A DNA stretch of 64,000 bases from Reichenbachiella agariperforans. GTDB taxonomy: Bacteria > Bacteroidota > Bacteroidia > Cytophagales > Cyclobacteriaceae. The position numbers were made by a program, and so were the translations under genes. The stretch lies in the NCBI RefSeq assembly GCF_900142205.1, contig NZ_FRAA01000001.1, forward strand, positions 1,262,796 to 1,326,795, given 5' to 3'. Positions 1 to 64,000 of this stretch are shown here, piece by piece. A model generated the notes under the pieces. It made no database searches. It was given only the letters and a program-made list of their open reading frames with translations, and had not been told where the DNA came from. How positions within the stretch are numbered: position 1 is the stretch's first letter; every line of letters starts with the position of its first letter.

Positions 1-752
1 AGCAAGTACTGCTGTAGAGCGGTTACATTATAAGATATCGATCGCGGAAATCTAGCGTTCAACACCATAAACTCTAATGCCTCCTTGCGTTTAGGCATGA
101 TAGAATACTCTCTATGATACATATCCAATCCTTCGGCAGACTTGAGCAATGTTCCTAGTTGAAAGCTGGCTACCGACTGACTCACCTTCATGTCATCAAT
201 CCGATCTATATCGGTAAACTTGCTAATCAAAATTCGGTTGATCTGTATGGCTCGTTCTATATGAAACCCCATTTTGACAAAAGCCCAGATTTCATCATGC
301 AACATGGTAGACTCTACCCTATACTTAATGATCGCGCAGTTTTCTATGGTGGTATTAGTAAAATCATAGAGTCCCTTAGTCTTGTAAAAGTCCTCTGGAT
401 AGTCATGAATAAAACGATAAAACTTATTGATAGCGTTCCACACCTCTATAGATATCAAATCCCGTGCTCCACGAGCATTCTCTCTGGCAAAATGCATACA
501 GGACTTGATGGATGCATTGTTGTGTTCATCCATTGCCACAGCCACCAAGATATCCTCTTCGAAATCATAGGACGCCACATCTCCTTCGAGCCCAACCATA
601 TTGATGATACTCTTGAGTGCCAGGTCTCTCTGTAGATCCGAACTGGTATCCAATGCGGAGAAATATTGAATATTCAAATAGCGACTCAGGTGCTCAGCAC
701 GCTCTATGTATCTACCAAACCAATACAGGTTATTTGCAACTCTTGCTAGCAT
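1..752 (-). CDS. Alpha-E domain protein (DUF403), 3' end cut by window
   Basis: An open frame runs from ATG at 752 leftward off the window edge (250 codons, no stop). It begins MLARVANNLYWFGRYIERAE, which matches the start of the alpha-E (DUF403, COG2307) family, and it is rich in predicted helix. The family is about 310 residues long, so roughly the last fifth is missing. It follows the ATP-grasp gene by 20 bases on the same strand, the standard pairing in bacteria. Such pairs often sit with a transglutaminase-like gene, which could lie just outside the window. The biochemical role is not established; a peptide-ligase-associated function is inferred from the partner. Confidence 0.85.
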   Translation of the reverse strand, partial: MLARVANNLYWFGRYIERAEHLSRYLNIQYFSALDTSSDLQRDLALKSIINMVGLEGDVASYDFEEDILVAVAMDEHNNASIKSCMHFARENARGARDLISIEVWNAINKFYRFIHDYPEDFYKTKGLYDFTNTTIENCAIIKYRVESTMLHDEIWAFVKMGFHIERAIQINRILISKFTDIDRIDDMKVSQSVASFQLGTLLKSAEGLDMYHREYSIMPKRKEALEFMVLNARFPRSISYNVTALQQYL

Positions 753-772
753 ATCTTCTTGTTTTCCCTTGT

Positions 773-2230
773 TTAAACTTCGGCTACCCAAGTATCCTTG
801 GCGCCACCTCCCTGGGACGAGTTCACAATCAAACTCCCCCGCTTCAAGGCCACTCTCGTTAGTCCTCCTTTGAGCACAAACTGATAGTCCTTTCCCATCA
901 AAGTAAAAGTCCTAAGATCGACATGGCGAGGCTCGAACTGACTGGTCTCGTCGATATAGGTCGAGTGAGATGACAGGTTCATAATCGGCTGTGCCACATA
1001 CTCTCTCGGATCGCTTTTGATTTTGGCCCTCATCTCGTCACACTCCGTTTTGCTAGCGCAGTTGCCTACAAAAATCCCATAGCCACCACTTTGATCCACG
1101 GGCTTGACGACCAACTCTTCGATATGATTGAGTACATGATCCATCTCAGCAGGTTTCTCACACTGATAGGTATGGACATTTTGGAGAATGGCATCTTCTC
1201 CGAGGTAGTATTTGATGATCTCGGGCATGTACGAATACACAGCCTTGTCATCAGATGCACCAGTCCCTGGTGCATTGATCAAACTAACATTGCCCTGGCG
1301 GTACACGTCCATCAGACCTGGCACACCCAGCATAGAGTTCGGATTGAAAACCATAGGGTCAAGAAACTCATCATCTATTCGGCGATAGAGCACATCGAGT
1401 TTCTTCTTCCCATAGATAGTTTTCATGTACAGAAACCCCTTATCTACGAACAAATCACGACCTTCCACCAACTCCAACCCCATACTCTGAGCCAAAAAGC
1501 TATGCTCGTAGTAGGCCGAATTATATATCCCTGGTGTCAGCACAGCACAGGTCGCGGCATCTACACCATCAGGTGCTACGGAGTGCATACAGGTGGCCAA
1601 TGCAGCAGGATAATCGAAGACCGTCCCAACCTTAAGTTCTTTAAACAACACGGACAGCGCCTTCTTCAGCGCATCTCTGTTACTCAGCACATAACTCACC
1701 CCAGATGGACACCTCACATTATCCTCCAAGACATAAAAGTTACCATCACTATGTTTAATCAGATCTGTCCCTGAGATGTGATTGTACACACCACCAGGCG
1801 GTTCAAAATCCACCATGTACTTGTTATAATTGGCTGAAGAGAATATCAATTCCGCGGGCACGACTTTGTCTCGCAGTATTTTCTTGTCATTGTAGATATC
1901 TTTAAGGAAAAGATTGATAGCTACATTGCGCTGGATCAAGCCTTCCTCTAACCTCTCCCACTCTTTGGCAGTGATCACCCGAGGCATGAGGTCAAACGGA
2001 AAGATTCTTTCCGTCCCTTTTGGGTTCTCAGCATAGGTAGCGAAAGTAATTCCTTGCATGAGAAAGGACAGCTTTGTAGCCTCGTTCACCCGCTTAAAAT
2101 CCTCCGCACTGTACTTGTTAAAATACTCAAAGAGCCGCTGGTATGGCTTTCGGATATCCCCTCCATGCTCAAACACCTCGTCGAGAAGGTGACGCTCTAT
2201 ATCATACGATCTTAGGATGTTTTCATTCAT
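773..2230 (-). CDS. Circularly permuted type 2 ATP-grasp protein (DUF404/DUF407)
   Basis: The 485-residue product matches the circularly permuted ATP-grasp family (COG2308). Visible signatures include NVRCPSGVSYVLSNRDAL near residue 170, the segment VVKPVDQSGGYGIFVGN near residue 375, and FVLKGGLTRVAL near the C-terminus. ATP-grasp enzymes ligate a carboxylate to an amine using ATP; the substrate of this clade is unknown. The length fits the family. The start MNENILRSYDIERH is the natural one. It is the first gene of a two-gene unit with the alpha-E gene downstream. I am confident of the family but not of a specific reaction. Confidence 0.9.
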   Translation of the reverse strand: MNENILRSYDIERHLLDEVFEHGGDIRKPYQRLFEYFNKYSAEDFKRVNEATKLSFLMQGITFATYAENPKGTERIFPFDLMPRVITAKEWERLEEGLIQRNVAINLFLKDIYNDKKILRDKVVPAELIFSSANYNKYMVDFEPPGGVYNHISGTDLIKHSDGNFYVLEDNVRCPSGVSYVLSNRDALKKALSVLFKELKVGTVFDYPAALATCMHSVAPDGVDAATCAVLTPGIYNSAYYEHSFLAQSMGLELVEGRDLFVDKGFLYMKTIYGKKKLDVLYRRIDDEFLDPMVFNPNSMLGVPGLMDVYRQGNVSLINAPGTGASDDKAVYSYMPEIIKYYLGEDAILQNVHTYQCEKPAEMDHVLNHIEELVVKPVDQSGGYGIFVGNCASKTECDEMRAKIKSDPREYVAQPIMNLSSHSTYIDETSQFEPRHVDLRTFTLMGKDYQFVLKGGLTRVALKRGSLIVNSSQGGGAKDTWVAEV

Positions 2231-2364
2231 ACGGCACTGGGCTTATTAGTCCCCGACACCTGTCGGAGTGCCTAACAAACATAAGACTTCAGTACCTGAA
2301 ATGGTATGGATATAAAGGGCAGGGAATGACTGTTAAATCAAACTATCAACTGCCATAAAACAGA

Positions 2365-2952
2365 CTATCGATTAGTCACGTAGTAGTGATCTGGGATTGA
2401 AAATTTAGCATTGTAATGAGTGAACATCTGCTTTAATTTCATTCGATCCGAAATATCAACATCATTGGATTTAAAATAATCAGACATCTCTGATGCATAA
2501 TCTCCATCAAACAAACTCATGAATTCCTTTTTATTTTGTGCTAGAGAATGCAGCACGCCATCTTGCAAAATATAGAAAGGTGGATATGTCGTTTCGTCAT
2601 ATTGGCTAAACTTCAACCCCTCTCGGTAGAGTAGCACGATCTGTCCTACAGACAGCACCTCAAAAAAGAAAGAGCCTTCATTCATCCCAAAACCGCCAGT
2701 CAGATACTCATGTCGCTCTCCAGTACTCGGATCAAGAACAGACACCTGATCCACCTTGTCAGCCGTCCAGTTATAGATATGTCGTCCTGAACGTATCATG
2801 AGGTCATTTCGCTCCAAGTTGACTTTCACCACTCCGCGAATAGTCTCCCCTGAGGTCACCACAAAATCCGTACTATCAGACATGCCTACCTGCGCACTAA
2901 TCGAAATAGACGCCAATACAGATACGAGAAATAAAATGGATTTTCTTTTCAT
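2365..2952 (-). CDS. Exported protein of unknown function
   Basis: A 195-residue protein with a clear signal peptide (MKRKSILFLVSVLASISISA, cleavage probably near AQ). The mature part is mixed beta and helix, with a VVTSGETIRGVVKVNLE stretch, and looks like the small periplasmic or surface proteins common in Bacteroidota. No enzyme motif is visible. It is monocistronic: 134 bases separate it from the ATP-grasp gene and 158 from the beta-lactamase-like gene. I do not recognise a named family. Confidence 0.7.
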   Translation of the reverse strand: MKRKSILFLVSVLASISISAQVGMSDSTDFVVTSGETIRGVVKVNLERNDLMIRSGRHIYNWTADKVDQVSVLDPSTGERHEYLTGGFGMNEGSFFFEVLSVGQIVLLYREGLKFSQYDETTYPPFYILQDGVLHSLAQNKKEFMSLFDGDYASEMSDYFKSNDVDISDRMKLKQMFTHYNAKFSIPDHYYVTNR

Positions 2953-3110
2953 AGCAGATTATATTATTGCCACAAATGAAGCTCGCTCTATCAGTTATTC
3001 TACTATCGAAAACAGGGTTTAACCAAAGGATAATTTGTACAGATATAAAATCAATAAAGTAACACAATCACTTAATATTGAATTAACATCTTTCATCTGA
3101 AAAGATCAAC

Positions 3111-4253
3111 TCAGTGCTTCAATTCCCAATCGTACAACGCTTGACCGAGCGTCGCTAAAAATGGCATCCCAATCTGATCATACTCATACTGATTGTCATT
3201 GAATATTCCATTTTGATTGACGATCATAGTTACTGTTACTAGAAACTCCACACCTGTAGACGAATCGTACACATAAGCGCAGTCCGTCAAAGTACCATAA
3301 GCCTGGCCGATCTTATTGTATATTTTCATCTCGCCCTGAATGGGTGCCCTACTATCTCCAAAAAACAGGAACTTGACATAACTATCGTAGTACTCCGTAG
3401 AATCATACCCCGCATCCTTGGGCAGTGTACTCATAGCTTTCAACACATATTGACGCTGTTGCTCTGTGATGTCAAAACGCTGGTTTGGTTCAAATAACTC
3501 TGGAAACACCAAACGCTTCATCACCGCATGTTGTGACACTACAGGATAGTAGTTTTTATATTCGAACCCAAAAGGTTCTTTAATCAGCTCTCCACCAGAA
3601 TTATACCCTACACCTTTTTTGATCGATTTTTTGAGCAAAGGCTCATGAGGCTGACTTGCCACAGATTCCAAAGTATCTATTCGAATTGAATCCACATGGA
3701 GCATGATGCGCTTAGTCATCAAAGCATCCGAGTTTGGAGTGGATACTCTATGAGATATTCGTATCGGTTCGACACCCTTTCTTCTCAATCTATTATTGAT
3801 TGTATCCGCTCCCAAAAATTCAAACAGTCTATTATATGCCTGGTTGTCACTCACAGCAAATATCCACGACAAATTATCTGCAACTGTCGAAACCAAAGAA
3901 TCCCCCTCTACCTGAAATGGTGTATTCATCGTATAGTCCTCCGAATGATTCAACTCTTCTAAAGCCAGCAGCGCCACAGGAAACTTAACAGTACTAGCTG
4001 GGTAGAAGTACTTATCAGTCTCTACATGATAGGCATAATCTCGAAGAACGATACTATCTTCTTTTCTCAGTACACGAGTGAAACATATTTGCACATCATG
4101 ATCTTCTACCTGATCCATGACTTGTTTTATCTTAGGATTATCCGACCTCAATACTTCGTCAAGTGGATTCTCACTTTGGTCGACCTGACAAGCAAAACCT
4201 CCCACTAACAAAACAATAAAAAGAGAGCATTTCACATATGATACTTTTCTCAT
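3111..4253 (-). CDS. Class A beta-lactamase-like serine hydrolase lipoprotein
   Basis: 380 residues. The N-terminus is a lipoprotein signal with lipobox GGFAC (Cys22). The class A serine beta-lactamase/transpeptidase motifs are visible: S87-T-V-K90 within YPASTVKFPVALLALEE, S135-D-N137, and a K314-I-G triad near the C-terminus in place of KTG. The protein is longer than a classical 290-residue class A enzyme, with an insertion between the SDN and KxG motifs. Related proteins are annotated as 'serine hydrolase' and are not proven antibiotic resistance enzymes. The Glu166 region is not obvious, so a peptidoglycan or ester-hydrolysing role is equally possible. It is a single gene. Confidence 0.82.
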   Translation of the reverse strand: MRKVSYVKCSLFIVLLVGGFACQVDQSENPLDEVLRSDNPKIKQVMDQVEDHDVQICFTRVLRKEDSIVLRDYAYHVETDKYFYPASTVKFPVALLALEELNHSEDYTMNTPFQVEGDSLVSTVADNLSWIFAVSDNQAYNRLFEFLGADTINNRLRRKGVEPIRISHRVSTPNSDALMTKRIMLHVDSIRIDTLESVASQPHEPLLKKSIKKGVGYNSGGELIKEPFGFEYKNYYPVVSQHAVMKRLVFPELFEPNQRFDITEQQRQYVLKAMSTLPKDAGYDSTEYYDSYVKFLFFGDSRAPIQGEMKIYNKIGQAYGTLTDCAYVYDSSTGVEFLVTVTMIVNQNGIFNDNQYEYDQIGMPFLATLGQALYDWELKH

Positions 4254-4572
4254 CTTGAATTTATTTCTAACTGCTGACTGAATTTTTCATCCCTGAACAG
4301 AACGACACTAACAATTGACTATATAGACAACCACACGGCACATTCTCTAACAACAATACAATCTATTCAAAACACGCTAAAAACCATCAAAAAAGACGAG
4401 TATACGCTCAAAAAAACAGCTGATAATTGCGTTTTTATACACTTTTATTCTCCCCTAGTATAAAAACAACTCATAATAAATCGTATAACACAGAACATGA
4501 CCTCTCAAAAACCAACCTCTACTTGCCGTTAAAGCATTCTCTTTACACTCCACATATAAAAAATGGTCTCAC
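4254..4572. other. Intergenic, no gene seen
   Basis: This 319-base stretch lies between two minus-strand genes. It is AT-rich with long A runs. I see no convincing coding frame, strong hairpin or repeat. It presumably carries the promoter of the beta-lactamase-like gene at its left end. Confidence 0.6.
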
Positions 4573-5163
4573 CTACTCGCTCAAAAATTGCTGCAAAGCG
4601 GTCAGTGTTTCAATTGGCCCTGCCACTACGAACAAGTTCGCTATGCTCGCGGGTACCTGCCCTGCAGGGTCACCCCTGAACTGATGGACTACTTCTGTTT
4701 CATCCCCTTTAGCAGTCAAAATCCAAAGCCCCTGCGAAACAGGCATCCTTACCACTCCATCGACTTCTTCCATAGCGTATGTATTCCTGTCATAGCGAAG
4801 GGTGGTATGCTCTCTCTGGCGATCTATTGTCATATCTAGTACAGCATCTCGATTGCTAAACGGAAAAGGCATAGCCAGTTCCAGATAATACGTCATGGAT
4901 GTGTCCGAGTGGTGTGCTAACAGTCGGGCCTTTTTGCAATGGTCGTACCATGCTGAGTAATGCTCAAAATCTAGCAGTACAGAGACGATCTCCTCAGGAG
5001 AAGCCTGCAATAACCCGATCGCTTTGAATTCTTTGACTGGTGAGTCATCGGATATTCGGGTATACACAGTTATCCCATCCTGTGTTTTGGCGTGCATCCA
5101 AGCTTGCCCAAAAGAGACGAAAGGAAGCCCACTTAGTAGTAACCATAGAAAGTTCTTCTTCAT
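4573..5163 (-). CDS. START / SRPBCC-domain exported protein
   Basis: The product begins MKKNFLWLLLSGLPFVSFGQ, a signal peptide, so I place the start at the ATG at 5163 and not at the upstream GTG at 5172. The mature protein is a START-like (Bet v 1 fold) lipid-binding domain: WMHAKTQDGITVYTR, then KEFKAIGLLQASPEEIVSVL, SAWYDHCKKARLL and PFPFSNRDAVLDM. These match the STARD-like family found as single periplasmic domains in many Gram-negatives. The ligand is unknown. It starts 10 bases after the DoxX-like gene and is probably co-transcribed with it. Confidence 0.83.
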   Translation of the reverse strand: MKKNFLWLLLSGLPFVSFGQAWMHAKTQDGITVYTRISDDSPVKEFKAIGLLQASPEEIVSVLLDFEHYSAWYDHCKKARLLAHHSDTSMTYYLELAMPFPFSNRDAVLDMTIDRQREHTTLRYDRNTYAMEEVDGVVRMPVSQGLWILTAKGDETEVVHQFRGDPAGQVPASIANLFVVAGPIETLTALQQFLSE

Positions 5164-5172
5164 AACAAGCAC

Positions 5173-5613
5173 TCAGTTAGCTACCAATACTTTGTTGACC
5201 ATTGCTTCCTTAGCTATCAATACACCATGCGCTACTCCGAGTAGCAAGAAGAACGCTGGGATAAAGGGCGGTTTGATTTTGAGCGGTAGTACATCGGCAG
5301 GCACCTCTGGGTGTAGATGTACCAATATGCCTACAGCCATCATCACCACGACCATAGCAGACGCAGTTAGATTGATTGCATAGTACCATTTGAGCTTGAA
5401 ACGGTGAGGAAACAACAATACATAGAGCAAAGCCACTCCTACGACTAGCTCCCCAAAAATCCCCATAGCATAGGACAAATCTCCAAACCCACTACTGGAG
5501 ATCTGTACAGCATACCATCCTTTGAAGGGATTGAAAAATTTTAAAAACCCGACCATAAACATGGATACACCTAGGAATCCCGTCATGTACTTTCTTGATT
5601 TCATTTGCATCAT
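5173..5613 (-). CDS. DoxX-like four-helix membrane protein
   Basis: A 146-residue integral membrane protein with four hydrophobic segments (about residues 8-25, 45-65, 75-97 and 115-137). The GFLKFFNPFKGWY segment followed by an acidic residue in the second helix (GIFGELVVGV) is typical of DoxX/DoxD-like proteins. Three in-frame ATGs (5613, 5610, 5604) lie close together, so the start is uncertain by a few residues. The AraC regulator lies 87 bases upstream on the same strand and may control this gene and the START gene after it. No specific function is assigned. Confidence 0.7.
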   Translation of the reverse strand: MMQMKSRKYMTGFLGVSMFMVGFLKFFNPFKGWYAVQISSSGFGDLSYAMGIFGELVVGVALLYVLLFPHRFKLKWYYAINLTASAMVVVMMAVGILVHLHPEVPADVLPLKIKPPFIPAFFLLLGVAHGVLIAKEAMVNKVLVAN

Positions 5614-5700
5614 TAATACCTATTGTTTTGATAGACACAAAGCTATATCGACACGCTAAGGAGCAGTTGGAGTAATGGTTCAAAGACTTGGATATTTGGT

Positions 5701-6534
5701 TCAGCGTGGGCGTAAGACAGAGGGCGCTTGCGCGTAGGTCTTTTTGAAAAGTCGTGAGAAGTAAGCTGGATCTGAAAACCCTACTTGATAAGCAATCGAT
5801 GCGATACTATCATCGGAGACCAAAAGCAGTTCCTTGGCACGACCCAGTCGCTTTTGGGTGATGTAGTTTTTGGGACTGTCTCCAAATATCTTTTCAAACT
5901 CCCTTTTAAAGGAAGATAAGCTCATGTTGCACAGGTTGGCCAGTTGACTAACCGAAACCGTAGAGTAGAGATGCGTACTGACGACCTCCTGCAAAGTGAC
6001 AATTCGCGGCGCAAAAAGGGTCGAGAGCAATTCTAAGACTGATGCAGCATTTTTGGTCTGGACGAGGATCAGGATGAGTTCCTTGATTTTGAGTTCTAAC
6101 AATTCGTCCGTCACGAGACTAGGTGTCTCGAAGTAAAAATCTAGGCTGTCGATGAACTTGGATAAAGTGACCTCTGGAACGACCTTTTGGATAAAATCCC
6201 CCTGCTGCTTTGGCAGCATAAAAGAAGGTACCTCATGCCGATAAATTTCTCGCAAGAGCTCTGTGGGCAAATGAATAGCCAAGACCTCACACCTAGACGA
6301 CTCTGCTGTCTTCAGCCAATCCACGAAATAGGTGCCACACTTGAGTAAAACCGATTCGTTGGATGATAGTGCTACCTTTTGATCTGCTGCATGAAAGTTC
6401 GACGACAGACCGCTGACATACAAGAAGCACCCTTCGTTTTGAAAGAGCGCTTCATAGCGAAAAGGAGCCTCTATCAGTATCTTCTCGATTAGAGCCGTTT
6501 GCTTGTATTCAAATTTTTGTCTGCGGAGAATCAC
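5701..6534 (-). CDS. AraC-family transcriptional regulator
   Basis: 277 residues. The C-terminal ~100 residues hold the AraC double helix-turn-helix: VSQLANLCNMSLSSFKREFE, then the second helix pair with SIASIAYQVGFSDPAYFSRL and FKKTYAQAPS. The N-terminal part is a ligand-sensing type domain without a recognised ligand. The only start that keeps the frame is GTG at 6534; an ATG nine bases upstream is out of frame and hits a stop. The downstream DoxX-like/START pair is the likely target, by proximity only. Confidence 0.9.
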   Translation of the reverse strand: MILRRQKFEYKQTALIEKILIEAPFRYEALFQNEGCFLYVSGLSSNFHAADQKVALSSNESVLLKCGTYFVDWLKTAESSRCEVLAIHLPTELLREIYRHEVPSFMLPKQQGDFIQKVVPEVTLSKFIDSLDFYFETPSLVTDELLELKIKELILILVQTKNAASVLELLSTLFAPRIVTLQEVVSTHLYSTVSVSQLANLCNMSLSSFKREFEKIFGDSPKNYITQKRLGRAKELLLVSDDSIASIAYQVGFSDPAYFSRLFKKTYAQAPSVLRPR

Positions 6535-6720
6535 GAACTCATAGACGGGTTTAGATGATTAAAGGTTGACAGATCATAGTTCGTCCATAATCACTGACAG
6601 GCAGCCATTGAACGAAAAGAATACTAAGCCGAAATAGTGTAGTTCAACGTATTCTCCCCTTAGTAAAATCATAAACTCATAAATCCCTACATGATACTCC
6701 CGCAATAAGAAGAGAACAAT

Positions 6721-6737
6721 TGTTACCCACGGTAACA
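6721..6737. promoter_or_regulatory. Perfect inverted repeat upstream of the cold-shock gene
   Basis: TGTTACC-CAC-GGTAACA: two 7-base arms separated by three bases, ten bases upstream of a TAnnTTTG promoter element and 41 bases before the csp start codon. Its position suits an operator. The binding protein is unknown. Confidence 0.5.
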
Positions 6738-6746
6738 GTTAATTAT

Positions 6747-6754
6747 TATATTTG
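6747..6754 (+). promoter_or_regulatory. Promoter -7 element TATATTTG for the cold-shock gene
   Basis: TATATTTG fits the Bacteroidota -7 consensus TAnnTTTG. Transcription would begin near 6761, giving a short leader before ATG 6778. A TTG at 6720-6722 is the only nearby -33 candidate, but the spacer (24) is longer than usual. Confidence 0.5.
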
Positions 6755-6777
6755 CTTCGTATATATTAAAAATAATT

Positions 6778-6969
6778 ATGACTAACGGAACGGTAAAATT
6801 TTTCAATGATGCTAAAGGATTCGGATTTATAACTCCAGAAGACGGTGGCAAGGATGTATTTGTCCATGTAAATGGTTTAACGGATGAAATTAGAGAAGGA
6901 GACAAAGTATCCTTTGATGTTGAAGAAGGCCGAAAAGGATTAAATGCAGTAAATGTGAAAGTTGTTTAA
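6778..6969 (+). CDS. Cold-shock domain protein, CspA family
   Basis: A 63-residue single cold-shock domain. Both RNA-binding motifs are visible: [20 protein letters not shown] (RNP1 region KGFGFI) and [10 protein letters not shown] (RNP2-like VFVHV). It binds single-stranded RNA or DNA and melts secondary structure in mRNA. Length and ends match the family. It is monocistronic, bounded by a TAnnTTTG promoter and a very long terminator hairpin. Confidence 0.96.
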
Positions 6970-6981
6970 TTACTAGCATTT

Positions 6982-7037
6982 CACGAGCAACAAAAAAAGG
7001 TATATCTTAATTGATATGCCTTTTTTTGTTGCTCGTG
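6982..7037 (+). terminator. Long hairpin terminator after the cold-shock gene
   Basis: Two 25-base arms (6982-7006 and 7013-7037) pair with a single G-U wobble around a TTAATT loop. The arms contain an A7 run and a T7 run, so the T tract lies inside the descending arm. It begins 12 bases after the csp stop and could stop transcription from either side. Confidence 0.85.
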
Positions 7038-7113
7038 ATTTAACCTACGATAAGTCAAGCAGACAGCTATAAGCCTCCATCAATTACGTGCTGACACAGA
7101 AATCTCAACCCAC

Positions 7114-7629
7114 ATGAAATTCAAATTACTACTTCCCCTCCTAGCAATAGTTCTACTGAGTTGTACAGAAACCAAAAAGACAAGCGAAACACCGACTATC
7201 ACAGTCACCAACCCATTCGATCCAGCGGCAGTCAGTTGGTTCAAGACCAAAGGCGGTGGAAGCATAAAAGGAGTCGCAAAATTCAAATCCAAAAGTGGAG
7301 AACTACGTTTCGGTGAAGAATTTGGCATAGAACTAATGCCCAACTGCCTATACACCGAAGAAAGGCTAAATCACATCTATGGCAATAAAAACGCTGGTTT
7401 CGTGCATGTCCAAGATGGTATTCCAAAGTTCACTCCAGACCCAGAAGGCTATCACGAAACGATCAAGACGATGTGCAATGAAGACGGCACGTTTGCGTTC
7501 GAAAATCTCCCAGCAGGCGACTACTACGTCATAGCTTTCATGCTTTGGGACGAAATCGGTGGAGGTATCATGCAGCATGTCGTACTATCTGACCATGAAT
7601 CAAAGGAGATAGAAATGACTAATTTTTAA
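7114..7629 (+). CDS. Lipoprotein with carboxypeptidase regulatory-like segment
   Basis: 171 residues with a lipoprotein signal (MKFKLLLPLLAIVLLSC, Cys17). The C-terminal part contains CNEDGTFAFENLPAGDYYVI, typical of a CarboxypepD_reg/SpaA-like beta sandwich. The mature protein should be anchored in the inner or outer membrane, facing the periplasm or surface. No catalytic motif is visible. It stands alone between the cold-shock and patatin genes. I cannot assign a function. Confidence 0.75.
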   Translation: MKFKLLLPLLAIVLLSCTETKKTSETPTITVTNPFDPAAVSWFKTKGGGSIKGVAKFKSKSGELRFGEEFGIELMPNCLYTEERLNHIYGNKNAGFVHVQDGIPKFTPDPEGYHETIKTMCNEDGTFAFENLPAGDYYVIAFMLWDEIGGGIMQHVVLSDHESKEIEMTNF

Positions 7630-7716
7630 TCAATCTCTCATATTATAGCAAACTCAACCGAAGCGCTCACATTTAGCAAGCAACACTATATACCCACACA
7701 GCTAGCCTCCGGGCAC

Positions 7717-7724
7717 TATATTTG
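7717..7724 (+). promoter_or_regulatory. Promoter -7 element TATATTTG for the patatin gene
   Basis: An exact TAnnTTTG match 81 bases before the patatin start. It implies a leader of roughly 75 bases. No clear TTG -33 box is seen. Confidence 0.45.
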
Positions 7725-7804
7725 AAACAATCATTTGACAAACATGTCAATTGCCTTAGATTAGTTGATAAAACAAGCAAACATCAATAGCCAACTAATC
7801 CCAC

Positions 7805-8878
7805 ATGAAGAAAGTAAAAATGCTCTGCATAGATGGTGGTGGTATCCGAGGAGTCATCCCTGCAACCATAATCAAATATGTCGAAGAGAAAGCACAACAA
7901 CTCTCCAATAACCCTGACCTCCGTATCGCTGACTTATTTGACTTTATAGCTGGCACGAGTACAGGAGGCATATTAACCTGTCTATACCTCACACCTCAGA
8001 GCGAAAACGGATCTACTAAAACGTCAAAGTATACGGCAGAAGAAGCCTTATCCCTATATGTAGATCATGGATATGATATATTCAATCGATCCAAAATTCG
8101 GTTTTATGATCTAAAAATGATGTTCAATGCTACCCAATATAGCCCGCGATATTTAGAAAAAGTCGCCCATGATAAGTTTGGTGATTTAAAGATTAGTGAA
8201 CTTGCCAAACCAGCACTCATCACGACCTATAACCTCCAGACAGGGAGTACCTTCTTTTTTTCTTCTCGGGAGCCAAAAAGCAAAAACAGGGAATTCTATG
8301 TCCGTGACGTAGCACGTTCGACCTCTGCTGCACCCACCTACTTCCCTCCTGCTCGAATCCAAAACTTAGCTGACCCAAAACATAAAATGATGAACTTGGA
8401 CGGTGGTGTATTTGCCAATAACCCGACGATGTGTGCCTATGCAGAAGTACGCGACACCAAAGAAGGCCCCATACAAGCTCCCTCTGCCGAGAACATGATT
8501 ATCCTCTCCGTCGGTACAGGGGGCGGACACCTCAAAATCAATGGAGTAAGCAAAAGTAAAGGCTGGGGTCTACTCAAATGGGCACAGCACACACCTGACA
8601 TCATGATGGACGGCAGTGCGGATACAGTAGCCTATCAGATTCAAAGCATATTCAATACATTAGGCAAGAAAGGACGACACCAGTACCTACGTGTAGATGT
8701 CCCCGATGCACTCAGAGATAGCTACTCATCTGACATGGGAGACGCTAGCCCTAACAACATAATGAACCTACAAAAAGCAGCGCTAGAAAGTCTCAATCAC
8801 TCGATAGAACACAAAGACCTGGACAAGTTCATAGAGCTGCTGGTCAAAGAGGCTGCTAAAGAATCTACCACTGTGTAA
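7805..8878 (+). CDS. Patatin-like phospholipase
   Basis: 357 residues. The patatin fold signatures are complete: the oxyanion loop D10-GGGIRG16, the nucleophile elbow G50-T-S52-T-G54 and the catalytic Asp motif D199-G-G201 within LDGGVFANNP. The enzyme is a Ser-Asp dyad acyl hydrolase that cleaves membrane phospholipids. No signal peptide is present, so it is cytoplasmic. The family includes CapV effectors of CBASS anti-phage systems, but no CD-NTase, E1/E2 or JAB gene lies next to it. A housekeeping lipase or stand-alone effector is therefore the cautious reading. Confidence 0.92.
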   Translation: MKKVKMLCIDGGGIRGVIPATIIKYVEEKAQQLSNNPDLRIADLFDFIAGTSTGGILTCLYLTPQSENGSTKTSKYTAEEALSLYVDHGYDIFNRSKIRFYDLKMMFNATQYSPRYLEKVAHDKFGDLKISELAKPALITTYNLQTGSTFFFSSREPKSKNREFYVRDVARSTSAAPTYFPPARIQNLADPKHKMMNLDGGVFANNPTMCAYAEVRDTKEGPIQAPSAENMIILSVGTGGGHLKINGVSKSKGWGLLKWAQHTPDIMMDGSADTVAYQIQSIFNTLGKKGRHQYLRVDVPDALRDSYSSDMGDASPNNIMNLQKAALESLNHSIEHKDLDKFIELLVKEAAKESTTV

Positions 8879-8936
8879 AACATGCTAAACATCCCCGAAT
8901 CTAGACACTAAACAATCATACCTTCCATAAAATAGA

Positions 8937-8980
8937 AGAGCCTGTCTCCGTCGAACTCTCGTTCTACAGAGACAGGCTCT
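8937..8980. terminator. Bidirectional terminator hairpin
   Basis: Perfect 12-base arms AGAGCCTGTCTC (8937-8948) and GAGACAGGCTCT (8969-8980) with a 20-base loop, placed between the convergent patatin and choice-of-anchor I genes. AT-rich tracts flank both sides. Confidence 0.75.
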
Positions 8981-9004
8981 AAATTATTTTCAGTAAAATC
9001 AATA

Positions 9005-10570
9005 TTACATGAATACCTCTGGGCTATACACCCAAACCGTGCCGTCATCCTCACATGACACCACCAACAGGCTCTTATCAACTGGGCTGTCTTCAGCAGA
9101 GATAAAGACCAACCCCTCAGGTGCATCACCTGTCTCTAGGATAGACAAAAACATTGGACTGCTCGGTACAGATACATCATATACTGCGATAGCATCTACT
9201 CTTTCTAGACCAATGAAAGCGATCATCTTGCCATTAACCTCTCCTACTGCGACACCTTCTGGTTCTACACCTTTGTCGTCACTACGTCCATCATCGTACA
9301 AGCCAGCAGCGTGTACCGCCTTCTCTAATTCATCACCAGAATCCGCTACGAGTTTACCTTCAGCATCCCAGATCGAGAATGAACGTGCGCCATAGGTATA
9401 TACTTTTTCGTACAGGCCATCTGAATCTGAATCTCCGTCTGTTTTCATAGCTTTCCATCTACCGAAAGCTTCATCTTCTTGAATATCATCTGCATTAGCA
9501 AAAGCCGATTCTAGCAAATCCAATTTCTTCAAACGCTCTTCGTCACCGTAAGCTAAACATCCGTCATCTTCATCATAATCTCCTCCATTAGCATCACAAG
9601 TTGCCTCATCTGCATCATACAGATACTCACGACCATCGCCTTCGTTGGCAGAGATGACATAGGTCTCACCTCCTACTTCGAATGCAGCTATACCATCAGG
9701 CATGTACACACCAAAAATATTGGCAGGCACATCTCTAAACTCTATCTTATCATCCTCATCACTTGGATCTACTTGATCGCCATTTGCAGCATAATTTTTC
9801 AACCCTAAAGACACCAAAGAAGTGATCTTTTGCGTTTCCAAATCAATGATAGCCATCCCATTATTCTCCTGTAAGGCAACATAAGCAGTCTTAGAATCTG
9901 GAGATACCGTGATATACTCTGGTTCTATGTCATGAGCCAAGTCAGCATCAGGGCCTGACACACGAAAACCTTCGGCTTGGAAGCTATTAAAAGAGGTAAA
10001 ATCCAAAGTAGTAGATGTAAAACCATCCACCATCACAACAGTTACCGAACCTATCGGATCAGTCTTATAGTCATCACTTGGCTCACCTTCATTCGCAGAC
10101 AGGATGTACTTTGCATCTGGAGAGAAAGTTACCATATCTGGCAATGCTCCTGCATTGATTACTGCCACTTCGGTCAAATCAGACAAGTTAAACACAACGA
10201 TTTTACCATTATCCGTTTTGGTCTCAGCTTCGATAGCAGCTGCGAGATAATCACCCCCTACTGCCACACTATTGACACCTGCGCCATAGCTAGCAATGCT
10301 AATTGAGCCAGTTTTGGACATAGTCGCTGGATCGGATAGATCGATCACGTCGATTCTACTCTCTCCGTCATTGTTCACTACGAACAATTGTTTCGTTTTA
10401 GGGTCAAAGTCTGCAATCTCTGCAGCTGTCTCACCACCGATAGTAATATGTGCTACTTCAGAGAAAGTCGATGGATTTTCATCGGGTGCTTTAAATCCAG
10501 TTTCCTCATCACATGCGGAATAAATAATGGCCATTGACAACAGGCCTACAAGTGTAAATAATTGTTTCAT
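9005..10570 (-). CDS. Choice-of-anchor I family protein (beta-propeller lipoprotein)
   Basis: 521 residues. A signal of lipoprotein type (MKQLFTLVGLLSMAIIYSAC, Cys20) is followed by repeated propeller-like blades. Typical choice-of-anchor I segments are visible, such as ANEGEPSDDYKTDPIGSVT, AHDIEPEYITVSPDSKTAYV and PDGIAAFEVGGETYVISANE. Homologues are described as alkaline phosphatase-associated or 'mesenchyme-specific surface glycoprotein-like', but no activity is established. Acidic Asp-rich stretches (near residues 325-340 and 385-395) suggest calcium binding. It is probably exposed on the cell surface or in the periplasm. Confidence 0.85.
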   Translation of the reverse strand: MKQLFTLVGLLSMAIIYSACDEETGFKAPDENPSTFSEVAHITIGGETAAEIADFDPKTKQLFVVNNDGESRIDVIDLSDPATMSKTGSISIASYGAGVNSVAVGGDYLAAAIEAETKTDNGKIVVFNLSDLTEVAVINAGALPDMVTFSPDAKYILSANEGEPSDDYKTDPIGSVTVVMVDGFTSTTLDFTSFNSFQAEGFRVSGPDADLAHDIEPEYITVSPDSKTAYVALQENNGMAIIDLETQKITSLVSLGLKNYAANGDQVDPSDEDDKIEFRDVPANIFGVYMPDGIAAFEVGGETYVISANEGDGREYLYDADEATCDANGGDYDEDDGCLAYGDEERLKKLDLLESAFANADDIQEDEAFGRWKAMKTDGDSDSDGLYEKVYTYGARSFSIWDAEGKLVADSGDELEKAVHAAGLYDDGRSDDKGVEPEGVAVGEVNGKMIAFIGLERVDAIAVYDVSVPSSPMFLSILETGDAPEGLVFISAEDSPVDKSLLVVSCEDDGTVWVYSPEVFM

Positions 10571-10698
10571 CAGTTATATTTTGTTATAAAATTGAGAAAC
10601 AAAACTAGATGTGGCAGATTGCCTCAGGATTAAGCCTGATTCATCAAAACACTGGCTTTACACACTTGCAATGAGGTATTAGTAATTGTGAGATAACA

Positions 10699-10742
10699 AA
10701 AGCCCTCGCCCGATTAACACTGGGCTAACGAGCGAGGGCTTT
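10699..10742 (-). terminator. Terminator of the mscS operon
   Basis: Arms AAAGCCCTCGC (10699-10709) and GCGAGGGCTTT (10732-10742) pair perfectly. Read on the minus strand, the hairpin follows the ArsC-like stop by 20 bases and ends in a short T run. Confidence 0.8.
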
Positions 10743-10762
10743 CACGGCAAAGAACATATATG

Positions 10763-11161
10763 TTACGCCTTATCCTTCAGATGTATACCTCTGACATCTA
10801 AGCCTTCATTGTGAAAACTAAACTTGGATTGCACGAAAAACACCTTAGTCCCAAAAAAGGCAATAGGTGTCTTGATCAAATCCTGATGGTTTTCCATCGC
10901 ATGTACTAGGTCATCATCCGAGTAAGAACCATTTTTCATCTTGTTCTGATACTGCTCGGCACTGGTGTCTACCAATTCGCTTACCTTCACGCGCATCACT
11001 TGTGCGATCTCAGCAATTTGGGTCGCAGTGATACTATCCTTTGACAGATCCTTTTCGTTGAGCTTATAGTTATTCAGTGCAGCGGCATACCCGCGTAGTT
11101 CTTTGTCCTCCTGTTTTTTGGAATTAAAGATTAATAAGAGTTCATTTTCTTGTGCTGTCAT
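10763..11161 (-). CDS. ArsC/Spx-like thioredoxin-fold protein lacking the catalytic cysteine
   Basis: 132 residues. The C-terminal half follows the ArsC/Spx/MgsR pattern: an SAEQYQNK helix, then YSDDDLVHAMENHQDLIKTP and an IAFFGTKVFFV strand. In reductases of this fold the N-terminal loop carries a Cys (CxxC or NxxCxxCR). Here the equivalent segment is IFNSKKQEDKEL, and the protein has no cysteine at all, so arsenate or thiol reductase chemistry is unlikely. It overlaps the mscS gene by four bases (ATGA), implying coupled translation. A regulatory or adaptor role is inference. Confidence 0.7.
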   Translation of the reverse strand: MTAQENELLLIFNSKKQEDKELRGYAAALNNYKLNEKDLSKDSITATQIAEIAQVMRVKVSELVDTSAEQYQNKMKNGSYSDDDLVHAMENHQDLIKTPIAFFGTKVFFVQSKFSFHNEGLDVRGIHLKDKA

Positions 11162-12081
11162 GATTCGTTCGTTTCGTTAGAGTTTTCTTTCATATTCAAT
11201 CTCATCTGAGAGAGTGTCTCACCTCCCTTGATCCCAAAATCCAACGTACGGATAGGGAATGGGATCGTAATATCATTGGCATCAAAAGCTGATTTGATCG
11301 CTTTGATGGCTTTATTTCTCATCGCGAGAAAGCCTGGTTGATTGGGAAATTTGATCCAAAATCGTATATTGAAATTGATAGAGCTACTGCCAAATTCCTC
11401 ATAGTCGAATATCATATCGTCTTTTCGAATCACTCCCTCTAGTTCGCTTATGGTGTCAGAGACCAGCTTTTCCACTTTGTCCAAATCATCTCCATAGGAC
11501 ACGCCTACTGCTAAGTCTATCCGTCTCTCCCCCAGTATGCTAAAATTTTCTATTGGGTTAGCGAGTACCTCTTTGTTGGGCACATAGTTCTCTTGACCCT
11601 GAAATGTTTTCAATACAGTCACCCGCAGGTTAGTCCGAGCAACTGTCCCCATGATGCCATTGACCTGCACAATATCTCCTATGTGGTAAGGTTTACGAAA
11701 TGCCAAAATAATACCTGACACGAAATTGGCAGCAATATCCTGAAAGGCAAAACCTAACGCCAAACCAATAACACCCACCCCAGCTAACAATGAGGTCACC
11801 GCAGTCTGTAACTGCAATACGCCGAGGATGATAAACAGCCCGATTCCCAATACGGTATAATAGGTGATCGTCCCGAATAGGCTCTCAAGTGCCTTGTTCT
11901 TAGATGCTTTCTTAAACAGTTTAACAAAGAGCTTTTGGGAGAGTTTGGCCAGAACCAAAAAGAGTATAAATACGAGAATCGCTACGGCCATATTTGGCAA
12001 CATAGCAATGACTCCTTCATACCAAGATTCTAACTTATTCAGTACTTTTTCTATAGGCTGTTCTAGATTGAGTTCTTCCAT
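11158..12081 (-). CDS. Small-conductance mechanosensitive channel, MscS family
   Basis: 307 residues. Three transmembrane segments lie at about 27-47, 65-85 and 90-115. The pore helix TM3 carries the Ala/Gly pattern GVGVIGLALGFAFQDIAANF, followed by the MscS beta-domain (GDIVQVNGIMGTVARTNLRV) and the cytoplasmic alpha/beta domain. MscS channels open under hypo-osmotic membrane tension to release solutes. It is the first gene of a two-gene operon with the ArsC-like gene. Confidence 0.94.
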   Translation of the reverse strand: MEELNLEQPIEKVLNKLESWYEGVIAMLPNMAVAILVFILFLVLAKLSQKLFVKLFKKASKNKALESLFGTITYYTVLGIGLFIILGVLQLQTAVTSLLAGVGVIGLALGFAFQDIAANFVSGIILAFRKPYHIGDIVQVNGIMGTVARTNLRVTVLKTFQGQENYVPNKEVLANPIENFSILGERRIDLAVGVSYGDDLDKVEKLVSDTISELEGVIRKDDMIFDYEEFGSSSINFNIRFWIKFPNQPGFLAMRNKAIKAIKSAFDANDITIPFPIRTLDFGIKGGETLSQMRLNMKENSNETNES

Positions 12082-12268
12082 GTGACGATAAGTCTAGTGA
12101 GCAAAAGTCCAGTAGGTTTAAAATACCACTGTCCTCTATTACTATTTAGGAAGATTCATGCCAAGAGGTTAAAACAGGATGCATTGCGAATTTGACATGC
12201 TTTTGACTCATTACCGTCTCAAAAAGTGAGGCGTACAATCTACATAGTGAGGAATCTAAGATCAATTG

Positions 12269-12446
12269 GTATTTCTGGGGATAAAAATCAATATTCGACA
12301 ATGAGCATTCGAGATTCATTATTCCAATCCTTTAAATATTACCTCAAAGACTCATAATGGGTGATTATTTTATAAAAAACAATCACGAATTTCGAACAAT
12401 GAATCTTGAATAACGAAGTGATCTACTACCTCTCCCTCAGAAATAC
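12269..12446 (+). mobile_element. MITE-like repeat element, copy A
   Basis: A 178-base non-coding segment bounded by terminal inverted repeats GTATTTCTG (12269-12277) and CAGAAATAC (12438-12446). Its interior is closely matched, in reverse orientation, at 37981-38138. Shared blocks include TTAAATATTACCTCAAAGAC and the run around AATGAATCTTGAATAACGAA. Copy A has about 20 extra bases near its left end. A short terminal-repeat element with no reading frame and two diverged copies fits a MITE moved in trans. No transposase is in the window. Confidence 0.65.
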
Positions 12447-12493
12447 AGGGTGATCCGGAATCTACAATACTAAAAGCCACTTCATAAAAACCA

Positions 12494-12521
12494 AAAGAGA
12501 AGCCTTTTCAGGCTTCTCTTT
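12494..12521 (-). terminator. Hairpin, probable rnhB terminator
   Basis: Perfect 11-base arms AAAGAGAAGCC and GGCTTCTCTTT with a six-base loop. On the minus strand it is followed by TTGGTTTTTATG. It lies 156 bases after the rnhB stop, so it could alternatively end a small transcript of its own. Confidence 0.6.
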
Positions 12522-12677
12522 GTCAAATTTTGAGTAGTTGATCAAACAACTATCCATACACTTTATGAGGATTCTACATTCATTAAGGTTTCACTAAGTT
12601 AACGACAGACGTTGGACTTTAACAAAGCATTCGCCTAAACGGCTAAAAAAAACGACCAAACTACCTACTATTAGGTA

Positions 12678-13277
12678 TTAATTGAATATTTCCAACTGCT
12701 CGGGAAGCAACCTAAAGCTCTGTCTATGAAGAGGTGTTGCTCCATATTCATGTATTGCAGCTCGGTGTGCCTTGGTAGGGTAGCCTGCATTTCTCTCCCA
12801 TGCATATTGCGGATATTCTGTGGCATACTGAGTCATGAGTTCATCTCGGTATGTCTTTGCTAACACGGAGGCTGCAGCTATGGAGTAGAACCTACCATCT
12901 CCCTTGATCATGGTCTCGTGAGGTATATCCTGATAGCGATTGAAACGATTGCCATCGATCAGGAGCAGTTCTGGTCTTACCTTCAGTTGATCAATGGCAC
13001 GATGCATCGCTAAGAAAGAAGCGTTCAAAATGTTGATCTCATCAATCTCCAAGTTATCCACAACACCTATGCCCCACGCAATAGCTGCATCTTTGATCAC
13101 ATCTACCAATGCTTCTCGTTTTTTGGCAGATAGCTGTTTCGAGTCGTTTAATATAGGGTGGTTAAAATCAGCAGGCATGATCGCAGCAGCAGCCACTACA
13201 GGTCCAGCCAAACAGCCTCGCCCTGCCTCATCGCAACCTGCTTCGAGGGTATTTTCTATATGGTAAGGTTGTAGCAT
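12678..13277 (-). CDS. rnhB: Ribonuclease HII
   Basis: 199 residues, normal for RNase HII. The metal-binding motif [14 protein letters not shown] gives Asp16 and Glu17; Asp108 in LLLIDGN and the [17 protein letters not shown] block (Asp127) complete the acidic centre. The enzyme cuts the RNA strand of RNA-DNA hybrids and removes single ribonucleotides misincorporated into DNA. It is a cytoplasmic housekeeping gene, transcribed alone. Confidence 0.97.
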
Positions 13278-13492
13278 TTTTTAAAACACACTTAAATATG
13301 AACATAAAGGCTAAGTTCTAAACTATTCATCTCTAAACCAGTAATTAGTTAGATGAAAATAAAAACCAACAAATAAAACACTAGTTAAATTTATTATACG
13401 TTAACATACAAATCTATATTTGAAGTATCCCATTCTGTATTCTCTCGAATTTCTTAGTCATCAACCATTAAAAAAACTAAGTTCAACCCTTA

Positions 13493-15538
13493 ATGCGCAT
13501 AGGTGTATTCTTTCTATTATTAACTGTATGCACTATCACTCAGTCATACACATATGGTCACGAAACCGACCTTATAGATTATTCTCAAATAGATCTATTA
13601 AATAACACTAAAGTACCTTTAGACTCTGGGTGGGTATTTTACTGGAAGGAATTCATATTACCCCAGCAAATCAAAAGTCCTGGTCAAGGGATACAGATAC
13701 ACAAAGACAATCTCAGTTGGACCCATTATAAAATCAACAACCAAGAGTTACCTTCTTATGGCTTTGGCACCTATCATCTCGCCTTAATACTACCTAAAGA
13801 TCCCGCACCACTCTGCCTAAAAATTCCTAAAATCAATTCTAGCACTAAAATCTGGATCAATAATAATCTAACACATACCATAGGTAAAATCGCTCGCTCC
13901 AAAGCCAACACGCAACATCGCAAAGACGTTATCTTTTTACCCATCTCTGGTACAGACACATTATATATCACCATTCAAGTCGCTAATTTCTATCATCAAA
14001 ACGGAGGTATGACTACTCCTATAGAAATAGGAAACACTTACAAACTCTGGAACGAAGAAAAAAACAAACTAGTCAGCGACATGTTTTTAGTCGGTAGTCT
14101 CATGTTTATTGGACTATCTTTCTTTATTATGTACAATGTTTACTGGCGTGTAGACAAAGCGATCTTGTACTTCTCCTTTTTTTGTATCTGCTGGGCTTAT
14201 CGCACTCTTAGCGATGATTATGCTCCACTACCTTTCCTTTTCGACTTCTTTCCATGGACGTTACATGTTCGATTAGAATACATGAGTTTGTTTCTCGGTG
14301 GACTCATGGGCAGCTTATTTCTCAATAAAATATTCAAAGATACTCTGAATAGGATATATCCACGCCTTAATAGCTGGGTACTATGGACACTGATTGGCAT
14401 AACCCTTGTTTCACCTAGTGTATACTTACAATACATACTAATTGCTTTTTTTATTATTGAGACCTGCAACATCACCTATCTAGTGACAAAACTCTCCACT
14501 ACAATCAAAAAAGATTCTCAACCAAATGTAGCCTTGGCAGGTATTTTTCTAGGACTAATTTTCCTCTCGTACCACATATACTCTTACTTCTTTTTACCCC
14601 AAATCAATTCTCTATTGATCAATATCGGATATTTGTTTGTTTTCATGATTAATTCTTTATTACTAGGCAAACGATTTACAACCTCTTTTATCGAACTAAA
14701 ATCTTTGCAAAAAGAAACTCAAAAGCAAAACAAAAAAATAGCAAGGCAAGCAGAAGAACTAAACACAATCAATGACAGTCTAGAAGGCACAATCGCCGAT
14801 AGAACACTGCAACTACGGCAAGTCGTCAATGACCTTAAAGACAGAAACATACATCTCGAACAATTCAACTATATCATTTCTCACAATATGCGGGCTCCTG
14901 TAGCCAATATCTCTGGACTTCTAAACTTGTACAACTATGATGTACCAGACACCCCGTTCAATGCAATAGTCATGGATAAATTAAAAGACACTTATAGTCA
15001 TCTTGACTTTGTACTTAGAGATTTGACAAGTATTCTTGAAGCCAAGCAACTAGTAGATAAACGCAGAGAGAACGTCTATTTTGAAGAATTAATTCTCCGT
15101 ATTCAGCATATGCTAAAGAGGGATTTAGAAAATGCCAACGCGTCAATCTCATTCAATTTTGAAATTAAGTGTATTCATTCTATACATGCGTTTTGGTATA
15201 GTATTTTTTTAAATCTGACCACCAATGCTATTAAATATAGAAAAACCGACACCCCTTGCCGAATCAAAATATCAAGCAAGATCAAACACGAAAAAATACA
15301 GATAACATTTAAGGACAATGGTATCGGGATAGATATGATCAAACACCAACATGAAATTTTTGGTCTCTATAAAAGGTTTCATAAAAATATAGATGGCAAA
15401 GGCATGGGACTTATGATGATCAAAACACAAGTAGAAACCATGGGAGGTACGATTAATGTAAAAAGTAAACCCAACGAAGGAGCTTGCTTCACGATAAAAT
15501 TATCTACCGATAAAATCCCAAATTTTAACAAAAATTAA
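13493..15538 (+). CDS. Membrane sensor histidine kinase with 7TMR-DISM-type sensor
   Basis: 681 residues. A signal-anchored N-terminus leads into a periplasmic beta-sandwich (residues ~25-185, with the DSGWVFYWKEF start typical of 7TMR-DISM extracellular domains). Seven or so membrane helices follow (~195-390), then a coiled coil (~395-455) and the kinase core. The phosphoacceptor is His464 in IISHNMRAPVANISG. The N box NLTTNAIKYR, G1 DNGIGID and G2 GKGMGLMMIK are intact. No response regulator is adjacent, so it is an orphan kinase that signals to a distant partner. The ligand is unknown. Confidence 0.9.
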   Translation: MRIGVFFLLLTVCTITQSYTYGHETDLIDYSQIDLLNNTKVPLDSGWVFYWKEFILPQQIKSPGQGIQIHKDNLSWTHYKINNQELPSYGFGTYHLALILPKDPAPLCLKIPKINSSTKIWINNNLTHTIGKIARSKANTQHRKDVIFLPISGTDTLYITIQVANFYHQNGGMTTPIEIGNTYKLWNEEKNKLVSDMFLVGSLMFIGLSFFIMYNVYWRVDKAILYFSFFCICWAYRTLSDDYAPLPFLFDFFPWTLHVRLEYMSLFLGGLMGSLFLNKIFKDTLNRIYPRLNSWVLWTLIGITLVSPSVYLQYILIAFFIIETCNITYLVTKLSTTIKKDSQPNVALAGIFLGLIFLSYHIYSYFFLPQINSLLINIGYLFVFMINSLLLGKRFTTSFIELKSLQKETQKQNKKIARQAEELNTINDSLEGTIADRTLQLRQVVNDLKDRNIHLEQFNYIISHNMRAPVANISGLLNLYNYDVPDTPFNAIVMDKLKDTYSHLDFVLRDLTSILEAKQLVDKRRENVYFEELILRIQHMLKRDLENANASISFNFEIKCIHSIHAFWYSIFLNLTTNAIKYRKTDTPCRIKISSKIKHEKIQITFKDNGIGIDMIKHQHEIFGLYKRFHKNIDGKGMGLMMIKTQVETMGGTINVKSKPNEGACFTIKLSTDKIPNFNKN

Positions 15539-15563
15539 TTTTATACACTTACTACTGGCATAA

Positions 15564-15599
15564 TATGGGAGAAAAACCTAATTATACTTTTCTCTCATA
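15564..15599 (+). terminator. Hairpin after the sensor kinase gene
   Basis: Arms TATGGGAGAAAA and TTTTCTCTCATA pair with one mismatch, 26 bases after the kinase stop. There is no T tract beyond the stem, so termination strength is uncertain. Confidence 0.4.
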
Positions 15600-15665
15600 G
15601 CCAATGGCTACATCTAACTTCACTCAATACTTTGTACTCAATACTTTGTAAACTAAAATTGCCTC

Positions 15666-16274
15666 ATGGCACAAATAGGAAAAGATATAAAAGTAGCTGC
15701 CAGTCTACTGAACACTAGCAAACTCGTAGCAATCCCCACAGACACGGTGTACGGACTGGCTGGCAATGCCTTTGATCCCGAATCAATCAAAGCGATCTAT
15801 GCGGTCAAAGGCCGTCCCATGGACAAGGCGCTGATTGCGCAAACGGACTCTATCGAAAAGGTCAGAACCTTCGTCAAGGAATTCCCCAAAGCAGCAGAAA
15901 AACTAGCAGCCAAATTTTGGCCTGGAGCGCTGACCTTGGTGCTAGAAGCCAATGAAAAAATCCCCCCAGAAATGCTCGCTGGCGGACATACCGTAGGGGT
16001 GCGAATCTGTGGTCACCCCATGACATTGGCATTATTGGGCAAACTTGATTTTCCAGTCGCACTACCCAGTGCTAACCTGCACTCACAGCCAAGCCCAGTC
16101 ACTGCTCAGGAGGTCGACGCACAGCTCGGGGATCAAATCGAGTACATATTAGATGGAGATAAGTGCGATATAGGATTTGAATCCACGATCGTTGGGTTTA
16201 CCGGGGAAAAACCACTTATTTTGCGCCAAGGCGCTATCGCAGCAGAGGATATTTTCGCGGTGCTAGAAGCCTAA
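15666..16274 (+). CDS. tsaC: L-threonylcarbamoyladenylate synthase (YrdC/Sua5 family)
   Basis: 202 residues. The protein is essentially one YrdC domain: IPTDTVYGLAGNAFDPES near residue 25, KGRPMDKALIAQ, then FWPGALTLVLEAN and VGVRICGHP. It makes threonylcarbamoyl-AMP from threonine, bicarbonate and ATP, the first step of t6A37 modification of ANN-decoding tRNAs. It is short like TsaC and lacks a full Sua5 C-terminal domain. It lies 78 bases upstream of pgk on the same strand, so the two may be co-transcribed. Confidence 0.93.
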   Translation: MAQIGKDIKVAASLLNTSKLVAIPTDTVYGLAGNAFDPESIKAIYAVKGRPMDKALIAQTDSIEKVRTFVKEFPKAAEKLAAKFWPGALTLVLEANEKIPPEMLAGGHTVGVRICGHPMTLALLGKLDFPVALPSANLHSQPSPVTAQEVDAQLGDQIEYILDGDKCDIGFESTIVGFTGEKPLILRQGAIAAEDIFAVLEA

Positions 16275-16352
16275 AGTTCTACATCCAACATGCACCCACA
16301 TTTGGTACTTACTATTCAAGCAATAAAGTATTATTTAAATCTATATTAGGAG

Positions 16353-17540
16353 ATGATAACCTTAGACCAATACAATTTCAAAGGCAAAAAAGCCTTGGTA
16401 AGAGTAGACTTCAACGTACCGTTGAACGATAAATTCGAAATCACAGATTTGACTAGAATCAAAGCTGCTACCCCTACGATCAAAAAGATCCTAGCAGATG
16501 GTGGATCGGCGATCTTGATGAGTCACCTCGGCAGACCAAAAGATGGTCCAGAAGAGAAGTCTTCATTGAAGCACTTGGTGGGCGAACTCAGCAGCAGATT
16601 CGGTACAACTGTCAAATTCGCTGAAGACTGTATCGGTCAGGATGCTACAGATCTCGCAGCAGGTCTACAACCTGGCGAAGTGCTGTTGCTAAACAACCTC
16701 AGATTCTACAAAGAAGAAACAAAAGGTGACGAAGCGTTCGCAGAAAAGCTTTCTAAACTCGGCGATGTGTATGTCAACGATGCATTCGGTACGGCACACA
16801 GAGCGCACGCGTCGACAACTATCGTGGCTAAATTCTTCACTGACAAAGTATGTGGCTATGTAATGCAATCAGAGCTTGACAATGCAGAGAAAGTATTGAA
16901 CAACCCCGTGAGACCTTTCACAGCCATCATGGGCGGTGCGAAAGTATCTGACAAGATCATGATCATCGAGAAGTTGCTCGACAAAGTGGACAACCTCATC
17001 ATCGGTGGTGGTATGTCATACACTTTCTCTAAAGCAAACGGTGGCAAGATCGGCAACTCACTTTGTGAAGATGACAAAATGGAATTGACCAAAGAGTTGG
17101 TCAAAAAAGCAGAAGCAAAAGGCGTGAAGCTTTACCTCCCTGTAGACAACAAAATCGCAGATGACTTCAACAACGATGCGAATACACAAGTCGTCAGCAG
17201 AGGTGAGATTCCTGACGGATGGGAAGGTCTCGATATCGGACCAGAAACTGCTAAATTATTCGAAGAGGTAGTCGCTAGCTCGAAGACCGTACTATGGAAT
17301 GGACCAATGGGCGTATTCGAATTCCCAACGTTCGCAGTAGGGACGGAAGCCATCGCAGAGGCGGTCGTGAAAGCTACCGAAAACGACGGATTCTCCTTGA
17401 TCGGCGGTGGTGATTCTGCTTCGGCAATCAACAACCTCGGCTATGGAGACAAAGTATCCTACGTATCAACTGGCGGTGGTGCATTGCTAGAATACATGGA
17501 AGGCAAAGTACTACCAGGTGTAGCTGCACTTCAGAGCTAA
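16353..17540 (+). CDS. pgk: Phosphoglycerate kinase
   Basis: 395 residues, the usual length. Family signatures are clear: [14 protein letters not shown] at the N-terminus, LMSHLGRPK, the substrate-binding Arg/His regions, [12 protein letters not shown] in the middle, WNGPMGVFE, and the Gly-rich [11 protein letters not shown] loop near residue 350. It transfers the phosphate of 1,3-bisphosphoglycerate to ADP in glycolysis. Codon use is visibly more uniform than in its neighbours, as expected for a highly expressed gene. Confidence 0.98.
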
Positions 17541-17557
17541 TTCAAAATTTTGGCTTA

Positions 17558-17602
17558 TTAGACACTAGACCTGCCTGCCAGACAGAATGGTCTAGTGTCT
17601 AA
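17558..17602. terminator. Bidirectional hairpin between pgk and the S9 peptidase gene
   Basis: Perfect 14-base arms TTAGACACTAGACC (17558-17571) and GGTCTAGTGTCTAA (17589-17602) with a 17-base loop, between convergent genes. T tracts are weak on the plus strand and moderate on the minus strand. Confidence 0.65.
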
Positions 17603-17617
17603 TTCTAACCGAATCCG

Positions 17618-19519
17618 CTACAATGTTTCGGATAGCCACCTAAAAAATTCCTTCTGCCAGACCAATGCATTCTGTGCAGAGAGCACCCAGTGATTCTCGT
17701 TGGGTAGGTAGAGCAATCTGCTCTTGATCCCTCGCAACTGTGCCGCTTGAAATGCCTCTAAGCCCTGCCCAATCGGCACTCTGTAATCCTTACCCCCTTG
17801 TACGATCATAATCGGCGTATCCCACTTGGCAACATGGTTGATCGGGTTAAATTCGTTGAATGATCGCTGTGCAGTAGCATTGTCTTGCTCCCAATACGCC
17901 CCACCTAGATCCCAGTTCATAAAGAACATCTCCTCCGTCGTACCATACATACTGCGCCAGTTAAATATCCCATCATGGGCGATAAAACTCTTGAAGCGCC
18001 CCTCGTGCATCCCCGCCAGATAGAAGACCGAATATCCACCATAACTTGCTCCTACTGCCCCTAGCCTATTATTATCGACGTAGGATTCCTTCGCTACATC
18101 ATCGATCGCGGCGAGATAGTCCTGCATATTTTGTCCTCCATAATCTGTACTGATCTGCTCGTTCCATTCGACACCATGCCCTGGCATACCACGCCGATTA
18201 GGTGCTACGATGATATAGCCCTTAGCGGCCATCAACTGAAAATTCCATCTGTAGGAATAGAATTGACTCAATGCTCCCTGTGGGCCTCCCTGACAATAAA
18301 GTAGCGTAGGGTATTTTTTCGTTGGGTCAAAGTTCGGGGGGTAGATCACCCAAGTAACCATCTGTTTATTATCAGTAGTCGTGACCATACGCTTTTCGAC
18401 TTTCCCCATTTGGATCGAGGCATAGACTTCATCATTGACGTGCGTCAGCTGCGTGAATTTAGCGTTCTTTAGATTGACACGATAGAGTTCAGTAGCATGG
18501 TTCATATCACTACGCCCGACGATCAACGTACTGCCTGACTGCCCGACGATATTCACTACGTCAAACTGTCCCTTGGTGAGCTGTCTGACGGTTGGCATTT
18601 TCCGAGCCGATCCCGGAAAATCTACCACAAACAACTGTTTCGTCCCATCGACGGGTGCCACGAAAAATATATTCTTTCCCTTTTCTCCCCAAAGAAAGCT
18701 ACTCACCGTGCCATCCCAGTGTTCTGTCAAATTGTATTTGGCACCTCTATACTCGACTATGATATCATTTTTGTCCGATTCATAGCCATCCCGTTTCATG
18801 CTCAACCATGCCAAGACTCCTTTTGGAGAAAAGGCAGGACTATTGTCATAGCCCATCATTCCTTTGGTCAGATTAGTGGTCGTCTGAGAGTTCAGGTCAT
18901 AGACGAATATGTCCGTATTGGTACTGGTGGCATAGGCTGTTCCGACTTTCGTTTTCGTCACATAGAGTACCTGATGACTCCTAGGGTTCCAGATATAATC
19001 CTCATCTCCGCCGAAAGGCATCGTCGGACTGTGAAACAATTTATTCTTCATGAGATCAAGCTCCTCACCTGTCGCGAGATCGGTCATGATCACGTGATTA
19101 TAACTACCATCTGCCCAGCTATCCCAGTGTCTGTACATCAAATCATCGTAAATGTACGCGTCAGACTGCCCTAGCGTAGGATAGTAATCCTGACTCGTCA
19201 CATTCTGAATATGAACTGCTTTATGACTCAGTTTGTATTTTCCATCCCTAGACAGGTTCTTATCAGCGACTAGGTTGTTAGGGTTCTCTATCTTACTGGC
19301 TGTGCCACCTTGGATCGGGATAGAAAAGTACTGGGTACTTTTGGTGTTGGCCTGCGCATCATACTGTGTCACGCCATAGACTACTTGGGTTTTGTCCCCG
19401 GAGACTCCTACTGGACTGACCCGCCCAAGCTGCCACAGCATCTCAGGCGTCATTAGACCCTGAGCAGACACTAACAACGGTAGCCCTATAAGGAGTACAA
19501 TAGAGTGAAGAATTTTCAT
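17618..19519 (-). CDS. S9 family (prolyl oligopeptidase-type) peptidase
   Basis: About 633 residues from the chosen start. I use the ATG at 19519, since MKILHSIVLLIGLPLLVSAQ is a signal peptide; a longer frame from 19549 adds ten residues in front of it. The N-terminal ~380 residues form a WD40-like propeller. The C-terminal alpha/beta hydrolase has the nucleophile GASYGGYS, the Asp in VQGGKDYRVP and the His in NENHW. It resembles acylaminoacyl- or dipeptidyl-peptidases acting on peptides in the periplasm. It is monocistronic and divergent from the small HTH gene. Confidence 0.93.
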   Translation of the reverse strand: MKILHSIVLLIGLPLLVSAQGLMTPEMLWQLGRVSPVGVSGDKTQVVYGVTQYDAQANTKSTQYFSIPIQGGTASKIENPNNLVADKNLSRDGKYKLSHKAVHIQNVTSQDYYPTLGQSDAYIYDDLMYRHWDSWADGSYNHVIMTDLATGEELDLMKNKLFHSPTMPFGGDEDYIWNPRSHQVLYVTKTKVGTAYATSTNTDIFVYDLNSQTTTNLTKGMMGYDNSPAFSPKGVLAWLSMKRDGYESDKNDIIVEYRGAKYNLTEHWDGTVSSFLWGEKGKNIFFVAPVDGTKQLFVVDFPGSARKMPTVRQLTKGQFDVVNIVGQSGSTLIVGRSDMNHATELYRVNLKNAKFTQLTHVNDEVYASIQMGKVEKRMVTTTDNKQMVTWVIYPPNFDPTKKYPTLLYCQGGPQGALSQFYSYRWNFQLMAAKGYIIVAPNRRGMPGHGVEWNEQISTDYGGQNMQDYLAAIDDVAKESYVDNNRLGAVGASYGGYSVFYLAGMHEGRFKSFIAHDGIFNWRSMYGTTEEMFFMNWDLGGAYWEQDNATAQRSFNEFNPINHVAKWDTPIMIVQGGKDYRVPIGQGLEAFQAAQLRGIKSRLLYLPNENHWVLSAQNALVWQKEFFRWLSETL

Positions 19520-19668
19520 AGTGATTATCAAATTTAGTGTTATTAACATCTCGTCCGCTGTAGCGAACGCGAAGGAGGATTAATGAGTAATGAACGAATA
19601 TACTAAATACTCCTTAGCAGCAAAAGTGACAAAGCACTCTCTACCTCACTCGACCCCCCAGGCAATGG

Positions 19669-19941
19669 TACTAATGAAAAACTATTGAGAAATGAAGTAT
19701 TTATATTGAACTACATATAAATACATATCAAATAGAGATATAGATTATTCCAATATGAATAGATACAAACAAACTACATATATTTCCTATTACAGAATGA
19801 ATTCTTATTATTAAAAAATGAAGTTTTCATATTGAAAAATAGATGCTTATATATAAAAAATGAATGTTTAATATTAAACACACTACTATTACTATTGAAA
19901 AAAAATAGACCCTCACTAAAAAAAATGACAGGTTTTTCATA
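19669..19941. repeat. Degenerate 21-bp tandem array (about 11-13 units)
   Basis: Units run in strict 21-base register. The clearest eleven fill 19690-19920, with weaker units at 19669-19689 and 19921-19941. Unit ends are conserved (start near AAATGAAT, end near ATATTGAA or ATATTAAA), while the central ~6 bases vary. Three examples are 19816-19836, 19837-19857 and 19858-19878. The array lies in the divergent space between the S9 peptidase and a small HTH gene and ends 31-51 bases before the HTH start. It is not a CRISPR: there is no identical repeat and no 30-base spacer. On the minus strand several units read as seven-residue FFNxKxS repeats. Confidence 0.8.
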
Positions 19942-19971
19942 CCTTTTGGTGAGAATCAAACCAACCTTAGG

Positions 19972-20310
19972 ATGTTAAAACTGAACATTGATTATCTCAC
20001 ACGTCTACGCGGCATCAGTAAAAATTTTACCTACCTCACCAAACTAGGACTGAGCTACAACATATCCCAGCGACTGTCCACTGGCAATGTCAAAAGTATC
20101 AACCTCGGTCATCTGGAAAAAATCTGCCTTGATCTACGGTGTACGCCCAACGACCTACTAGAATGGCACGCTGACCAATCGGTCAGCTCCGATCACCCGC
20201 TGCACACACTCGTCCGTGACCCTCGACTATTAGAAAGTCTAGAAAAAATCCAAAACCTCCCACTCGACAAATTCAAACGTCTGAATGACCTCATAGATAA
20301 CTTGGAATAG
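19972..20310 (+). CDS. Small Cro/C1-type helix-turn-helix protein (HTH_26-like)
   Basis: 112 residues. The N-terminal ~65 residues form a Xre-type DNA-binding domain (NIDYLTRLRGISKNFTYLTK, then the recognition helix region YNISQRLSTGNVKSI and the closing LGHLEKICLDLRCTPNDLLEW). The LRCTPNDLLEW ending is typical of the HTH_26 clade in Bacteroidota. The C-terminal tail (LESLEKIQNLPLDKFKRLND) is helical and may dimerise. It is preceded by a near-consensus TACCTTTTG at 19940-19948 and by the 21-bp array. Binding to the array is a hypothesis drawn from position only. Confidence 0.85.
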   Translation: MLKLNIDYLTRLRGISKNFTYLTKLGLSYNISQRLSTGNVKSINLGHLEKICLDLRCTPNDLLEWHADQSVSSDHPLHTLVRDPRLLESLEKIQNLPLDKFKRLNDLIDNLE

Positions 20311-20366
20311 AGGCTAAGGTAAGAATTCTCGATTGTACCGAGGGTGGTGACACTAAGCTAGACTAG

Positions 20367-21170
20367 CTACAGCAATAGCTCCCCTGTATGTACGATGACG
20401 GCATTGCTTGTGATCTCTAACGTGGTATCGCTAGTCACTTTGAGCTGCATATATCCTCCGCGAGCCGAGGCTTGATATGCCCTCATATCTGCCTTACCGA
20501 GCTTGTCACTCCAGTATTTCGCTAGGATGGTATGCGCAGCACCCGTCACGGGATCCTCCTCACCTCCAGCCCATGGCCAAAAGAATCGAGAGTAAAAATC
20601 ATAGTCCTCATCCTCTGACTGAGCCGTCACGATCACCCCATTGATCCCCGTGTAGCTTTTGAGTAAAGCCACAAAATCAGGCGTAAGCCCCTTGAGACGG
20701 TCTACGCCTTCTATCTCTAGTAGTAGCATAGCGGGATTGTCACATCGCCTGACTGCTACTACCTCCTCTAAACCTAAGGCCGCTAACATCTCATAGGGTG
20801 TACCGACTGTCACTGTATCGTACAGTGGAAACTTCATCATGATCTCATGACCAATCTTATAACAGATCAAGTCCAAGCCTGATGCGGTCCGAAAAGTCAC
20901 TTCGTCCATCTGCTTGGTACTAAACATCACCTTGGCAGCCGACAAAGTCGCATGACCACAAAGAGGAATCTCTTTGATCGGCGAGAAATACCGGATAGCA
21001 TAATACCCTTCGTTCTTGACCAAATAAGCCGTCTCTGACAGATTAAACTCCTGTGCAATACGCTGCATCAACGCATCGGACAACTCATCCTTGAGCAAAC
21101 AGATCGCCGCAGGATTCCCCGTAAAAGGCTGATCCGTAAAAGCATCTAGTGTAAAGGTTTTGATTTTCAT
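20367..21170 (-). CDS. PhzF family isomerase/epimerase
   Basis: 267 residues. The family start IKTFTLDAFTDQPFTGNPAA and the catalytic Glu in FNLSETAYL (about residue 46) are present, along with CGHATLSAA and the late GGEEDPVTGAAHTIL block. PhzF proteins are two-lobed, diaminopimelate-epimerase-fold enzymes. Outside phenazine producers their substrate is usually unknown, and no other phenazine gene is present here. Treat it as an uncharacterised isomerase. Confidence 0.92.
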   Translation of the reverse strand: MKIKTFTLDAFTDQPFTGNPAAICLLKDELSDALMQRIAQEFNLSETAYLVKNEGYYAIRYFSPIKEIPLCGHATLSAAKVMFSTKQMDEVTFRTASGLDLICYKIGHEIMMKFPLYDTVTVGTPYEMLAALGLEEVVAVRRCDNPAMLLLEIEGVDRLKGLTPDFVALLKSYTGINGVIVTAQSEDEDYDFYSRFFWPWAGGEEDPVTGAAHTILAKYWSDKLGKADMRAYQASARGGYMQLKVTSDTTLEITSNAVIVHTGELLL

Positions 21171-21248
21171 GTAAAGAATTTAGAAGTGATTTTACTAGAA
21201 GTATCCTTAGTAGGGCATACTTTATGCACCATCGCAGCGAATAGGTCT

Positions 21249-21809
21249 CTATTTTTCTTCCAACACACCCTTGGTGTTTTCTTCCAGTTCTAATTGTGCC
21301 TCTTTGGCACGAGCTACATCCACAGGGTCTGCGAATATGTACCCGAGCTGGTTGTACATATCTCCTTCGTCATAGATCATAATGCCCTTGGCGATCTGAT
21401 TGCCTACTACTAGATAGGACACACTCATCAGTAAGGTCACTGGCGGTCCGTCAAAATTCTTAAATTCGATCTGAGCCAAAGACCATTCACTGATCCAATC
21501 GCCGTATTTGACCTGAGACGGGATGGCAACTCCTGATATCTGCTGATGTCTAAACCGAATACTTTCGATGGTTTTGCCAGTATTGGCTTTCCAATTGGCG
21601 AGCAGTTGATCTTTGTAGACCGTATCACCTACAGAAGGCCCTACCATATAAAAATCCGCGTGCAGTAACGAGTCCATCGCGTCATAGTCCATATCCTCTA
21701 GCGCCTGAACATAGCTGCTGACGGTATCAATATTGGTATTTCGGATTTTGTTCGGGCCACAAGAGATCCAAAGTAAACTCGATGCAAATAATAGGAATGA
21801 AGTTTTCAT
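21249..21809 (-). CDS. SnoaL/NTF2-like lipoprotein
   Basis: About 186 residues from ATG 21809, chosen because MKTSFLLFASSLLWISC is a lipoprotein signal with Cys17; the frame opens 33 bases earlier. The mature region fits the NTF2/SnoaL-like fold: VSSYVQALEDMDYDAMDSLL followed by LHADFYMVGP, and a KYGDWISEWSLAQIEFKN strand pair. This fold is used by small ketosteroid-isomerase-like proteins and by non-catalytic ligand binders. No active-site assignment is possible. Confidence 0.75.
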   Translation of the reverse strand: MKTSFLLFASSLLWISCGPNKIRNTNIDTVSSYVQALEDMDYDAMDSLLHADFYMVGPSVGDTVYKDQLLANWKANTGKTIESIRFRHQQISGVAIPSQVKYGDWISEWSLAQIEFKNFDGPPVTLLMSVSYLVVGNQIAKGIMIYDEGDMYNQLGYIFADPVDVARAKEAQLELEENTKGVLEEK

Positions 21810-21927
21810 GCTGTATCCAAGGTTCGTTGATGATAAATACAAGCCTAAAAATAGAGCATTTCGGACGACAATTCAGTACAACTGGGGATGGAAAATCACA
21901 GGTCTTCTTTGGCAAAAGCCCCACTAA

Positions 21928-22407
21928 CTATTCGAAGCTGTATTCTTCTACAATCTCCACTCCATCTACTGTATAGACCAGTGTCATGTAGTCTGCGGTC
22001 AGGTTACGTACCGCTATTCTATTGATATCTAGCAACTCCTCCTTTTCGATGACTATCTCATCTTCAAACTGACCATGGATATCCTCTGCCAGCGAATAGC
22101 GAGCCTTGTATACAATAGAAGGTTTTTGACCATCCGAACATATAGAAGCCCTGTGCTGGACATACAGGCTATCCACTGTCTTACTCTTACCTATCAAGAA
22201 TACAAGCGTATTTCGATCCTGACACTCCTCTACATCAATAGCCTGTCCGTCTTCCGTTCGTGCAGTACGCAACCATTCTTTTTCCACATCTGCTGACAAA
22301 AGCCTGTTGGCTTGTATCGCACTATAGTGGCTCTCTATATCCTTTTCGCAAGAACACAAAACGCTTCCCAAAAGAAGCGCTTTGACTATTGATTTTATGT
22401 TACGCAT
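21928..22407 (-). CDS. Lipoprotein of unknown function
   Basis: 159 residues with a lipoprotein signal (MRNIKSIVKALLLGSVLCSC; Cys18 or Cys20). The mature part is rich in acidic residues and beta strands and has two further cysteines. It starts four bases after the stop of the 630-residue gene, so they form one transcript and may act together at the membrane. No domain is recognised. Confidence 0.7.
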   Translation of the reverse strand: MRNIKSIVKALLLGSVLCSCEKDIESHYSAIQANRLLSADVEKEWLRTARTEDGQAIDVEECQDRNTLVFLIGKSKTVDSLYVQHRASICSDGQKPSIVYKARYSLAEDIHGQFEDEIVIEKEELLDINRIAVRNLTADYMTLVYTVDGVEIVEEYSFE

Positions 22408-22411
22408 GTTG

Positions 22412-24265
22412 TTATCTAACGTTGCCCAATCGGTCTATGACGACATAGGGAGAGTCACTACCTGCATAGGTCTCTAACTCCTCCTCTGTCACGAAATAAA
22501 TAATGGTCTCTTTCACGATATCATTCATTTTGATAGAGACTGGTTTCTTAGGTGCATTGATCGGGTTGATCCAGTTATTCTTTCCTGCCATGTCATACGA
22601 TACAGCTATCATATTGTTCTGACCTGACTCTGCTAGGCTAAAGACATAGGCTGATACTGACCCCTCTTGAGATTTAAAAAACTCTCCAAAAACCAGTAGG
22701 TTCGTTTTGTCTACCTTGAATTTGCTAAGGCTGAAAGTATTCTTCCACTCAATCGTGCGTGACTTATTTACTTTGGCAAAGAACCCTTTAGATTCGCTAC
22801 CCTTCATCTCCAAACCTATCACGAAGATATTGGCCGAATCATCCCTATGAGTCGCGATAGAGTAATAGTCACTGAGGTATCTTGGTGCCTCTCCGTCACT
22901 ATTGGTCACGAGATAGATAGAGTCAGCACCATCCGTGCTCACTGCCCATTGACTTCTCTTCAAAGCCTCTTCATTTTTTTCTTCCCACTTGCTACGGGAC
23001 TTATCGACAAAGCCTTCCATCTTCTGACGAAGCTTAATCAACCCAAAATCCCCGCCGTATTCTCCTTCTACTAATGCTGGATACTTGTTCGTCCCTTCAG
23101 TAATAAAAGGTTCTACCAATGTCTTGGCGTTTGCTTCAATATTGTCAATAATACTCAACAGGCTATCGGTGATTGTCACTTGGTAGTCTACATCCTCCAT
23201 ATCTTCGATACGAGGGTTCTGCATAGGCTTAGTGATGAAATCATAAGTATTCAATTTGATCTGAATCTCAAACAGCGTCTCGGGTAGTGGCTCGTCTTCG
23301 AGCTCTTTCATCTCTTTGAGCAACTTAGGATCGATCTCCAAAGTCAGCTCTTCGAATTTAACTGTTGCAAGACCGTCCATAGACTCGTATTCTGCTTTTA
23401 GTTTCTTATCAAAAGCCACCAAACCTTCCTTCATCGGCAGTACGTCTCTTTCTATTTTGCTATATGCTAACTCTGCCCATGCACCATAATCCCAGGCTCT
23501 AACATCATTGGCAAAGAAGTCGATCTCTTCCATACCATCTGTCCCAAACTCACGTATTCTTCTAAATTCTAACTCAGGGCTGTAACCTTTCACTCCCGTC
23601 AAACTCACAATAGTTCTCAGGTCATTGAATTTTTCTCTGATATCCAAGGTGTAATCCATCATCTTCTGTAGCGTCTCCAACTGCTCCTGTTGCGACATGA
23701 GATAAAACTTAGCCTCAGTTTCATGCTTCTTTACAAAACCGGTGTAAGCGTCGTAGCAAAAAGTATAGTCCCTATTCATGGCAAACAAGCTGGCATATAT
23801 CTGTCCAGCATGGTCCACTATACTTTTCATAGCCTTGATCTTATTTTCAATATCCAACTGTACGTCAGAGAGTTTGATCCCGAACTCTCCGCTTCTCAAA
23901 TCTCTGCGATAATAAGCTTGGTAATAGTCGTCGTTCTTTCGGAGTTCCTTGTCATCTACTAGCACCTGAGCCTTCAGCAGGTAAACCAAAGCAGAATCAG
24001 CAGATTCCATGATTGCAGTAGAGTCCTCCACCAAGTGATAGTTACCCACCAACTGCTCATAGTATAGCGCCATCTGCAAGTTGGCATTGGCATCATCAGC
24101 ATTCTTGCTATCAGAAAGATAGGTCTTCAACATCGGGATGGCCGTGTCGTAGCTTTTAGCCTCCAACATCGGAAACAAATCCTTATACTTGATCTTCTGT
24201 GCTTGTACCAGCTGAGCAGAAATCAGAAATATTATCAACAGGGCTGGTTTCAAAAATTTAATCAT
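22412..24265 (-). CDS. Exported, mostly helical protein of unknown function
   Basis: About 617 residues from ATG 24265, which begins a signal peptide (MIKFLKPALLIIFLISAQLV). An upstream in-frame ATG at 24304 would bury it. The N-terminal third has TPR-like helix pairs (LFPMLEAKSYDTAIPMLKTY). The middle is helical with many Glu and Lys residues. The C-terminal ~170 residues are strand-rich (WAVSTDGADSIYLVTNSDGE) and could form propeller-like blades. It heads an operon with the downstream lipoprotein. No named family is recognised. Confidence 0.7.
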   Translation of the reverse strand: MIKFLKPALLIIFLISAQLVQAQKIKYKDLFPMLEAKSYDTAIPMLKTYLSDSKNADDANANLQMALYYEQLVGNYHLVEDSTAIMESADSALVYLLKAQVLVDDKELRKNDDYYQAYYRRDLRSGEFGIKLSDVQLDIENKIKAMKSIVDHAGQIYASLFAMNRDYTFCYDAYTGFVKKHETEAKFYLMSQQEQLETLQKMMDYTLDIREKFNDLRTIVSLTGVKGYSPELEFRRIREFGTDGMEEIDFFANDVRAWDYGAWAELAYSKIERDVLPMKEGLVAFDKKLKAEYESMDGLATVKFEELTLEIDPKLLKEMKELEDEPLPETLFEIQIKLNTYDFITKPMQNPRIEDMEDVDYQVTITDSLLSIIDNIEANAKTLVEPFITEGTNKYPALVEGEYGGDFGLIKLRQKMEGFVDKSRSKWEEKNEEALKRSQWAVSTDGADSIYLVTNSDGEAPRYLSDYYSIATHRDDSANIFVIGLEMKGSESKGFFAKVNKSRTIEWKNTFSLSKFKVDKTNLLVFGEFFKSQEGSVSAYVFSLAESGQNNMIAVSYDMAGKNNWINPINAPKKPVSIKMNDIVKETIIYFVTEEELETYAGSDSPYVVIDRLGNVR

Positions 24266-24303
24266 ATTGTTAGGTTTTCCTTTATTCACTATCAACAAAA
24301 ACA

Positions 24304-24366
24304 ATGGTTTTGAACTTCTATTGTTCTTAAAACCATGAAATTATGGTTTTTCGATTGAAAAACCAT
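24304..24366 (-). terminator. Tandem terminator hairpins after tex
   Basis: On the minus strand two hairpins follow the tex stop. The first has ten-base arms (24343-24352 and 24357-24366) with a GATT loop. The second uses the same ATGGTTTT/AAAACCAT stem (24304-24311 and 24329-24336) and is followed by TGTTTTTGTT. The shared arms allow alternative pairings. Confidence 0.75.
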
Positions 24367-24388
24367 AGAATACTACACCAACGAAGGA

Positions 24389-26632
24389 TTAGCCATTAAA
24401 TTTCCCCTTGAGCAGGGCTAGTTTAGACTGCAAATCCCCCTCTGGCTCATTTTGCTTGCTTTGTTTGCGTTCATTTCGTTTGGCTGGTGCCTTCCCAAAT
24501 GGATCAGATTTCAGAGAAAGTGATATCCGTTTTTGAGCGGCATTGATCTCCGTCACAGTCACTTGGAGTTGCTGTTGTAGTTTCACGACTTTGGACGGGT
24601 CGCTCACAAAACTATCCGATAAGTGACTCACATGTACCAATCCATCCTGATGCACTCCGATATCTACAAATGCACCGAACTTCGTAATGTTGGTCACGAT
24701 GCCTGGCAGCTTCATCCCTACTTTCAAGTCACTGATTTCGTTGACCCCCTCTTGGAAGGAAAACACTTCATATTCCTCTCTCGGGTCACGACCTGGCTTA
24801 GCGAGTTCGTTCATTATATCTTCGAGAGTAGGTAGCCCCACTTCATCAGACACATAGCTTTTGGGATCAATCTTAGCACGTAGACTAGCATCAGCCACCA
24901 GACTCTCCACAGAACTGTTAAGATCACCAGCCATTTGTTTGACCAACTTGTAGCGTTCAGGGTGTACTGCGCTACGATCCAGTATGTTTTCCCCATCACG
25001 AATTCTCAAAAAACCAGCTGCTTGTTCGAATGCCTTTTCACCCATCCGAGCCACGTCCTTCAGTTCCTTTCTGGTCTTGAATGGGCCATTGGCTTCCCTG
25101 TGTTTCACGATATTTTCGGCCAACTGCGGCCCTAAGCCTGACACGTAAGTCAGCAACTGCTTGCTCGCAGTATTGAGTTCTACGCCTACACCGTTCACAC
25201 AGCTTTCTACTACATCATCGAGTGTCCCTTTCAGCGCATTTTGATCTACATCGTGCTGATACTGACCTACACCTATAGATTTAGCATCAATCTTGACCAG
25301 CTCTGCCAATGGATCCATCATCCTACGCCCGATCGATACCGCTCCTCTCACGGTCACATCCTGATCCGGGAACTCATCTCTAGCTACCTCCGACGCAGAA
25401 TAGATAGATGCGCCACTCTCGTTGACCATCGCAACGATGATCTTAGCATCCAAACCAAGCCCTCTCACGAAACTCTCAGTCTCACGACTCGCAGTACCGT
25501 TACCTATAGCGATAGCTTCTATATTGTGGCGTTCGACCATGAGCTTAATCAACGCACCAGACTCCATCGTGCGGTTTTGTGGTGCATTCGGATAGATGGC
25601 TTCAAACTCCAGAAGTTTACCTTGTCTATCCAAACAAACCATCTTACAACCTGTTCTAAAACCTGGATCTAGTGCCATCACATTTTTCTGTCCCAAAGCA
25701 GGTGCGAGCAACAGCTGACGTAGGTTATCTGAAAACACAGCAATCGCCTCTGCATCAGCCTTTTTCTTAGACTCTACCCGCGACTCAGTCTCCATCGACG
25801 GCTTGAGCAGTCGCTTGTAGGCATCCTTTATCGCCAGTTCTACCTGCTGAGCACACCCGTTTTGTCCCGTCAGCACTTTCTTCTCTATGGTATGCAGTGC
25901 AGCTCCCTCCTCTGGGCAGATATCCATGGCGAGAATCATCTCTTTCTCCCCACGTCTCATGGCTAGTAGCCTATGAGACGGTATATTCTTGAGCGGCTCG
26001 TCCCACTCAAAATAGTCCTTGTATTTTTGTCCCTCGACTTCTTTGCCCTTCATCACGGTCGATTTCACGATCCCTTGTTCCATGAACAATTTACGAAGTG
26101 GAGCACGCACTTCACTATTCTCGTTGATCCACTCGGCGATAATGTCGCGTGCGCCTTGCAGTGCCGCTTCTACATCTTTAACATCCTTTTCTTCGCTGAT
26201 ATACTGCGCTGCGATTGTTTCTGGATCATCTAGCCCTTGCTTGAAAATCAACTGCGCCAATGGCTCCAATCCTCGCTCCTTGGCCATAGAACCTTTGGTC
26301 TTACGTTTAGGCTTATATGGCAGGTAAATATCCTCTAAGATCGCCAAAGTCTGAGCGGCTTCTACCTTCTTCTTAAGTTCTGGTGTCAACTTACCCTGTT
26401 CATCGATCGACTTCAGAATAGCATCTCTTCTCTTGTCCAAGTCACGAATTTTTTGGATGCGATCTTTGATATCACCGATCTGCACCTCGTCTAGACTACC
26501 GGTCACTTCCTTTCGATATCTAGATATAAATGGAATCGTAGCACCCTCATCCAACAGTGAAACTACGGCGGCTACTTTATGACTAGGCAGGTTTAATTCT
26601 GATGCGACTATCGCGAGATGTTGTTGACTCAT
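24389..26632 (-). CDS. tex: RNA-binding transcription accessory protein Tex
   Basis: 747 residues, the usual Tex length. Regions in order: Tex N-terminal helices with DEGATIPFISRYRKE (~30-45), the YqgF RNase H-like domain (~320-450, LDPGFRTGCKMVCLD), helix-hairpin-helix motifs (~490-560, LLTYVSGLGPQLAENIV) and a C-terminal S1 domain (~640-712, GAFVDIGVHQDGLVHVSHLS). Tex binds nucleic acid and associates with transcription and translation; its exact job is unsettled. It is monocistronic with strong terminators. Confidence 0.96.
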   Translation of the reverse strand: MSQQHLAIVASELNLPSHKVAAVVSLLDEGATIPFISRYRKEVTGSLDEVQIGDIKDRIQKIRDLDKRRDAILKSIDEQGKLTPELKKKVEAAQTLAILEDIYLPYKPKRKTKGSMAKERGLEPLAQLIFKQGLDDPETIAAQYISEEKDVKDVEAALQGARDIIAEWINENSEVRAPLRKLFMEQGIVKSTVMKGKEVEGQKYKDYFEWDEPLKNIPSHRLLAMRRGEKEMILAMDICPEEGAALHTIEKKVLTGQNGCAQQVELAIKDAYKRLLKPSMETESRVESKKKADAEAIAVFSDNLRQLLLAPALGQKNVMALDPGFRTGCKMVCLDRQGKLLEFEAIYPNAPQNRTMESGALIKLMVERHNIEAIAIGNGTASRETESFVRGLGLDAKIIVAMVNESGASIYSASEVARDEFPDQDVTVRGAVSIGRRMMDPLAELVKIDAKSIGVGQYQHDVDQNALKGTLDDVVESCVNGVGVELNTASKQLLTYVSGLGPQLAENIVKHREANGPFKTRKELKDVARMGEKAFEQAAGFLRIRDGENILDRSAVHPERYKLVKQMAGDLNSSVESLVADASLRAKIDPKSYVSDEVGLPTLEDIMNELAKPGRDPREEYEVFSFQEGVNEISDLKVGMKLPGIVTNITKFGAFVDIGVHQDGLVHVSHLSDSFVSDPSKVVKLQQQLQVTVTEINAAQKRISLSLKSDPFGKAPAKRNERKQSKQNEPEGDLQSKLALLKGKFNG

Positions 26633-26760
26633 TGAGCTAATATGTTTATATCTATTCTTTATTTTGGGGGAGCCAAAAGTAATTTGTTCGGGGAATTATT
26701 TCAGCCTCCAAATTGTATTAATTACGAAATATTTATCCACAGTTAAATCTGAATCAAATT

Positions 26761-27345
26761 TTGAAAATCAAAAAACAAATCATCGAATGGGGCATCATCC
26801 TGAGTCTCTTTGGCGGGCTATATTATACAGGGTATTACAAAGAAGTCGCAGGTTTCATGCAACGCCTCATCCTAGAAACTCGTCTGCTACAGCCCGAACG
26901 AATCACCTCAGACCAGCTCGTCGCAGACTACCAATTCCAACTCTTGGACGAAAATGGACAAACGATTTCCTTCACGGAGTTCAAAGGACAAACCATTGTG
27001 CTTAACTTTTGGGCCACATGGTGCCCCCCCTGCATCGCCGAGATGCCAGATCTCAACAGTTTGTATAACAAGACCAAAGAAGAAAACATTGCATTTGTTT
27101 TGATCAGTCTTGACGAGGATTTTGAAAAAGCCATTCAGTTCAAAAACAAAAAAGACTATGACTTCCCTGTGTACTCGCTGGCTAGTCCTCGTCCTGCAGT
27201 ATTCAAAAGCCAATCCATCCCGACGACTTTCGTCATATCACCAGAGGGACAGGTTATAGCCCAGCGGATAGGAATGGCCAAGTATGACACAGATGATTTC
27301 AGAAAATGGCTCATCGAATCCTCTCAGACTGGCAAGACTCGATGA
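26761..27345 (+). CDS. TlpA/ResA-like membrane-anchored thiol-disulfide protein
   Basis: 194 residues. A single N-terminal membrane helix (~8-25) is followed by a thioredoxin-fold domain with active site W87-C88-P-P-C91 in NFWATWCPPCIAEMPDL, and the cis-Pro region SIPTTFVISPEG. It should face the periplasm and reduce cysteines, for example in apocytochromes or envelope proteins. The only start that keeps the anchor is TTG at 26761; the next ATG would remove the helix. The window also encodes c-type cytochromes, but they are distant, so a link is speculative. Confidence 0.9.
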   Translation: MKIKKQIIEWGIILSLFGGLYYTGYYKEVAGFMQRLILETRLLQPERITSDQLVADYQFQLLDENGQTISFTEFKGQTIVLNFWATWCPPCIAEMPDLNSLYNKTKEENIAFVLISLDEDFEKAIQFKNKKDYDFPVYSLASPRPAVFKSQSIPTTFVISPEGQVIAQRIGMAKYDTDDFRKWLIESSQTGKTR

Positions 27346-27363
27346 GTAGATTTATATTGTGCC

Positions 27364-27735
27364 ATGATTGAAATGATACTACCAGCCCTAACCGCTCTCA
27401 TTGGCACAGCTACTGGCGGCCTGATGACCTATCTAATCCAGAAAAAGCAATTCCAACACGAAATGGATAAGCTCCGGCTAGAGAACAAGACGGAGTTTAT
27501 GGCAGAGGAAACGGTCAAGCATTTTTTGAGTCACAAAACCTATACAGATCGGTCATTTGATGTGATACAAAAACATCTCGGTGGGTTCGAAGATGATGAG
27601 CTTCGTAAAATACTAGTACGAGCAGGAGCTATACGCGATATCCGTGAGGATGGGTCTGAGTGGTGGCGCCTGCTATCACGCATGGACGAGTACATCACCA
27701 AAAAGCAGAAAAAGAAAGAAGCAGCTCAGTACTAA
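27364..27735 (+). CDS. Small membrane-anchored protein of unknown function
   Basis: 123 residues. An N-terminal hydrophobic segment (ILPALTALIGTATGGLMTYL) is followed by a charged coiled-coil-like stretch (~25-50), then a compact helical part resembling a winged-helix (LVRAGAIRDIREDGSEWWRL) and a Lys-rich tail. It lies 18 bases after the tlpA-like gene, so the two are probably co-transcribed. The stop overlaps the convergent T9SS gene by four bases. No family name is assigned. Confidence 0.7.
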   Translation: MIEMILPALTALIGTATGGLMTYLIQKKQFQHEMDKLRLENKTEFMAEETVKHFLSHKTYTDRSFDVIQKHLGGFEDDELRKILVRAGAIRDIREDGSEWWRLLSRMDEYITKKQKKKEAAQY

Positions 27736-28364
27736 TTCTTTCGTATTGAAATCATCTTTTGCCCCGACTTGGTATTCACTTTGAGGAAATAAACACCAGA
27801 ATTGACACGGCTCAACTCCGACGAGAGCAGCATCTCTACCTCTTGGTTAGATCCTGGCACACCAGCCAAGAGTACTTCACCTCTCACATCCTGCAACTGA
27901 TAATTTAGGATTCGTGCTCCACCGATATGCACTTGGCCACTGGTGGGATTTGGATAGACCATCACTTCATCCCCTTCTAGTGCAATTGCTAAAACAGATG
28001 GTGTATAGCCCACATTACCCTCTGTATCAATGAAGCGTAAGCGGTATCGACTGTCCAAATGATGATACTTCAGTTTGTAATATTGGGTCTCGTTAGATTC
28101 TATATAGAGCACTTCGACCAATTGAAACTGGGCATCGTCTGCGGTTTTGATTTCTATCTCGATGGTTATGACCCCAGTCCCACTAGATCGCCAGCTGAGA
28201 TAGTCTCCATCAGGCTTCTTGACAATTTTGAGATCGGACACCCCTGGCGGAGTATAGTATACAGCCTCATAAGGAGCGGCATGCATCTCTGGGATAGCAA
28301 TATGCATGATACACGCATAGACTGCTAGGCTCATTAAAATCTTCTTCATAGCTGTTGTTTTCAT
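27732..28364 (-). CDS. Secreted protein with T9SS type A sorting domain
   Basis: About 210 residues from ATG 28364 (28349 is an alternative); both give a signal peptide ending near PEMHAA. The longer frame back to 28481 would put 39 residues before it and is unlikely. The mature part has a fibronectin-like strand region. The C-terminal ~75 residues are a T9SS type A sorting domain: VMVYPNPTSGQVHIGG, LQDVRGEVLLAG and the ending SGVYFLKVNTKSGQKMISIRKN-like strand. Such proteins are exported by the type IX system and bound to the cell surface or released. The function of the short cargo is unknown. Confidence 0.8.
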   Translation of the reverse strand: MKTTAMKKILMSLAVYACIMHIAIPEMHAAPYEAVYYTPPGVSDLKIVKKPDGDYLSWRSSGTGVITIEIEIKTADDAQFQLVEVLYIESNETQYYKLKYHHLDSRYRLRFIDTEGNVGYTPSVLAIALEGDEVMVYPNPTSGQVHIGGARILNYQLQDVRGEVLLAGVPGSNQEVEMLLSSELSRVNSGVYFLKVNTKSGQKMISIRKN

Positions 28365-28531
28365 ATGATCTAACGATTCCATACTTGGGTCATCAAAGCA
28401 CAATGAGTTACAAAATTGTTGCCAATCCCAATCCAAAACCCTAAAGGAATTGCTTAAAAAACAGATTAAGAAAATCGGCAACCAATGAGTTATTCAGCAA
28501 TAAACGCGTCTAACACATATTGGTTACCCGG

Positions 28532-29078
28532 CTACTCTTTGATAAGAATGAGAGACTTACGACTATGTGAAAGTTGTACAGACAAGATGTACTTTCCCGA
28601 ATGAGCTGTTGTCAAAAACGCTGATAGTTCTGCATCAAAGTGCGACGTGTCTACCCAGCTGCCAGTGCTCACTTGCTGACCATTCATATCAAAAAGCTGA
28701 TACGCTACCACATCACCTCCAGATGACTGAATAGCCCCACGAGTAGGATTCGGGTATATTATAAAATCATCAGCCCCCTCTCCATTCACTACAATAACTG
28801 GACTGTACTCATACTGCCCATCATAGTCTAGTTGTTTAGCCTGTAATACTTCCATCAACAGAAAGATTCCCATTGATCACCATGTCTCCATTTACAATCA
28901 AATCTCCAGAAACGGTAAGGTTATCTGTAATAGGAGCAATTATCAACTGCTGCATCTGCGCCATTCAAATAGAGTTCACAACATCTGGACAATCGGCAAA
29001 AACAACAGATGGACTCACGACCATCAGTACTATAAAAATTAGCCTCATCAATAACGAATTGCTATTAGTGTTTTTCAT
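28532..29078 (-). pseudogene. Broken gene for a T9SS-sorted surface protein
   Basis: Three pieces fit one ancestral gene. ATG at 29078 opens a signal peptide (MKNTNSNSLLMRLIFIVLMV) that stops at TGA 28967-28965. The same frame then reads TDNLTVSGDLIVNGDMVING and stops at 28836. A different frame (open from 28873) continues with DYDGQYEYSPVIVVNGEGAD and a T9SS sorting domain (DDFIIYPNPTRG to SLILIKE). At least one stop and one frameshift separate signal peptide from sorting domain. A sequencing error or programmed switch cannot be excluded. It lies next to an intact T9SS gene. Confidence 0.6.
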
Positions 29079-29196
29079 ATCTAATATACAATGACAGAGT
29101 TGTAGGAAGGAATGGTAAACTCACTCCACTTTGTTTTGTAAAAGTGGAAAAATGAAAAATAGAGTTTACACCTAATTTTCATTTTAAGCATTAAAC

Positions 29197-29212
29197 TATA
29201 CCGTTCGGTATA
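29197..29212. promoter_or_regulatory. Palindromic operator upstream of tetR
   Basis: TATACCG-TT-CGGTATA, seven-base arms, 20 bases before the tetR start. TetR-family proteins commonly repress themselves through such sites. A related site precedes the next gene. Confidence 0.65.
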
Positions 29213-29231
29213 ATTTTATTATTATTGTAAA

Positions 29232-29831
29232 ATGATAGCTTCCAAAGCCGCCAAGACATCTCAGTTCATTATAGAAACTGTCGCTCCGTATTTCAACAAA
29301 CACGGGTATATAGGCACAAGCCTATCCGACATTACCAAAGCAACTGGCCTCACCAAAGGAGCGATCTACGGCAACTTCCAAAACAAAGAAGATCTAGCCA
29401 TCAAGGCCTTTAATTACACAGTCAAAACGAGACTATGGCCAGTCATAGAAGCCATCGAACAAGCAGCCTCGGGTCTTGACAAGCTCCGAGCAGTGACTAA
29501 CTTCTACCGACACTACTACGATCACGTATCAGACTATGGAGGCTGTCCTGTACTGAATGTAGGAGTCGACTCCATGAACCAACACAGTGCACTGAATCAG
29601 CGTGTACTATCTGTCATTGGGAAAATGACCCAAGGAATCGTCGAAATCATACAGCAAGCACAAGACGAAGGTTCAGTCCGACAAGATATAGATCCTCAAG
29701 CCTATGCGGAGATAATATACGCACAGATCCAAGGCAGTATTTTCTTATCCATTCTATCCAAATCCAATCAAAACATGCAAATGATGATGGATCACATTGA
29801 TGATATGATAGACAAAGAATTAAAAACTTAA
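29232..29831 (+). CDS. TetR family transcriptional regulator
   Basis: 199 residues. The N-terminal TetR helix-turn-helix is clear: ETVAPYFNKHGYIGTSLSDI, then the recognition region TKATGLTKGAIYGNFQNKED (residues ~38-57). The C-terminal ligand domain matches the AcrR/TetR_C group with LSVIGKMTQGIVEIIQQAQD. A perfect palindrome sits in its promoter and a related one precedes the downstream hydrolase, so it probably represses both itself and the hydrolase. The inducer is unknown. Confidence 0.92.
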   Translation: MIASKAAKTSQFIIETVAPYFNKHGYIGTSLSDITKATGLTKGAIYGNFQNKEDLAIKAFNYTVKTRLWPVIEAIEQAASGLDKLRAVTNFYRHYYDHVSDYGGCPVLNVGVDSMNQHSALNQRVLSVIGKMTQGIVEIIQQAQDEGSVRQDIDPQAYAEIIYAQIQGSIFLSILSKSNQNMQMMMDHIDDMIDKELKT

Positions 29832-29848
29832 AAAAATTTGAATAAAAA

Positions 29849-29864
29849 TATACCAAATGGTATT
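29849..29864. promoter_or_regulatory. TetR-type operator upstream of the hydrolase gene
   Basis: TATACCAAATGGTATT, with arms ATACCA/TGGTAT, six bases before the hydrolase start. Half-sites match the palindrome upstream of tetR (TATACC and GGTAT), which supports control by the same regulator. Confidence 0.55.
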
Positions 29865-29869
29865 TAATC

Positions 29870-30718
29870 ATGAAGAAAATCATACAAATCTACTTTCAGT
29901 TTATTTCTATACTCTCTCCCAGTTGGGCTGCTCGACAGGCTTTCAGTATGTTTCAGATTCCGATGAACAAAAAAATTCGCCAAAAGGAGCTACCCTTTTT
30001 CGAAACGTCTCATGGCTTTAAAGTTCCTTGGCATCTAGAGAAGATACAATGCTATGAGCTCGGCCCAAAAGACGGCTCCTTGATATTCTGCGTACATGGG
30101 TGGGAATCCAACGCTGCATGCTTCTCTGCCATCGCACATCGACTAGCAGACAATGGTCATCGTGTCATTCTATTCAATCTACCTGCTCATGGATTCTCCA
30201 AATTGAAACGTGCCAACCTCAAAATTTGTGCAGAGGCTTTTTTGGCGGTGATCGCTTACATGAACCCGAAAGAGCCATTTTCGGTAGTTGCCCACTCCTT
30301 TGGCTCAGCTGTAAGTAGCTACGCGCTTTCCAAAACAACCTATACTGTTGATCACCTGATATTCCTGACCACTCCTGATCAGATACGAGAGGTATTTCAG
30401 GAGTTCGCTGATTTCGTTCGTCTCAGTCAGGCAGCATTTCTCAAGACACTAGCCATCGCAGAGGAGCTACTAGACGAATCTATTGATCAAGTCCGTGTGT
30501 CAACAATAGGCAAAAAACTTAACTACCAAAACCTGCTGATCATACACGATACCAAAGACAAAGTCATCTCCATAGAAAAAGCCCAGATCGTACAACAGCA
30601 TTGGAAAAAATCCCGCCTTATCGAAATAGAAGGAACGGGACACTACCGTATGCTCTGGAATCCTGAGGTGATCCAAAAGGTAAGTGAACAAATAGGCATA
30701 TTGGCGTCTAGTGTTTGA
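29870..30718 (+). CDS. Alpha/beta hydrolase
   Basis: 282 residues. The fold is recognisable from the oxyanion segment FCVHGWESNAACFS (His76-Gly), the nucleophile elbow AHSFGSA with Ser143, an Asp in IIHDTKDKVI and the His in GTGHYRMLW. It has no clear signal peptide, though the N-terminus is hydrophobic. It lies 38 bases downstream of tetR with a TetR-like palindrome in between. The substrate is unknown; an inducible esterase or lipase for a hydrophobic compound would fit the regulator. Confidence 0.9.
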   Translation: MKKIIQIYFQFISILSPSWAARQAFSMFQIPMNKKIRQKELPFFETSHGFKVPWHLEKIQCYELGPKDGSLIFCVHGWESNAACFSAIAHRLADNGHRVILFNLPAHGFSKLKRANLKICAEAFLAVIAYMNPKEPFSVVAHSFGSAVSSYALSKTTYTVDHLIFLTTPDQIREVFQEFADFVRLSQAAFLKTLAIAEELLDESIDQVRVSTIGKKLNYQNLLIIHDTKDKVISIEKAQIVQQHWKKSRLIEIEGTGHYRMLWNPEVIQKVSEQIGILASSV

Positions 30719-30833
30719 CTTCTGGCTGACAATCCATTAAAGTAGAACGGTCATAGAAATAATTTCATAAACCCACCCACAATACCTACCCTCACAAATG
30801 GTTATATTGTAGTGTGTATAAAAATGTTATGTT

Positions 30834-31277
30834 ATGAAAAAATGTATGTTAATTATCCTAGGTCTGGTCACTGCTGTGACTGCCATGGCTCAAGATTTGT
30901 CCCCTTATAAGGCGTATCAAATCAAGCAAAATGTAAAAGTAGAAATTCTAGAAATCAAACGTGTTGAAAAATACGGGTGGGACAATCTAGAAGTAAAGTA
31001 CCGCCTCACTAATGAATCCAACTATGACTTACAGAAAGTAGACTTTTTGGTTCATTTACTGGATGAGAATGACAAAGAGATCGGATCGATAGAGCTATTC
31101 GCTTTTAAGGTTCCGAAGAGCTCCAGCAAAAAGTACAAAAGTGTAGATATCCTCTCGCCATATGTTAATGCTGAAATCGCCAATCAATTGGTAGAAACAA
31201 AGCAGCTTGATGTTTTGATGGATAATCAAGAATCTATGGTATCCATCAAATCTAGTCAAGATTTGAATTTAAAATAG
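30834..31277 (+). CDS. Exported protein of unknown function
   Basis: 147 residues with a signal peptide (MKKCMLIILGLVTAVTAMAQ). The mature part suggests an immunoglobulin-like beta sandwich (KVEILEIKRVEKYGWDNLEV, then KYRLTNESNYDLQKVDFLVH), similar to FxLYD-type domains that sit in envelope proteins. It is monocistronic and followed by a strong terminator. No function is assigned. Confidence 0.7.
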   Translation: MKKCMLIILGLVTAVTAMAQDLSPYKAYQIKQNVKVEILEIKRVEKYGWDNLEVKYRLTNESNYDLQKVDFLVHLLDENDKEIGSIELFAFKVPKSSSKKYKSVDILSPYVNAEIANQLVETKQLDVLMDNQESMVSIKSSQDLNLK

Positions 31278-31290
31278 TTTACCCAATAGC

Positions 31291-31330
31291 AAAAATGGGG
31301 ATCAGAACTTTCGCTCTGATCCCCATTTTT
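31291..31330. terminator. Strong intrinsic terminator
   Basis: Sixteen-base perfect arms (31291-31306 and 31315-31330) with an eight-base loop. The arms begin with A5 and end with T5, so it can work in both directions. It begins 14 bases after the stop at 31277 and lies 16 bases before the end of the convergent small membrane gene. Confidence 0.88.
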
Positions 31331-31345
31331 GTATCCAACAGGTTC

Positions 31346-31567
31346 TTATTTTTTACTTATGATCTTCCACACGCCAATGACAGCTGCCACAGCTCCTACA
31401 AACAACGTGATATAATACGCGTTCGAACTCATCGTGTAAGAATCTCCTACTATGCCCCTTTTAATTATTTCGCCCATTCCGTCATTTGGTGAGTGCGTCA
31501 TAGCCCAATAGACCAAGAAGGCACCAATCACAATGTAGATCAAACCGAGTTTCATGTAGTTTTTCAT
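31346..31567 (-). CDS. Small two-helix membrane protein
   Basis: 73 residues with two hydrophobic segments (~7-24 and ~48-68) separated by a short polar loop. No motif is visible. It lies about 95 bases downstream of trxA on the same strand, but a terminator hairpin stands between them. The frame is supported by its membrane topology and the terminator on its 3' side. Function is unknown. Confidence 0.6.
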   Translation of the reverse strand: MKNYMKLGLIYIVIGAFLVYWAMTHSPNDGMGEIIKRGIVGDSYTMSSNAYYITLFVGAVAAVIGVWKIISKK

Positions 31568-31610
31568 ATAGCTATTTTTCCAAAAAGATACAGAAAGTAT
31601 ATATAAAGAA

Positions 31611-31640
31611 AAACCCTGACCACTTACATGATCAGGGTTT
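31611..31640 (-). terminator. trxA terminator
   Basis: Arms AAACCCTGACCA (31611-31622) and TGATCAGGGTTT (31629-31640) pair with one mismatch. On the minus strand the hairpin follows the trxA stop by 23 bases and is followed by TTCTTTATAT. Confidence 0.75.
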
Positions 31641-31663
31641 CACATCTATTTTCTAGTATCAAA

Positions 31664-31990
31664 TTAAGCGATCTGTGCATCTAGCTTACCTGACAATACG
31701 CTCTTTGGTACTGCTCCTACTTGCTTGTCTACTACTTCACCGTTTTTGAACACCAACAGCGTTGGGATGCTTCTCACGCCAAACTTAGCAGACACTTCAG
31801 GGTTAGCATCTACGTCTACTTTCCCTACTACTGCTTTTCCTTCATAATCACCAGCTAATTCTTCGACTACTGGCCCGATCATCTTACATGGTCCACACCA
31901 CTCTGCCCAAAAGTCCACTAATACTGGCTGATCTGATTGTAAAACTTCGTTGAAGTTGCTGTCAGTAATTTCTATTGCTTTGTTACCCAT
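31664..31990 (-). CDS. trxA: Thioredoxin
   Basis: 108 residues, the standard thioredoxin length. The active site is W31-C32-G-P-C35 within FWAEWCGPCKMIGP, and the cis-proline loop SIPTLLVFKNGE is intact. It is the general cytoplasmic thiol reductant, recycled by thioredoxin reductase (not in this window). A TAnnTTTG promoter lies about 50 bases upstream and a terminator follows, so it is a single-gene unit. Confidence 0.97.
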   Translation of the reverse strand: MGNKAIEITDSNFNEVLQSDQPVLVDFWAEWCGPCKMIGPVVEELAGDYEGKAVVGKVDVDANPEVSAKFGVRSIPTLLVFKNGEVVDKQVGAVPKSVLSGKLDAQIA

Positions 31991-32038
31991 GATTATAAAT
32001 ATTTAAATAAATTCTTTGTTTTCTGTCCTTCCGAAACG

Positions 32039-32046
32039 CAAATATA
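32039..32046 (-). promoter_or_regulatory. Promoter -7 element TATATTTG for trxA
   Basis: On the minus strand the bases read TATATTTG, an exact TAnnTTTG. It lies 48 bases upstream of the trxA ATG, which gives a leader of about 40 bases. Confidence 0.5.
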
Positions 32047-32129
32047 AGGCAAATTGTTCATCGTCATTTATCATTTTTCCGAATGAGCCCATAGATAAAA
32101 CCAATAACCTAATCATTGGCGTAACTCCT

Positions 32130-32708
32130 CTAGTTTTTGATCAATTCCCCGTTTTCATATTCATACTCAATGGTTACGTTTCCATCTTGATCAAACCACT
32201 TGGCAGTACCATGAATTTTACCCGCTTTATAGGTGCTTTGCTCCATAACCTTACCATTCGTGTAATACTTGATCTTTTGTCCCTCTAGTTGATCCATGGC
32301 GTAGTAGAGCGTCTCTGCTTTTTTACCACGCTGGTACGAGGTATGTTCACCATCTAGATACCCATTGACATAATTGGCCATCAGTGTCAATTCTCCTCGG
32401 TTATCAAGTTCAAGATGTGCACCATGCTTGATCCCATTCACATAAGATGTGATCGTTTTGGGCATCCCATTGCTATGATAAACCGTCCATGAGCCATTGC
32501 GATTACCCTGATAGTACTCGCCTTGTTCGTCGATTTTGTTACCAAAATTGACCGACACCCGAGATAATCCAGGGATGTCTTCATAATCGGTAATTTCGGC
32601 GTGTTCAGGCAAATCAGACAAGCTCAACACTGTCGAAGAGGTTCCTGCGTCACCACAAGAAAATGCGACCGCACTAAAAAAAAGCAGAATTACTAAGTAT
32701 TGTTTCAT
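32130..32708 (-). CDS. MORN-repeat lipoprotein (YwqK-like)
   Basis: About 192 residues from ATG 32708, chosen because MKQYLVILLFFSAVAFSC is a lipoprotein signal (Cys18); the frame opens 66 bases earlier without a sensible N-terminus. The mature part carries at least five MORN_2-type repeats of about 22 residues (for example YYQGNRNGSWTVYHSNGMPK and YVNGYLDGEHTSYQRGKKAE). Proteins of this type are annotated as 'YwqK family antitoxin', but no toxin partner is next to it. It is likely a surface or periplasmic structural protein. Confidence 0.85.
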   Translation of the reverse strand: MKQYLVILLFFSAVAFSCGDAGTSSTVLSLSDLPEHAEITDYEDIPGLSRVSVNFGNKIDEQGEYYQGNRNGSWTVYHSNGMPKTITSYVNGIKHGAHLELDNRGELTLMANYVNGYLDGEHTSYQRGKKAETLYYAMDQLEGQKIKYYTNGKVMEQSTYKAGKIHGTAKWFDQDGNVTIEYEYENGELIKN

Positions 32709-32888
32709 ATCTATACTGGAGTTAAAAAAATAAATCATCCTCGGAACAAGCCTAAGAGCTATTAACTTTCTCATCGGTCAATTAATTCACCTCAAGAGGC
32801 GAGAGATTAAACCAACAGGCTATCGCTCTGCAAATAAAATTTGAAATTAAGAATTAGATCAGAAATAGACAATAGCAAACTGCCAAAA

Positions 32889-33743
32889 TCACCCCTCTAC
32901 GAAAATCAATTCATCTCCAGGTCGAAACTGTGCCAATTTATCCATATCCTCATCTGCAATCACCGCCACACGAGGGTAACCTCCTGTCGTCTGCGAATCT
33001 GCAGCCAATATAATAAACTGACCGCCACTCGTGAGCTGAATCACACCTGGAAACACCCCAGACGAAATCATATCAACCGATTGTTCGACTTGAATAGCAG
33101 ACGTCAAAGTAATCCCCATACGATTGCTCTGGTTGGACACGCGATGTGCTCCCAGTACAAGGCAAGACCAATCTTCTCCGAGGCAATTCGCCTCTGGACC
33201 TGGCCATACACGAAGTACATTTTTATTCTCTCGGCTGACAAATGGCTCAATCATCTGATCACAGGGTAAATTAGTAGTCTTCACTACCAAGGCATCTCTC
33301 TTTCGTATCACTCCCCCCATAAAACCTACTGCTGGCAAAGGACTTACGCTCCCCATCCACTGAAGCACATCCCACTCACCACGAACAGCCAAGTACGTCC
33401 GGCATCCCTCTACCGCTTCGCCAAAACGAAGGACATCTCCATCACCAACCACAATCGTTTCATATCGTGAGACTGATACACCATTAAGCTCTGGAGACAG
33501 ATCTCCTCCTGTCAGTGCCAGTTGTCCTGCTCCCTCGAAACGTATCTTTGGTCCAGACAGCGTAACCTCTAGCACTGGCGTATCGACTCGATTTCCTACC
33601 AACTGATTTGCCAACTGATAGGCAGCCCTATCCATTACTCCACCCACAGGAACTGCTTGATCCTGAAACCCGCTACGTCCCCCATCCTGGATCGTCGTAT
33701 GGAGTCCAGAAGATTCGAAATGCATGATGAGTTTACCAGACAT
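32889..33743 (-). CDS. pxpC: 5-oxoprolinase subunit C
   Basis: About 284 residues from ATG 33743, which overlaps the pxpB stop by 11 bases; ATG 33725 is the alternative, and the frame open back to 33869 is spurious. The family start FESSGLHTTIQDGGRSGFQ and the GGVMDRAAYQLANQLVGN block are clear, as is SNRMGITLTSAI. It is the carboxyltransferase-2-like partner of PxpB in the prokaryotic PxpABC complex. That complex hydrolyses 5-oxoproline (a damaged form of glutamine/glutamate) to glutamate with ATP. Confidence 0.94.
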   Translation of the reverse strand: MSGKLIMHFESSGLHTTIQDGGRSGFQDQAVPVGGVMDRAAYQLANQLVGNRVDTPVLEVTLSGPKIRFEGAGQLALTGGDLSPELNGVSVSRYETIVVGDGDVLRFGEAVEGCRTYLAVRGEWDVLQWMGSVSPLPAVGFMGGVIRKRDALVVKTTNLPCDQMIEPFVSRENKNVLRVWPGPEANCLGEDWSCLVLGAHRVSNQSNRMGITLTSAIQVEQSVDMISSGVFPGVIQLTSGGQFIILAADSQTTGGYPRVAVIADEDMDKLAQFRPGDELIFVEG

Positions 33744-34449
33744 GAAGCGAGCGTTTGTCAAAATTTCCTGATTCAATATCCTTGTCGATCCGATAATAAT
33801 CCTGTTTAGAAACAGGAAAAAACTGCACTTTATCCCCCGCCTGTAGCAAAGCACCCTGCATCTCTGCACCTGATTCGAACATTCGGATTGGTGTGCGACC
33901 GATCACTTGCCAGCCTCCTGGAGAGTCACAAGGATAAATCCCCGTCTGACGACCTGCCAAACCAACGGATCCCATTGGTACTATAGCACTAGGTTTAGCT
34001 TTACGACCTACCGCTAACCGTTCATCCACCTGACCCAGATAAGGAAACCCAGGCAAAAAACCTATCATATATGTATGATATACCGCTTGGGTATGAATAG
34101 TTATCAAATCCGCCATCGATACACCTGTCATCTCCTCAACAGCCTCCCAGTCCAGTGCGAAACCCGCCTCATAACATACTGGAATCCTAAACAATTTTCC
34201 TAGATCAGGAGACACCTCATCTTGATTCCCCATCGACCTGACTATACGTGTTAGCTCTTCGAAGCTTATGGCTTTCGTATTGTATTGGATAGTCAGCGAA
34301 TGGTAGGCAGGCGTGTAAGATTCTACTCCCTCTATTTTCTGATCAAGCAGATAGTGATATAAAACATGCACTTGACGATTGACAGCCTCATCGATCTGAG
34401 GCTTCATCTCAATCAGCATCGCTCGATCTCCATATCGTTTGATCTTCAT
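33733..34449 (-). CDS. pxpB: 5-oxoprolinase subunit B
   Basis: About 238 residues from ATG 34449, which shares a base with the pxpA stop (TGATG), a classic coupled start. The frame opens further upstream but those residues lie inside pxpA. Signatures include KIKRYGDRAMLIEM at the N-terminus, YMIGFLPGFPYLGQVDERLA and SVGLAGRQTGIYPCDSPGGW. It is the carboxyltransferase-1-like subunit that works with PxpC and PxpA in ATP-dependent cleavage of 5-oxoproline in the cytoplasm. Confidence 0.95.
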   Translation of the reverse strand: MKIKRYGDRAMLIEMKPQIDEAVNRQVHVLYHYLLDQKIEGVESYTPAYHSLTIQYNTKAISFEELTRIVRSMGNQDEVSPDLGKLFRIPVCYEAGFALDWEAVEEMTGVSMADLITIHTQAVYHTYMIGFLPGFPYLGQVDERLAVGRKAKPSAIVPMGSVGLAGRQTGIYPCDSPGGWQVIGRTPIRMFESGAEMQGALLQAGDKVQFFPVSKQDYYRIDKDIESGNFDKRSLHVW

Positions 34450-35243
34450 CACTTCCATTTTTTTATTTCTATCCCATGCAGGCTCATCCACCTATGAATG
34501 GCCACCAATATTTCATGTGCTTTAGGATTGTCTCCATGAATACAATATGTATCCGCTTCGACTTTCACTACTCCCCCCTCCTTTGTCCTCACTAGCCTCT
34601 GAGTCAAGAGCAACATGAGTTGCTCAACTGCTTGCATCGGATCCTCAATCACTGCACCTGACTCACCTCTACTCACCAAACTACCATCATCTTGATATCT
34701 CCTATCCAAAAAAGTCTCCCGAATAAAACCAATTTTGTATTCCTTAGATAGTGAGGCGATCACACTTCCTGACAAGCCCATGATTGATAGTTGATCATCC
34801 ATCTCACTTACCGCCTCTAAAACGGCATGAGCTACAGACTCCTCTTTAGCCGCATGATTGTACAGTGCGCCATGAGGCTTCACATAAGCAAGGTGCCCCC
34901 CTTTGCTATGCACCAACCCTTGCATAGCACCTATCTGATATTTGATTGTTGATTTCAATGCTGTTGTTTCCATATTCATGAAAACCCTCCCGAAATTTTC
35001 TCGATCAGGATAAGAAGGATGTGCACCGATGCGCACCTGATGAGTCAAAGCCATATCCACTGTTCGTTCTATAACCATAGGATCACCACCATGAAAACCA
35101 CAGGCTATATTCGCCGAACTCACCAGTGGCATCAATAGCTGGTCGTCTCCTACTATCATATCACCAAAACTCTCTCCCATATCAGAGTTGATATCCAAAA
35201 TATTTTGTGCATTTTGTACGTTGGTACTGGGTTCGATAGTCAT
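34449..35243 (-). CDS. pxpA: 5-oxoprolinase subunit A (LamB/YcsF family)
   Basis: 264 residues. The LamB/YcsF signature is complete: LDINSDMGESFGDMIVGDD, SANIACGFHGGDPMVIERTV, VRIGAHPSYPDRENFGR and KPHGALYNHA. The barrel-type subunit acts with PxpB and PxpC in 5-oxoproline hydrolysis. The genes run A, B, C with overlapping ends, so they form one tightly coupled operon. The promoter should lie in the 131 bases shared with the divergent cNMP-domain gene. Confidence 0.95.
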   Translation of the reverse strand: MTIEPSTNVQNAQNILDINSDMGESFGDMIVGDDQLLMPLVSSANIACGFHGGDPMVIERTVDMALTHQVRIGAHPSYPDRENFGRVFMNMETTALKSTIKYQIGAMQGLVHSKGGHLAYVKPHGALYNHAAKEESVAHAVLEAVSEMDDQLSIMGLSGSVIASLSKEYKIGFIRETFLDRRYQDDGSLVSRGESGAVIEDPMQAVEQLMLLLTQRLVRTKEGGVVKVEADTYCIHGDNPKAHEILVAIHRWMSLHGIEIKKWK

Positions 35244-35374
35244 ATTTTTGACGTTATTGAATTAGTACGATATAAAGAGCTTTTATCATTATTAAATGAT
35301 GAATTCTCTAACAGATAAACACAATATTGAAGTTTATTCAATAAAATTGCACCTTTAAATCAATCTCCTTCGAA

Positions 35375-37309
35375 TTGTTCAATTTCTATAAAAAATCATC
35401 CGCCAAGAATCTAGAGAGTGTCTTCGCAAAAGCGGAAAAATTCACCTATAACAAAGGGGAGCTCCTCGCTGTTCAATTCGAAAAAACACACTACTACTTC
35501 ATGCTACAAGAAGGTGAAGTAAGTGTTTTTTCAACCATGGGTGGTGACCACAAAAAAAGAATAGAACTAGGTCGCTACTCCGCACTCAACTCACCACTTG
35601 GGCTGGACGTCATCAACGAACCCTACCGCTATGACTCCTCTATAGAGGCCGTTTCTGACAAGGTAACTGTACTGCGTTGGAATCAAAAGACATTAAACGC
35701 CTTTCTCGACAAAAACATCGATCTGGCTATGCTCTTCTATGAGCACATCAATACCAATGCCCTGAGCCTAATCAAAGAATCCAGCTATCTGTTCGCTAAT
35801 ACAGCGATGATCACCAAAAACAATGATACGACACAAAAAGCCTCTAAAGGCTATGATTCGCCATTGGGTTTTGATGAAGATGAGATGGTGGTATTCTTAT
35901 TACAATCTCCATTTTTCGAGGTATTCGAAGAAGAGGATCTGCGGGCACTGTCCAAACACATCTCTAGAAAGCAATACAAAGTCGGTAAGATTATTGATCT
36001 CCAAGATGAGGTCAGCAAGGGAATCAACATCCTGCGCGTCGGAGACATCCGATTCTCTCGGTTCAACGGCGAAGGGGACGAACGCTACAAAGTATCTCTG
36101 CGGGCTATCTCAACTCCTGGCTACCTATTGGGGCCATCAGGATTCTTAGGTGCAGAGAATGTCATGACTACAAGAGCCAAAAAAGACTCGGTCATCCTTC
36201 ACTTGCCTTACGACGCACTCAAAAACCAAAGCAAAAAACGACCTGAATTTGGACTCAAGCTGCAAAAACGAGTTTCTTGGCTACTCAACAATCAACTGCG
36301 TGGACTCAGAGCAAGACTCATTTCTGCACAATTCAACGAAGAGGTGACTGTCTCTACCAACTTGATCGAAAGCAACAGAGCCAGTCTAGCACTCAGTTCA
36401 CCACTACACAAAGTACCGCACTTACTCAGCTTCAAACACACCATACCTGATGGCCTGAGTATACTCCATCATGTAGAGCTAAATGGCGGTGGAATCGAAA
36501 AAAACATCGCTTCGTTGTGCCTAGATAACTTGCATGATACCCAGCGAGAGGTCAACTTCTATGAAAACCTACAAGACATCTACAATACTGTAATCTCTGC
36601 ACCAGCGATCATGATGGCTGACAAAGTCCACAAAGAATGTATTAAACTTTCTAAGACTACCTTTGACCAAGTTGCTACCTATGTCAAAGGCAAAGAGAAC
36701 ATTCCAGAGACGCCAGGTAACCTGTTCGTGTACAATCACCTACTGAACCCGCCATACTACGCGCTACCAAATCAGTTTCAGATCAATCTAGACTGTCACT
36801 TTTTGAGTACCATAGTAGCGGATGCCTACAATGAAGAGGTCGTCATGAAAATTGTCCGAAGCGGACGCGAAATTGAGCATGGTCACCAGAGCTACTATGA
36901 GCGACTAGGCTATATCAATGCCTACTCCGAAGAATCAGAAAACAGCGATAGTTTTGAGAAAAACGAAAGGGTTTCCGATCAAATCGAAGAATTCTTAACT
37001 GAGTTTAACAATGTGATCATCGGACCTGAAAACACCTCCTACACGACCGACCAGTCTCCAGGTGTATTCAATGCAGACGTATTCGAACGTATTCTAGAAA
37101 TGGAGCGCGAACCACTCATCGTACCAGTCGTCATGGCCAACTTTGACCAACGCATCCGCAACAACAAGTTTGCCTGTGAAATCAAGGAGCCCTTTCTTCT
37201 CAGTGAAAAAATGAAGGAGATGAATATCGACAATGTCAAATCCTTCCTTGTCAACTACCGAAAAGAGTTTAAAACCTACGTCAAAGCACTCCAAGAAGAA
37301 GCAAGCTAA
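35375..37309 (+). CDS. cNMP-binding-like protein fused to an acyltransferase-like domain
   Basis: 644 residues from TTG 35375; no ATG is available before residue 43. Residues ~10-120 and ~165-285 each look like a cyclic-nucleotide-binding (CRP/cNMP) beta roll (for example YYFMLQEGEVSVFSTMGGDH). The C-terminal ~200 residues resemble a PlsC-type acyltransferase: YNH455LLNPP in place of NHxxxxD, and GPE552NTSYTTDQSPGVFN in place of FPEGTRS, followed by MEREPLIVPVVMAN. The catalytic Asp of HX4D is not evident, so the enzyme may be divergent or inactive. There is no membrane helix. The acyltransferase call is inference from motif spacing. Confidence 0.65.
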   Translation: MFNFYKKSSAKNLESVFAKAEKFTYNKGELLAVQFEKTHYYFMLQEGEVSVFSTMGGDHKKRIELGRYSALNSPLGLDVINEPYRYDSSIEAVSDKVTVLRWNQKTLNAFLDKNIDLAMLFYEHINTNALSLIKESSYLFANTAMITKNNDTTQKASKGYDSPLGFDEDEMVVFLLQSPFFEVFEEEDLRALSKHISRKQYKVGKIIDLQDEVSKGINILRVGDIRFSRFNGEGDERYKVSLRAISTPGYLLGPSGFLGAENVMTTRAKKDSVILHLPYDALKNQSKKRPEFGLKLQKRVSWLLNNQLRGLRARLISAQFNEEVTVSTNLIESNRASLALSSPLHKVPHLLSFKHTIPDGLSILHHVELNGGGIEKNIASLCLDNLHDTQREVNFYENLQDIYNTVISAPAIMMADKVHKECIKLSKTTFDQVATYVKGKENIPETPGNLFVYNHLLNPPYYALPNQFQINLDCHFLSTIVADAYNEEVVMKIVRSGREIEHGHQSYYERLGYINAYSEESENSDSFEKNERVSDQIEEFLTEFNNVIIGPENTSYTTDQSPGVFNADVFERILEMEREPLIVPVVMANFDQRIRNNKFACEIKEPFLLSEKMKEMNIDNVKSFLVNYRKEFKTYVKALQEEAS

Positions 37310-37405
37310 CCCTCTCTCATAAAAACTGTCAAATAACAGCTTTGCAAATAGGATAAAAAACCTATTGATTTGTTATTGACCATAGTAATCCGAAACGGGT
37401 CCTTC

Positions 37406-37413
37406 TATCTTTG
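37406..37413 (+). promoter_or_regulatory. Promoter -7 element TATCTTTG of a probable small RNA
   Basis: An exact TAnnTTTG match in the intergenic region, 97 bases after the stop at 37309. Transcription would start near 37420 and run into the hairpin terminator at 37554-37578. No gene start follows. Confidence 0.5.
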
Positions 37414-37419
37414 TTATGT

Positions 37420-37590
37420 AGGGTTTTGAAAGAAGCCTTACAGAATGACAATTTGCTTGAATAGCGATTGAAAATCGCAACTTCCGAGTTGCTGTTTAAC
37501 CAACGCCGTTCAAAATAGCATTTCTGTGTATTTGATGTTTTCAAGTCTATAGGCCCTACCGATTGTCGGACGGTAGGGTCCTTTTTCTCT
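37420..37590 (+). ncRNA. Probable structured small RNA (6S-like possible)
   Basis: About 170 bases from a TAnnTTTG promoter to a strong terminator, with no coding potential. Internal structure is visible: ACAGAATG (from 37440) can pair with CATTTCTGT (from 37519). This encloses two small hairpins, GCGATT-GAA-AATCGC (37464-37478) and GCAACT-TCCG-AGTTGC (37477-37492). A long hairpin with a central open region and a length near 170 would suit 6S RNA, and ACAATTTGC inside it resembles a promoter -7 element. I cannot confirm the family without a covariance search. Confidence 0.5.
37554..37578 (+). terminator. Terminator of the probable small RNA
   Basis: Arms CCCTACCG and CGGTAGGG with a nine-base loop, followed by TCCTTTTTCTCTCTTTC. 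It is a typical Rho-independent terminator in an otherwise gene-free region. Confidence 0.8.
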
Positions 37591-37673
37591 CTTTCATTAC
37601 AGCAACATTACTAGTCACTTCATCATCGTGAACTATCCAATTAATCCATGTTTCTGAAGAGGAAGTTATGATT

Positions 37674-38007
37674 ACTTCGTTATTCAAAATTCATTGTTCG
37701 AGATTCACTATTATTCTTGGCCAAAAACATTTCCATACATCCTATACGTTTGAGTGAATGGAATACCAAATACGCAATATTGAATTTTATTTCTCCAGAT
37801 TTGGGATCACTCCGTATTTCTGGGCGAGAGGTAGTAGATCACTTCGTTATTCAAGATTCATTGTTCGAGATTCACTATTATTCTTGGCCAAAAACATTTC
37901 CATACATCCTATACGTTTGAGTGAATGGAATACCAAATACGCAATATTGAATTTTATTTCTCCAGATTTGGGATCACTCCGTATTTCTGGGCGAGAGGTA
38001 GTAGATC
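37674..38007. repeat. 167-bp direct tandem duplication
   Basis: The segment 37674-37840 is repeated at 37841-38007 with about one difference, and a third partial copy continues to roughly 38035. Each unit contains the GTATTTCTG end of the MITE-like element (37814-37822 and 37981-37989). The near identity points to a recent duplication. Frames that open across it are artefacts: 167 is not a multiple of three. Confidence 0.9.
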
Positions 38008-38138
38008 ACTTCGTTATTCAAGATTCATTGTTCGAAATTCGTTATTGTTTTTTTATAAAAAAATCACCTATTATGAGTCTTTGAGGTAATATTTAAATGA
38101 TTGGAATAATGAATATCGAATATTATCCCCAGAAATAC
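37981..38138 (-). mobile_element. MITE-like repeat element, copy B
   Basis: 158 bases bounded by GTATTTCTG (37981-37989) and CAGAAATAC (38130-38138). It is the reverse-oriented relative of copy A at 12269-12446, with long matching blocks covering the poly-T/ATAAAA centre and the GTCTTTGAGGTAATATTTAA segment. Its left part is embedded in the 167-bp tandem duplication. It ends ten bases before the stop of the next minus-strand gene. Confidence 0.65.
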
Positions 38139-38148
38139 CGACTGATTC

Positions 38149-38517
38149 TCAATCCTCTGGGTAGGGGATAAAAACGAAATTGGTAAACTCCTGATCGATC
38201 ACAAAAAGACAGCAAAATTCATCTGGATTCTTATACGCCTCCTTGAAAACATCTATGCGATCAGCCTCGACCACTTCTCGCTGCACAAACTCATCCAAGA
38301 AAGACGCAGAGTAGTTCCATACATTCTCTAGCTCCTTTGCCTTGATCAATACTTGACCAATAGACACTTCCTGCTTGCTAATTGGAAATATTGGGTATTC
38401 AGAAAAGCCTCTATCTCTAATCTGATAAGAAGCCTCCTTTAGATTTTCACTAACCTTGACAAAATCCTCGGTAATCGTCCCGAGATACTTACCATTCAAT
38501 TCTGGATCGTTATTCAT
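38149..38517 (-). CDS. Conserved-type cytoplasmic protein of unknown function
   Basis: 122 residues, acidic, with no signal peptide or membrane segment. The sequence is helical in the first half (ITEDFVKVSENLKEASYQIR) and ends in strands (CCLFVIDQEFTNFVFIPYPE). It resembles small uncharacterised proteins of Bacteroidota, but I cannot name a family. The stop lies ten bases from the right edge of repeat copy B. Confidence 0.65.
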   Translation of the reverse strand: MNNDPELNGKYLGTITEDFVKVSENLKEASYQIRDRGFSEYPIFPISKQEVSIGQVLIKAKELENVWNYSASFLDEFVQREVVEADRIDVFKEAYKNPDEFCCLFVIDQEFTNFVFIPYPED

Positions 38518-38834
38518 TTCACTTCCTTGATTAAATCTAGAGAATGTGATGATTGGCCTTAAAGCTCACTTTTGCCACCTCACACCTCTAATTAGATTCC
38601 TTTTTCAGACGCAAAGAACGAACAAAAGGATGTGAAAACACATCGAATTAAAAAGGAATTTCTTTTCTAAATCATTACTATAATCTTTGACACGGCTAGC
38701 CTGATTAGCAACCATCAGATAGAAATCGAGTAGTACGACCCAAAAAATCAAGCTCCAAAGACTAAAAGAACAACAAAATTCAACTTTTAAGTATTTATTC
38801 AAAAATGAATAAGCCCATAAACATCTCTAGAGAA
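38518..38834. other. Intergenic, no supported gene
   Basis: This 317-base AT-rich stretch between two minus-strand genes contains only a TTG-initiated 65-codon frame with hydrophobic segments (38605-38802), which I do not accept. No repeat or strong hairpin is seen. Confidence 0.55.
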
Positions 38835-39536
38835 TCACTTCTTACCCTTACTCACACCGATAGGAATTGTCAAATAAAAGTACCAAGCACGATTGTAATA
38901 TCCAGAGTCGTCACCACCTGACTGTATATCTACGAGACCATAGTAGTAGTTTAGTCCAAAGTTCATGCTTTTTTCCTCTCGCAAGGAAAAACCAATCCCC
39001 GTCGTAGCTCCTGCATCTAATTTTTTGAAACCTGAGGCTATGTCATAATCAATCGTACCTTCATACTGACTAGACGAAACTTTGAATTCATCGATCGCCG
39101 ATCGTAATAATCCTACCTGTGGGCCAGCATTGAAATAGATACGATTCTTTAGGCGATAGCGCAGCATCAATGGCAATTGGATATAAGCCAACTGACGATT
39201 GACCGATCCTTTGGATAACACCGCGTCCATATCAGGATCACCGACTGGGTAAGACGCCAGTCCCTTCCCTCCCATCTTAGCCAACATCAGACAAGACGGC
39301 GCAAACGACCAAGCATTCTTCATTTTAATATCAAAATAAAAGCCGAGATTAAATGTTGGCAGATTAGCATCATGCGCTACACCATCCATCTGGGACAAAG
39401 TCACCCCAGTCGTCAGCCCAAACTCCAACTTATCCGAGTTCAGTTTATCCCCCAGCAGCAAGGAAATTAAGACTTGCCCATGAGACACAGTCTGTATCAT
39501 GAGTAGACAAGAGAGCAAGAAAAATAGCCTTTTCAT
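38835..39536 (-). CDS. Outer membrane beta-barrel protein (PorT-like family)
   Basis: 233 residues with a signal peptide (MKRLFFLLSCLLMIQTVSHG). The mature part alternates hydrophobic and polar residues in strands such as LEFGLTTGVTLSQMDG, LAYIQLPLMLRYRLKNRIYF and GIGFSLREEKSMNFGLNYYY, typical of the eight-stranded OMP_b-brl_2 (PorT-like) barrels of Bacteroidota. It ends in strand-forming YFYLTIPIGV. It should sit in the outer membrane. The cargo or partner is unknown. PorT itself is a T9SS component, but the family is large and most members are not PorT. Confidence 0.8.
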   Translation of the reverse strand: MKRLFFLLSCLLMIQTVSHGQVLISLLLGDKLNSDKLEFGLTTGVTLSQMDGVAHDANLPTFNLGFYFDIKMKNAWSFAPSCLMLAKMGGKGLASYPVGDPDMDAVLSKGSVNRQLAYIQLPLMLRYRLKNRIYFNAGPQVGLLRSAIDEFKVSSSQYEGTIDYDIASGFKKLDAGATTGIGFSLREEKSMNFGLNYYYGLVDIQSGGDDSGYYNRAWYFYLTIPIGVSKGKK

Positions 39537-39694
39537 AAGTTCAGATTTAAGATTTCTTCCCTAAAACTACTTTTTTTAGAGGCGAAAAGCATCTCTAGAC
39601 ATTTTTGTTTATTGCATTCTCTATTTAGCTGCTTTACAATGCATTGAAAATAAGCTACCTTCGCGGAATCATTTATTCATAGCAATACAGCAAC

Positions 39695-40051
39695 ATGGTC
39701 ATCTTCAAGAAGTTCGCATTTGATTCCGCCCATTTCTTGCCCAATGTTCCTGAGGGACACAAGTGCAAGAACATACACGGTCATACCTATCATCTAACGG
39801 TATTTCTGGAGGGGGATTTGGACGAGGATTTCCAGTGGGTGATGGACTTCAAAGACCTCAAGGATGTCGTCAAGCCTGTCATAGACAGATTGGATCACAA
39901 CATGATCAACGATATCCCAGGATTGGAAAACCCGACAGCTGAGCGCATAACCGTATGGATTTGGGATCAAATCAAACCGCACTTGCCATTATTGAGTAAA
40001 TTGGAACTGAACGAAACACCGACCAGTGGAGTGGTCTACGAGGGAAAATAA
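39695..40051 (+). CDS. queD: 6-carboxytetrahydropterin synthase
   Basis: 118 residues, the QueD/PTPS length. Zinc ligands His13 (FDSAHFLPN), His28 and His30 (CKNIHGHTYHL) are visible, with the catalytic Cys24 just before them. Later DRLDHNMIND and NPTAERITVWIW blocks match the family. The enzyme converts dihydroneopterin triphosphate to 6-carboxytetrahydropterin in queuosine and preQ0 biosynthesis. It is the first gene of a tight cluster with a U32 protein and a ferredoxin. Confidence 0.94.
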   Translation: MVIFKKFAFDSAHFLPNVPEGHKCKNIHGHTYHLTVFLEGDLDEDFQWVMDFKDLKDVVKPVIDRLDHNMINDIPGLENPTAERITVWIWDQIKPHLPLLSKLELNETPTSGVVYEGK

Positions 40052-40053
40052 CT

Positions 40054-41295
40054 ATGAGTACACAGCAGCACGATATCGAAATCATGGCACCAGCAGGCTC
40101 TTACGAGTCACTGATGGCAGCCATCAAAGGAGGCGCTAATTCTATCTACTTTGGCGTAGAGCAGCTCAACATGCGCGCACGCTCATCCAACAATTTCACC
40201 CTTGAGGATCTCAAAAAAATCGCCAACATCTGTGACGAGAACGGGCTCAAGTCCTACATCACGATGAATACGGTGATGTACGATCACGACATGAACCTTA
40301 TGCGATCGATCGTCGATGCAGCCAAAGAAAGCGGCATCTCAGCCATCATCGCCGCAGACCACTCGGTCATGAACTACGCCAAAAAAATAGGCTTCCCGAT
40401 ACATATCTCTACACAAGCCAACATCTCCAACATCGAGACCGTCGAATTTTACTCCGTCTATGCCGATGTGATGGTCATGGCTCGTGAGCTCAGCCTCATG
40501 CAGGTCGCAGACATCACCCGTGAGATCAAAAAAAGAGACATCCGTGGCCCCAAAGGCGAGCTCGTACGTATCGAAGTATTCGCGCATGGCGCACTATGTA
40601 TGGCCGTATCGGGCAAGTGCTACCTCAGCTTACACTCAGACTTCTCCTCGGCCAACAGAGGAGCCTGCGTACAAAACTGTCGCAGAGAGTACACTGTCAA
40701 AGATGACAGAGGCAATGAGCTTAAAATCGACAATGAGTACATCATGAGTGCCGCTGATCTATGCACGATCGACTTCATGGACAAAGTCGTCGAAGCAGGC
40801 GTCTCCGTCTTCAAGATCGAAGGCAGAGGTCGCGCTGCAGACTACGTCTACACCACCACCAAATGCTACCGCGACGCAGGTGACGCAATCAATGAGGGTA
40901 CGTATACCCCAGAGAAATTTACGCAGTGGAAGCTAGATCTAGAGAAAGTCTACAACCGAGGGTTCTGGGACGGCTACTACCTCGGTAGAAAAATGGGCGA
41001 ATGGAGTGAAGTCCACGGTTCGAAAGCTACGACCAAAAAGATATTGCTTGGTAAAGGTGTCAAATACTTCAGCAAACTCGGTGTAGGCGAGTTTCAGATG
41101 GAAACACATACCCTAGAAAGTGGCGATGACATCATGATCACAGGCCCTACTACAGGTATCGTCACCACCAAGGTAGGTGAAATGAGAGTGGCCAACCAGC
41201 CTGTCAGTCAGGTCAAAAAAGGTGACAACTTTTCAATTGCAATTGAAGAAACCATCCGAGCCTCGGACAAATTGTACAAAATCATTCCTGCCTAA
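40054..41295 (+). CDS. trhP: U32 family protein, probable tRNA hydroxylation protein
   Basis: 413 residues. The U32 signature is clear: APAGSYESLMAAIKGGANSI at the N-terminus, YAKKIGFPIHISTQANISN, then a Cys cluster GKCYLSLHSDFSSANRGACV followed by QNCRRE, the likely iron-sulfur site. The C-terminal part (~320-410) is the small U32_C-type barrel. Members of this length (YegQ/TrhP) make 5-hydroxyuridine at tRNA position 34 with prephenate, while others act on 23S rRNA (RlhA) or ubiquinone (UbiU/V). It starts two bases after queD, and the ferredoxin follows five bases later. Confidence 0.85.
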   Translation: MSTQQHDIEIMAPAGSYESLMAAIKGGANSIYFGVEQLNMRARSSNNFTLEDLKKIANICDENGLKSYITMNTVMYDHDMNLMRSIVDAAKESGISAIIAADHSVMNYAKKIGFPIHISTQANISNIETVEFYSVYADVMVMARELSLMQVADITREIKKRDIRGPKGELVRIEVFAHGALCMAVSGKCYLSLHSDFSSANRGACVQNCRREYTVKDDRGNELKIDNEYIMSAADLCTIDFMDKVVEAGVSVFKIEGRGRAADYVYTTTKCYRDAGDAINEGTYTPEKFTQWKLDLEKVYNRGFWDGYYLGRKMGEWSEVHGSKATTKKILLGKGVKYFSKLGVGEFQMETHTLESGDDIMITGPTTGIVTTKVGEMRVANQPVSQVKKGDNFSIAIEETIRASDKLYKIIPA

Positions 41296-41300
41296 GTCCT

Positions 41301-41528
41301 ATGTTCAAAATCATCCACTACCGTGACAAATGCATCGGATGCTACGCCTGTGTGGAGATCGCTCCAGACCGCTGGCGCATCTCCAAAAAGGATGGGCGAT
41401 GCACACTAGTGGGATCTAAAATCAAAAAAGGCATCTACCAAGTGGATGCCTTTGACGAGGAACTCGAGGACAACAAACGAGCAGCGGCCAGCTGTCCCGT
41501 CAACATCATCAAAATCAACGGAAAATAA
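41301..41528 (+). CDS. Single-cluster 4Fe-4S ferredoxin
   Basis: 75 residues. Cys11, Cys14, Cys17 (CIGCYACVEIAP) and Cys65 (ASCPVNII) give one [4Fe-4S] cluster, the pattern of small monocluster ferredoxins. It is the last gene of the queD-U32 cluster with five bases of spacing, so it is co-expressed with an iron-sulfur protein. Electron delivery to the U32 protein, which needs a reduced cluster or an assembled one, is an inference. Confidence 0.93.
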   Translation: MFKIIHYRDKCIGCYACVEIAPDRWRISKKDGRCTLVGSKIKKGIYQVDAFDEELEDNKRAAASCPVNIIKINGK

Positions 41529-41610
41529 GTCGTATCTACCAAGTGAGTACTAGCTTCTTTCTATATTGAGGCATTCAAATGTCTTTGACAAAAGGTAACC
41601 CACTCTCAAA

Positions 41611-42135
41611 ATGTACGATAAGATTTACCAATTCCTAAATAGGTTTTTCAAAGCTTCGACGCTGTACAAAGCGATGTTCAACCTATCGCCCATGTATAGA
41701 AGATCAACTGGACGCATCACTACCGTGAGCGATGATCTGTTGCGGGTAGATATCAAAATCCCATTGAGCTACAAAAACAAGAATTATGTAGGGACGATGT
41801 TCGGAGGCAGTCTCTTCTCAGCTACAGACCCTATCTATATGATACAGCTGATGCAGATACTAGGCAATGATTATGTAGTATGGGACAAAGCCTCAACTAT
41901 ACGTTTCAAACGACCTGTCACCCGAGATGCTTATGCGGTGTTTTCATTTAGCCAAGAGGAAATCACAGCTATGAAACAAGCAGTCCTAGATCATGGAGAA
42001 ACCGATATCGTCAAACTGCTCTTGATTACGGACAAAAAAGAAATGGTCTTCTCCGAAGTGGAAAAGACCATTTATGTGGCGTCTAAATCTTACTATAAAG
42101 AAAAAAGAAATCGTAAACGCGATTTACAGCGCTAA
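41611..42135 (+). CDS. DUF4442 (hotdog-fold) protein
   Basis: 174 residues. The region GTMFGGSLFSATDPIYMIQL and DKASTIRFKRPVTRD is characteristic of DUF4442, a PaaI-like hotdog thioesterase group without an assigned substrate. No signal peptide is present. It starts 82 bases after the ferredoxin and may be read from its own promoter. It overlaps the convergent gene at its 3' end by 12 bases. Confidence 0.85.
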   Translation: MYDKIYQFLNRFFKASTLYKAMFNLSPMYRRSTGRITTVSDDLLRVDIKIPLSYKNKNYVGTMFGGSLFSATDPIYMIQLMQILGNDYVVWDKASTIRFKRPVTRDAYAVFSFSQEEITAMKQAVLDHGETDIVKLLLITDKKEMVFSEVEKTIYVASKSYYKEKRNRKRDLQR

Positions 42136-42552
42136 ACCTTCTCCTATTTCTTCAGCTCTTTTTTTCATTTTTTTAGCTACTTTGTGCAGATCATAACCTT
42201 CCATGATTGTGAAGCCTAAATCTCCATCCACTACTACGAAAATCGAGTTCTCGTTTCTAGTAGCAATGTCATTGCTTTTGTGGGTTTCTTTCTCTCCTTT
42301 AACCCTTCTACACAGTTTTTCATAGTAGACTACATCGTCATACACTTCCTGCATCGTACCACTGCTGACGGTCAATAAGTAATAAATCTCATCGTATTTT
42401 AACTCTTTAGAAAAAAGGTTGTAGACACGCTCTCCATTTTCTTGAGTCGTTTCTTCTATGGCCAAATTCTCACTTTTCCACAAAGTTTCTGTTTGTGCTT
42501 TCACAGCCACACTAGCTACCATGATCAAAACTAACAATGCTAATCTTTTCAT
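42124..42552 (-). CDS. Exported protein of unknown function
   Basis: 142 residues with a signal peptide (MKRLALLVLIMVASVAVKAQ). The mature part is basic with a mixed fold (LWKSENLAIEETTQENGERV, then a Tyr-rich segment and FVVVDGDLGFTIMEGYDL) and a Lys-rich helix near the end. No family is recognised. It overlaps the DUF4442 gene tail-to-tail by 12 bases, an unusual compact arrangement without a terminator between them. Confidence 0.65.
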   Translation of the reverse strand: MKRLALLVLIMVASVAVKAQTETLWKSENLAIEETTQENGERVYNLFSKELKYDEIYYLLTVSSGTMQEVYDDVVYYEKLCRRVKGEKETHKSNDIATRNENSIFVVVDGDLGFTIMEGYDLHKVAKKMKKRAEEIGEGLAL

Positions 42553-42777
42553 TCTCTAAAAGTTTATTCCCTAACACAAATAGAAACAATCCGAAGGTAG
42601 TAGCAAAAAAATAAACGCTTAATCTAAAAATTAGGTGGTTTCACTTATATGTTACGAATAGAAACTCATGATAAAACTTAATATTCAATACAAACAGCTC
42701 TAAAAAAATCACCATCAACCTACATAAGTTAACACCACTTAAATCAACACAAGAGCCTCCTGCCCTTGCAAGCAGGA

Positions 42778-42785
42778 TATGTTTG
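42778..42785 (+). promoter_or_regulatory. Promoter -7-like element TATGTTTG
   Basis: An exact TAnnTTTG match about 330 bases upstream of the next start codon and immediately after a short hairpin. It would give a transcript containing the structured segment at 42909-43006. Confidence 0.35.
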
Positions 42786-42908
42786 ATATAGATATTACTA
42801 GGCTCAGTAAGTGCTCATACTGCAAAAACCTACTAGACAACATATTTTTGCTTCAAGAGTTCCGCTATATAAAAAGTGTACTGTACCCTCAAATCCATTC
42901 ATGATCTT

Positions 42909-43006
42909 GTTTCAATCCTGTGATACGCAGACCTCATTTTCACCTGTGTGACTCACTCATCGAACAGGATCAATGAAACTCCAATTATCTCTCTTGGAGA
43001 GAGATA
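42909..43006 (+). ncRNA. Structured RNA segment, leader or small RNA
   Basis: A long stem is formed by GTTTCA-ATCCTGT (42909-42921) with ACAGGAT (42964-42970) and TGAAAC (42974-42979), leaving a CAA bulge. It is followed at once by a perfect nine-base hairpin TATCTCTCT/AGAGAGATA (42986-43006). The strand is inferred from the downstream plus-strand gene. No known riboswitch class is recognised. Confidence 0.35.
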
Positions 43007-43113
43007 CGAAATCTAGAGGCCGTCCTCCGTTCTATTTCTTTCAAAGACCTGTCTTATGACTTTGTTTGAAACTATATTTTCCACAATTTGAACGTCACAA
43101 AGAAACTCATACA

Positions 43114-43743
43114 ATGAACAAAATAGCTATGTACAAATTCCTTCTGACCACCCTCTTGATTTTCGTCCTATCCAACACCTTCGCACAGAAATACATGGAT
43201 AATATTCTTTCCAAATCATGCGAGTGTGTAGATGAGGTCTCTACAGACCTACCTATGCAGGAGTTCAATCTACAGCTGGGCCTATGCATGATAGAGGCCG
43301 CACAGCCTTACAAAAAGCAACTCATGAAGGACTATGATATCGACTTAGAGAATATTGATTCGAATGGACAAGGAGAAAAACTAGGTAGAACCATAGGCGT
43401 GAAAATGGCAACTACTTGCCCTAACACCCTCATGAGGCTCACCAACAAAGTGACAGCTCCCGAAACTGAAACCACTACCAATGTCGAAGCTGTAGGAACT
43501 GTCTCGCATATAGATCGTGAGCTTTTCGTTGTATTCACTCTAAAGGACTCCTACGACAAAGAAGTCAAATACTACTGGCTAAGCGCTGTAGAATCCCCAA
43601 TCAACCTTGATCAAAACTACCCTTCTCTTTTAGGTAAAGACGTCAGTATCATCTACGAAACCCAAGAGCTTTTCGATCCTAATATTGAAATCTACCGTGA
43701 CTTCAATGTGATTCAAAAGATAAGCCTTGCGATAGGGGATTAA
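43114..43743 (+). CDS. Exported protein of unknown function
   Basis: About 209 residues from ATG 43114, chosen because MNKIAMYKFLLTTLLIFVLS is a signal peptide; the frame opens at TTG 43066. The mature protein has a Cys-containing helical half (SKSCECVDEVSTDLPMQEFN, later MATTCPNTLMRLTNK) and a beta-rich second half (ELFVVFTLKDSYDKEVKYYW). The CECV...CMIEA...TCPNT cysteine pattern recurs in small Bacteroidota envelope proteins. No function is known. Confidence 0.7.
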   Translation: MNKIAMYKFLLTTLLIFVLSNTFAQKYMDNILSKSCECVDEVSTDLPMQEFNLQLGLCMIEAAQPYKKQLMKDYDIDLENIDSNGQGEKLGRTIGVKMATTCPNTLMRLTNKVTAPETETTTNVEAVGTVSHIDRELFVVFTLKDSYDKEVKYYWLSAVESPINLDQNYPSLLGKDVSIIYETQELFDPNIEIYRDFNVIQKISLAIGD

Positions 43744-44303
43744 CTAAAACCTGCGTAACTCATGCATAAGCCCAATCAATCCTCCACAGCAAATGGCTGG
43801 TTGATCTGCTATTAATATATCTTTCTCCAGATATTTAGAAAAATTCGAATCCCTTACTCCTGCTGTTGATCGCATTGCAAATGCTCTACCATGACATCCT
43901 CGTCACAGACGAGGGAGATTGAGGATATTGTCTGTTTTTGTCTTTCCACAAACCCGTGCGGGTTTGCCTCCAAGTCTGCGCGGATTTGATCTCAAGTCTG
44001 TGCAGATTCGGAGTAAAGTCTGCACGGGTTTCACGTAAAGTCTACGCGGGTTTGTATATAACCCGTACGAGTTTCAAACAAAGCCAGTACGGGTTTGGTG
44101 TAAAGTCTGCCTTGGTCTGAAGCAAAGTATCAGTAGGTTTTTGGTAAAGCATCAGTAGGTTTGAGACAAAGTCTGCGCAGGCTTTTGTCCCAGTACTTCT
44201 ACTGCTCGATCGCAATTGCACTAGTGTACTAGGATAGACATCTATAGAGACGATGGGCATTTCAAATCCCCAATCAATGCGAGCCCTGCACGGTCAGCGG
44301 CGA
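43744..44303. other. 560-base convergent intergenic region
   Basis: It lies between the ends of a plus-strand and a minus-strand gene, so no promoter is required here. It holds a small hairpin CCTCGTC/GACGAGG (43898-43914) and the 22-bp tandem array at 43950-44191. No coding frame is accepted. Confidence 0.65.
43950..44191. repeat. 22-bp tandem array, 11 units with dyad symmetry
   Basis: Eleven consecutive 22-base units without a break in register. The core is close to AAGTCTGCGCGGGTTT, followed by about six variable bases. Units begin at 43950, 43972, 43994, 44016, 44038, 44060, 44082, 44104, 44126, 44148 and 44170. The core is itself an imperfect palindrome; the first unit AAACCCG-TG-CGGGTTT is the cleanest. 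Later units drift (CAGTAGGTTT cores at 44126-44169). It is unlike CRISPR in unit length and conservation. Being 22 bases long, it cannot encode a fixed short peptide repeat. Confidence 0.88.
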
Positions 44304-47300
44304 TTAGCTCTTCTGCCCGTGCAGCTTCTTATAGTTCCACTTGGAGAGGATCGCCAATACCACCACGCCAGCCACGATCCAGTACACGAACTGTGGGATC
44401 GGTACGGGATCACCTTTGGCGTAAGAATGCAAGCCTGCAAGGTAGTAGTTGACCCCAAAGGAGGTCATGATGATGCTAAAGAACCCTACTACACTGGCCA
44501 AGCTATAGACATAAAGGTCGTTGAGCTTCGGTACGAGACGCAGGTGGAGTATCGTCGCATACACGATCACCGAGATCAGTGCCCAGGTTTCTTTTGGATC
44601 CCATCCCCAGTATCTCCCCCAGGATTCATTGGCCCATACCCCACCGAGGAAGGTTCCTATGGTGAGCATGAACAGTCCGATGGTCATGGACATTTCGCTG
44701 ATGTAGCTTAGTTCTTTCATGCTGTTGAACAAGCGCTCATTGCCCTTCTTCTCGACAATCATAAACACCAAGGTGAGTATCCCCAGCAATGCCGACAAGG
44801 CCAACGGCGCATAGCTACTCACGATGATCGCCACGTGGATTTTGAGCCAGTAGGATTTGAGTACAGGCACAAGGTTGGTGATCTCAGGATTGAGCCAATC
44901 CAAGAAGGCCACAAACAGCAGCGTCCCAGCAAACAGAGCCGCCAGCGGCACCACAAAATCAGACTTGCGGTAAAACGAGAAGCCAAACAACATCAGCGCC
45001 CAAGACACCAATATGATCATCTCATAGCCGTTGCTCCAAGGAGGATACTGTGCTGCATACCACCGCAAGATCAGGTTGAAGGTCAAGGCCAAAAAGCCTA
45101 CAAAAACCACTGCGGTCAAGCCGATCTTGCTCTTGTCGACCAACGAATTGTTCGGATAAAAAACCGAAAAGATCGCAACGGCCAATAGTGCGATACCTGT
45201 CAACCAGAAGAAAGAGAACAGGTGGTTAAACAACCTGAGTTTGTTGTACAGCAATTCTGCCCGCTGGATGTTGCTACTAGGGATCACGGCTGCACCTTTT
45301 ACATTTTGAAAGGTACGGATGTAGCTCAGCGTCTCGTCGGCTTGCGTCCAATCTTTGTCTCTACTGGCCTTGAGTACACTCTGGTAGTACATCGGCATGA
45401 TGCGCTTCACAAATACAGAATCTTCTCCTTTGAACGCCTCTCCCTCGTATTTGTCATGAAACCAAGTATTCTCTGGATCGCCTTCTAGCGGAAACAATTT
45501 TAAATAGTATCCGGTCAAGCCTTGAAAGAAAACATTGAACCGCTCGTCTACATGGATCAGCTCCTTGTCCAGGTTGGATCGCTCTGCGGGTTTCTTGCGG
45601 TTGGCCTCTTCCACCAAATCCAATAGCAGGTAATTGCCTTGTTGGTCCAACAGGTCGGTGAAAGCCAAATATTTGGTTTCCTCTTTGCCTATCGTTTCGA
45701 GGATGGCCGCTCCTTTCTTCGGATCGATCTTGATGATGGGCACAGCCTGCCACACCATGGGATTGATTTGCATCATCAAAAACTGCTGATCGCTGTTGAG
45801 CTTCATATCAGGCGTCAAAGCGAAAGACGAGCGTCCATGCACCTTTCTCAAGAATTCGGATGACAAAGTATTGACTGGTTTGATCCGTCCATCCAGATCC
45901 TGCACGAGCAACTCCCCAAAATCATTGGCTTTGTCCGCGGGGATATAACTGGATTTTATACTGTTGAGAAAGGCTTGTTGGTCTTGTTGACCCGCCTCCT
46001 GAGCAGATACGCCACTCCATAGTCCTAACACCAGTGCAACCGTAGAAGCGACCTTCTTGGCATTGAGTGCGGACAATTTCTTATTGATGGTTTGAAACCT
46101 AGAGTTCTTCCAAAACAGTGTCAAGAACATCCCGATACCCAGCAAAGTGTAGCCGAGATAGGTAATGTTCGTCCCCCACCAGTCGCTGTTGACCGAGAGC
46201 ACCGTACCCAGCTCATCGGTATCATAGGATGCCTGAAAGAATCGATACCCACGGTAGTCCAGTACATTGTTCATGTAGATGTGATACGGGAACTGCTCCT
46301 CTCCATCTATGACCGTGACACGACTCGAATAGGACGATGGGCTCACTGATCCAGGGTAGCGTATCAACTCAAAATCATTCAATGCAATCTCAAAGGGCAG
46401 CTGTATGGGCTTGGGTCCGTAGGTGATGTCGACATGATACGCCCCCAATTGCACGTGTTGTTTGTCGCTGTAGTTGCCATCAAAAGCCGGCAAAAGCACC
46501 TCATGCTGTATCTCACCATCTGACAGCTTGACAAACAGCAGATCATCCAGCGTCTTGGCCTTTTGCTGATCCTCGGACTGACGATAGACCACTGCGCTGT
46601 GCTCAAAAATCTCTGGTACTACGAAGGCTACTCCTTCCCCTTGGTACAGCGCGCGCAATTTCAGGTCTTGTAGCGTATCTGCAGGCAACCTACCCCCTGA
46701 CTGGGTAGCCATGATCATAAACGATAGCTCTACGGGAGACTGAATCTTCAATTCGCCATCCATGTCATAGATATTGACTGCTCCCGGTACGGGATTGTTG
46801 AATGTGACGGGGTAGTTATTGACCAGGATCGACCCGCCCGACTGCAAGTACAAATTTTCTCTACCGGTGGTGCCGGCAGTCACTACAGTGAGTACGGTAC
46901 CTCCTGTTTTGGATTCAATTACTTTTTGTTCGGCCTGCGGCACAAAAGCGGCAGCCTCTACCGTCACCTCTCCATTTTGTCCGAAAGACAAGTCAAAGTC
47001 AGGTTGACTGAAAAAGGATAAATTGAGTTGCTGCTCGTAGGTCTCTTTGTAGTCTCCCTTGGTCACCTCGATCTGAAGGTAGCGCTCCTGCGAAACGATC
47101 TGCGAAGCAGCCTGCCCCTCACGGATACTCATGAGCCCCTCGAAACCATAGTAGCGTGTCACAAATGCCCCAATGAGCGTGACGATGAATGCGACATGAA
47201 ACAAAAAGATGGGAAACTTCTCCTTACGCAGGAGCTTGTAACGAAAGATGTTGCCCGCAAAATTGAGCACCAACAAAAACATGATCACCTCAAACCACCA

Positions 47301-47444
47301 GGCTTTGTAGATCATCGTTTGGACGGCTTGCGTACCAAAATCGTTTTCCAAAAATGTACCGTAAGCCATTGCTATGGCAAAAAGCAAAAGAAGCACTGTT
47401 GTCAACTGATTAGAAAACAATACTTTAAAAATTCCTGATTTCAT
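44304..47444 (-). CDS. ccsA: Cytochrome c biogenesis fusion protein ResB-CcsA
   Basis: 1046 residues. The N-terminal ~450 residues are a ResB-like domain with membrane helices near 10-30, 45-65, 78-98 and ~425-445 and a large periplasmic part. A linker with a further hydrophobic segment (~465-485) and a periplasmic region follows. The C-terminal CcsA part has multiple helices and the heme-handling WWD-type motif (WANESWGRYWGWDPKETWA, near residue 950). System II synthases of this kind carry heme across the membrane and attach it to CXXCH motifs. It lies 15 bases after nrfA, so it probably matures the nitrite reductase. Confidence 0.94.
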   Translation of the reverse strand: MKSGIFKVLFSNQLTTVLLLLFAIAMAYGTFLENDFGTQAVQTMIYKAWWFEVIMFLLVLNFAGNIFRYKLLRKEKFPIFLFHVAFIVTLIGAFVTRYYGFEGLMSIREGQAASQIVSQERYLQIEVTKGDYKETYEQQLNLSFFSQPDFDLSFGQNGEVTVEAAAFVPQAEQKVIESKTGGTVLTVVTAGTTGRENLYLQSGGSILVNNYPVTFNNPVPGAVNIYDMDGELKIQSPVELSFMIMATQSGGRLPADTLQDLKLRALYQGEGVAFVVPEIFEHSAVVYRQSEDQQKAKTLDDLLFVKLSDGEIQHEVLLPAFDGNYSDKQHVQLGAYHVDITYGPKPIQLPFEIALNDFELIRYPGSVSPSSYSSRVTVIDGEEQFPYHIYMNNVLDYRGYRFFQASYDTDELGTVLSVNSDWWGTNITYLGYTLLGIGMFLTLFWKNSRFQTINKKLSALNAKKVASTVALVLGLWSGVSAQEAGQQDQQAFLNSIKSSYIPADKANDFGELLVQDLDGRIKPVNTLSSEFLRKVHGRSSFALTPDMKLNSDQQFLMMQINPMVWQAVPIIKIDPKKGAAILETIGKEETKYLAFTDLLDQQGNYLLLDLVEEANRKKPAERSNLDKELIHVDERFNVFFQGLTGYYLKLFPLEGDPENTWFHDKYEGEAFKGEDSVFVKRIMPMYYQSVLKASRDKDWTQADETLSYIRTFQNVKGAAVIPSSNIQRAELLYNKLRLFNHLFSFFWLTGIALLAVAIFSVFYPNNSLVDKSKIGLTAVVFVGFLALTFNLILRWYAAQYPPWSNGYEMIILVSWALMLFGFSFYRKSDFVVPLAALFAGTLLFVAFLDWLNPEITNLVPVLKSYWLKIHVAIIVSSYAPLALSALLGILTLVFMIVEKKGNERLFNSMKELSYISEMSMTIGLFMLTIGTFLGGVWANESWGRYWGWDPKETWALISVIVYATILHLRLVPKLNDLYVYSLASVVGFFSIIMTSFGVNYYLAGLHSYAKGDPVPIPQFVYWIVAGVVVLAILSKWNYKKLHGQKS

Positions 47445-47459
47445 ATGATTTGTATCTCC

Positions 47460-48971
47460 TTACTTCATGGAGACGGCCTTCTTCACCCCCATGCCTTCTT
47501 CACGTTTCTTAGCCTCTTCGAGCCACTGCGGTATGATATTTTCCTTAAACTCTTCCTTCTCTTTCTCCAAAGCTACACGATCGATTCCCATCAATTGTTG
47601 CGCCTTGTCCTTGGTGGTGATGTCTGGATAGGGCAACTCTTCGTAGTACCCCAAACTCGCCAGCAATCTGGCCAGCTTGATCCGACCTTGGCCTGCCACA
47701 TCCATCGCCGAACTGACCACTCTACTCACCTCCACGGGAGAGTGAAAAGAAGCCCCATGAGACGCTACCGAATAGTCCCATCTCCACTGTGCATGTCGAA
47801 TATCCTGAAGAATACTTTCCATATCTTCGTCGCTCGCGCCCAATTCCCATGCCTTGCCCGCTTCTAGGTGCAAACGAACTAAAATTTTCTCCAACTTCTC
47901 CATATTTTCACCAACCTTTTTCTGTCTTGTATAGACATCTGCTACCAAATCCTCTTTGTCTTGACGATGACAGACCTGACAGGAGTTGGTCACGTTGTTG
48001 AGAGGAGACTGGATATGATGGTCTGTGTACTTCTGTCCACCTTCTGAGGTATATGGCATGTGACAATCCGCACAGGACACCCCGCGCTTGGCATGTATGC
48101 CCGTACTGTATATTTCATACCCTGGATGTTGAGCCTTGAGCATTGGCGCTTTGCTCACCGCATGCGTCCAGTCACTGAAATTGATCTCATCATAGTAGGC
48201 CTCCATCGCCTCCACAGAAGTACCGTCTCTCCATGGGAACACCAAATAAGGCACGCCTTCTTTGCCCGGAAGGTTCTTGTTGAAATAGTACTCAACATGG
48301 CACTGCGCACACACCAGAGAGCGCATCTCTTGATGACTCGATGCGTTGATATCCTTGCCCATCGCCTCGAACGCCTCGATCAGCGCAGGGCGGGTGATGC
48401 GAAGGCTCATGGTCTCAGGGTTGTGACAGTCGGCACACCCTATGGCATTGACGACTTCAGACCCCTTGTCTGCCCACTTGCCACTATAGAACTCGTCTAT
48501 TCCGATCTCATTCATCAGACGAGGGACGTCTGGGCTCTTGCAGGTCCAGCAAGTACTCGGCATGGGACCAGTCCCAGAACCTGTAGGCCCTCCTGTACGA
48601 AGGATATTTCTAATATCATCTATAGCATAGGAGTGTCCCTTCGGCGCATTGTATTCTTTCGAAAAGCCATATCCAGCCCATAAAACTACCAGTCTAGGAT
48701 CTTTCTCCAGCATGTCTACATGCTTGCTCCCTCCCTGGTAACTTTGAAAAGTCGTGTCTTTGGTTTCCAAAAACGACTGATACTGCCTCGGGAAGTTCTC
48801 TCCCCAGACTTGGTTTCGAGGTTCATTGTCGGCTATCTCTACCATGGGTTGGTAGGCGAACTTGGACTCAGTTTTTCTACTGATGATGCTATTGGCTAAT
48901 AGGCTCAGTAAAAAGGCTGCTACTGCAGTCGCAAAAAATAAAAATACATGTCTTTTTTTGATAGAGGCCAT
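47460..48971 (-). CDS. nrfA: Ammonia-forming cytochrome c nitrite reductase
   Basis: 503 residues. An N-terminal signal anchor precedes five heme motifs: the catalytic C141WTCK145 with lysine ligand, and C179ADCH, C221AQCH, C300ADCH and C331QVCH. The catalytic Tyr/His region lies near 215-320. NrfA reduces nitrite to ammonium with six electrons in the periplasm. It starts 15 bases after nrfH, its electron donor. The ccsBA gene directly downstream supports heme attachment; the CxxCK motif in some bacteria needs a dedicated lyase, and none other is seen here. Confidence 0.97.
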   Translation of the reverse strand: MASIKKRHVFLFFATAVAAFLLSLLANSIISRKTESKFAYQPMVEIADNEPRNQVWGENFPRQYQSFLETKDTTFQSYQGGSKHVDMLEKDPRLVVLWAGYGFSKEYNAPKGHSYAIDDIRNILRTGGPTGSGTGPMPSTCWTCKSPDVPRLMNEIGIDEFYSGKWADKGSEVVNAIGCADCHNPETMSLRITRPALIEAFEAMGKDINASSHQEMRSLVCAQCHVEYYFNKNLPGKEGVPYLVFPWRDGTSVEAMEAYYDEINFSDWTHAVSKAPMLKAQHPGYEIYSTGIHAKRGVSCADCHMPYTSEGGQKYTDHHIQSPLNNVTNSCQVCHRQDKEDLVADVYTRQKKVGENMEKLEKILVRLHLEAGKAWELGASDEDMESILQDIRHAQWRWDYSVASHGASFHSPVEVSRVVSSAMDVAGQGRIKLARLLASLGYYEELPYPDITTKDKAQQLMGIDRVALEKEKEEFKENIIPQWLEEAKKREEGMGVKKAVSMK

Positions 48972-48986
48972 GGTCGGGACATTTGG

Positions 48987-49586
48987 TTATTTAGAAGACT
49001 TCAATTGTTTTTTGATCCAGTCAGGGACAAACTCCTTCTGCTGCTGACGGACGGACAACGGTTCAATGAACTGACCAATGGCCGCCAAGCTTTTCACTCT
49101 GCCATGAGGAGTCTCTCTGTGGCATTCCCAGCAGGCTCTGCTGGTTCTATTTTCTTCATGATTGTCCACCCAAGATGCCATTTTTGCATCGGTGACTTGA
49201 TCGATATGGCACCTGATGCAATTGTTTTGTACTACATGCTGACTGGGTTCTCGCATGGTGATCGCCTGAGGTTCCAAGCGTAAAGTATAGATCGAGGCAT
49301 GATACAATCCATCCATTGCTTTGAAATAGTACTTATTCACCACATTGTTGTGCGGCACATGACAATCATTGCAGACGGTGACACGCTGGTGCGAACTATG
49401 ATCCCACGTGATGTACTCGGGAGTCATCACGTGGCAATTGATGCATGCCTTGGGATCGTCAGAGAGGTAGGATACCGCGTTAGACACTCTCAATACATAG
49501 AACCCTAAACCAGCCATCAGCCCACACAATAAGGTAACAGGCACGATCCACTGGTCAGGCGGTACTATCTTATTTAGGAGGTTCAT
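48987..49586 (-). CDS. nrfH: Cytochrome c nitrite reductase small subunit
   Basis: 199 residues. A single N-terminal membrane helix (~13-33) precedes four heme motifs, C48INCH, C72NDCH, C123IRCH and C152WECH, as in NapC/NirT-type NrfH. It oxidises menaquinol and passes electrons to NrfA on the outer face of the cytoplasmic membrane. It sits between the porin and nrfA with 12- and 15-base gaps. Confidence 0.96.
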   Translation of the reverse strand: MNLLNKIVPPDQWIVPVTLLCGLMAGLGFYVLRVSNAVSYLSDDPKACINCHVMTPEYITWDHSSHQRVTVCNDCHVPHNNVVNKYYFKAMDGLYHASIYTLRLEPQAITMREPSQHVVQNNCIRCHIDQVTDAKMASWVDNHEENRTSRACWECHRETPHGRVKSLAAIGQFIEPLSVRQQQKEFVPDWIKKQLKSSK

Positions 49587-49598
49587 GGTATCATTAAG

Positions 49599-50915
49599 TT
49601 AATCCTTCTTCGAAGAATTAAAAAGCTGTGGACGAAAATCTACCATGACCCAAGCCCAGTTGTTGAGTGCTGAGGCTTCACCTGTATACCCCGTCACTGT
49701 TCCTTTGATCTGCTCCATCGACTCAGTGGCAAACATCTGAGAATAGCCTAGGTTGATAGTGACTGCAGGATCCAGTTTCCAAGTCATCACTAGATCGATC
49801 TCTGTACCAAGATTGCTCGAGTAGGATTGTGACACGTCATTGATATCAACGATATCTACAGGACTAAAAAACTGATGAATATTGGCTTTGAGTGAAGAAT
49901 TTGCTCCAGTCTTCCACTCTGTCATGATGCGGAAATCCAACAAGCCAGTGTTGTAGACCGTTCCCTGCATACGGTGTGGGTTAGCCACATAGAAGTAGTC
50001 CATGTAGCCATAGAATTTATGATTAGATCCAAATAGAGAATTAAAAGAATGATCCTTCGATGATCCATAGCTAGTCCCTGACATGTAATCCACAGCAAGT
50101 TTAATGGGTGTCATGTCAGTCTTATAGGTCGCATAAGCTGCCAGCATGTGTGCAGAATTATCCACTCCCGCTCTATTCTTTCCCATTTGCAGATAGGATT
50201 CTCCTCCTATTTTCAAACGATCGTTTACTTTATAATCTAGCAGCAAGGCAAAACTCTGCTGAGCGACCCCACTAGAATCAGTCACATTCTGATATCCATT
50301 ATTCAGTGCCATGGCATTGATTTCTAGCTTTTCCAACCTTTTGGTCAGCCAGACATACTCCATGTGTTTGTAATTAACGACCCCATCATAAAAAGTCCCT
50401 TGGAGCAAAGATGGTTCATAGGCATTTTGGTTGAATGCCCCCCCTATATCAATCTTCCATCCTGATTCCAGATCCTCATAAATCAACAACAGCGCATCGT
50501 GACTCCTGCCCTGTGGCTGCCAGTTCGAACTACCAAAGAAACGTTCGTTGTGATAGCGGATAATCTGCCGACCTGCTTTGAAGGACAATTTGTCTGTGAA
50601 GAAATATTGCCCCCAAGCCTCTGAAAAATGTAACGTATTGTTGTCGTCGGTTTTGTAGGGTTGATTGGTGGATCCCCACATACGAACATCCTGTACAGTC
50701 ACTTTGATCTTGTATTTTTCTTGAGTGAACCCAACAGACAGTCGTGTTCTTTGTTCTGTATAGAAGGCAGGGCCTTCATCAGGGGCATTTAGTTCTTTAA
50801 ACCCGTTTCGAAATTCAGCCCTCGGTCTGACTTGGGCATCTATGATAAATTGTGCTTGAAGATAAGAACTGAAAGACATGGCCAACGCTACGAGCCAAAG
50901 CTTGGAATATTTCAT
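49599..50915 (-). CDS. Outer membrane porin-like protein (alginate-export-type barrel)
   Basis: 438 residues with a signal peptide (MKYSKLWLVALAMSFSSYLQ). The mature protein is a large beta-barrel: DAQVRPRAEFRNGFKE, TRLSVGFTQEKYKIKVTVQD, WGQYFFTDKLSFKAGRQIIR and similar strands through LVMTWKLDPAVTINLGYSQM. It belongs to the alginate-export/porin-type group. It is the first gene of the nrf operon, 12 bases before nrfH, which suggests it passes nitrite or ammonium rather than alginate. A minus-strand TATCTTTA at 50946-50953 may be the operon promoter. Confidence 0.82.
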   Translation of the reverse strand: MKYSKLWLVALAMSFSSYLQAQFIIDAQVRPRAEFRNGFKELNAPDEGPAFYTEQRTRLSVGFTQEKYKIKVTVQDVRMWGSTNQPYKTDDNNTLHFSEAWGQYFFTDKLSFKAGRQIIRYHNERFFGSSNWQPQGRSHDALLLIYEDLESGWKIDIGGAFNQNAYEPSLLQGTFYDGVVNYKHMEYVWLTKRLEKLEINAMALNNGYQNVTDSSGVAQQSFALLLDYKVNDRLKIGGESYLQMGKNRAGVDNSAHMLAAYATYKTDMTPIKLAVDYMSGTSYGSSKDHSFNSLFGSNHKFYGYMDYFYVANPHRMQGTVYNTGLLDFRIMTEWKTGANSSLKANIHQFFSPVDIVDINDVSQSYSSNLGTEIDLVMTWKLDPAVTINLGYSQMFATESMEQIKGTVTGYTGEASALNNWAWVMVDFRPQLFNSSKKD

Positions 50916-51010
50916 TCGATTAGACAGATTAATTTAATATGAGCCTAAAGATACAATCTATTTTATGTTAAAAAACAGATTAGCGATTGTCTTCTCAATA
51001 GAGAATCATT

Positions 51011-51901
51011 CTACTTTTTCCTCGTCACGAAATACACGCCGATAATCACGACTATCGCCCCAACCATCTGAAAAACCGTCAACCGCTCACCCAAAAATAT
51101 CCAAGCCAATACAATCGTAGAGACAGGTCCAAAACTCGCTACAATAGAGAAGTCCGATGCTCCCAACAACTTGATTGCATAGGAAATCAGATAGGAAGGA
51201 ATAACCGTCGAGAACACTGCCATACCTAAGCTCAAAGCATACACCTCCATCGGATAACTCATCAACTCAAAGTCCCCTACGAAACAATAATGAACAGCCA
51301 CACATGCACAAGAAATCATCATCGCCAAAGAAGTAAACACCACTGGTCCCAATTTCGGAATTAACCAATCGCTCCCCACCAAATACGACGCATAAGTCAA
51401 AGCACTCAAGACAATCAGTAGCACCCCCGTGACATTGGATAGCTCAGAAAATCCAGGCTCTTGAAGATACATCACTATGATCCCAGCATAGGTTATCACC
51501 ACTGCGATCATCTGGTTTTTGGTAATCCGCTTTTTCAAAAAAAACCAAGACAGAAACAAAACGATCGTGGGATAAATAAACAAAATGATTCGCTCCAAAC
51601 TCGCTTTGATGTATTGCAAGCCCAGAAAATCAAAATAGCTGGCCAAATAATAACCAAGAAACCCAAACAGTATAACCGCTCCAAATATCCTAGGCGTCAA
51701 TTTTTCTTTCAATACAGAAAAGTTCCATGCAGCAATCGCTAGATAGATAGGAAGAGAAAACATCATCCGAAAGAGTAGCAAGGTCACTGTATCAATCTCA
51801 TGGACATACGCTAGCTTAACCATGACGGCTTTAGCAGAAAAGAGTACTACACCCAAAAGTGCAATTAAAAACCCAAAAGATTTAGAAGAGAATGGCTTCA
51901 T
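51011..51901 (-). CDS. DMT superfamily (EamA) transporter
   Basis: About 296 residues from ATG 51901 (the frame opens 18 bases earlier). Ten membrane helices and two EamA repeats are visible, with GVVLFSAKAVMVKLAY at the start of the first and VAYGLGMAVFSTVIPSYLI-like helices in the second. Members export or import small metabolites such as amino acids or nucleobases; the substrate here is unknown. It is upstream of the nrf operon on the same strand, but a 95-base gap suggests separate transcription. Confidence 0.9.
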   Translation of the reverse strand: MKPFSSKSFGFLIALLGVVLFSAKAVMVKLAYVHEIDTVTLLLFRMMFSLPIYLAIAAWNFSVLKEKLTPRIFGAVILFGFLGYYLASYFDFLGLQYIKASLERIILFIYPTIVLFLSWFFLKKRITKNQMIAVVITYAGIIVMYLQEPGFSELSNVTGVLLIVLSALTYASYLVGSDWLIPKLGPVVFTSLAMMISCACVAVHYCFVGDFELMSYPMEVYALSLGMAVFSTVIPSYLISYAIKLLGASDFSIVASFGPVSTIVLAWIFLGERLTVFQMVGAIVVIIGVYFVTRKK

Positions 51902-52197
51902 ACAATGGCGGTAAGCCACAAATAAACAATGTATCTAGCACTATTACATCGCCTCAGATACATTAATGAGCCATCTTAGTGACGAAAACATACTCAAGCC
52001 TTTACTAAAAAACTGTACCTGTTCACCTTAGCCTTTCAAATGAAGTGCTACCCATTAAAACAATCTGTCAAGAGACAGATTGTGAGTAGTTGGTGGACAG
52101 GATAAAAAAGTATAGATTTGAGCGAGAAAAATTACAAAACTGACTGTACTATAAACCTACCACACCAAACAGCATAGACAGATTTTAAGTAGCATTT

Positions 52198-53787
52198 ATG
52201 GATTTTTATGGTATCGTTGGGTCTCTACTCACAGTGGGGCTTATAAGCGGTGGTTCTGCTATAATCTTCAAAAAATCAAAAGACTTTTTGAAGAAAAATG
52301 GCCAAGACGTAGGAGAAAATAATCCTAGCAGTTCAGACTATGACAAGTTGAAACTCCTTTTTGATCATACGCAGAAAGAAGCCAAACTAGGTGTCTGGGA
52401 TTGGGATCTGAACACCAACACACTGACTTGGTCAGATGAAGTCTATAATATTTTTGACCAACCCAAGATCATCACACCTAGCATAGAAGTCATACGCGCC
52501 ATCATCTTTGAAGATGAGCTCGAAGACTATGACAATGCCATCAAAGACGCCATCAAAGGAGGATATCCCAGACGCATACAGTACCGTATCAAAACCCGAA
52601 ACCACTTCATCAAACATATCTCAGAAAAAAGAGAGGTTATCAAAGATGCTGCTGGTGTACCCATCCGAGTGATTGGCACCATACAGGATATCTCGAAACA
52701 AACACAAACCACCAACTACCTATTCAAAACCAAAAGCAACTACAAACTCCTCACACAAACACTGCCAGTAGGGATCTATCGTTCTAACAAAAAAGGTGAC
52801 GTACTATTCGTCAACCAAACCATGGTAGAAATGTTTGGCTACAACAGCGAAGAAGAGATGATGCACCACAAATGTGGCACATACTACTCCAACGAAAACT
52901 ACCGAGACAACCTCATCGCTCAGTTGGAAACGGACGGAATGCTGATCGATTACAAAATTAAGTTCAAGAGAAAAGATGGAACTGAATTCATCGCTACCGA
53001 AAACTCACAAATCGAAGGAGATGAAATACATGGTGTAATCCAAGATGTCACGGAAAGGAATGCCATTGAAGAAGAAAAAAACGTTTTGATTTCAACGTTA
53101 CAGAGACAAAACGATGATTTAGAACGTTTTGCACACATCATCTCCCACAACCTAAGAATTCCACTCGTCAACCTCATGGGGTTAACTCAAATCATAGATG
53201 AAAGCAACCTCAACAGTGACAACAAAGAAATTCTAGACCTGATGCGTCAGTCAACAAACAATCTGGACATGATCATCAAGGATCTAAACAAAACCGTCTC
53301 TATTCGTGACAAAAAACACAAGCACTACCAACAGGTAAATCTCCAAGAATGTCTATCGACAGTCGAGCAAGAACTAGAAGAAGTTATCATCCTAAGCCAA
53401 GCACGAATAGAAACGAATTTCGAAGAGACGGATGAAATCCTATCTATACCAGGCTTCCTAAATAACATCTTTCTGCAGGTCATTGACAACTCTATCAAAT
53501 TCAAGCACAAAGACAGATCTCCCGTTATCAATGTGCGATATGAGTCTGATGAGTTAGAACATCGATTTGCAATAGAAGACAATGGCATGGGCATCAATAT
53601 GACCGCCTATAAGGATCGTCTGTTTAAGCTCTACGAAAAATTACATCCGCAAATCGAGGGGCGCGGAGTAGGTCTATATATGGCATACAATCATATCAAT
53701 GCGCTAAAAGGGAAAATCACACTCGAAAGCCAACTCGATCATGGTACCACCGTCTTCATCAGCATCCCTAAAGAAACCCAGCTATAA
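52198..53787 (+). CDS. PAS-domain sensor histidine kinase
   Basis: 529 residues. A single N-terminal helix (IVGSLLTVGLISGGSAIIF) anchors it. PAS domain 1 spans ~50-165 (AKLGVWDWDLNTNTLTWSDE) with a PAC segment RVIGTIQDISK, and PAS domain 2 spans ~175-285 (YRSNKKGDVLFVNQTMVEMF). The phosphoacceptor is His317 in HIISHNLRIPLVNLMG. The ATPase boxes VIDNSIKFKHK, EDNGMGIN and GRGVGLYMAYNHIN are intact. It lacks a receiver domain and a neighbouring regulator. The signal is unknown; the PAS domains may sense a cytoplasmic cofactor. Confidence 0.92.
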   Translation: MDFYGIVGSLLTVGLISGGSAIIFKKSKDFLKKNGQDVGENNPSSSDYDKLKLLFDHTQKEAKLGVWDWDLNTNTLTWSDEVYNIFDQPKIITPSIEVIRAIIFEDELEDYDNAIKDAIKGGYPRRIQYRIKTRNHFIKHISEKREVIKDAAGVPIRVIGTIQDISKQTQTTNYLFKTKSNYKLLTQTLPVGIYRSNKKGDVLFVNQTMVEMFGYNSEEEMMHHKCGTYYSNENYRDNLIAQLETDGMLIDYKIKFKRKDGTEFIATENSQIEGDEIHGVIQDVTERNAIEEEKNVLISTLQRQNDDLERFAHIISHNLRIPLVNLMGLTQIIDESNLNSDNKEILDLMRQSTNNLDMIIKDLNKTVSIRDKKHKHYQQVNLQECLSTVEQELEEVIILSQARIETNFEETDEILSIPGFLNNIFLQVIDNSIKFKHKDRSPVINVRYESDELEHRFAIEDNGMGINMTAYKDRLFKLYEKLHPQIEGRGVGLYMAYNHINALKGKITLESQLDHGTTVFISIPKETQL

Positions 53788-53971
53788 TACTTAGCATCTA
53801 CTTACATCTACACGTACATTTTCGATGAATACCCCATTTTTCATCGATCAATTTCGAGCAATAGAGGATAGACAAATGTGTACATACAGCTATTATTGTA
53901 TGTAGGAATTTTGCAGCCTCCTACCTAATATTAGCTTGATTCGAGAGATTACTGTAACCGATACACTTATC

Positions 53972-55093
53972 ATGAATTGGATTAACCTATATGCGCTAAC
54001 CTCTCTCCTCCTATGTACCAGCCTATCAGGACTAGCCGAATCAGACACGATGATATATGGCCGAGTGATTGATGCAGAGACACATGCTCCCCTACCTTTT
54101 GCCAATATCGTACATGGACACTCCGGTACCACCAGCAACCTAGATGGGCAGTTTGTCCTGACTATACACGAACAAGTAGATAGTGTATACATAGAGGTAA
54201 AATACATGGGATACAAATCAGAACAACTAACCTTGGCAGCAGGGACTACTGATCTAGTTATTGCCATGAATAACCAAACTCAAATGTTGAATGATGTCAA
54301 AATCTATTCGGCCGAAAACGTCATGGCCGATGTATATAGTCACCACCACCTCAACTACGAATATGAGGATCAACTACTAGAATCATATTACAAAGAGTCG
54401 ATTCGCTACGGCGACAACTACTACTTCATCGCAGAGGGGATTTTCGACATCTACCTCCCGACTATCTACAGTGATAACGAAGTACAGGTCAGAGCAGAAA
54501 AAACAAGAAAGAAAGAATTTGTCTTACTCGACACAGTCGACATGCCTATGTTTAGTGGTCACGTCCATGATATGGTTCAAGCTGCTTCTAGACGAAAAAC
54601 AAGTTTTTTAGATTCTGAAAACAAAGATGCCTACTACTTCTCCAAGCAAGACCTCACCATCTACGATGGACGAGAAGTTTTCGAAATTCATTTTGAACCA
54701 AGAACCAAAAAAGGGACTGCCAGTGGTACATTATTTGTAGATTCTGAAACCAAAGCGGTGATCCGTGCCGAATACTATCCTATCATCGCACATCAAGACT
54801 TTTGGACTCGTGTAAAATGGATAGAAGAGTACAAAGAGATCGATGGTACATGCTACATCCATAGAGTATCCTACCTAGGAGAATGGACGGTAGACGGTCG
54901 TACTTACAGTATGGAAGCACTGATGCTAGTCACTGATTTCGAAACTATCTATGAAACACCCGTACTAGAAAACACTCTCGCGGAAGAAGCGATCTTCTTT
55001 CACGAAGCATCATCATTTTCAGACACTTTCTGGGAGGGGCACACCTATATTGCACTGAGTCAAAAAGAACGCCAGTCCTTAGCGAAAAAATAA
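53972..55093 (+). CDS. Exported protein with carboxypeptidase-like regulatory domain
   Basis: About 373 residues from ATG 53972; the frame opens at TTG 53936, but MNWINLYALTSLLLCTSLSG is a signal peptide. Residues ~25-95 form a CarboxypepD_reg-like (TonB plug-associated) domain: YGRVIDAETHAPLPFANIVH, GTTSNLDGQFVLTI and KYMGYKSEQLTL. The remaining ~280 residues are a strand-rich region seen in DUF5686-like or related Bacteroidota envelope proteins. There is no TonB receptor barrel of full length. It probably acts in the outer membrane or periplasm. Confidence 0.78.
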   Translation: MNWINLYALTSLLLCTSLSGLAESDTMIYGRVIDAETHAPLPFANIVHGHSGTTSNLDGQFVLTIHEQVDSVYIEVKYMGYKSEQLTLAAGTTDLVIAMNNQTQMLNDVKIYSAENVMADVYSHHHLNYEYEDQLLESYYKESIRYGDNYYFIAEGIFDIYLPTIYSDNEVQVRAEKTRKKEFVLLDTVDMPMFSGHVHDMVQAASRRKTSFLDSENKDAYYFSKQDLTIYDGREVFEIHFEPRTKKGTASGTLFVDSETKAVIRAEYYPIIAHQDFWTRVKWIEEYKEIDGTCYIHRVSYLGEWTVDGRTYSMEALMLVTDFETIYETPVLENTLAEEAIFFHEASSFSDTFWEGHTYIALSQKERQSLAKK

Positions 55094-55227
55094 TTCCAAT
55101 CTGCTAAACTAGTCATGCCTGGACTCAGTAAAGAGCAGGTCAGTGAAGAGAAATGTACTGTATGATTTTTATGCTTATTGTTATGTTTCAGCAGACCTAA
55201 ATTCATGGCACGCAAGTCCTAAACTAA

Positions 55228-55258
55228 AAAGGCGAACCCTCTTAGATGGTTCGCCTTT
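55228..55258 (-). terminator. dnaN terminator
   Basis: Perfect 11-base arms AAAGGCGAACC (55228-55238) and GGTTCGCCTTT (55248-55258). Read on the minus strand it starts 22 bases after the dnaN stop. It can also stop plus-strand transcription. Confidence 0.85.
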
Positions 55259-55279
55259 CGAATGTTCTTACTTTATCTC

Positions 55280-56407
55280 TTATGCAGAATAGTTGCTCAA
55301 CATCACCGGCATCACCAGCATCAACAAGTCTTCGTTTTCGTCTCCATCTACTGGAAAGAGTAGTCCTGCCTTATTCGGCTCTGAGAACTTCATACTTACC
55401 TGTGTAGAGCTAATATTGGCTAGCATTTCGATCAAGAACTTACCATTGAACCCGATCTCGATATCACTACCGTCATGATCACAAGATAGACGCTCATTTG
55501 CCTCATTAGAGAAGTCTAAATCCTCTGATGAAATCACCAACTCGCTGCCCGCTATCTTCAAGCGTACTTGGTGAGTCGTTTTGTTTGCATAGATCGCAAT
55601 ACGTTTGAGTGATCCCAAAAGCTCTAATCTATCAATGGTCATTTCATTATCGTTGTTCGACGGGATCACATTTTCGTAATCCGGGAAACGCTCATCAATC
55701 AAACGGCACACCATGTGAATCCCGTCAAATTTGAAGAACGCATTCGCTACGTTGTACTCTACGTTGACATTGGTATTGCCAGATGGCAATGTAGATTTCA
55801 ATAGTGTTAATGCTTTGCGGGGGATAATCATGCTCGCACCAGCATCAGAAGCGATATCCACTCTTCTGTATCTGATCAGTCTGTGTCCGTCAGTCGCTAC
55901 GAAGGTCGTATTGGTATCTGATAGGTTCAGATACACCCCCGTCATCGCAGGTCTCAACTCATCGTTGCTCGTCGCTAGGATGGTGTTATTGATCGCGTTG
56001 CCTAATACATCTGATGAGATATTAACCGAGCTACCATCTGACACAGTAGGGACTTTAGGAAAATCTGTAGCATTCTCCCCAGCCAATTTGTATCGACCAT
56101 TGTCAGAGTTGATTTCAATGCTGTATGAGTTTTCGTCAATCGTGAAAGTCACCGGTTGCTCTGGCAGGTTTCTCAATGTTTCCAACAAGATTTTAGAAGG
56201 AACTGCGATGCTGCCATTTTCTTTGGCCTCCACTTCTAACTCCGTAATCATCGAAGTTTGTAAATCTGAAGCTGTAATCGTCAACTTACCATCAGCTATT
56301 TCGAATAGAAAATTTTCAAGGATTGGCACTACAGGATTAGTAGTGATCACGCCATTGATAGCTGCGAGTTGCTTCAATAAGTACGAGGATGAAACGATAA
56401 ATTTCAT
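55280..56407 (-). CDS. dnaN: DNA polymerase III beta subunit (sliding clamp)
   Basis: 375 residues in three repeated clamp domains (~1-120, ~130-245, ~250-375). Recognisable segments are SSYLLKQLAAINGVITTNPV at the start, IPRKALTLLKSTL, RLIDERFPDYENVIPSNNDN and the C-terminal LLMLVMPVML. The ring dimer tethers polymerase III to DNA. The gene is not next to dnaA or recF here, so it is away from a classical dnaA operon. It has its own promoter and terminator. Confidence 0.97.
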   Translation of the reverse strand: MKFIVSSSYLLKQLAAINGVITTNPVVPILENFLFEIADGKLTITASDLQTSMITELEVEAKENGSIAVPSKILLETLRNLPEQPVTFTIDENSYSIEINSDNGRYKLAGENATDFPKVPTVSDGSSVNISSDVLGNAINNTILATSNDELRPAMTGVYLNLSDTNTTFVATDGHRLIRYRRVDIASDAGASMIIPRKALTLLKSTLPSGNTNVNVEYNVANAFFKFDGIHMVCRLIDERFPDYENVIPSNNDNEMTIDRLELLGSLKRIAIYANKTTHQVRLKIAGSELVISSEDLDFSNEANERLSCDHDGSDIEIGFNGKFLIEMLANISSTQVSMKFSEPNKAGLLFPVDGDENEDLLMLVMPVMLSNYSA

Positions 56408-56476
56408 TAGCTAAAGGAATTTGTTATGTTCTTGTTATATGAAAACACGAGGAAAGACACTCCTCAGAATTTGAGC

Positions 56477-56484
56477 CAAAGTTA
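56477..56484 (-). promoter_or_regulatory. Promoter -7 element TAACTTTG for dnaN
   Basis: On the minus strand the bases read TAACTTTG, an exact TAnnTTTG, 70 bases upstream of the dnaN start codon. The base triplet 19 bases before it is TTT-like, a weak -33. Confidence 0.5.
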
Positions 56485-56505
56485 ATGATAAAATCCAAAT
56501 AAAAA

Positions 56506-56533
56506 ACCCCTAAAATAAAGCAATGAAAGGGGT
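56506..56533 (-). terminator. Terminator of the gldA-gldF-gldG-DUF4340 operon
   Basis: Minus-strand stem ACCCCT/AGGGGT with a 16-base loop, followed by TTTTTATTT, starting nine bases after the DUF4340 stop. Confidence 0.7.
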
Positions 56534-56541
56534 ATATCAGA

Positions 56542-57471
56542 TTACTCTCTTTTGAACTGGCTAGGAGATTTCAACAGTGCCTCGGTACGCTTTTCGTCCA
56601 CAACGATCATTTCCTTATTGGCATCCGAATAAAGATAAAATCGCTCTCCTGGAATCTTGGCATAGATATCCAACACTCTATTCTTTCGCTGATCAATATC
56701 GGTCAATGACAAATGAGCAATAGGTGCTGTCGTCAACAAGCTATCATAGCGCGGATACTTCCCTGGACTCAGGTAGTCATTGAGTTGAAACTGCTCAAAA
56801 CCGTTGAAATAGCTCATCAGCGCCGCAGTATCTATCTGCTGCACACCAGCGATACTAAAAAACCTATCCTCAAATTCCATTTTGAGATCAACTCCCTTTG
56901 CATAATCTATCGTCCACTCCTGTATGCTCCGGTAGTTGGAATCAAATAACAATCGATCTCTCCACTGGTTGAGTGTCAACTCGAATATCCCAGGGATATA
57001 GTGATGATATCCCGGTATCCCTACCAGATAAACCTCCTTCAATTCTTCATCAGCAAAGTAAGACTGCGTCTTCTGGAGGTTCCCTCCAGTATAGAACGTA
57101 CGTCTCTCGTCTCCTAAAGAGATCGTTACTTTCTGCCCTGTCTTTTCGAGCTGTTGTCTCACCTCAGCTTTGTTCAACTGACTGACGGGACGCTGTACAG
57201 TCACCTGACTCATGATGCTATTGGTGATCTGCATCAGTGATGGATCGATCGCCAAGGTATCGTTGAGCGTCCAAGTATCCCCCTGACGAACGACATGTAT
57301 GTCCTGATCCGTCGATTGGATATGAATCGCATCGATAGCCGCCGTGTCTGCAATCACAAAACGATCACGGTCGATCTGATCACTCCCTCCACGCCCATCA
57401 AACAAGAAGAGCACAGAAGATATCAGTACCAAGACCAATAATACTCCACCTAATTTTTGAACCTTACTCAT
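56542..57471 (-). CDS. DUF4340 domain protein, gliding operon partner
   Basis: 309 residues. A single N-terminal membrane helix (VQKLGGVLLVLVLISSVLFL) is followed by DUF4340-type repeats (DRFVIADTAAIDAIHIQSTD, VVRQGDTWTLNDTLAID, then VTISLGDERRTFYTGG). The protein should be anchored with its bulk in the periplasm. It overlaps gldG by four bases (ATGA), so the two are translated together. DUF4340 proteins often accompany GldG-like ABC genes; a role as a fourth component is inference. Confidence 0.88.
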   Translation of the reverse strand: MSKVQKLGGVLLVLVLISSVLFLFDGRGGSDQIDRDRFVIADTAAIDAIHIQSTDQDIHVVRQGDTWTLNDTLAIDPSLMQITNSIMSQVTVQRPVSQLNKAEVRQQLEKTGQKVTISLGDERRTFYTGGNLQKTQSYFADEELKEVYLVGIPGYHHYIPGIFELTLNQWRDRLLFDSNYRSIQEWTIDYAKGVDLKMEFEDRFFSIAGVQQIDTAALMSYFNGFEQFQLNDYLSPGKYPRYDSLLTTAPIAHLSLTDIDQRKNRVLDIYAKIPGERFYLYSDANKEMIVVDEKRTEALLKSPSQFKRE

Positions 57472-59144
57472 TTGAACTTTGCATATTTTCTTTTTCTCAA
57501 ATAGACTCGTACCACGCCATACGTAACGAGCAGTACGATAGGTAGCACCAGGTTAAACAACTGCCACCACAGCTTTTCATTCGCCACCTTCACCTTGTCG
57601 AGCGGACGGATCGATATTTCTTTGGCTTTAGAGGTGATCACTCCCTCCTCGTTGAGCATATAATCCAGCGTATTGAGCACGAAATCAGCATTGGCAAACT
57701 TCTGCTGATTGTACGGGCTCAGCCCTAGTTCCAGTGGTTCTCCAGACTGTAGGTCAAACTCATTTCGGATCATATCTCCATCCGCACACACGAGTATTAC
57801 AGCTTCTTCCCCATTCTCTTTGAACTTCGTTTTGTCCACGCCATCCGGTAAAATCCGATTCTTGTACAACGAGGTAAAATTCCCCTTGAGCAAATAAGAA
57901 GTCACCTGCGACCCTGCCGTAAAACGCTCAGGTTTGAGATTCTTTTGCAGTTCGTTAAACGCCACTTTGACAGGTGTAGAAGACACCATCGAGTACTGAG
58001 AAGTCATCAACAACGGTGTTTTGGTCACTCCGTCCGCCTTGACCGTATCGATCGTGGAGACGAATTTCATCTGTATCACATCCAGATTTTTAGTGATCGG
58101 GTGATCCCCAAAAGTGTTGATATTCGGAAAGAAAGGCCATGGCAGCATGCGTATCTGTGGCTGATCCCCAGTCATTCCCGCTACGATAGGAAACTCCCCG
58201 CTGAAAATATCCTGCACAAAATTGCGATTGATGCGCACACCATACTTGAACAGCATGTCGTCTAGTCCCAGTTCATAAGGGAAAGCATAAGTTCCCTCTC
58301 CAGAGGCACTATCCATATTCACACGCAACGCATCGAGGAACAGCAATGCCTTGCCTCCCTGCATGATGTACTGATCGAGCAGGTATTTCTCTTGCGCACT
58401 AAATAGCGTCGTAGGTTTGGGCAATATCACTGCATCATAGACCGACAGATCCGCCGTACGGCTAGGTAAATCTACCTTAAACACATTGTACTTTTCGCTC
58501 AGTGCTCCAGTCAAACCAGCCAGATTCAGCGAGTCAGGCTCTTGATGTCCTAGGATCAAGCCTACATTCTTTTTCACATCCGTGGAAAGATTGCGAATCG
58601 CACTCACCAGTTCATATTCTATCCCTTCGATAGACTGGTTCAGCTGCTCCTCGGCCGATGCACCTTGATTTCCTTTGAGCAGCAGTACTGGTATTTCCTT
58701 CCCATAGTAGCTCACGATTGCCCCTGGGAATATTAGCTTCTCCGTCTTGTTGCCATCACGGGTATAGTTGAGGTTAGTAGGTTGCAGACCACGTTGCATC
58801 AGCGAACGAAAATACTCGTTGCGCGCCTTGGTACTCAAGGCAGCAGATGGGTCTTTGAAGGTATAGACCACCTGATCATCGGAGTAATACTCCAACTGAT
58901 CGAGCGTCTCCCGAATGGCTTTTTGCAGACGTTTAAATCCAGCAGGCATTTCCCCTTCCAGAAAAACCTCCACATAAACAGGCTCTTGCAAACTCTCCAG
59001 AACTTCTTTGCTCGCATCGGAGATAGAGTATCTTTTTTCTTCTGTGAGATCGATACGGATTGGAAAACGATCCACCAGCTGGTTGATGATCACAAGTACC
59101 ATCACGCCTATCAAAAACTGCAGTATGTTGACTAGTTTATTCAT
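57468..59144 (-). CDS. gldG: Gliding-motility ABC transporter component GldG
   Basis: About 558 residues from ATG 59144, which overlaps the gldF stop in ATGA; GTG 59150 is less likely. An N-terminal helix (LVNILQFLIGVMVLVIINQL) precedes the GldG core: DRFPIRIDLTEEKRYSISD, KEVLESLQEPVYVEVFLEG, VGLILGHQEPDSLNLAGL, and a C-terminal helix (LWWQLFNLVLPIVLLVTYGV). GldG works with GldF and GldA, which are required for gliding in Flavobacterium johnsoniae. Whether that is so here is untested. Confidence 0.95.
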   Translation of the reverse strand: MNKLVNILQFLIGVMVLVIINQLVDRFPIRIDLTEEKRYSISDASKEVLESLQEPVYVEVFLEGEMPAGFKRLQKAIRETLDQLEYYSDDQVVYTFKDPSAALSTKARNEYFRSLMQRGLQPTNLNYTRDGNKTEKLIFPGAIVSYYGKEIPVLLLKGNQGASAEEQLNQSIEGIEYELVSAIRNLSTDVKKNVGLILGHQEPDSLNLAGLTGALSEKYNVFKVDLPSRTADLSVYDAVILPKPTTLFSAQEKYLLDQYIMQGGKALLFLDALRVNMDSASGEGTYAFPYELGLDDMLFKYGVRINRNFVQDIFSGEFPIVAGMTGDQPQIRMLPWPFFPNINTFGDHPITKNLDVIQMKFVSTIDTVKADGVTKTPLLMTSQYSMVSSTPVKVAFNELQKNLKPERFTAGSQVTSYLLKGNFTSLYKNRILPDGVDKTKFKENGEEAVILVCADGDMIRNEFDLQSGEPLELGLSPYNQQKFANADFVLNTLDYMLNEEGVITSKAKEISIRPLDKVKVANEKLWWQLFNLVLPIVLLVTYGVVRVYLRKRKYAKFK

Positions 59145-59872
59145 GACCACTTCCTCGCATCTAATACCAACTTCGTCAACAGCAACATCACACCGATGAC
59201 ACTCAAGAAATACACTATATCACTCATATCGATCAACCCACGGCTCAATGCGCCATAGTGAAACACGATGCTAAGTTGCTGCAATATCAACGCAGAAGCA
59301 CCCCAGATATCAATAGCCGCCAAAGACTCCAACCCCGAATACAACACAAAACTCAAGAACACCGCTACCACAAATGCCACCACCTGATTGTCTGTGATCG
59401 CTGACGCAAATACGCCAATACTAACAAACACTCCACCGAGCAACAGTAGCCCAATATATGAACCAACAGTCCCTGATATATCGAGGTTACCGACAGGCTT
59501 GCCTAGCTGATACACGGAGTAGAAATACAATAGCGTCGGCAAGACAGACAAGACAACCAGTACGAACCCTGCCAGGTATTTGCCCATGATGATATCAATA
59601 GCCGTCATCGGACGAGTAAATAGCAACTCATTCGTACCTGTGCGTTTCTCCTCCGCAAAAAAGCGCATGGTGATCGCCGGGATCAAAAACATGAATACAT
59701 ACGGCCCGAGGTTGAACAGTGTGCTCATGTCTGCATAGCCATACTCTAAAATACTACTCTCTGGGAACACCCACATCAACAGCCCAATCGTCGTGAGAAA
59801 CACCGCGATCACGATGTAGGCAATCAGGCTATTGAGAAAACTATTGATTTCTTTGATGAATACTGCGAACAT
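59141..59872 (-). CDS. gldF: Gliding-motility ABC transporter permease GldF
   Basis: 243 residues with six membrane helices (~15-37, 50-70, 98-120, 130-150, 160-180 and ~215-235). MFAVFIKEINSFLNSLIAYI and MRFFAEEKRTGTNELLFTRP are typical of GldF/ABC-2 permeases. It touches the gldA stop at its start and overlaps gldG at its end, so the genes are coupled. It forms the membrane channel of the GldA-GldF-GldG transporter. Confidence 0.94.
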   Translation of the reverse strand: MFAVFIKEINSFLNSLIAYIVIAVFLTTIGLLMWVFPESSILEYGYADMSTLFNLGPYVFMFLIPAITMRFFAEEKRTGTNELLFTRPMTAIDIIMGKYLAGFVLVVLSVLPTLLYFYSVYQLGKPVGNLDISGTVGSYIGLLLLGGVFVSIGVFASAITDNQVVAFVVAVFLSFVLYSGLESLAAIDIWGASALILQQLSIVFHYGALSRGLIDMSDIVYFLSVIGVMLLLTKLVLDARKWS

Positions 59873-60783
59873 TAGCTCTCCTGCGTTAGTTGATGGAAAA
59901 TATCTTCGAGCGAGTCTCCCTCCTCTTGCAAGCCGACCAGTGGCAGGTTTTGTTCGGCTGCTAGTTTGAAGATCGCACTTCTGGCCTCCTCACTGTTGGC
60001 AGCATGTACTTTGTAGTGTCCGTCCTGCTGATGCGTAACTTTCGTCAGTACATCCAGCCCTTCTAATACCGATACATCTATCGCTTGTTTGAACTCTACA
60101 CGCAGTACCGCTTCGGTTTGGAGACCTTTGGAGAAATCCGCGATGGATTGATTCGCTATGATCTCGCCTTTGTTGATGAGGACGACTCTATCACACAACG
60201 CCTGAACCTCCTGCATGATGTGTGACGAAAAAATCACCGTCTTGTCACGAGACACTTCTTTAATCAGTTTCCGGATTTCTAGTATCTGATTAGGATCAAG
60301 TCCAGTCGTAGGTTCATCGAGTATCAGTACCTCTGGCTCATGCAAGAGCGCATGCGCCAGCCCTACACGCTGGCGGTAGCCTTTGGACAGTTGTCCTAGT
60401 TTTTTGTTTTGCTCCCTCGTCAACCCACACTGCTCGATCACCTCTGCGATGCGAGCCGTAGGTTTAGACATCTGATAAGTCCTTGCCGAGAATTGCAAAA
60501 ACTCATGCACATACATATCCAAATAAAGCGGATTGTGCTCTGGCAGGTATCCTATCTTTCGCTGAGCGGCGCGTGTTTGCTGGACGATATCCTCACCCGC
60601 TACGATCACTTGTCCCGCATCGGGGATCAGATAGCCGGTCGCTATTTTCATCGTGGTAGATTTACCAGCACCATTGGGACCGAGAAAGCCTAGGATTTCA
60701 CCCTTATTGACCGTAAAGCTAATGTCCGAGACGGCACGCTGCTGACCGTATATCTTGGTGAGATTTTCTACTACTATTGACAA
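59872..60783 (-). CDS. gldA: Gliding-motility ABC transporter ATPase GldA
   Basis: 303 residues. Walker A (GFLGPNGAGKSTTMKI), the ABC signature (LGQLSKGYRQRVGLAHALLH), Walker B (EVLILDEPTTGLDP) and the switch His (FSSHIMQEVQALCDRV) are intact. The C-terminal ~80 residues are the DUF4162-like extension typical of GldA. Position directly before gldF and gldG, with no gap, supports the call over a generic ABC-2 ATPase. In F. johnsoniae gldA is separate from gldFG; here they are adjacent. Confidence 0.93.
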   Translation of the reverse strand: MSIVVENLTKIYGQQRAVSDISFTVNKGEILGFLGPNGAGKSTTMKIATGYLIPDAGQVIVAGEDIVQQTRAAQRKIGYLPEHNPLYLDMYVHEFLQFSARTYQMSKPTARIAEVIEQCGLTREQNKKLGQLSKGYRQRVGLAHALLHEPEVLILDEPTTGLDPNQILEIRKLIKEVSRDKTVIFSSHIMQEVQALCDRVVLINKGEIIANQSIADFSKGLQTEAVLRVEFKQAIDVSVLEGLDVLTKVTHQQDGHYKVHAANSEEARSAIFKLAAEQNLPLVGLQEEGDSLEDIFHQLTQES

Positions 60784-60909
60784 GACGAAGTACTTATAAT
60801 TTCCTATTGATTGACAAACTGATGCAAAACTATCATTGAAATCGAGAATTAATAATCTAGCCCTCGCTTTTAACCATATTTAATAGTTTTCGCACACATA
60901 TGACTGACA

Positions 60910-61728
60910 TCAATCCGATTCGATCAGCTCACGGATCAACTGGGTCATGGCTGGCTCTGCCTTCATGGCCGCTGCGATGATGTCTTGGATTTTGACCTTC
61001 TCGATATGCCCTGGGTAGCAGAGATCCGTCATCACGGATACTGCAAAGACGGGGATATTCATCTGTCGTGCTACGATCGTCTCTGGTACAGTAGACATCC
61101 CCACGGCATCCGCGCCTATGATACGGAGAAACTTGTACTCAGCTCTCGTTTCCAGATTAGGGCCATTGACTCCTACATATACACCACGGTGCACCTTGGT
61201 ATCTAGCCGCGCTGCGATCTCCAATGCACGACCAATCAACAACTGGTCATAGGGCTCACTCATATCCGGAAAACGATCCCCCAGCGCATCGATATTTTTC
61301 CCGACTAGGGGATTCTCTGTCTGGAGGTTGATATGGTCCTCAAGGATCATCAGGTGACTCTTGCCATAGTCTGGATTGAGGGCCCCTGCTGCGTTAGAGA
61401 TGAACAGTTTTTGTATCCCGAGCAGTTTCATGACCCGCACCGGAAAACTCACCTGCTGCATCGTGTAGCCCTCGTAGTAGTGAAAACGCCCCTTCATCAC
61501 CACCACCTGTTTGCCTCCGAGGCGACCAAAAATCAGTTTGCCCGTATGGAACTCTACCGTAGAGATCGGAAAGTGAGGAATATCCTCATAGTTGAGCTCC
61601 CCGACGATTTCGATATCGTCTACCAATGCGCCCAGCCCTGTCCCTAGGATGATCCCGTAACTGGGTGTCCAATCCACCTTGGACTGGATATATGCGGTCG
61701 CTTCTTTGATCTGCTCGTATGCTGTCAT
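60910..61728 (-). CDS. punA: Purine-nucleoside phosphorylase
   Basis: 272 residues, the length of trimeric PNP (type I). Signatures include [73 protein letters not shown] with the phosphate/base pocket, and [16 protein letters not shown]. It splits purine nucleosides with phosphate to the base and ribose-1-phosphate in purine salvage. It is a single gene upstream of the gld operon, with a 126-base gap. Confidence 0.95.
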
Positions 61729-62273
61729 CGTCTGTATCTGTGCTATAAGGTGACTCTTCTAAGTATCTTCTAACCTGAGTTTGATTAATAAATTTGGCTA
61801 TAAGGCTTCCTACAAACTTTTTCCATACCTCTATAATTAAGCTGTCACTATACGATATCGCCTTAGATTTCTCCTAATCGTCGCAATGACAAAAACATCT
61901 TGATTGCTCTCCTATTAGCGCATTAAAAAAACAGAACACAGGTTTCTAAAATGAAGCTGCGAATATAATGAGGTTTTCGTTGCGATGAAGAGCCTATTCG
62001 CAAGCCCAGAGCAATTGCATTTAAACCAATATGCAGCCCCCCAAGGGTTTAGCCATACAATCAAGGCCATAGTTTATACCCCTACTGTGCATTATAAATA
62101 CCTAACCCTTGGAGGAGTCAGTGTTTTAAATACGACGGCCCTGAGTAAGGGAAGCCAATTACCTAATTCTAGGGATATTGCACTTTGGGACGTCCCAAAA
62201 GTTGCGCACTTCTCGTACTTCTTATATTTTCGTAATCCTCGACCCGCTCAACTATACGACTTAAACATTCATC
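61729..62273. other. 545-base intergenic region with palindrome
   Basis: The region holds the punA promoter side and the leader of the plus-strand gene at 62274. It contains an inverted pair CCAAGGGTTTAG (62041-62052) and CTAACCCTTGG (62102-62112) that could form a 50-base-loop stem, a small CCCT-GAGTA-AGGG hairpin, and a perfect 16-base palindrome (62184-62199). A 128-codon frame here is not accepted. Confidence 0.5.
62184..62199. promoter_or_regulatory. Perfect palindrome upstream of the SUMF1-like gene
   Basis: TTTGGGACGTCCCAAA reads the same on both strands and lies 75 bases before the ATG at 62274. It is a candidate dimer-binding operator. The regulator is unknown. Confidence 0.45.
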
Positions 62274-63275
62274 ATGTACCGCAGTTTACTGACACTCCTT
62301 TTTCTGTGTATGTTTTTTTGCGCATCCGCGCAAAAAAACCACCCCGAGGCAGCAGACCCTGGGTGCTGTAGCGCCAAAACGGACTCATACTACACCTACA
62401 ACAGCGAAGAAGGTCGCGTCATCTACCAACTCTATGATGTCAATAGGGCGTCAGAGAAGAGCGTCTTTTATTTAGGGAAATTTGATCCTTGGAAGGAAAA
62501 TCGAAACAATCCGTTTTTCAGTCAAGCCTACATCACCCCTCCAGGTACGATCCCTATCGCGGAGGGCACCTATGTGGATCAGACCGAGGTGACGAACATA
62601 GACTATCAGGAATTTCTGTTCTATGTAGTGAAGGACTCTGGCAAATATGCGGACAAACCCTACCTACCCCAGCTCGAAACCAAGTACCGGTCAAAATACT
62701 TTCTGAATCCTGAGTTCTACTACTATCCCGTCGTAGGCATCCGCTACGAAAACGCACGCGCCTACTGCGACTGGCGCGCCAAAAAAGTCAACCGAAACTA
62801 CAAAGAGGCACTCATCAAAGACGGCAACTACTACCTCTACGCTGGCAGACTCCCTACCGAATCAGAATGGAAAAAAATGGCAGGAATCCCATCCAAAAAC
62901 ATCTACATCAAAAACTACAAATTGGGCAATGATGAAAAAAAACACCTCGATACCGAATGGATAGACAACCGCTTCGCCAACCCTGCGCTGATAGATCTGG
63001 ATGTCTACTTTGGCTATACCCATCATTTCAAAATAGATACCGATGAACCGCTAGGCATTGAGATACCAGCCTATGCCTACAGCTTCACGCCGACTACCTC
63101 AGGCATCTATAACCTGTATGGCAATGTCAAGGAGCTCGTGCAGGGAGGCTATGCGATCGGCGGAAGTTTCATGACCGCTTTCTCAGCAGACGAACTATTC
63201 TACCCAGATGACGTGCAGGCCTATCGCATGGATGTAGGCTTCCGATGCTTGACCGAAATCAAGAAAAAATACTAA
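62274..63275 (+). CDS. Formylglycine-generating-enzyme-fold protein (GldJ/K-like group)
   Basis: 333 residues with a signal peptide (MYRSLLTLLFLCMFFCASAQ). The SUMF1-type fold is visible from GTYVDQTEVTNIDYQEFLFY, GIRYENARAYCDWRAKKVN, AGRLPTESEWKKMAG, IYNLYGNVKELVQGGYAIGG and FRCLTE. The catalytic cysteine pair of true formylglycine-generating enzymes is not visible in the usual place, and no sulfatase is near. The fold is also used by GldJ/GldK-type gliding lipoproteins of T9SS, but the lipobox is poor. A surface or periplasmic structural role is the better guess. Confidence 0.8.
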   Translation: MYRSLLTLLFLCMFFCASAQKNHPEAADPGCCSAKTDSYYTYNSEEGRVIYQLYDVNRASEKSVFYLGKFDPWKENRNNPFFSQAYITPPGTIPIAEGTYVDQTEVTNIDYQEFLFYVVKDSGKYADKPYLPQLETKYRSKYFLNPEFYYYPVVGIRYENARAYCDWRAKKVNRNYKEALIKDGNYYLYAGRLPTESEWKKMAGIPSKNIYIKNYKLGNDEKKHLDTEWIDNRFANPALIDLDVYFGYTHHFKIDTDEPLGIEIPAYAYSFTPTTSGIYNLYGNVKELVQGGYAIGGSFMTAFSADELFYPDDVQAYRMDVGFRCLTEIKKKY

Positions 63276-63587
63276 TAACCTGAGTTCGATTCTAAATAGC
63301 AGTTTCCATAAAGGGCTAGGCTGTTTTAGCCCCCTCTCCAAAGCTTGCATCAAAACAGACCTTAAGACCTTGGAAAGATATTCTGATTACGCAATTCGAA
63401 TTCAGGACGTACCCTTGTCTTGTCACTTTCGATCTATTACCCTATTTTACTTTCTATTACAGTTCAAAGCATACTTCACATCAGGTTCATTGAATAGAGA
63501 ATACCTTGAGAAGATAAATAATTAAAAATATAATGCGGATATGTGACGTGGTGTCACGTGTTCGGTTGTTAGCAGCCACGATCTGCA
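63276..63587. other. Intergenic, cassette-like junction possible
   Basis: This 312-base AT-rich stretch has a weak hairpin GGGCTA/TAGCCC (63313-63332) after the SUMF1-like gene. Further on it has GTGAC/GTCAC (63543-63557) and GGTTGTTAGCAGCC, a phrase resembling integron-type recombination cores but not matching the consensus. Nothing coding is seen. Confidence 0.4.
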
Positions 63588-64000
63588 ATGAACAAAGAGT
63601 CAAGAGTAAATATAGAAACCCTTAATATTTCACCGTTAGTTTGGTACAAGGCAATTAAATACGCCAACGACATGGCACGTGATGTTGGAAACTGTATCGA
63701 TAAGAACTCCAGCTTTGAAAGCTGGCTCAACCAAGGAACAATTGAACATGACAACATTCAGATTGCAAATGACTATTTGGAAGGAGTTTTATCGGAACAC
63801 AACAACCAAATCCAAAACGATTACATATACAAGGTTGCATTCGTTGACAGATACAAAATCAAACACATATGCGTAGATATTGAAGATCTCCAATTACATC
63901 CTTCCTACGAGAACCAAGAAATTACTTACATATTCGAGGTTCAGTCTCTAATTCATTATTCCCTTTACCATTTACAGAATTGGTTATTATTCTCAACCGA
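63588..64000 (+). CDS. Partial protein of unknown function, runs off the window
   Basis: An open frame from ATG 63588 continues through the last base, 137 full codons without a stop (NKESRVNIETLNISPLVWYK at the start). The product is hydrophilic, without a signal peptide or membrane segment, and no domain is recognised. Base use is AT-rich compared with the genes before it, which hints at horizontally acquired DNA, but this is a weak sign. The C-terminus is missing. Confidence 0.6.
   Translation, partial: MNKESRVNIETLNISPLVWYKAIKYANDMARDVGNCIDKNSSFESWLNQGTIEHDNIQIANDYLEGVLSEHNNQIQNDYIYKVAFVDRYKIKHICVDIEDLQLHPSYENQEITYIFEVQSLIHYSLYHLQNWLLFST

What the first reader, a model, noticed from the sequence alone, without database searches (positions are those of the whole stretch)
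19669..20310. 21-bp phased tandem array directly upstream of a small HTH gene
Eleven to thirteen degenerate 21-base units keep perfect register over more than 230 bases, with conserved unit ends and a variable 6-base centre. The array stops just before a stand-alone Cro/C1-type HTH gene and shares the divergent promoter space with an S9 peptidase. A 21-base period is two helical turns, so equivalent bases face the same side of the helix, as expected for cooperative protein binding. A self-regulating HTH-array module is inferred; no such system is known to me by name.
Basis: partly seen in the sequence, partly recalled or inferred. Interest (0 to 1): 0.8.

Follow-up and report, generated by a model that had tools for sequence, protein, structure and literature searches.

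The report
Helix-turn-helix gene with private operator array
A small family of bacterial DNA-binding proteins nearly always sits right behind a row of about ten 21-base repeats, two turns of the DNA helix each, whose letters differ from protein to protein; the pair looks like a portable self-controlling switch, though its binding and purpose still have to be shown by experiment.

Summary
Controls: 0 of 103 downstream stretches, 0 of 23 short HTH_26 genes, 1 of 190 neighbouring genes, 0 of 30 Crp homologues. The period is constant; unit sequences differ and, among closer relatives, follow the HTH part of the protein. Units are asymmetric and conserved columns change more slowly. Three sister genomes have the flanking genes side by side without array or HTH gene. 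Best reading: a self-contained, relocatable autoregulatory module whose protein binds its array cooperatively, head to tail. Binding and regulation are inferred. Orphan arrays in two other genomes hint at further targets.

The parts
19690..19899 (+). Array of ten 21-bp direct repeats, consensus AAAt.aAT..TTA.TATTaAA
   Evidence: period 21; leave-one-out score positive for ten units
19669..19689 (+). Degenerate flanking unit in register, not counted
   Evidence: score -3.6
19900..19971 (+). Gap between array and start codon; may hold the HTH promoter (TACCTTTT at 19,940-19,947, one mismatch to the Bacteroidetes -7 box TAnnTTTG, a motif recalled by me)
   Evidence: sequence; across 79 loci TAnnTTTG occurs 18 times against 9 expected at -120 to -8, 15 of the 18 between -62 and -21; no sigma-70-type promoter excess
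19972..20310 (+). HTH_26 protein gene, 112 aa, with C-terminal three-helix tail
   Evidence: AlphaFold2 mean pLDDT 94.3
20056..20082 (+). Codons of the predicted recognition helix (residues 29-37)
   Evidence: that this is the recognition helix follows from the Cro/C1 fold
20197..20307 (+). C-terminal tail (residues 76-112), three helices; an oligomerisation role is a guess
19610..20353 (.). Stretch (about 740 bp) holding array and HTH gene that is absent between the same flanking genes in three sister genomes; edges approximate, the left one weak

Best explanation
A self-contained autoregulatory module. The HTH_26 protein reads one asymmetric 21-bp unit per protomer (or per asymmetric dimer). 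Because units repeat every two helical turns in one orientation, protomers line up head to tail on one face of the DNA and bind cooperatively along about 210 bp, forming a nucleoprotein stretch that ends close to the HTH gene's own promoter and controls it, most likely by steep repression. Modules have their own unit-protein code, so unlike copies in one genome should not cross-talk, and array and gene travel and evolve together. Shown: array, strict period, association with the gene, asymmetry, fixed orientation, slower change of conserved columns, absence from sister sites. Supported by correlation: the unit sequence follows the HTH part of the protein. Inferred: binding, cooperativity, autoregulation and its sign.
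For: Association: 88 of 104 loci, 29 of 29 later loci; controls 0/103, 0/23, 1/190, 0/30. 101 arrays of at least six units: median 10 units (IQR 9-11), median 66 bp to the ATG. Same-strand unit similarity rises from 0.28 to 0.85 with identity of the HTH region, opposite-strand only from 0.28 to 0.38 (79 arrays). Among 232 pairs of at least 45% identity it follows 12-residue windows starting at residues 13-37 (partial r 0.36-0.50) more than windows within 76-93 (0.03-0.05); the remaining windows give 0.14-0.40. No palindrome and no 10.5-bp sub-repeat overall. Substitutions 297/1546 in conserved against 559/1674 in variable columns, same direction in 15 of 15 pairs, 9 of 15 gapless. Gene under purifying selection, dN/dS 0-0.24 in 12 pairs. 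Arrays not coding; RNA folding z about 0 on average. -7 box twofold enriched before the ATG.
Against: No binding or expression data. Over all 5050 pairs the covariation is weak (12-residue windows 0.01-0.10, highest at 37-48), and per-column rank tests for the recognition helix are not significant (0.34; 0.43, and 0.052 for residues 28-41); the rest of the protein also kept a partial correlation (0.11 against 0.13). 16 of 104 loci failed the array test; nine of them show no array by it. Orphan arrays without an HTH gene beside them exist in G557 and an Aquimarina, so autoregulation may not be the whole function. Fused double-HTH proteins also have 21-bp arrays, so protomers per unit are unknown. 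In one pair (L054/L055) the array changed faster than synonymous sites. The window's genome also holds many 22-bp-period arrays of another kind.
Confidence: 0.6

Rival explanations
1. The array is the operator of a small trans regulon: the HTH protein controls other genes through copies of its array, and the copy before its own gene is the feedback arm.
For: Genome G557 holds two more arrays of the L076 unit, near C1:115-282 and C1:498,498-498,644, each upstream of other small genes and alignable over about 280 bp downstream. In Aquimarina L126 the HTH gene has no array by the test, but one lies about 2.2-2.4 kb upstream, before a Crp-family gene.
Against: On contig C8, 1.595 Mb (32%) of the window's own genome, no second array of either local unit was found. 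No neighbour recurs widely. One G557 orphan array starts at a contig end, so its upstream side is unseen.
Confidence: 0.25
2. A structural or segregation site: protein and array form a nucleoprotein complex for chromosome organisation, as in ParR/parC or iteron handcuffing, with regulation secondary.
For: About ten helically phased units, strict spacing, differing specificity and no recurrent neighbour.
Against: No recurrent NTPase or replication neighbour seen; patchy presence, 20 of 390 family genomes at E 1e-12 and 22 of 295 class genomes at E 1e-10, both lower bounds; fixed orientation and placement before the gene fit cis regulation.
Confidence: 0.1
3. A selfish or mobile element whose regulation serves only its own maintenance.
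For: Three sister genomes lack it between the same flanks; several related modules have different flanks and genus members carry modules at different places; dispersed repeats lie near several modules.
Against: No transposase or integrase noticed; no defined ends or target duplication recognised; gain cannot be told from loss; other related pairs do share flanks, e.g. L084/L086, L099/L102, L129/L130, L138/L143.
Confidence: 0.15
4. The repeats encode a heptad-repeat peptide (21 = 3 x 7), or act as structured RNA.
For: A 61-aa minus-strand ORF overlaps the array; one relative's array, L146, is palindromic and folds strongly.
Against: Only 22 of 79 arrays have any frame open throughout, mean 0.38 frames against 0.45 in column-permuted arrays; RNA folding z averages about 0 in the 27 of 79 arrays tried; L120 has 20-bp units.
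Confidence: 0.02

Closest known systems
BldC of Streptomyces (MerR-like; PMC5859096)
   Same: Small DNA-binding protein that multimerises asymmetrically, head to tail, on direct repeats of varying number (passages seen, one of them in the abstract)
   Different: BldC is a MerR-like winged HTH, each subunit on a 9-bp site, acting at several promoters; here a Cro/C1-type HTH_26 protein, 21-bp units, about ten of them, tied to its own gene
Iteron arrays of plasmid Rep proteins (recalled)
   Same: Helically spaced direct repeats next to the gene of the protein that binds them
   Different: No Rep domain found, no plasmid match, chromosomal-type location
ParR/parC-type centromeres (recalled)
   Same: Small protein on tandem repeats before its gene
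   Different: No recurrent NTPase partner; HTH instead of ribbon-helix-helix
Stl master repressor of SaPI2 (PDB 8q86, 8rc5, 8qe9)
   Same: Nearest solved fold for the HTH domain, 67 aligned columns at 1.8 A but Foldseek E only 0.003-0.03 for the best six chains; profile E 0.00037
   Different: Different, longer C-terminal part; here no phage-satellite context seen

Membership tests
HTH_26 (PF13443) | Match above the Pfam gathering score | tested here: met
   38.7 bits against cut-off 22; 80 of 80 members of A3 match HTH_26 at E up to 0.01
HTH_26-with-array subfamily (defined here) | 21-bp-period array within 700 bp upstream | tested here: met
   88 of 104 and 29 of 29 loci
BldC family | Asymmetric direct-repeat sites of varying number | tested here: met
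   units non-palindromic overall (3 of 101 above the 95% null); 6-18 units in the 101 arrays kept for having at least six; binding itself untested
BldC family | MerR-like winged HTH fold | tested here: not met
   Cro/C1-type HTH by Pfam and by model
Iteron/Rep replication system | Rep initiator domain on a plasmid | tested here: not met
   HTH_26 is the only family shared by the members; the window protein has no plasmid match at E 1e-5
Type II/III partition system | Adjacent NTPase gene | tested here: not met
   no recurrent neighbour; largest homologous group 5 loci of 100 examined, five more loci skipped by the script; neighbours not annotated one by one
Toxin-antitoxin pair | Conserved partner gene in an operon | tested here: not met
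   no PADLOC match for 4 of 4 proteins tried
Autoregulated transcription factor | Protein binds its own upstream region and alters its own transcription | not testable with these tools
   needs binding and reporter assays
Mobile genetic element | Defined ends and a mobilising enzyme | tested here: inconclusive
   absent from three sister sites; no ends or enzyme recognised

The most novel reading that the evidence does not exclude
An undescribed class of portable genetic module found in at least three phyla (by the labels of the records): one small HTH protein plus about ten helically phased 21-bp units that only it reads, forming a one-sided nucleoprotein filament. The code between helix and unit changes from copy to copy, so one genome can hold several orthogonal modules, and some genomes place extra arrays before other genes.
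Probability: 0.35. Interest if true: 0.9.

Novelty: new variant of a known kind. Interest (0 to 1): 0.8.

Why it matters
If right, a sizeable unnamed protein family carries its binding sites with it, so sequence alone gives protein and operator for about a hundred natural pairs. That would let the recognition code of Cro/C1-type helices be read directly, offer many candidate orthogonal repressor-array pairs for engineering, and pose a testable question: why does a lone regulator need ten phased operators?

Tried and rejected
Coding heptads and structured RNA. Rfam: no match in the window at gathering scores. NCBIfam: 0 of 5 proteins match; PHROGs: weak regulator matches for 2 of 4. Palindromic or 10.5-bp dimer half-sites. 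A 42-bp unit for fused double-HTH proteins: predicted, not seen. Phage or plasmid origin: the window protein has no match in plasmids or phages at E 1e-5; 9 weak viral-contig hits, none with array z above 6. A general Crp/Fnr link suggested by L126: 0 of 30 Crp homologues have arrays (30 of the 40 places listed were tested). Integron integrase beside the G557 modules: the 318-aa neighbour does not look like one by eye (no family search run), and the 105-bp element shows no attC core by eye. The left edge of the insertion was first placed at the first array unit and moved to about 19,610 after local alignment (weak, 11-bp core).

First-pass errors, redone: controls were mis-oriented for minus-strand loci (redone); the z threshold of 6 was set; one search failed to find gene starts for the new loci (redone); of the 24 of 24 two repeat earlier loci, hence 29 of 29 distinct after adding. 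The helix-column result weakened with more data. Alignment A5 was mis-registered and not used. My notebook entry miscounts the pattern hits; they are 7 in the cognate array, 7 in the second array, and 4 single sites.

Full report
Observation. The array lies at window 19,690-19,899: ten units of exactly 21 bp. Autocorrelation peaks at 21, 42 and 63, and none of 5000 dinucleotide shuffles reached the column score at any period from 15 to 34. An HTH_26 gene of 112 aa starts 72 bp downstream. In a scan of the 64-kb window with 300-bp windows only a 22-bp repeat near 43,800-44,300 stood out more.

Relatives. The same genome has a paralogue, 34% identical, with its own 21-bp array. Of the ten upstream regions tested (both own copies included; a second copy in G010 was at a contig edge and not tested), all ten have 21 among their two best autocorrelation periods, and nine exceed all 300 shuffles; G010 does not (7 of 300). 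By the column score G005b and G010 are not above shuffles. I then collected 111 loci from searches of 118, 390 and 395 genomes and of genome contigs (one search kept the best 80 of 131), 105 distinct. Of the 104 with at least 200 bp upstream, 88 have period 21 or 42 with z above 6. Some are near-identical (e.g. L133, L134, L135, L140). z is taken for the best window, so controls matter: 0 of 103 downstream stretches (three had other periods above 6), 0 of 23 short HTH_26 genes, 1 of 190 upstreams of neighbouring genes (6 of 190 at any period), 0 of 30 Crp homologues. A later search of 295 class genomes listed 44 places. After merging double domains and dropping loci seen before and one near-identical gene, 29 further distinct loci were tested and all 29 have the array; several share a genus, and one partial match (L193) was left out. 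The 16 failures (listed) are five with 21/42 as best period but z of 3.3 to 5.96, one 20-bp and one 41-bp array (L120, L106), and nine without a detected array, among them L126, whose array lies three genes away, and L082, which shows a half-conserved 21-bp pattern by eye.

Anatomy. Of the 88 arrays, 79 were delineated with at least six units. In the larger set 101 arrays of at least six units have a median of 10 units (IQR 9-11) and end a median of 66 bp before the ATG. Unit sequences differ widely. Orientation relative to the gene is conserved between relatives: same-strand similarity rises with HTH identity from 0.28 to 0.85, opposite-strand only to 0.38. Self-similarity to the reverse complement equals the column-permuted null (0.382 against 0.376; only L112, L146 and L178 exceed its 95% point), and there is no 10- or 11-bp sub-repeat on average. 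Arrays are not coding, and RNA folding is at chance in the 27 of 79 tried, except L146. Between related loci conserved columns change less (297 of 1546) than variable ones (559 of 1674), in 15 of 15 pairs, 9 of 15 without a gap; pairs share loci and are not independent. The gene is under purifying selection in 12 of 12 pairs.

Does the protein read the array? Among 232 pairs of at least 45% identity, unit similarity tracks identity of the HTH segment most (windows starting at 13-37: 0.36-0.50) and residues 76-93 least (0.03-0.05), with other windows between. A partial Mantel test gave 0 of 500 permutations, though the effect is small (0.13) and the rest of the protein also contributes (0.11); residues 28-41 gave 0 of 1000 with partial r 0.06. 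Single-column tests of the recognition helix (29-37 in the model) are not significant on the larger set, and related sequences are not independent. Paralogues in one genome often have unlike units (unrelated arrays average about 0.28-0.30): window pair 0.39, G001 0.23, G557 0.34, six cam-2 pairs 0.17-0.31; closer paralogues are mostly alike (L179/L195 0.69, L178/L198 0.61, L144/L241 0.63), but L241/L152, 67% identical, only 0.21.

Relocation. The S9 peptidase gene was found in 6 of 7 other genus genomes. In three (G001, G003, G005) the PhzF-like gene is beside it, with about 45-105 bp between the matches and no array or HTH gene; in the window the two genes are 817 bp apart. In the other three (G002, G004, G006) the PhzF side did not match. 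Edges are near 19,610 and 20,354. G001 and G005 carry their own modules elsewhere; G003 has no homologue at E 0.001. Near-identical modules L133, L134, L135 and L140 share DNA from the array start to past the gene, and their genes further out do not match; but other related pairs (e.g. L084/L086, L099/L102, L129/L130, L138/L143) do share flanks. No neighbour gene recurs in more than 5 of 100 loci examined. Gain cannot be told from loss at one site, and no mobilising enzyme was noticed.

Targets elsewhere. On contig C8 (32% of the genome) neither local unit has a second array. The same scan found seven 21-bp peaks: the two modules, two intergenic 42-bp tracts without an HTH gene, and three inside predicted ORFs; and 18 peaks of period 22, another repeat kind. 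So short-period arrays as such are not rare in this genome; what is specific is the tie of 21-bp arrays to this protein family. In G557 the L076 unit occurs 7 times in its own array, 7 times in a second array and once in a third at up to 3 mismatches, plus three scattered single sites (control patterns: 4 hits). Both orphan arrays lie before other genes and align over about 280 bp downstream. A part of that stretch, about 105 bp, is covered by 40 of the 41 matches (40 of 118 candidates scored), after small genes, in cassette-like rows. So a small regulon is possible in some genomes.

Structure. AlphaFold2 gives a confident monomer (pLDDT 94.3) with helix 29-37 in the recognition position and three C-terminal helices. 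No solved structure matches below E 0.001 by fold; the best are SaPI2 Stl HTH domains. Fused double-HTH proteins exist (model pLDDT 76).

Literature. Searches listed no paper that by title or abstract start describes such a module; only open-licence PMC papers are held, and most listed papers were not opened. I saw passages of PMC5859096 and search listings for the rest. Iterons, ParR/parC and the Bacteroidetes promoter box are recalled.

Verdict. A real, strongly conserved HTH-array module that my searches did not find described. Direct cooperative binding is likely, autoregulation probable, its sign and biological purpose open.

Noticed in passing
window about 43,900-44,200; own genome contig C8, 18 peaks: A family of intergenic 22-bp-period arrays, unit near AAACCTGCGCAGACTTTG; a different unit from the HTH arrays (four of the 18 peaks were read).
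   Followed up: partly
own genome C8:460,840-461,010 and 1,200,497-1,200,600: Two intergenic 42-bp (2 x 21) repeat tracts of similar look with no HTH gene beside them.
   Followed up: no
L047:3727-3828; possibly related to window 37,670-38,040: An interspersed repeat of about 100 bp with dozens of matches in the window's genome, right after the paralogous HTH gene; the relation to the window repeat is by eye.
   Followed up: no
L295-L300, L302 (genome G557): Rows of small genes each followed by a 105-bp element (28 copies aligned), like a gene-cassette array; no attC core seen by eye.
   Followed up: partly
L233, L234, L235, L236: Proteins of 217-226 aa with two HTH_26-like domains, still with 21-bp arrays upstream.
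   Followed up: partly
L076, L077, L144: Three modules of two genomes share a divergent 318-321-aa upstream gene of unknown function.
   Followed up: no
L120, L106: Relatives in records labelled Acidobacteria/Pyrinomonadaceae with 20-bp and 41-bp repeat units instead of 21.
   Followed up: partly
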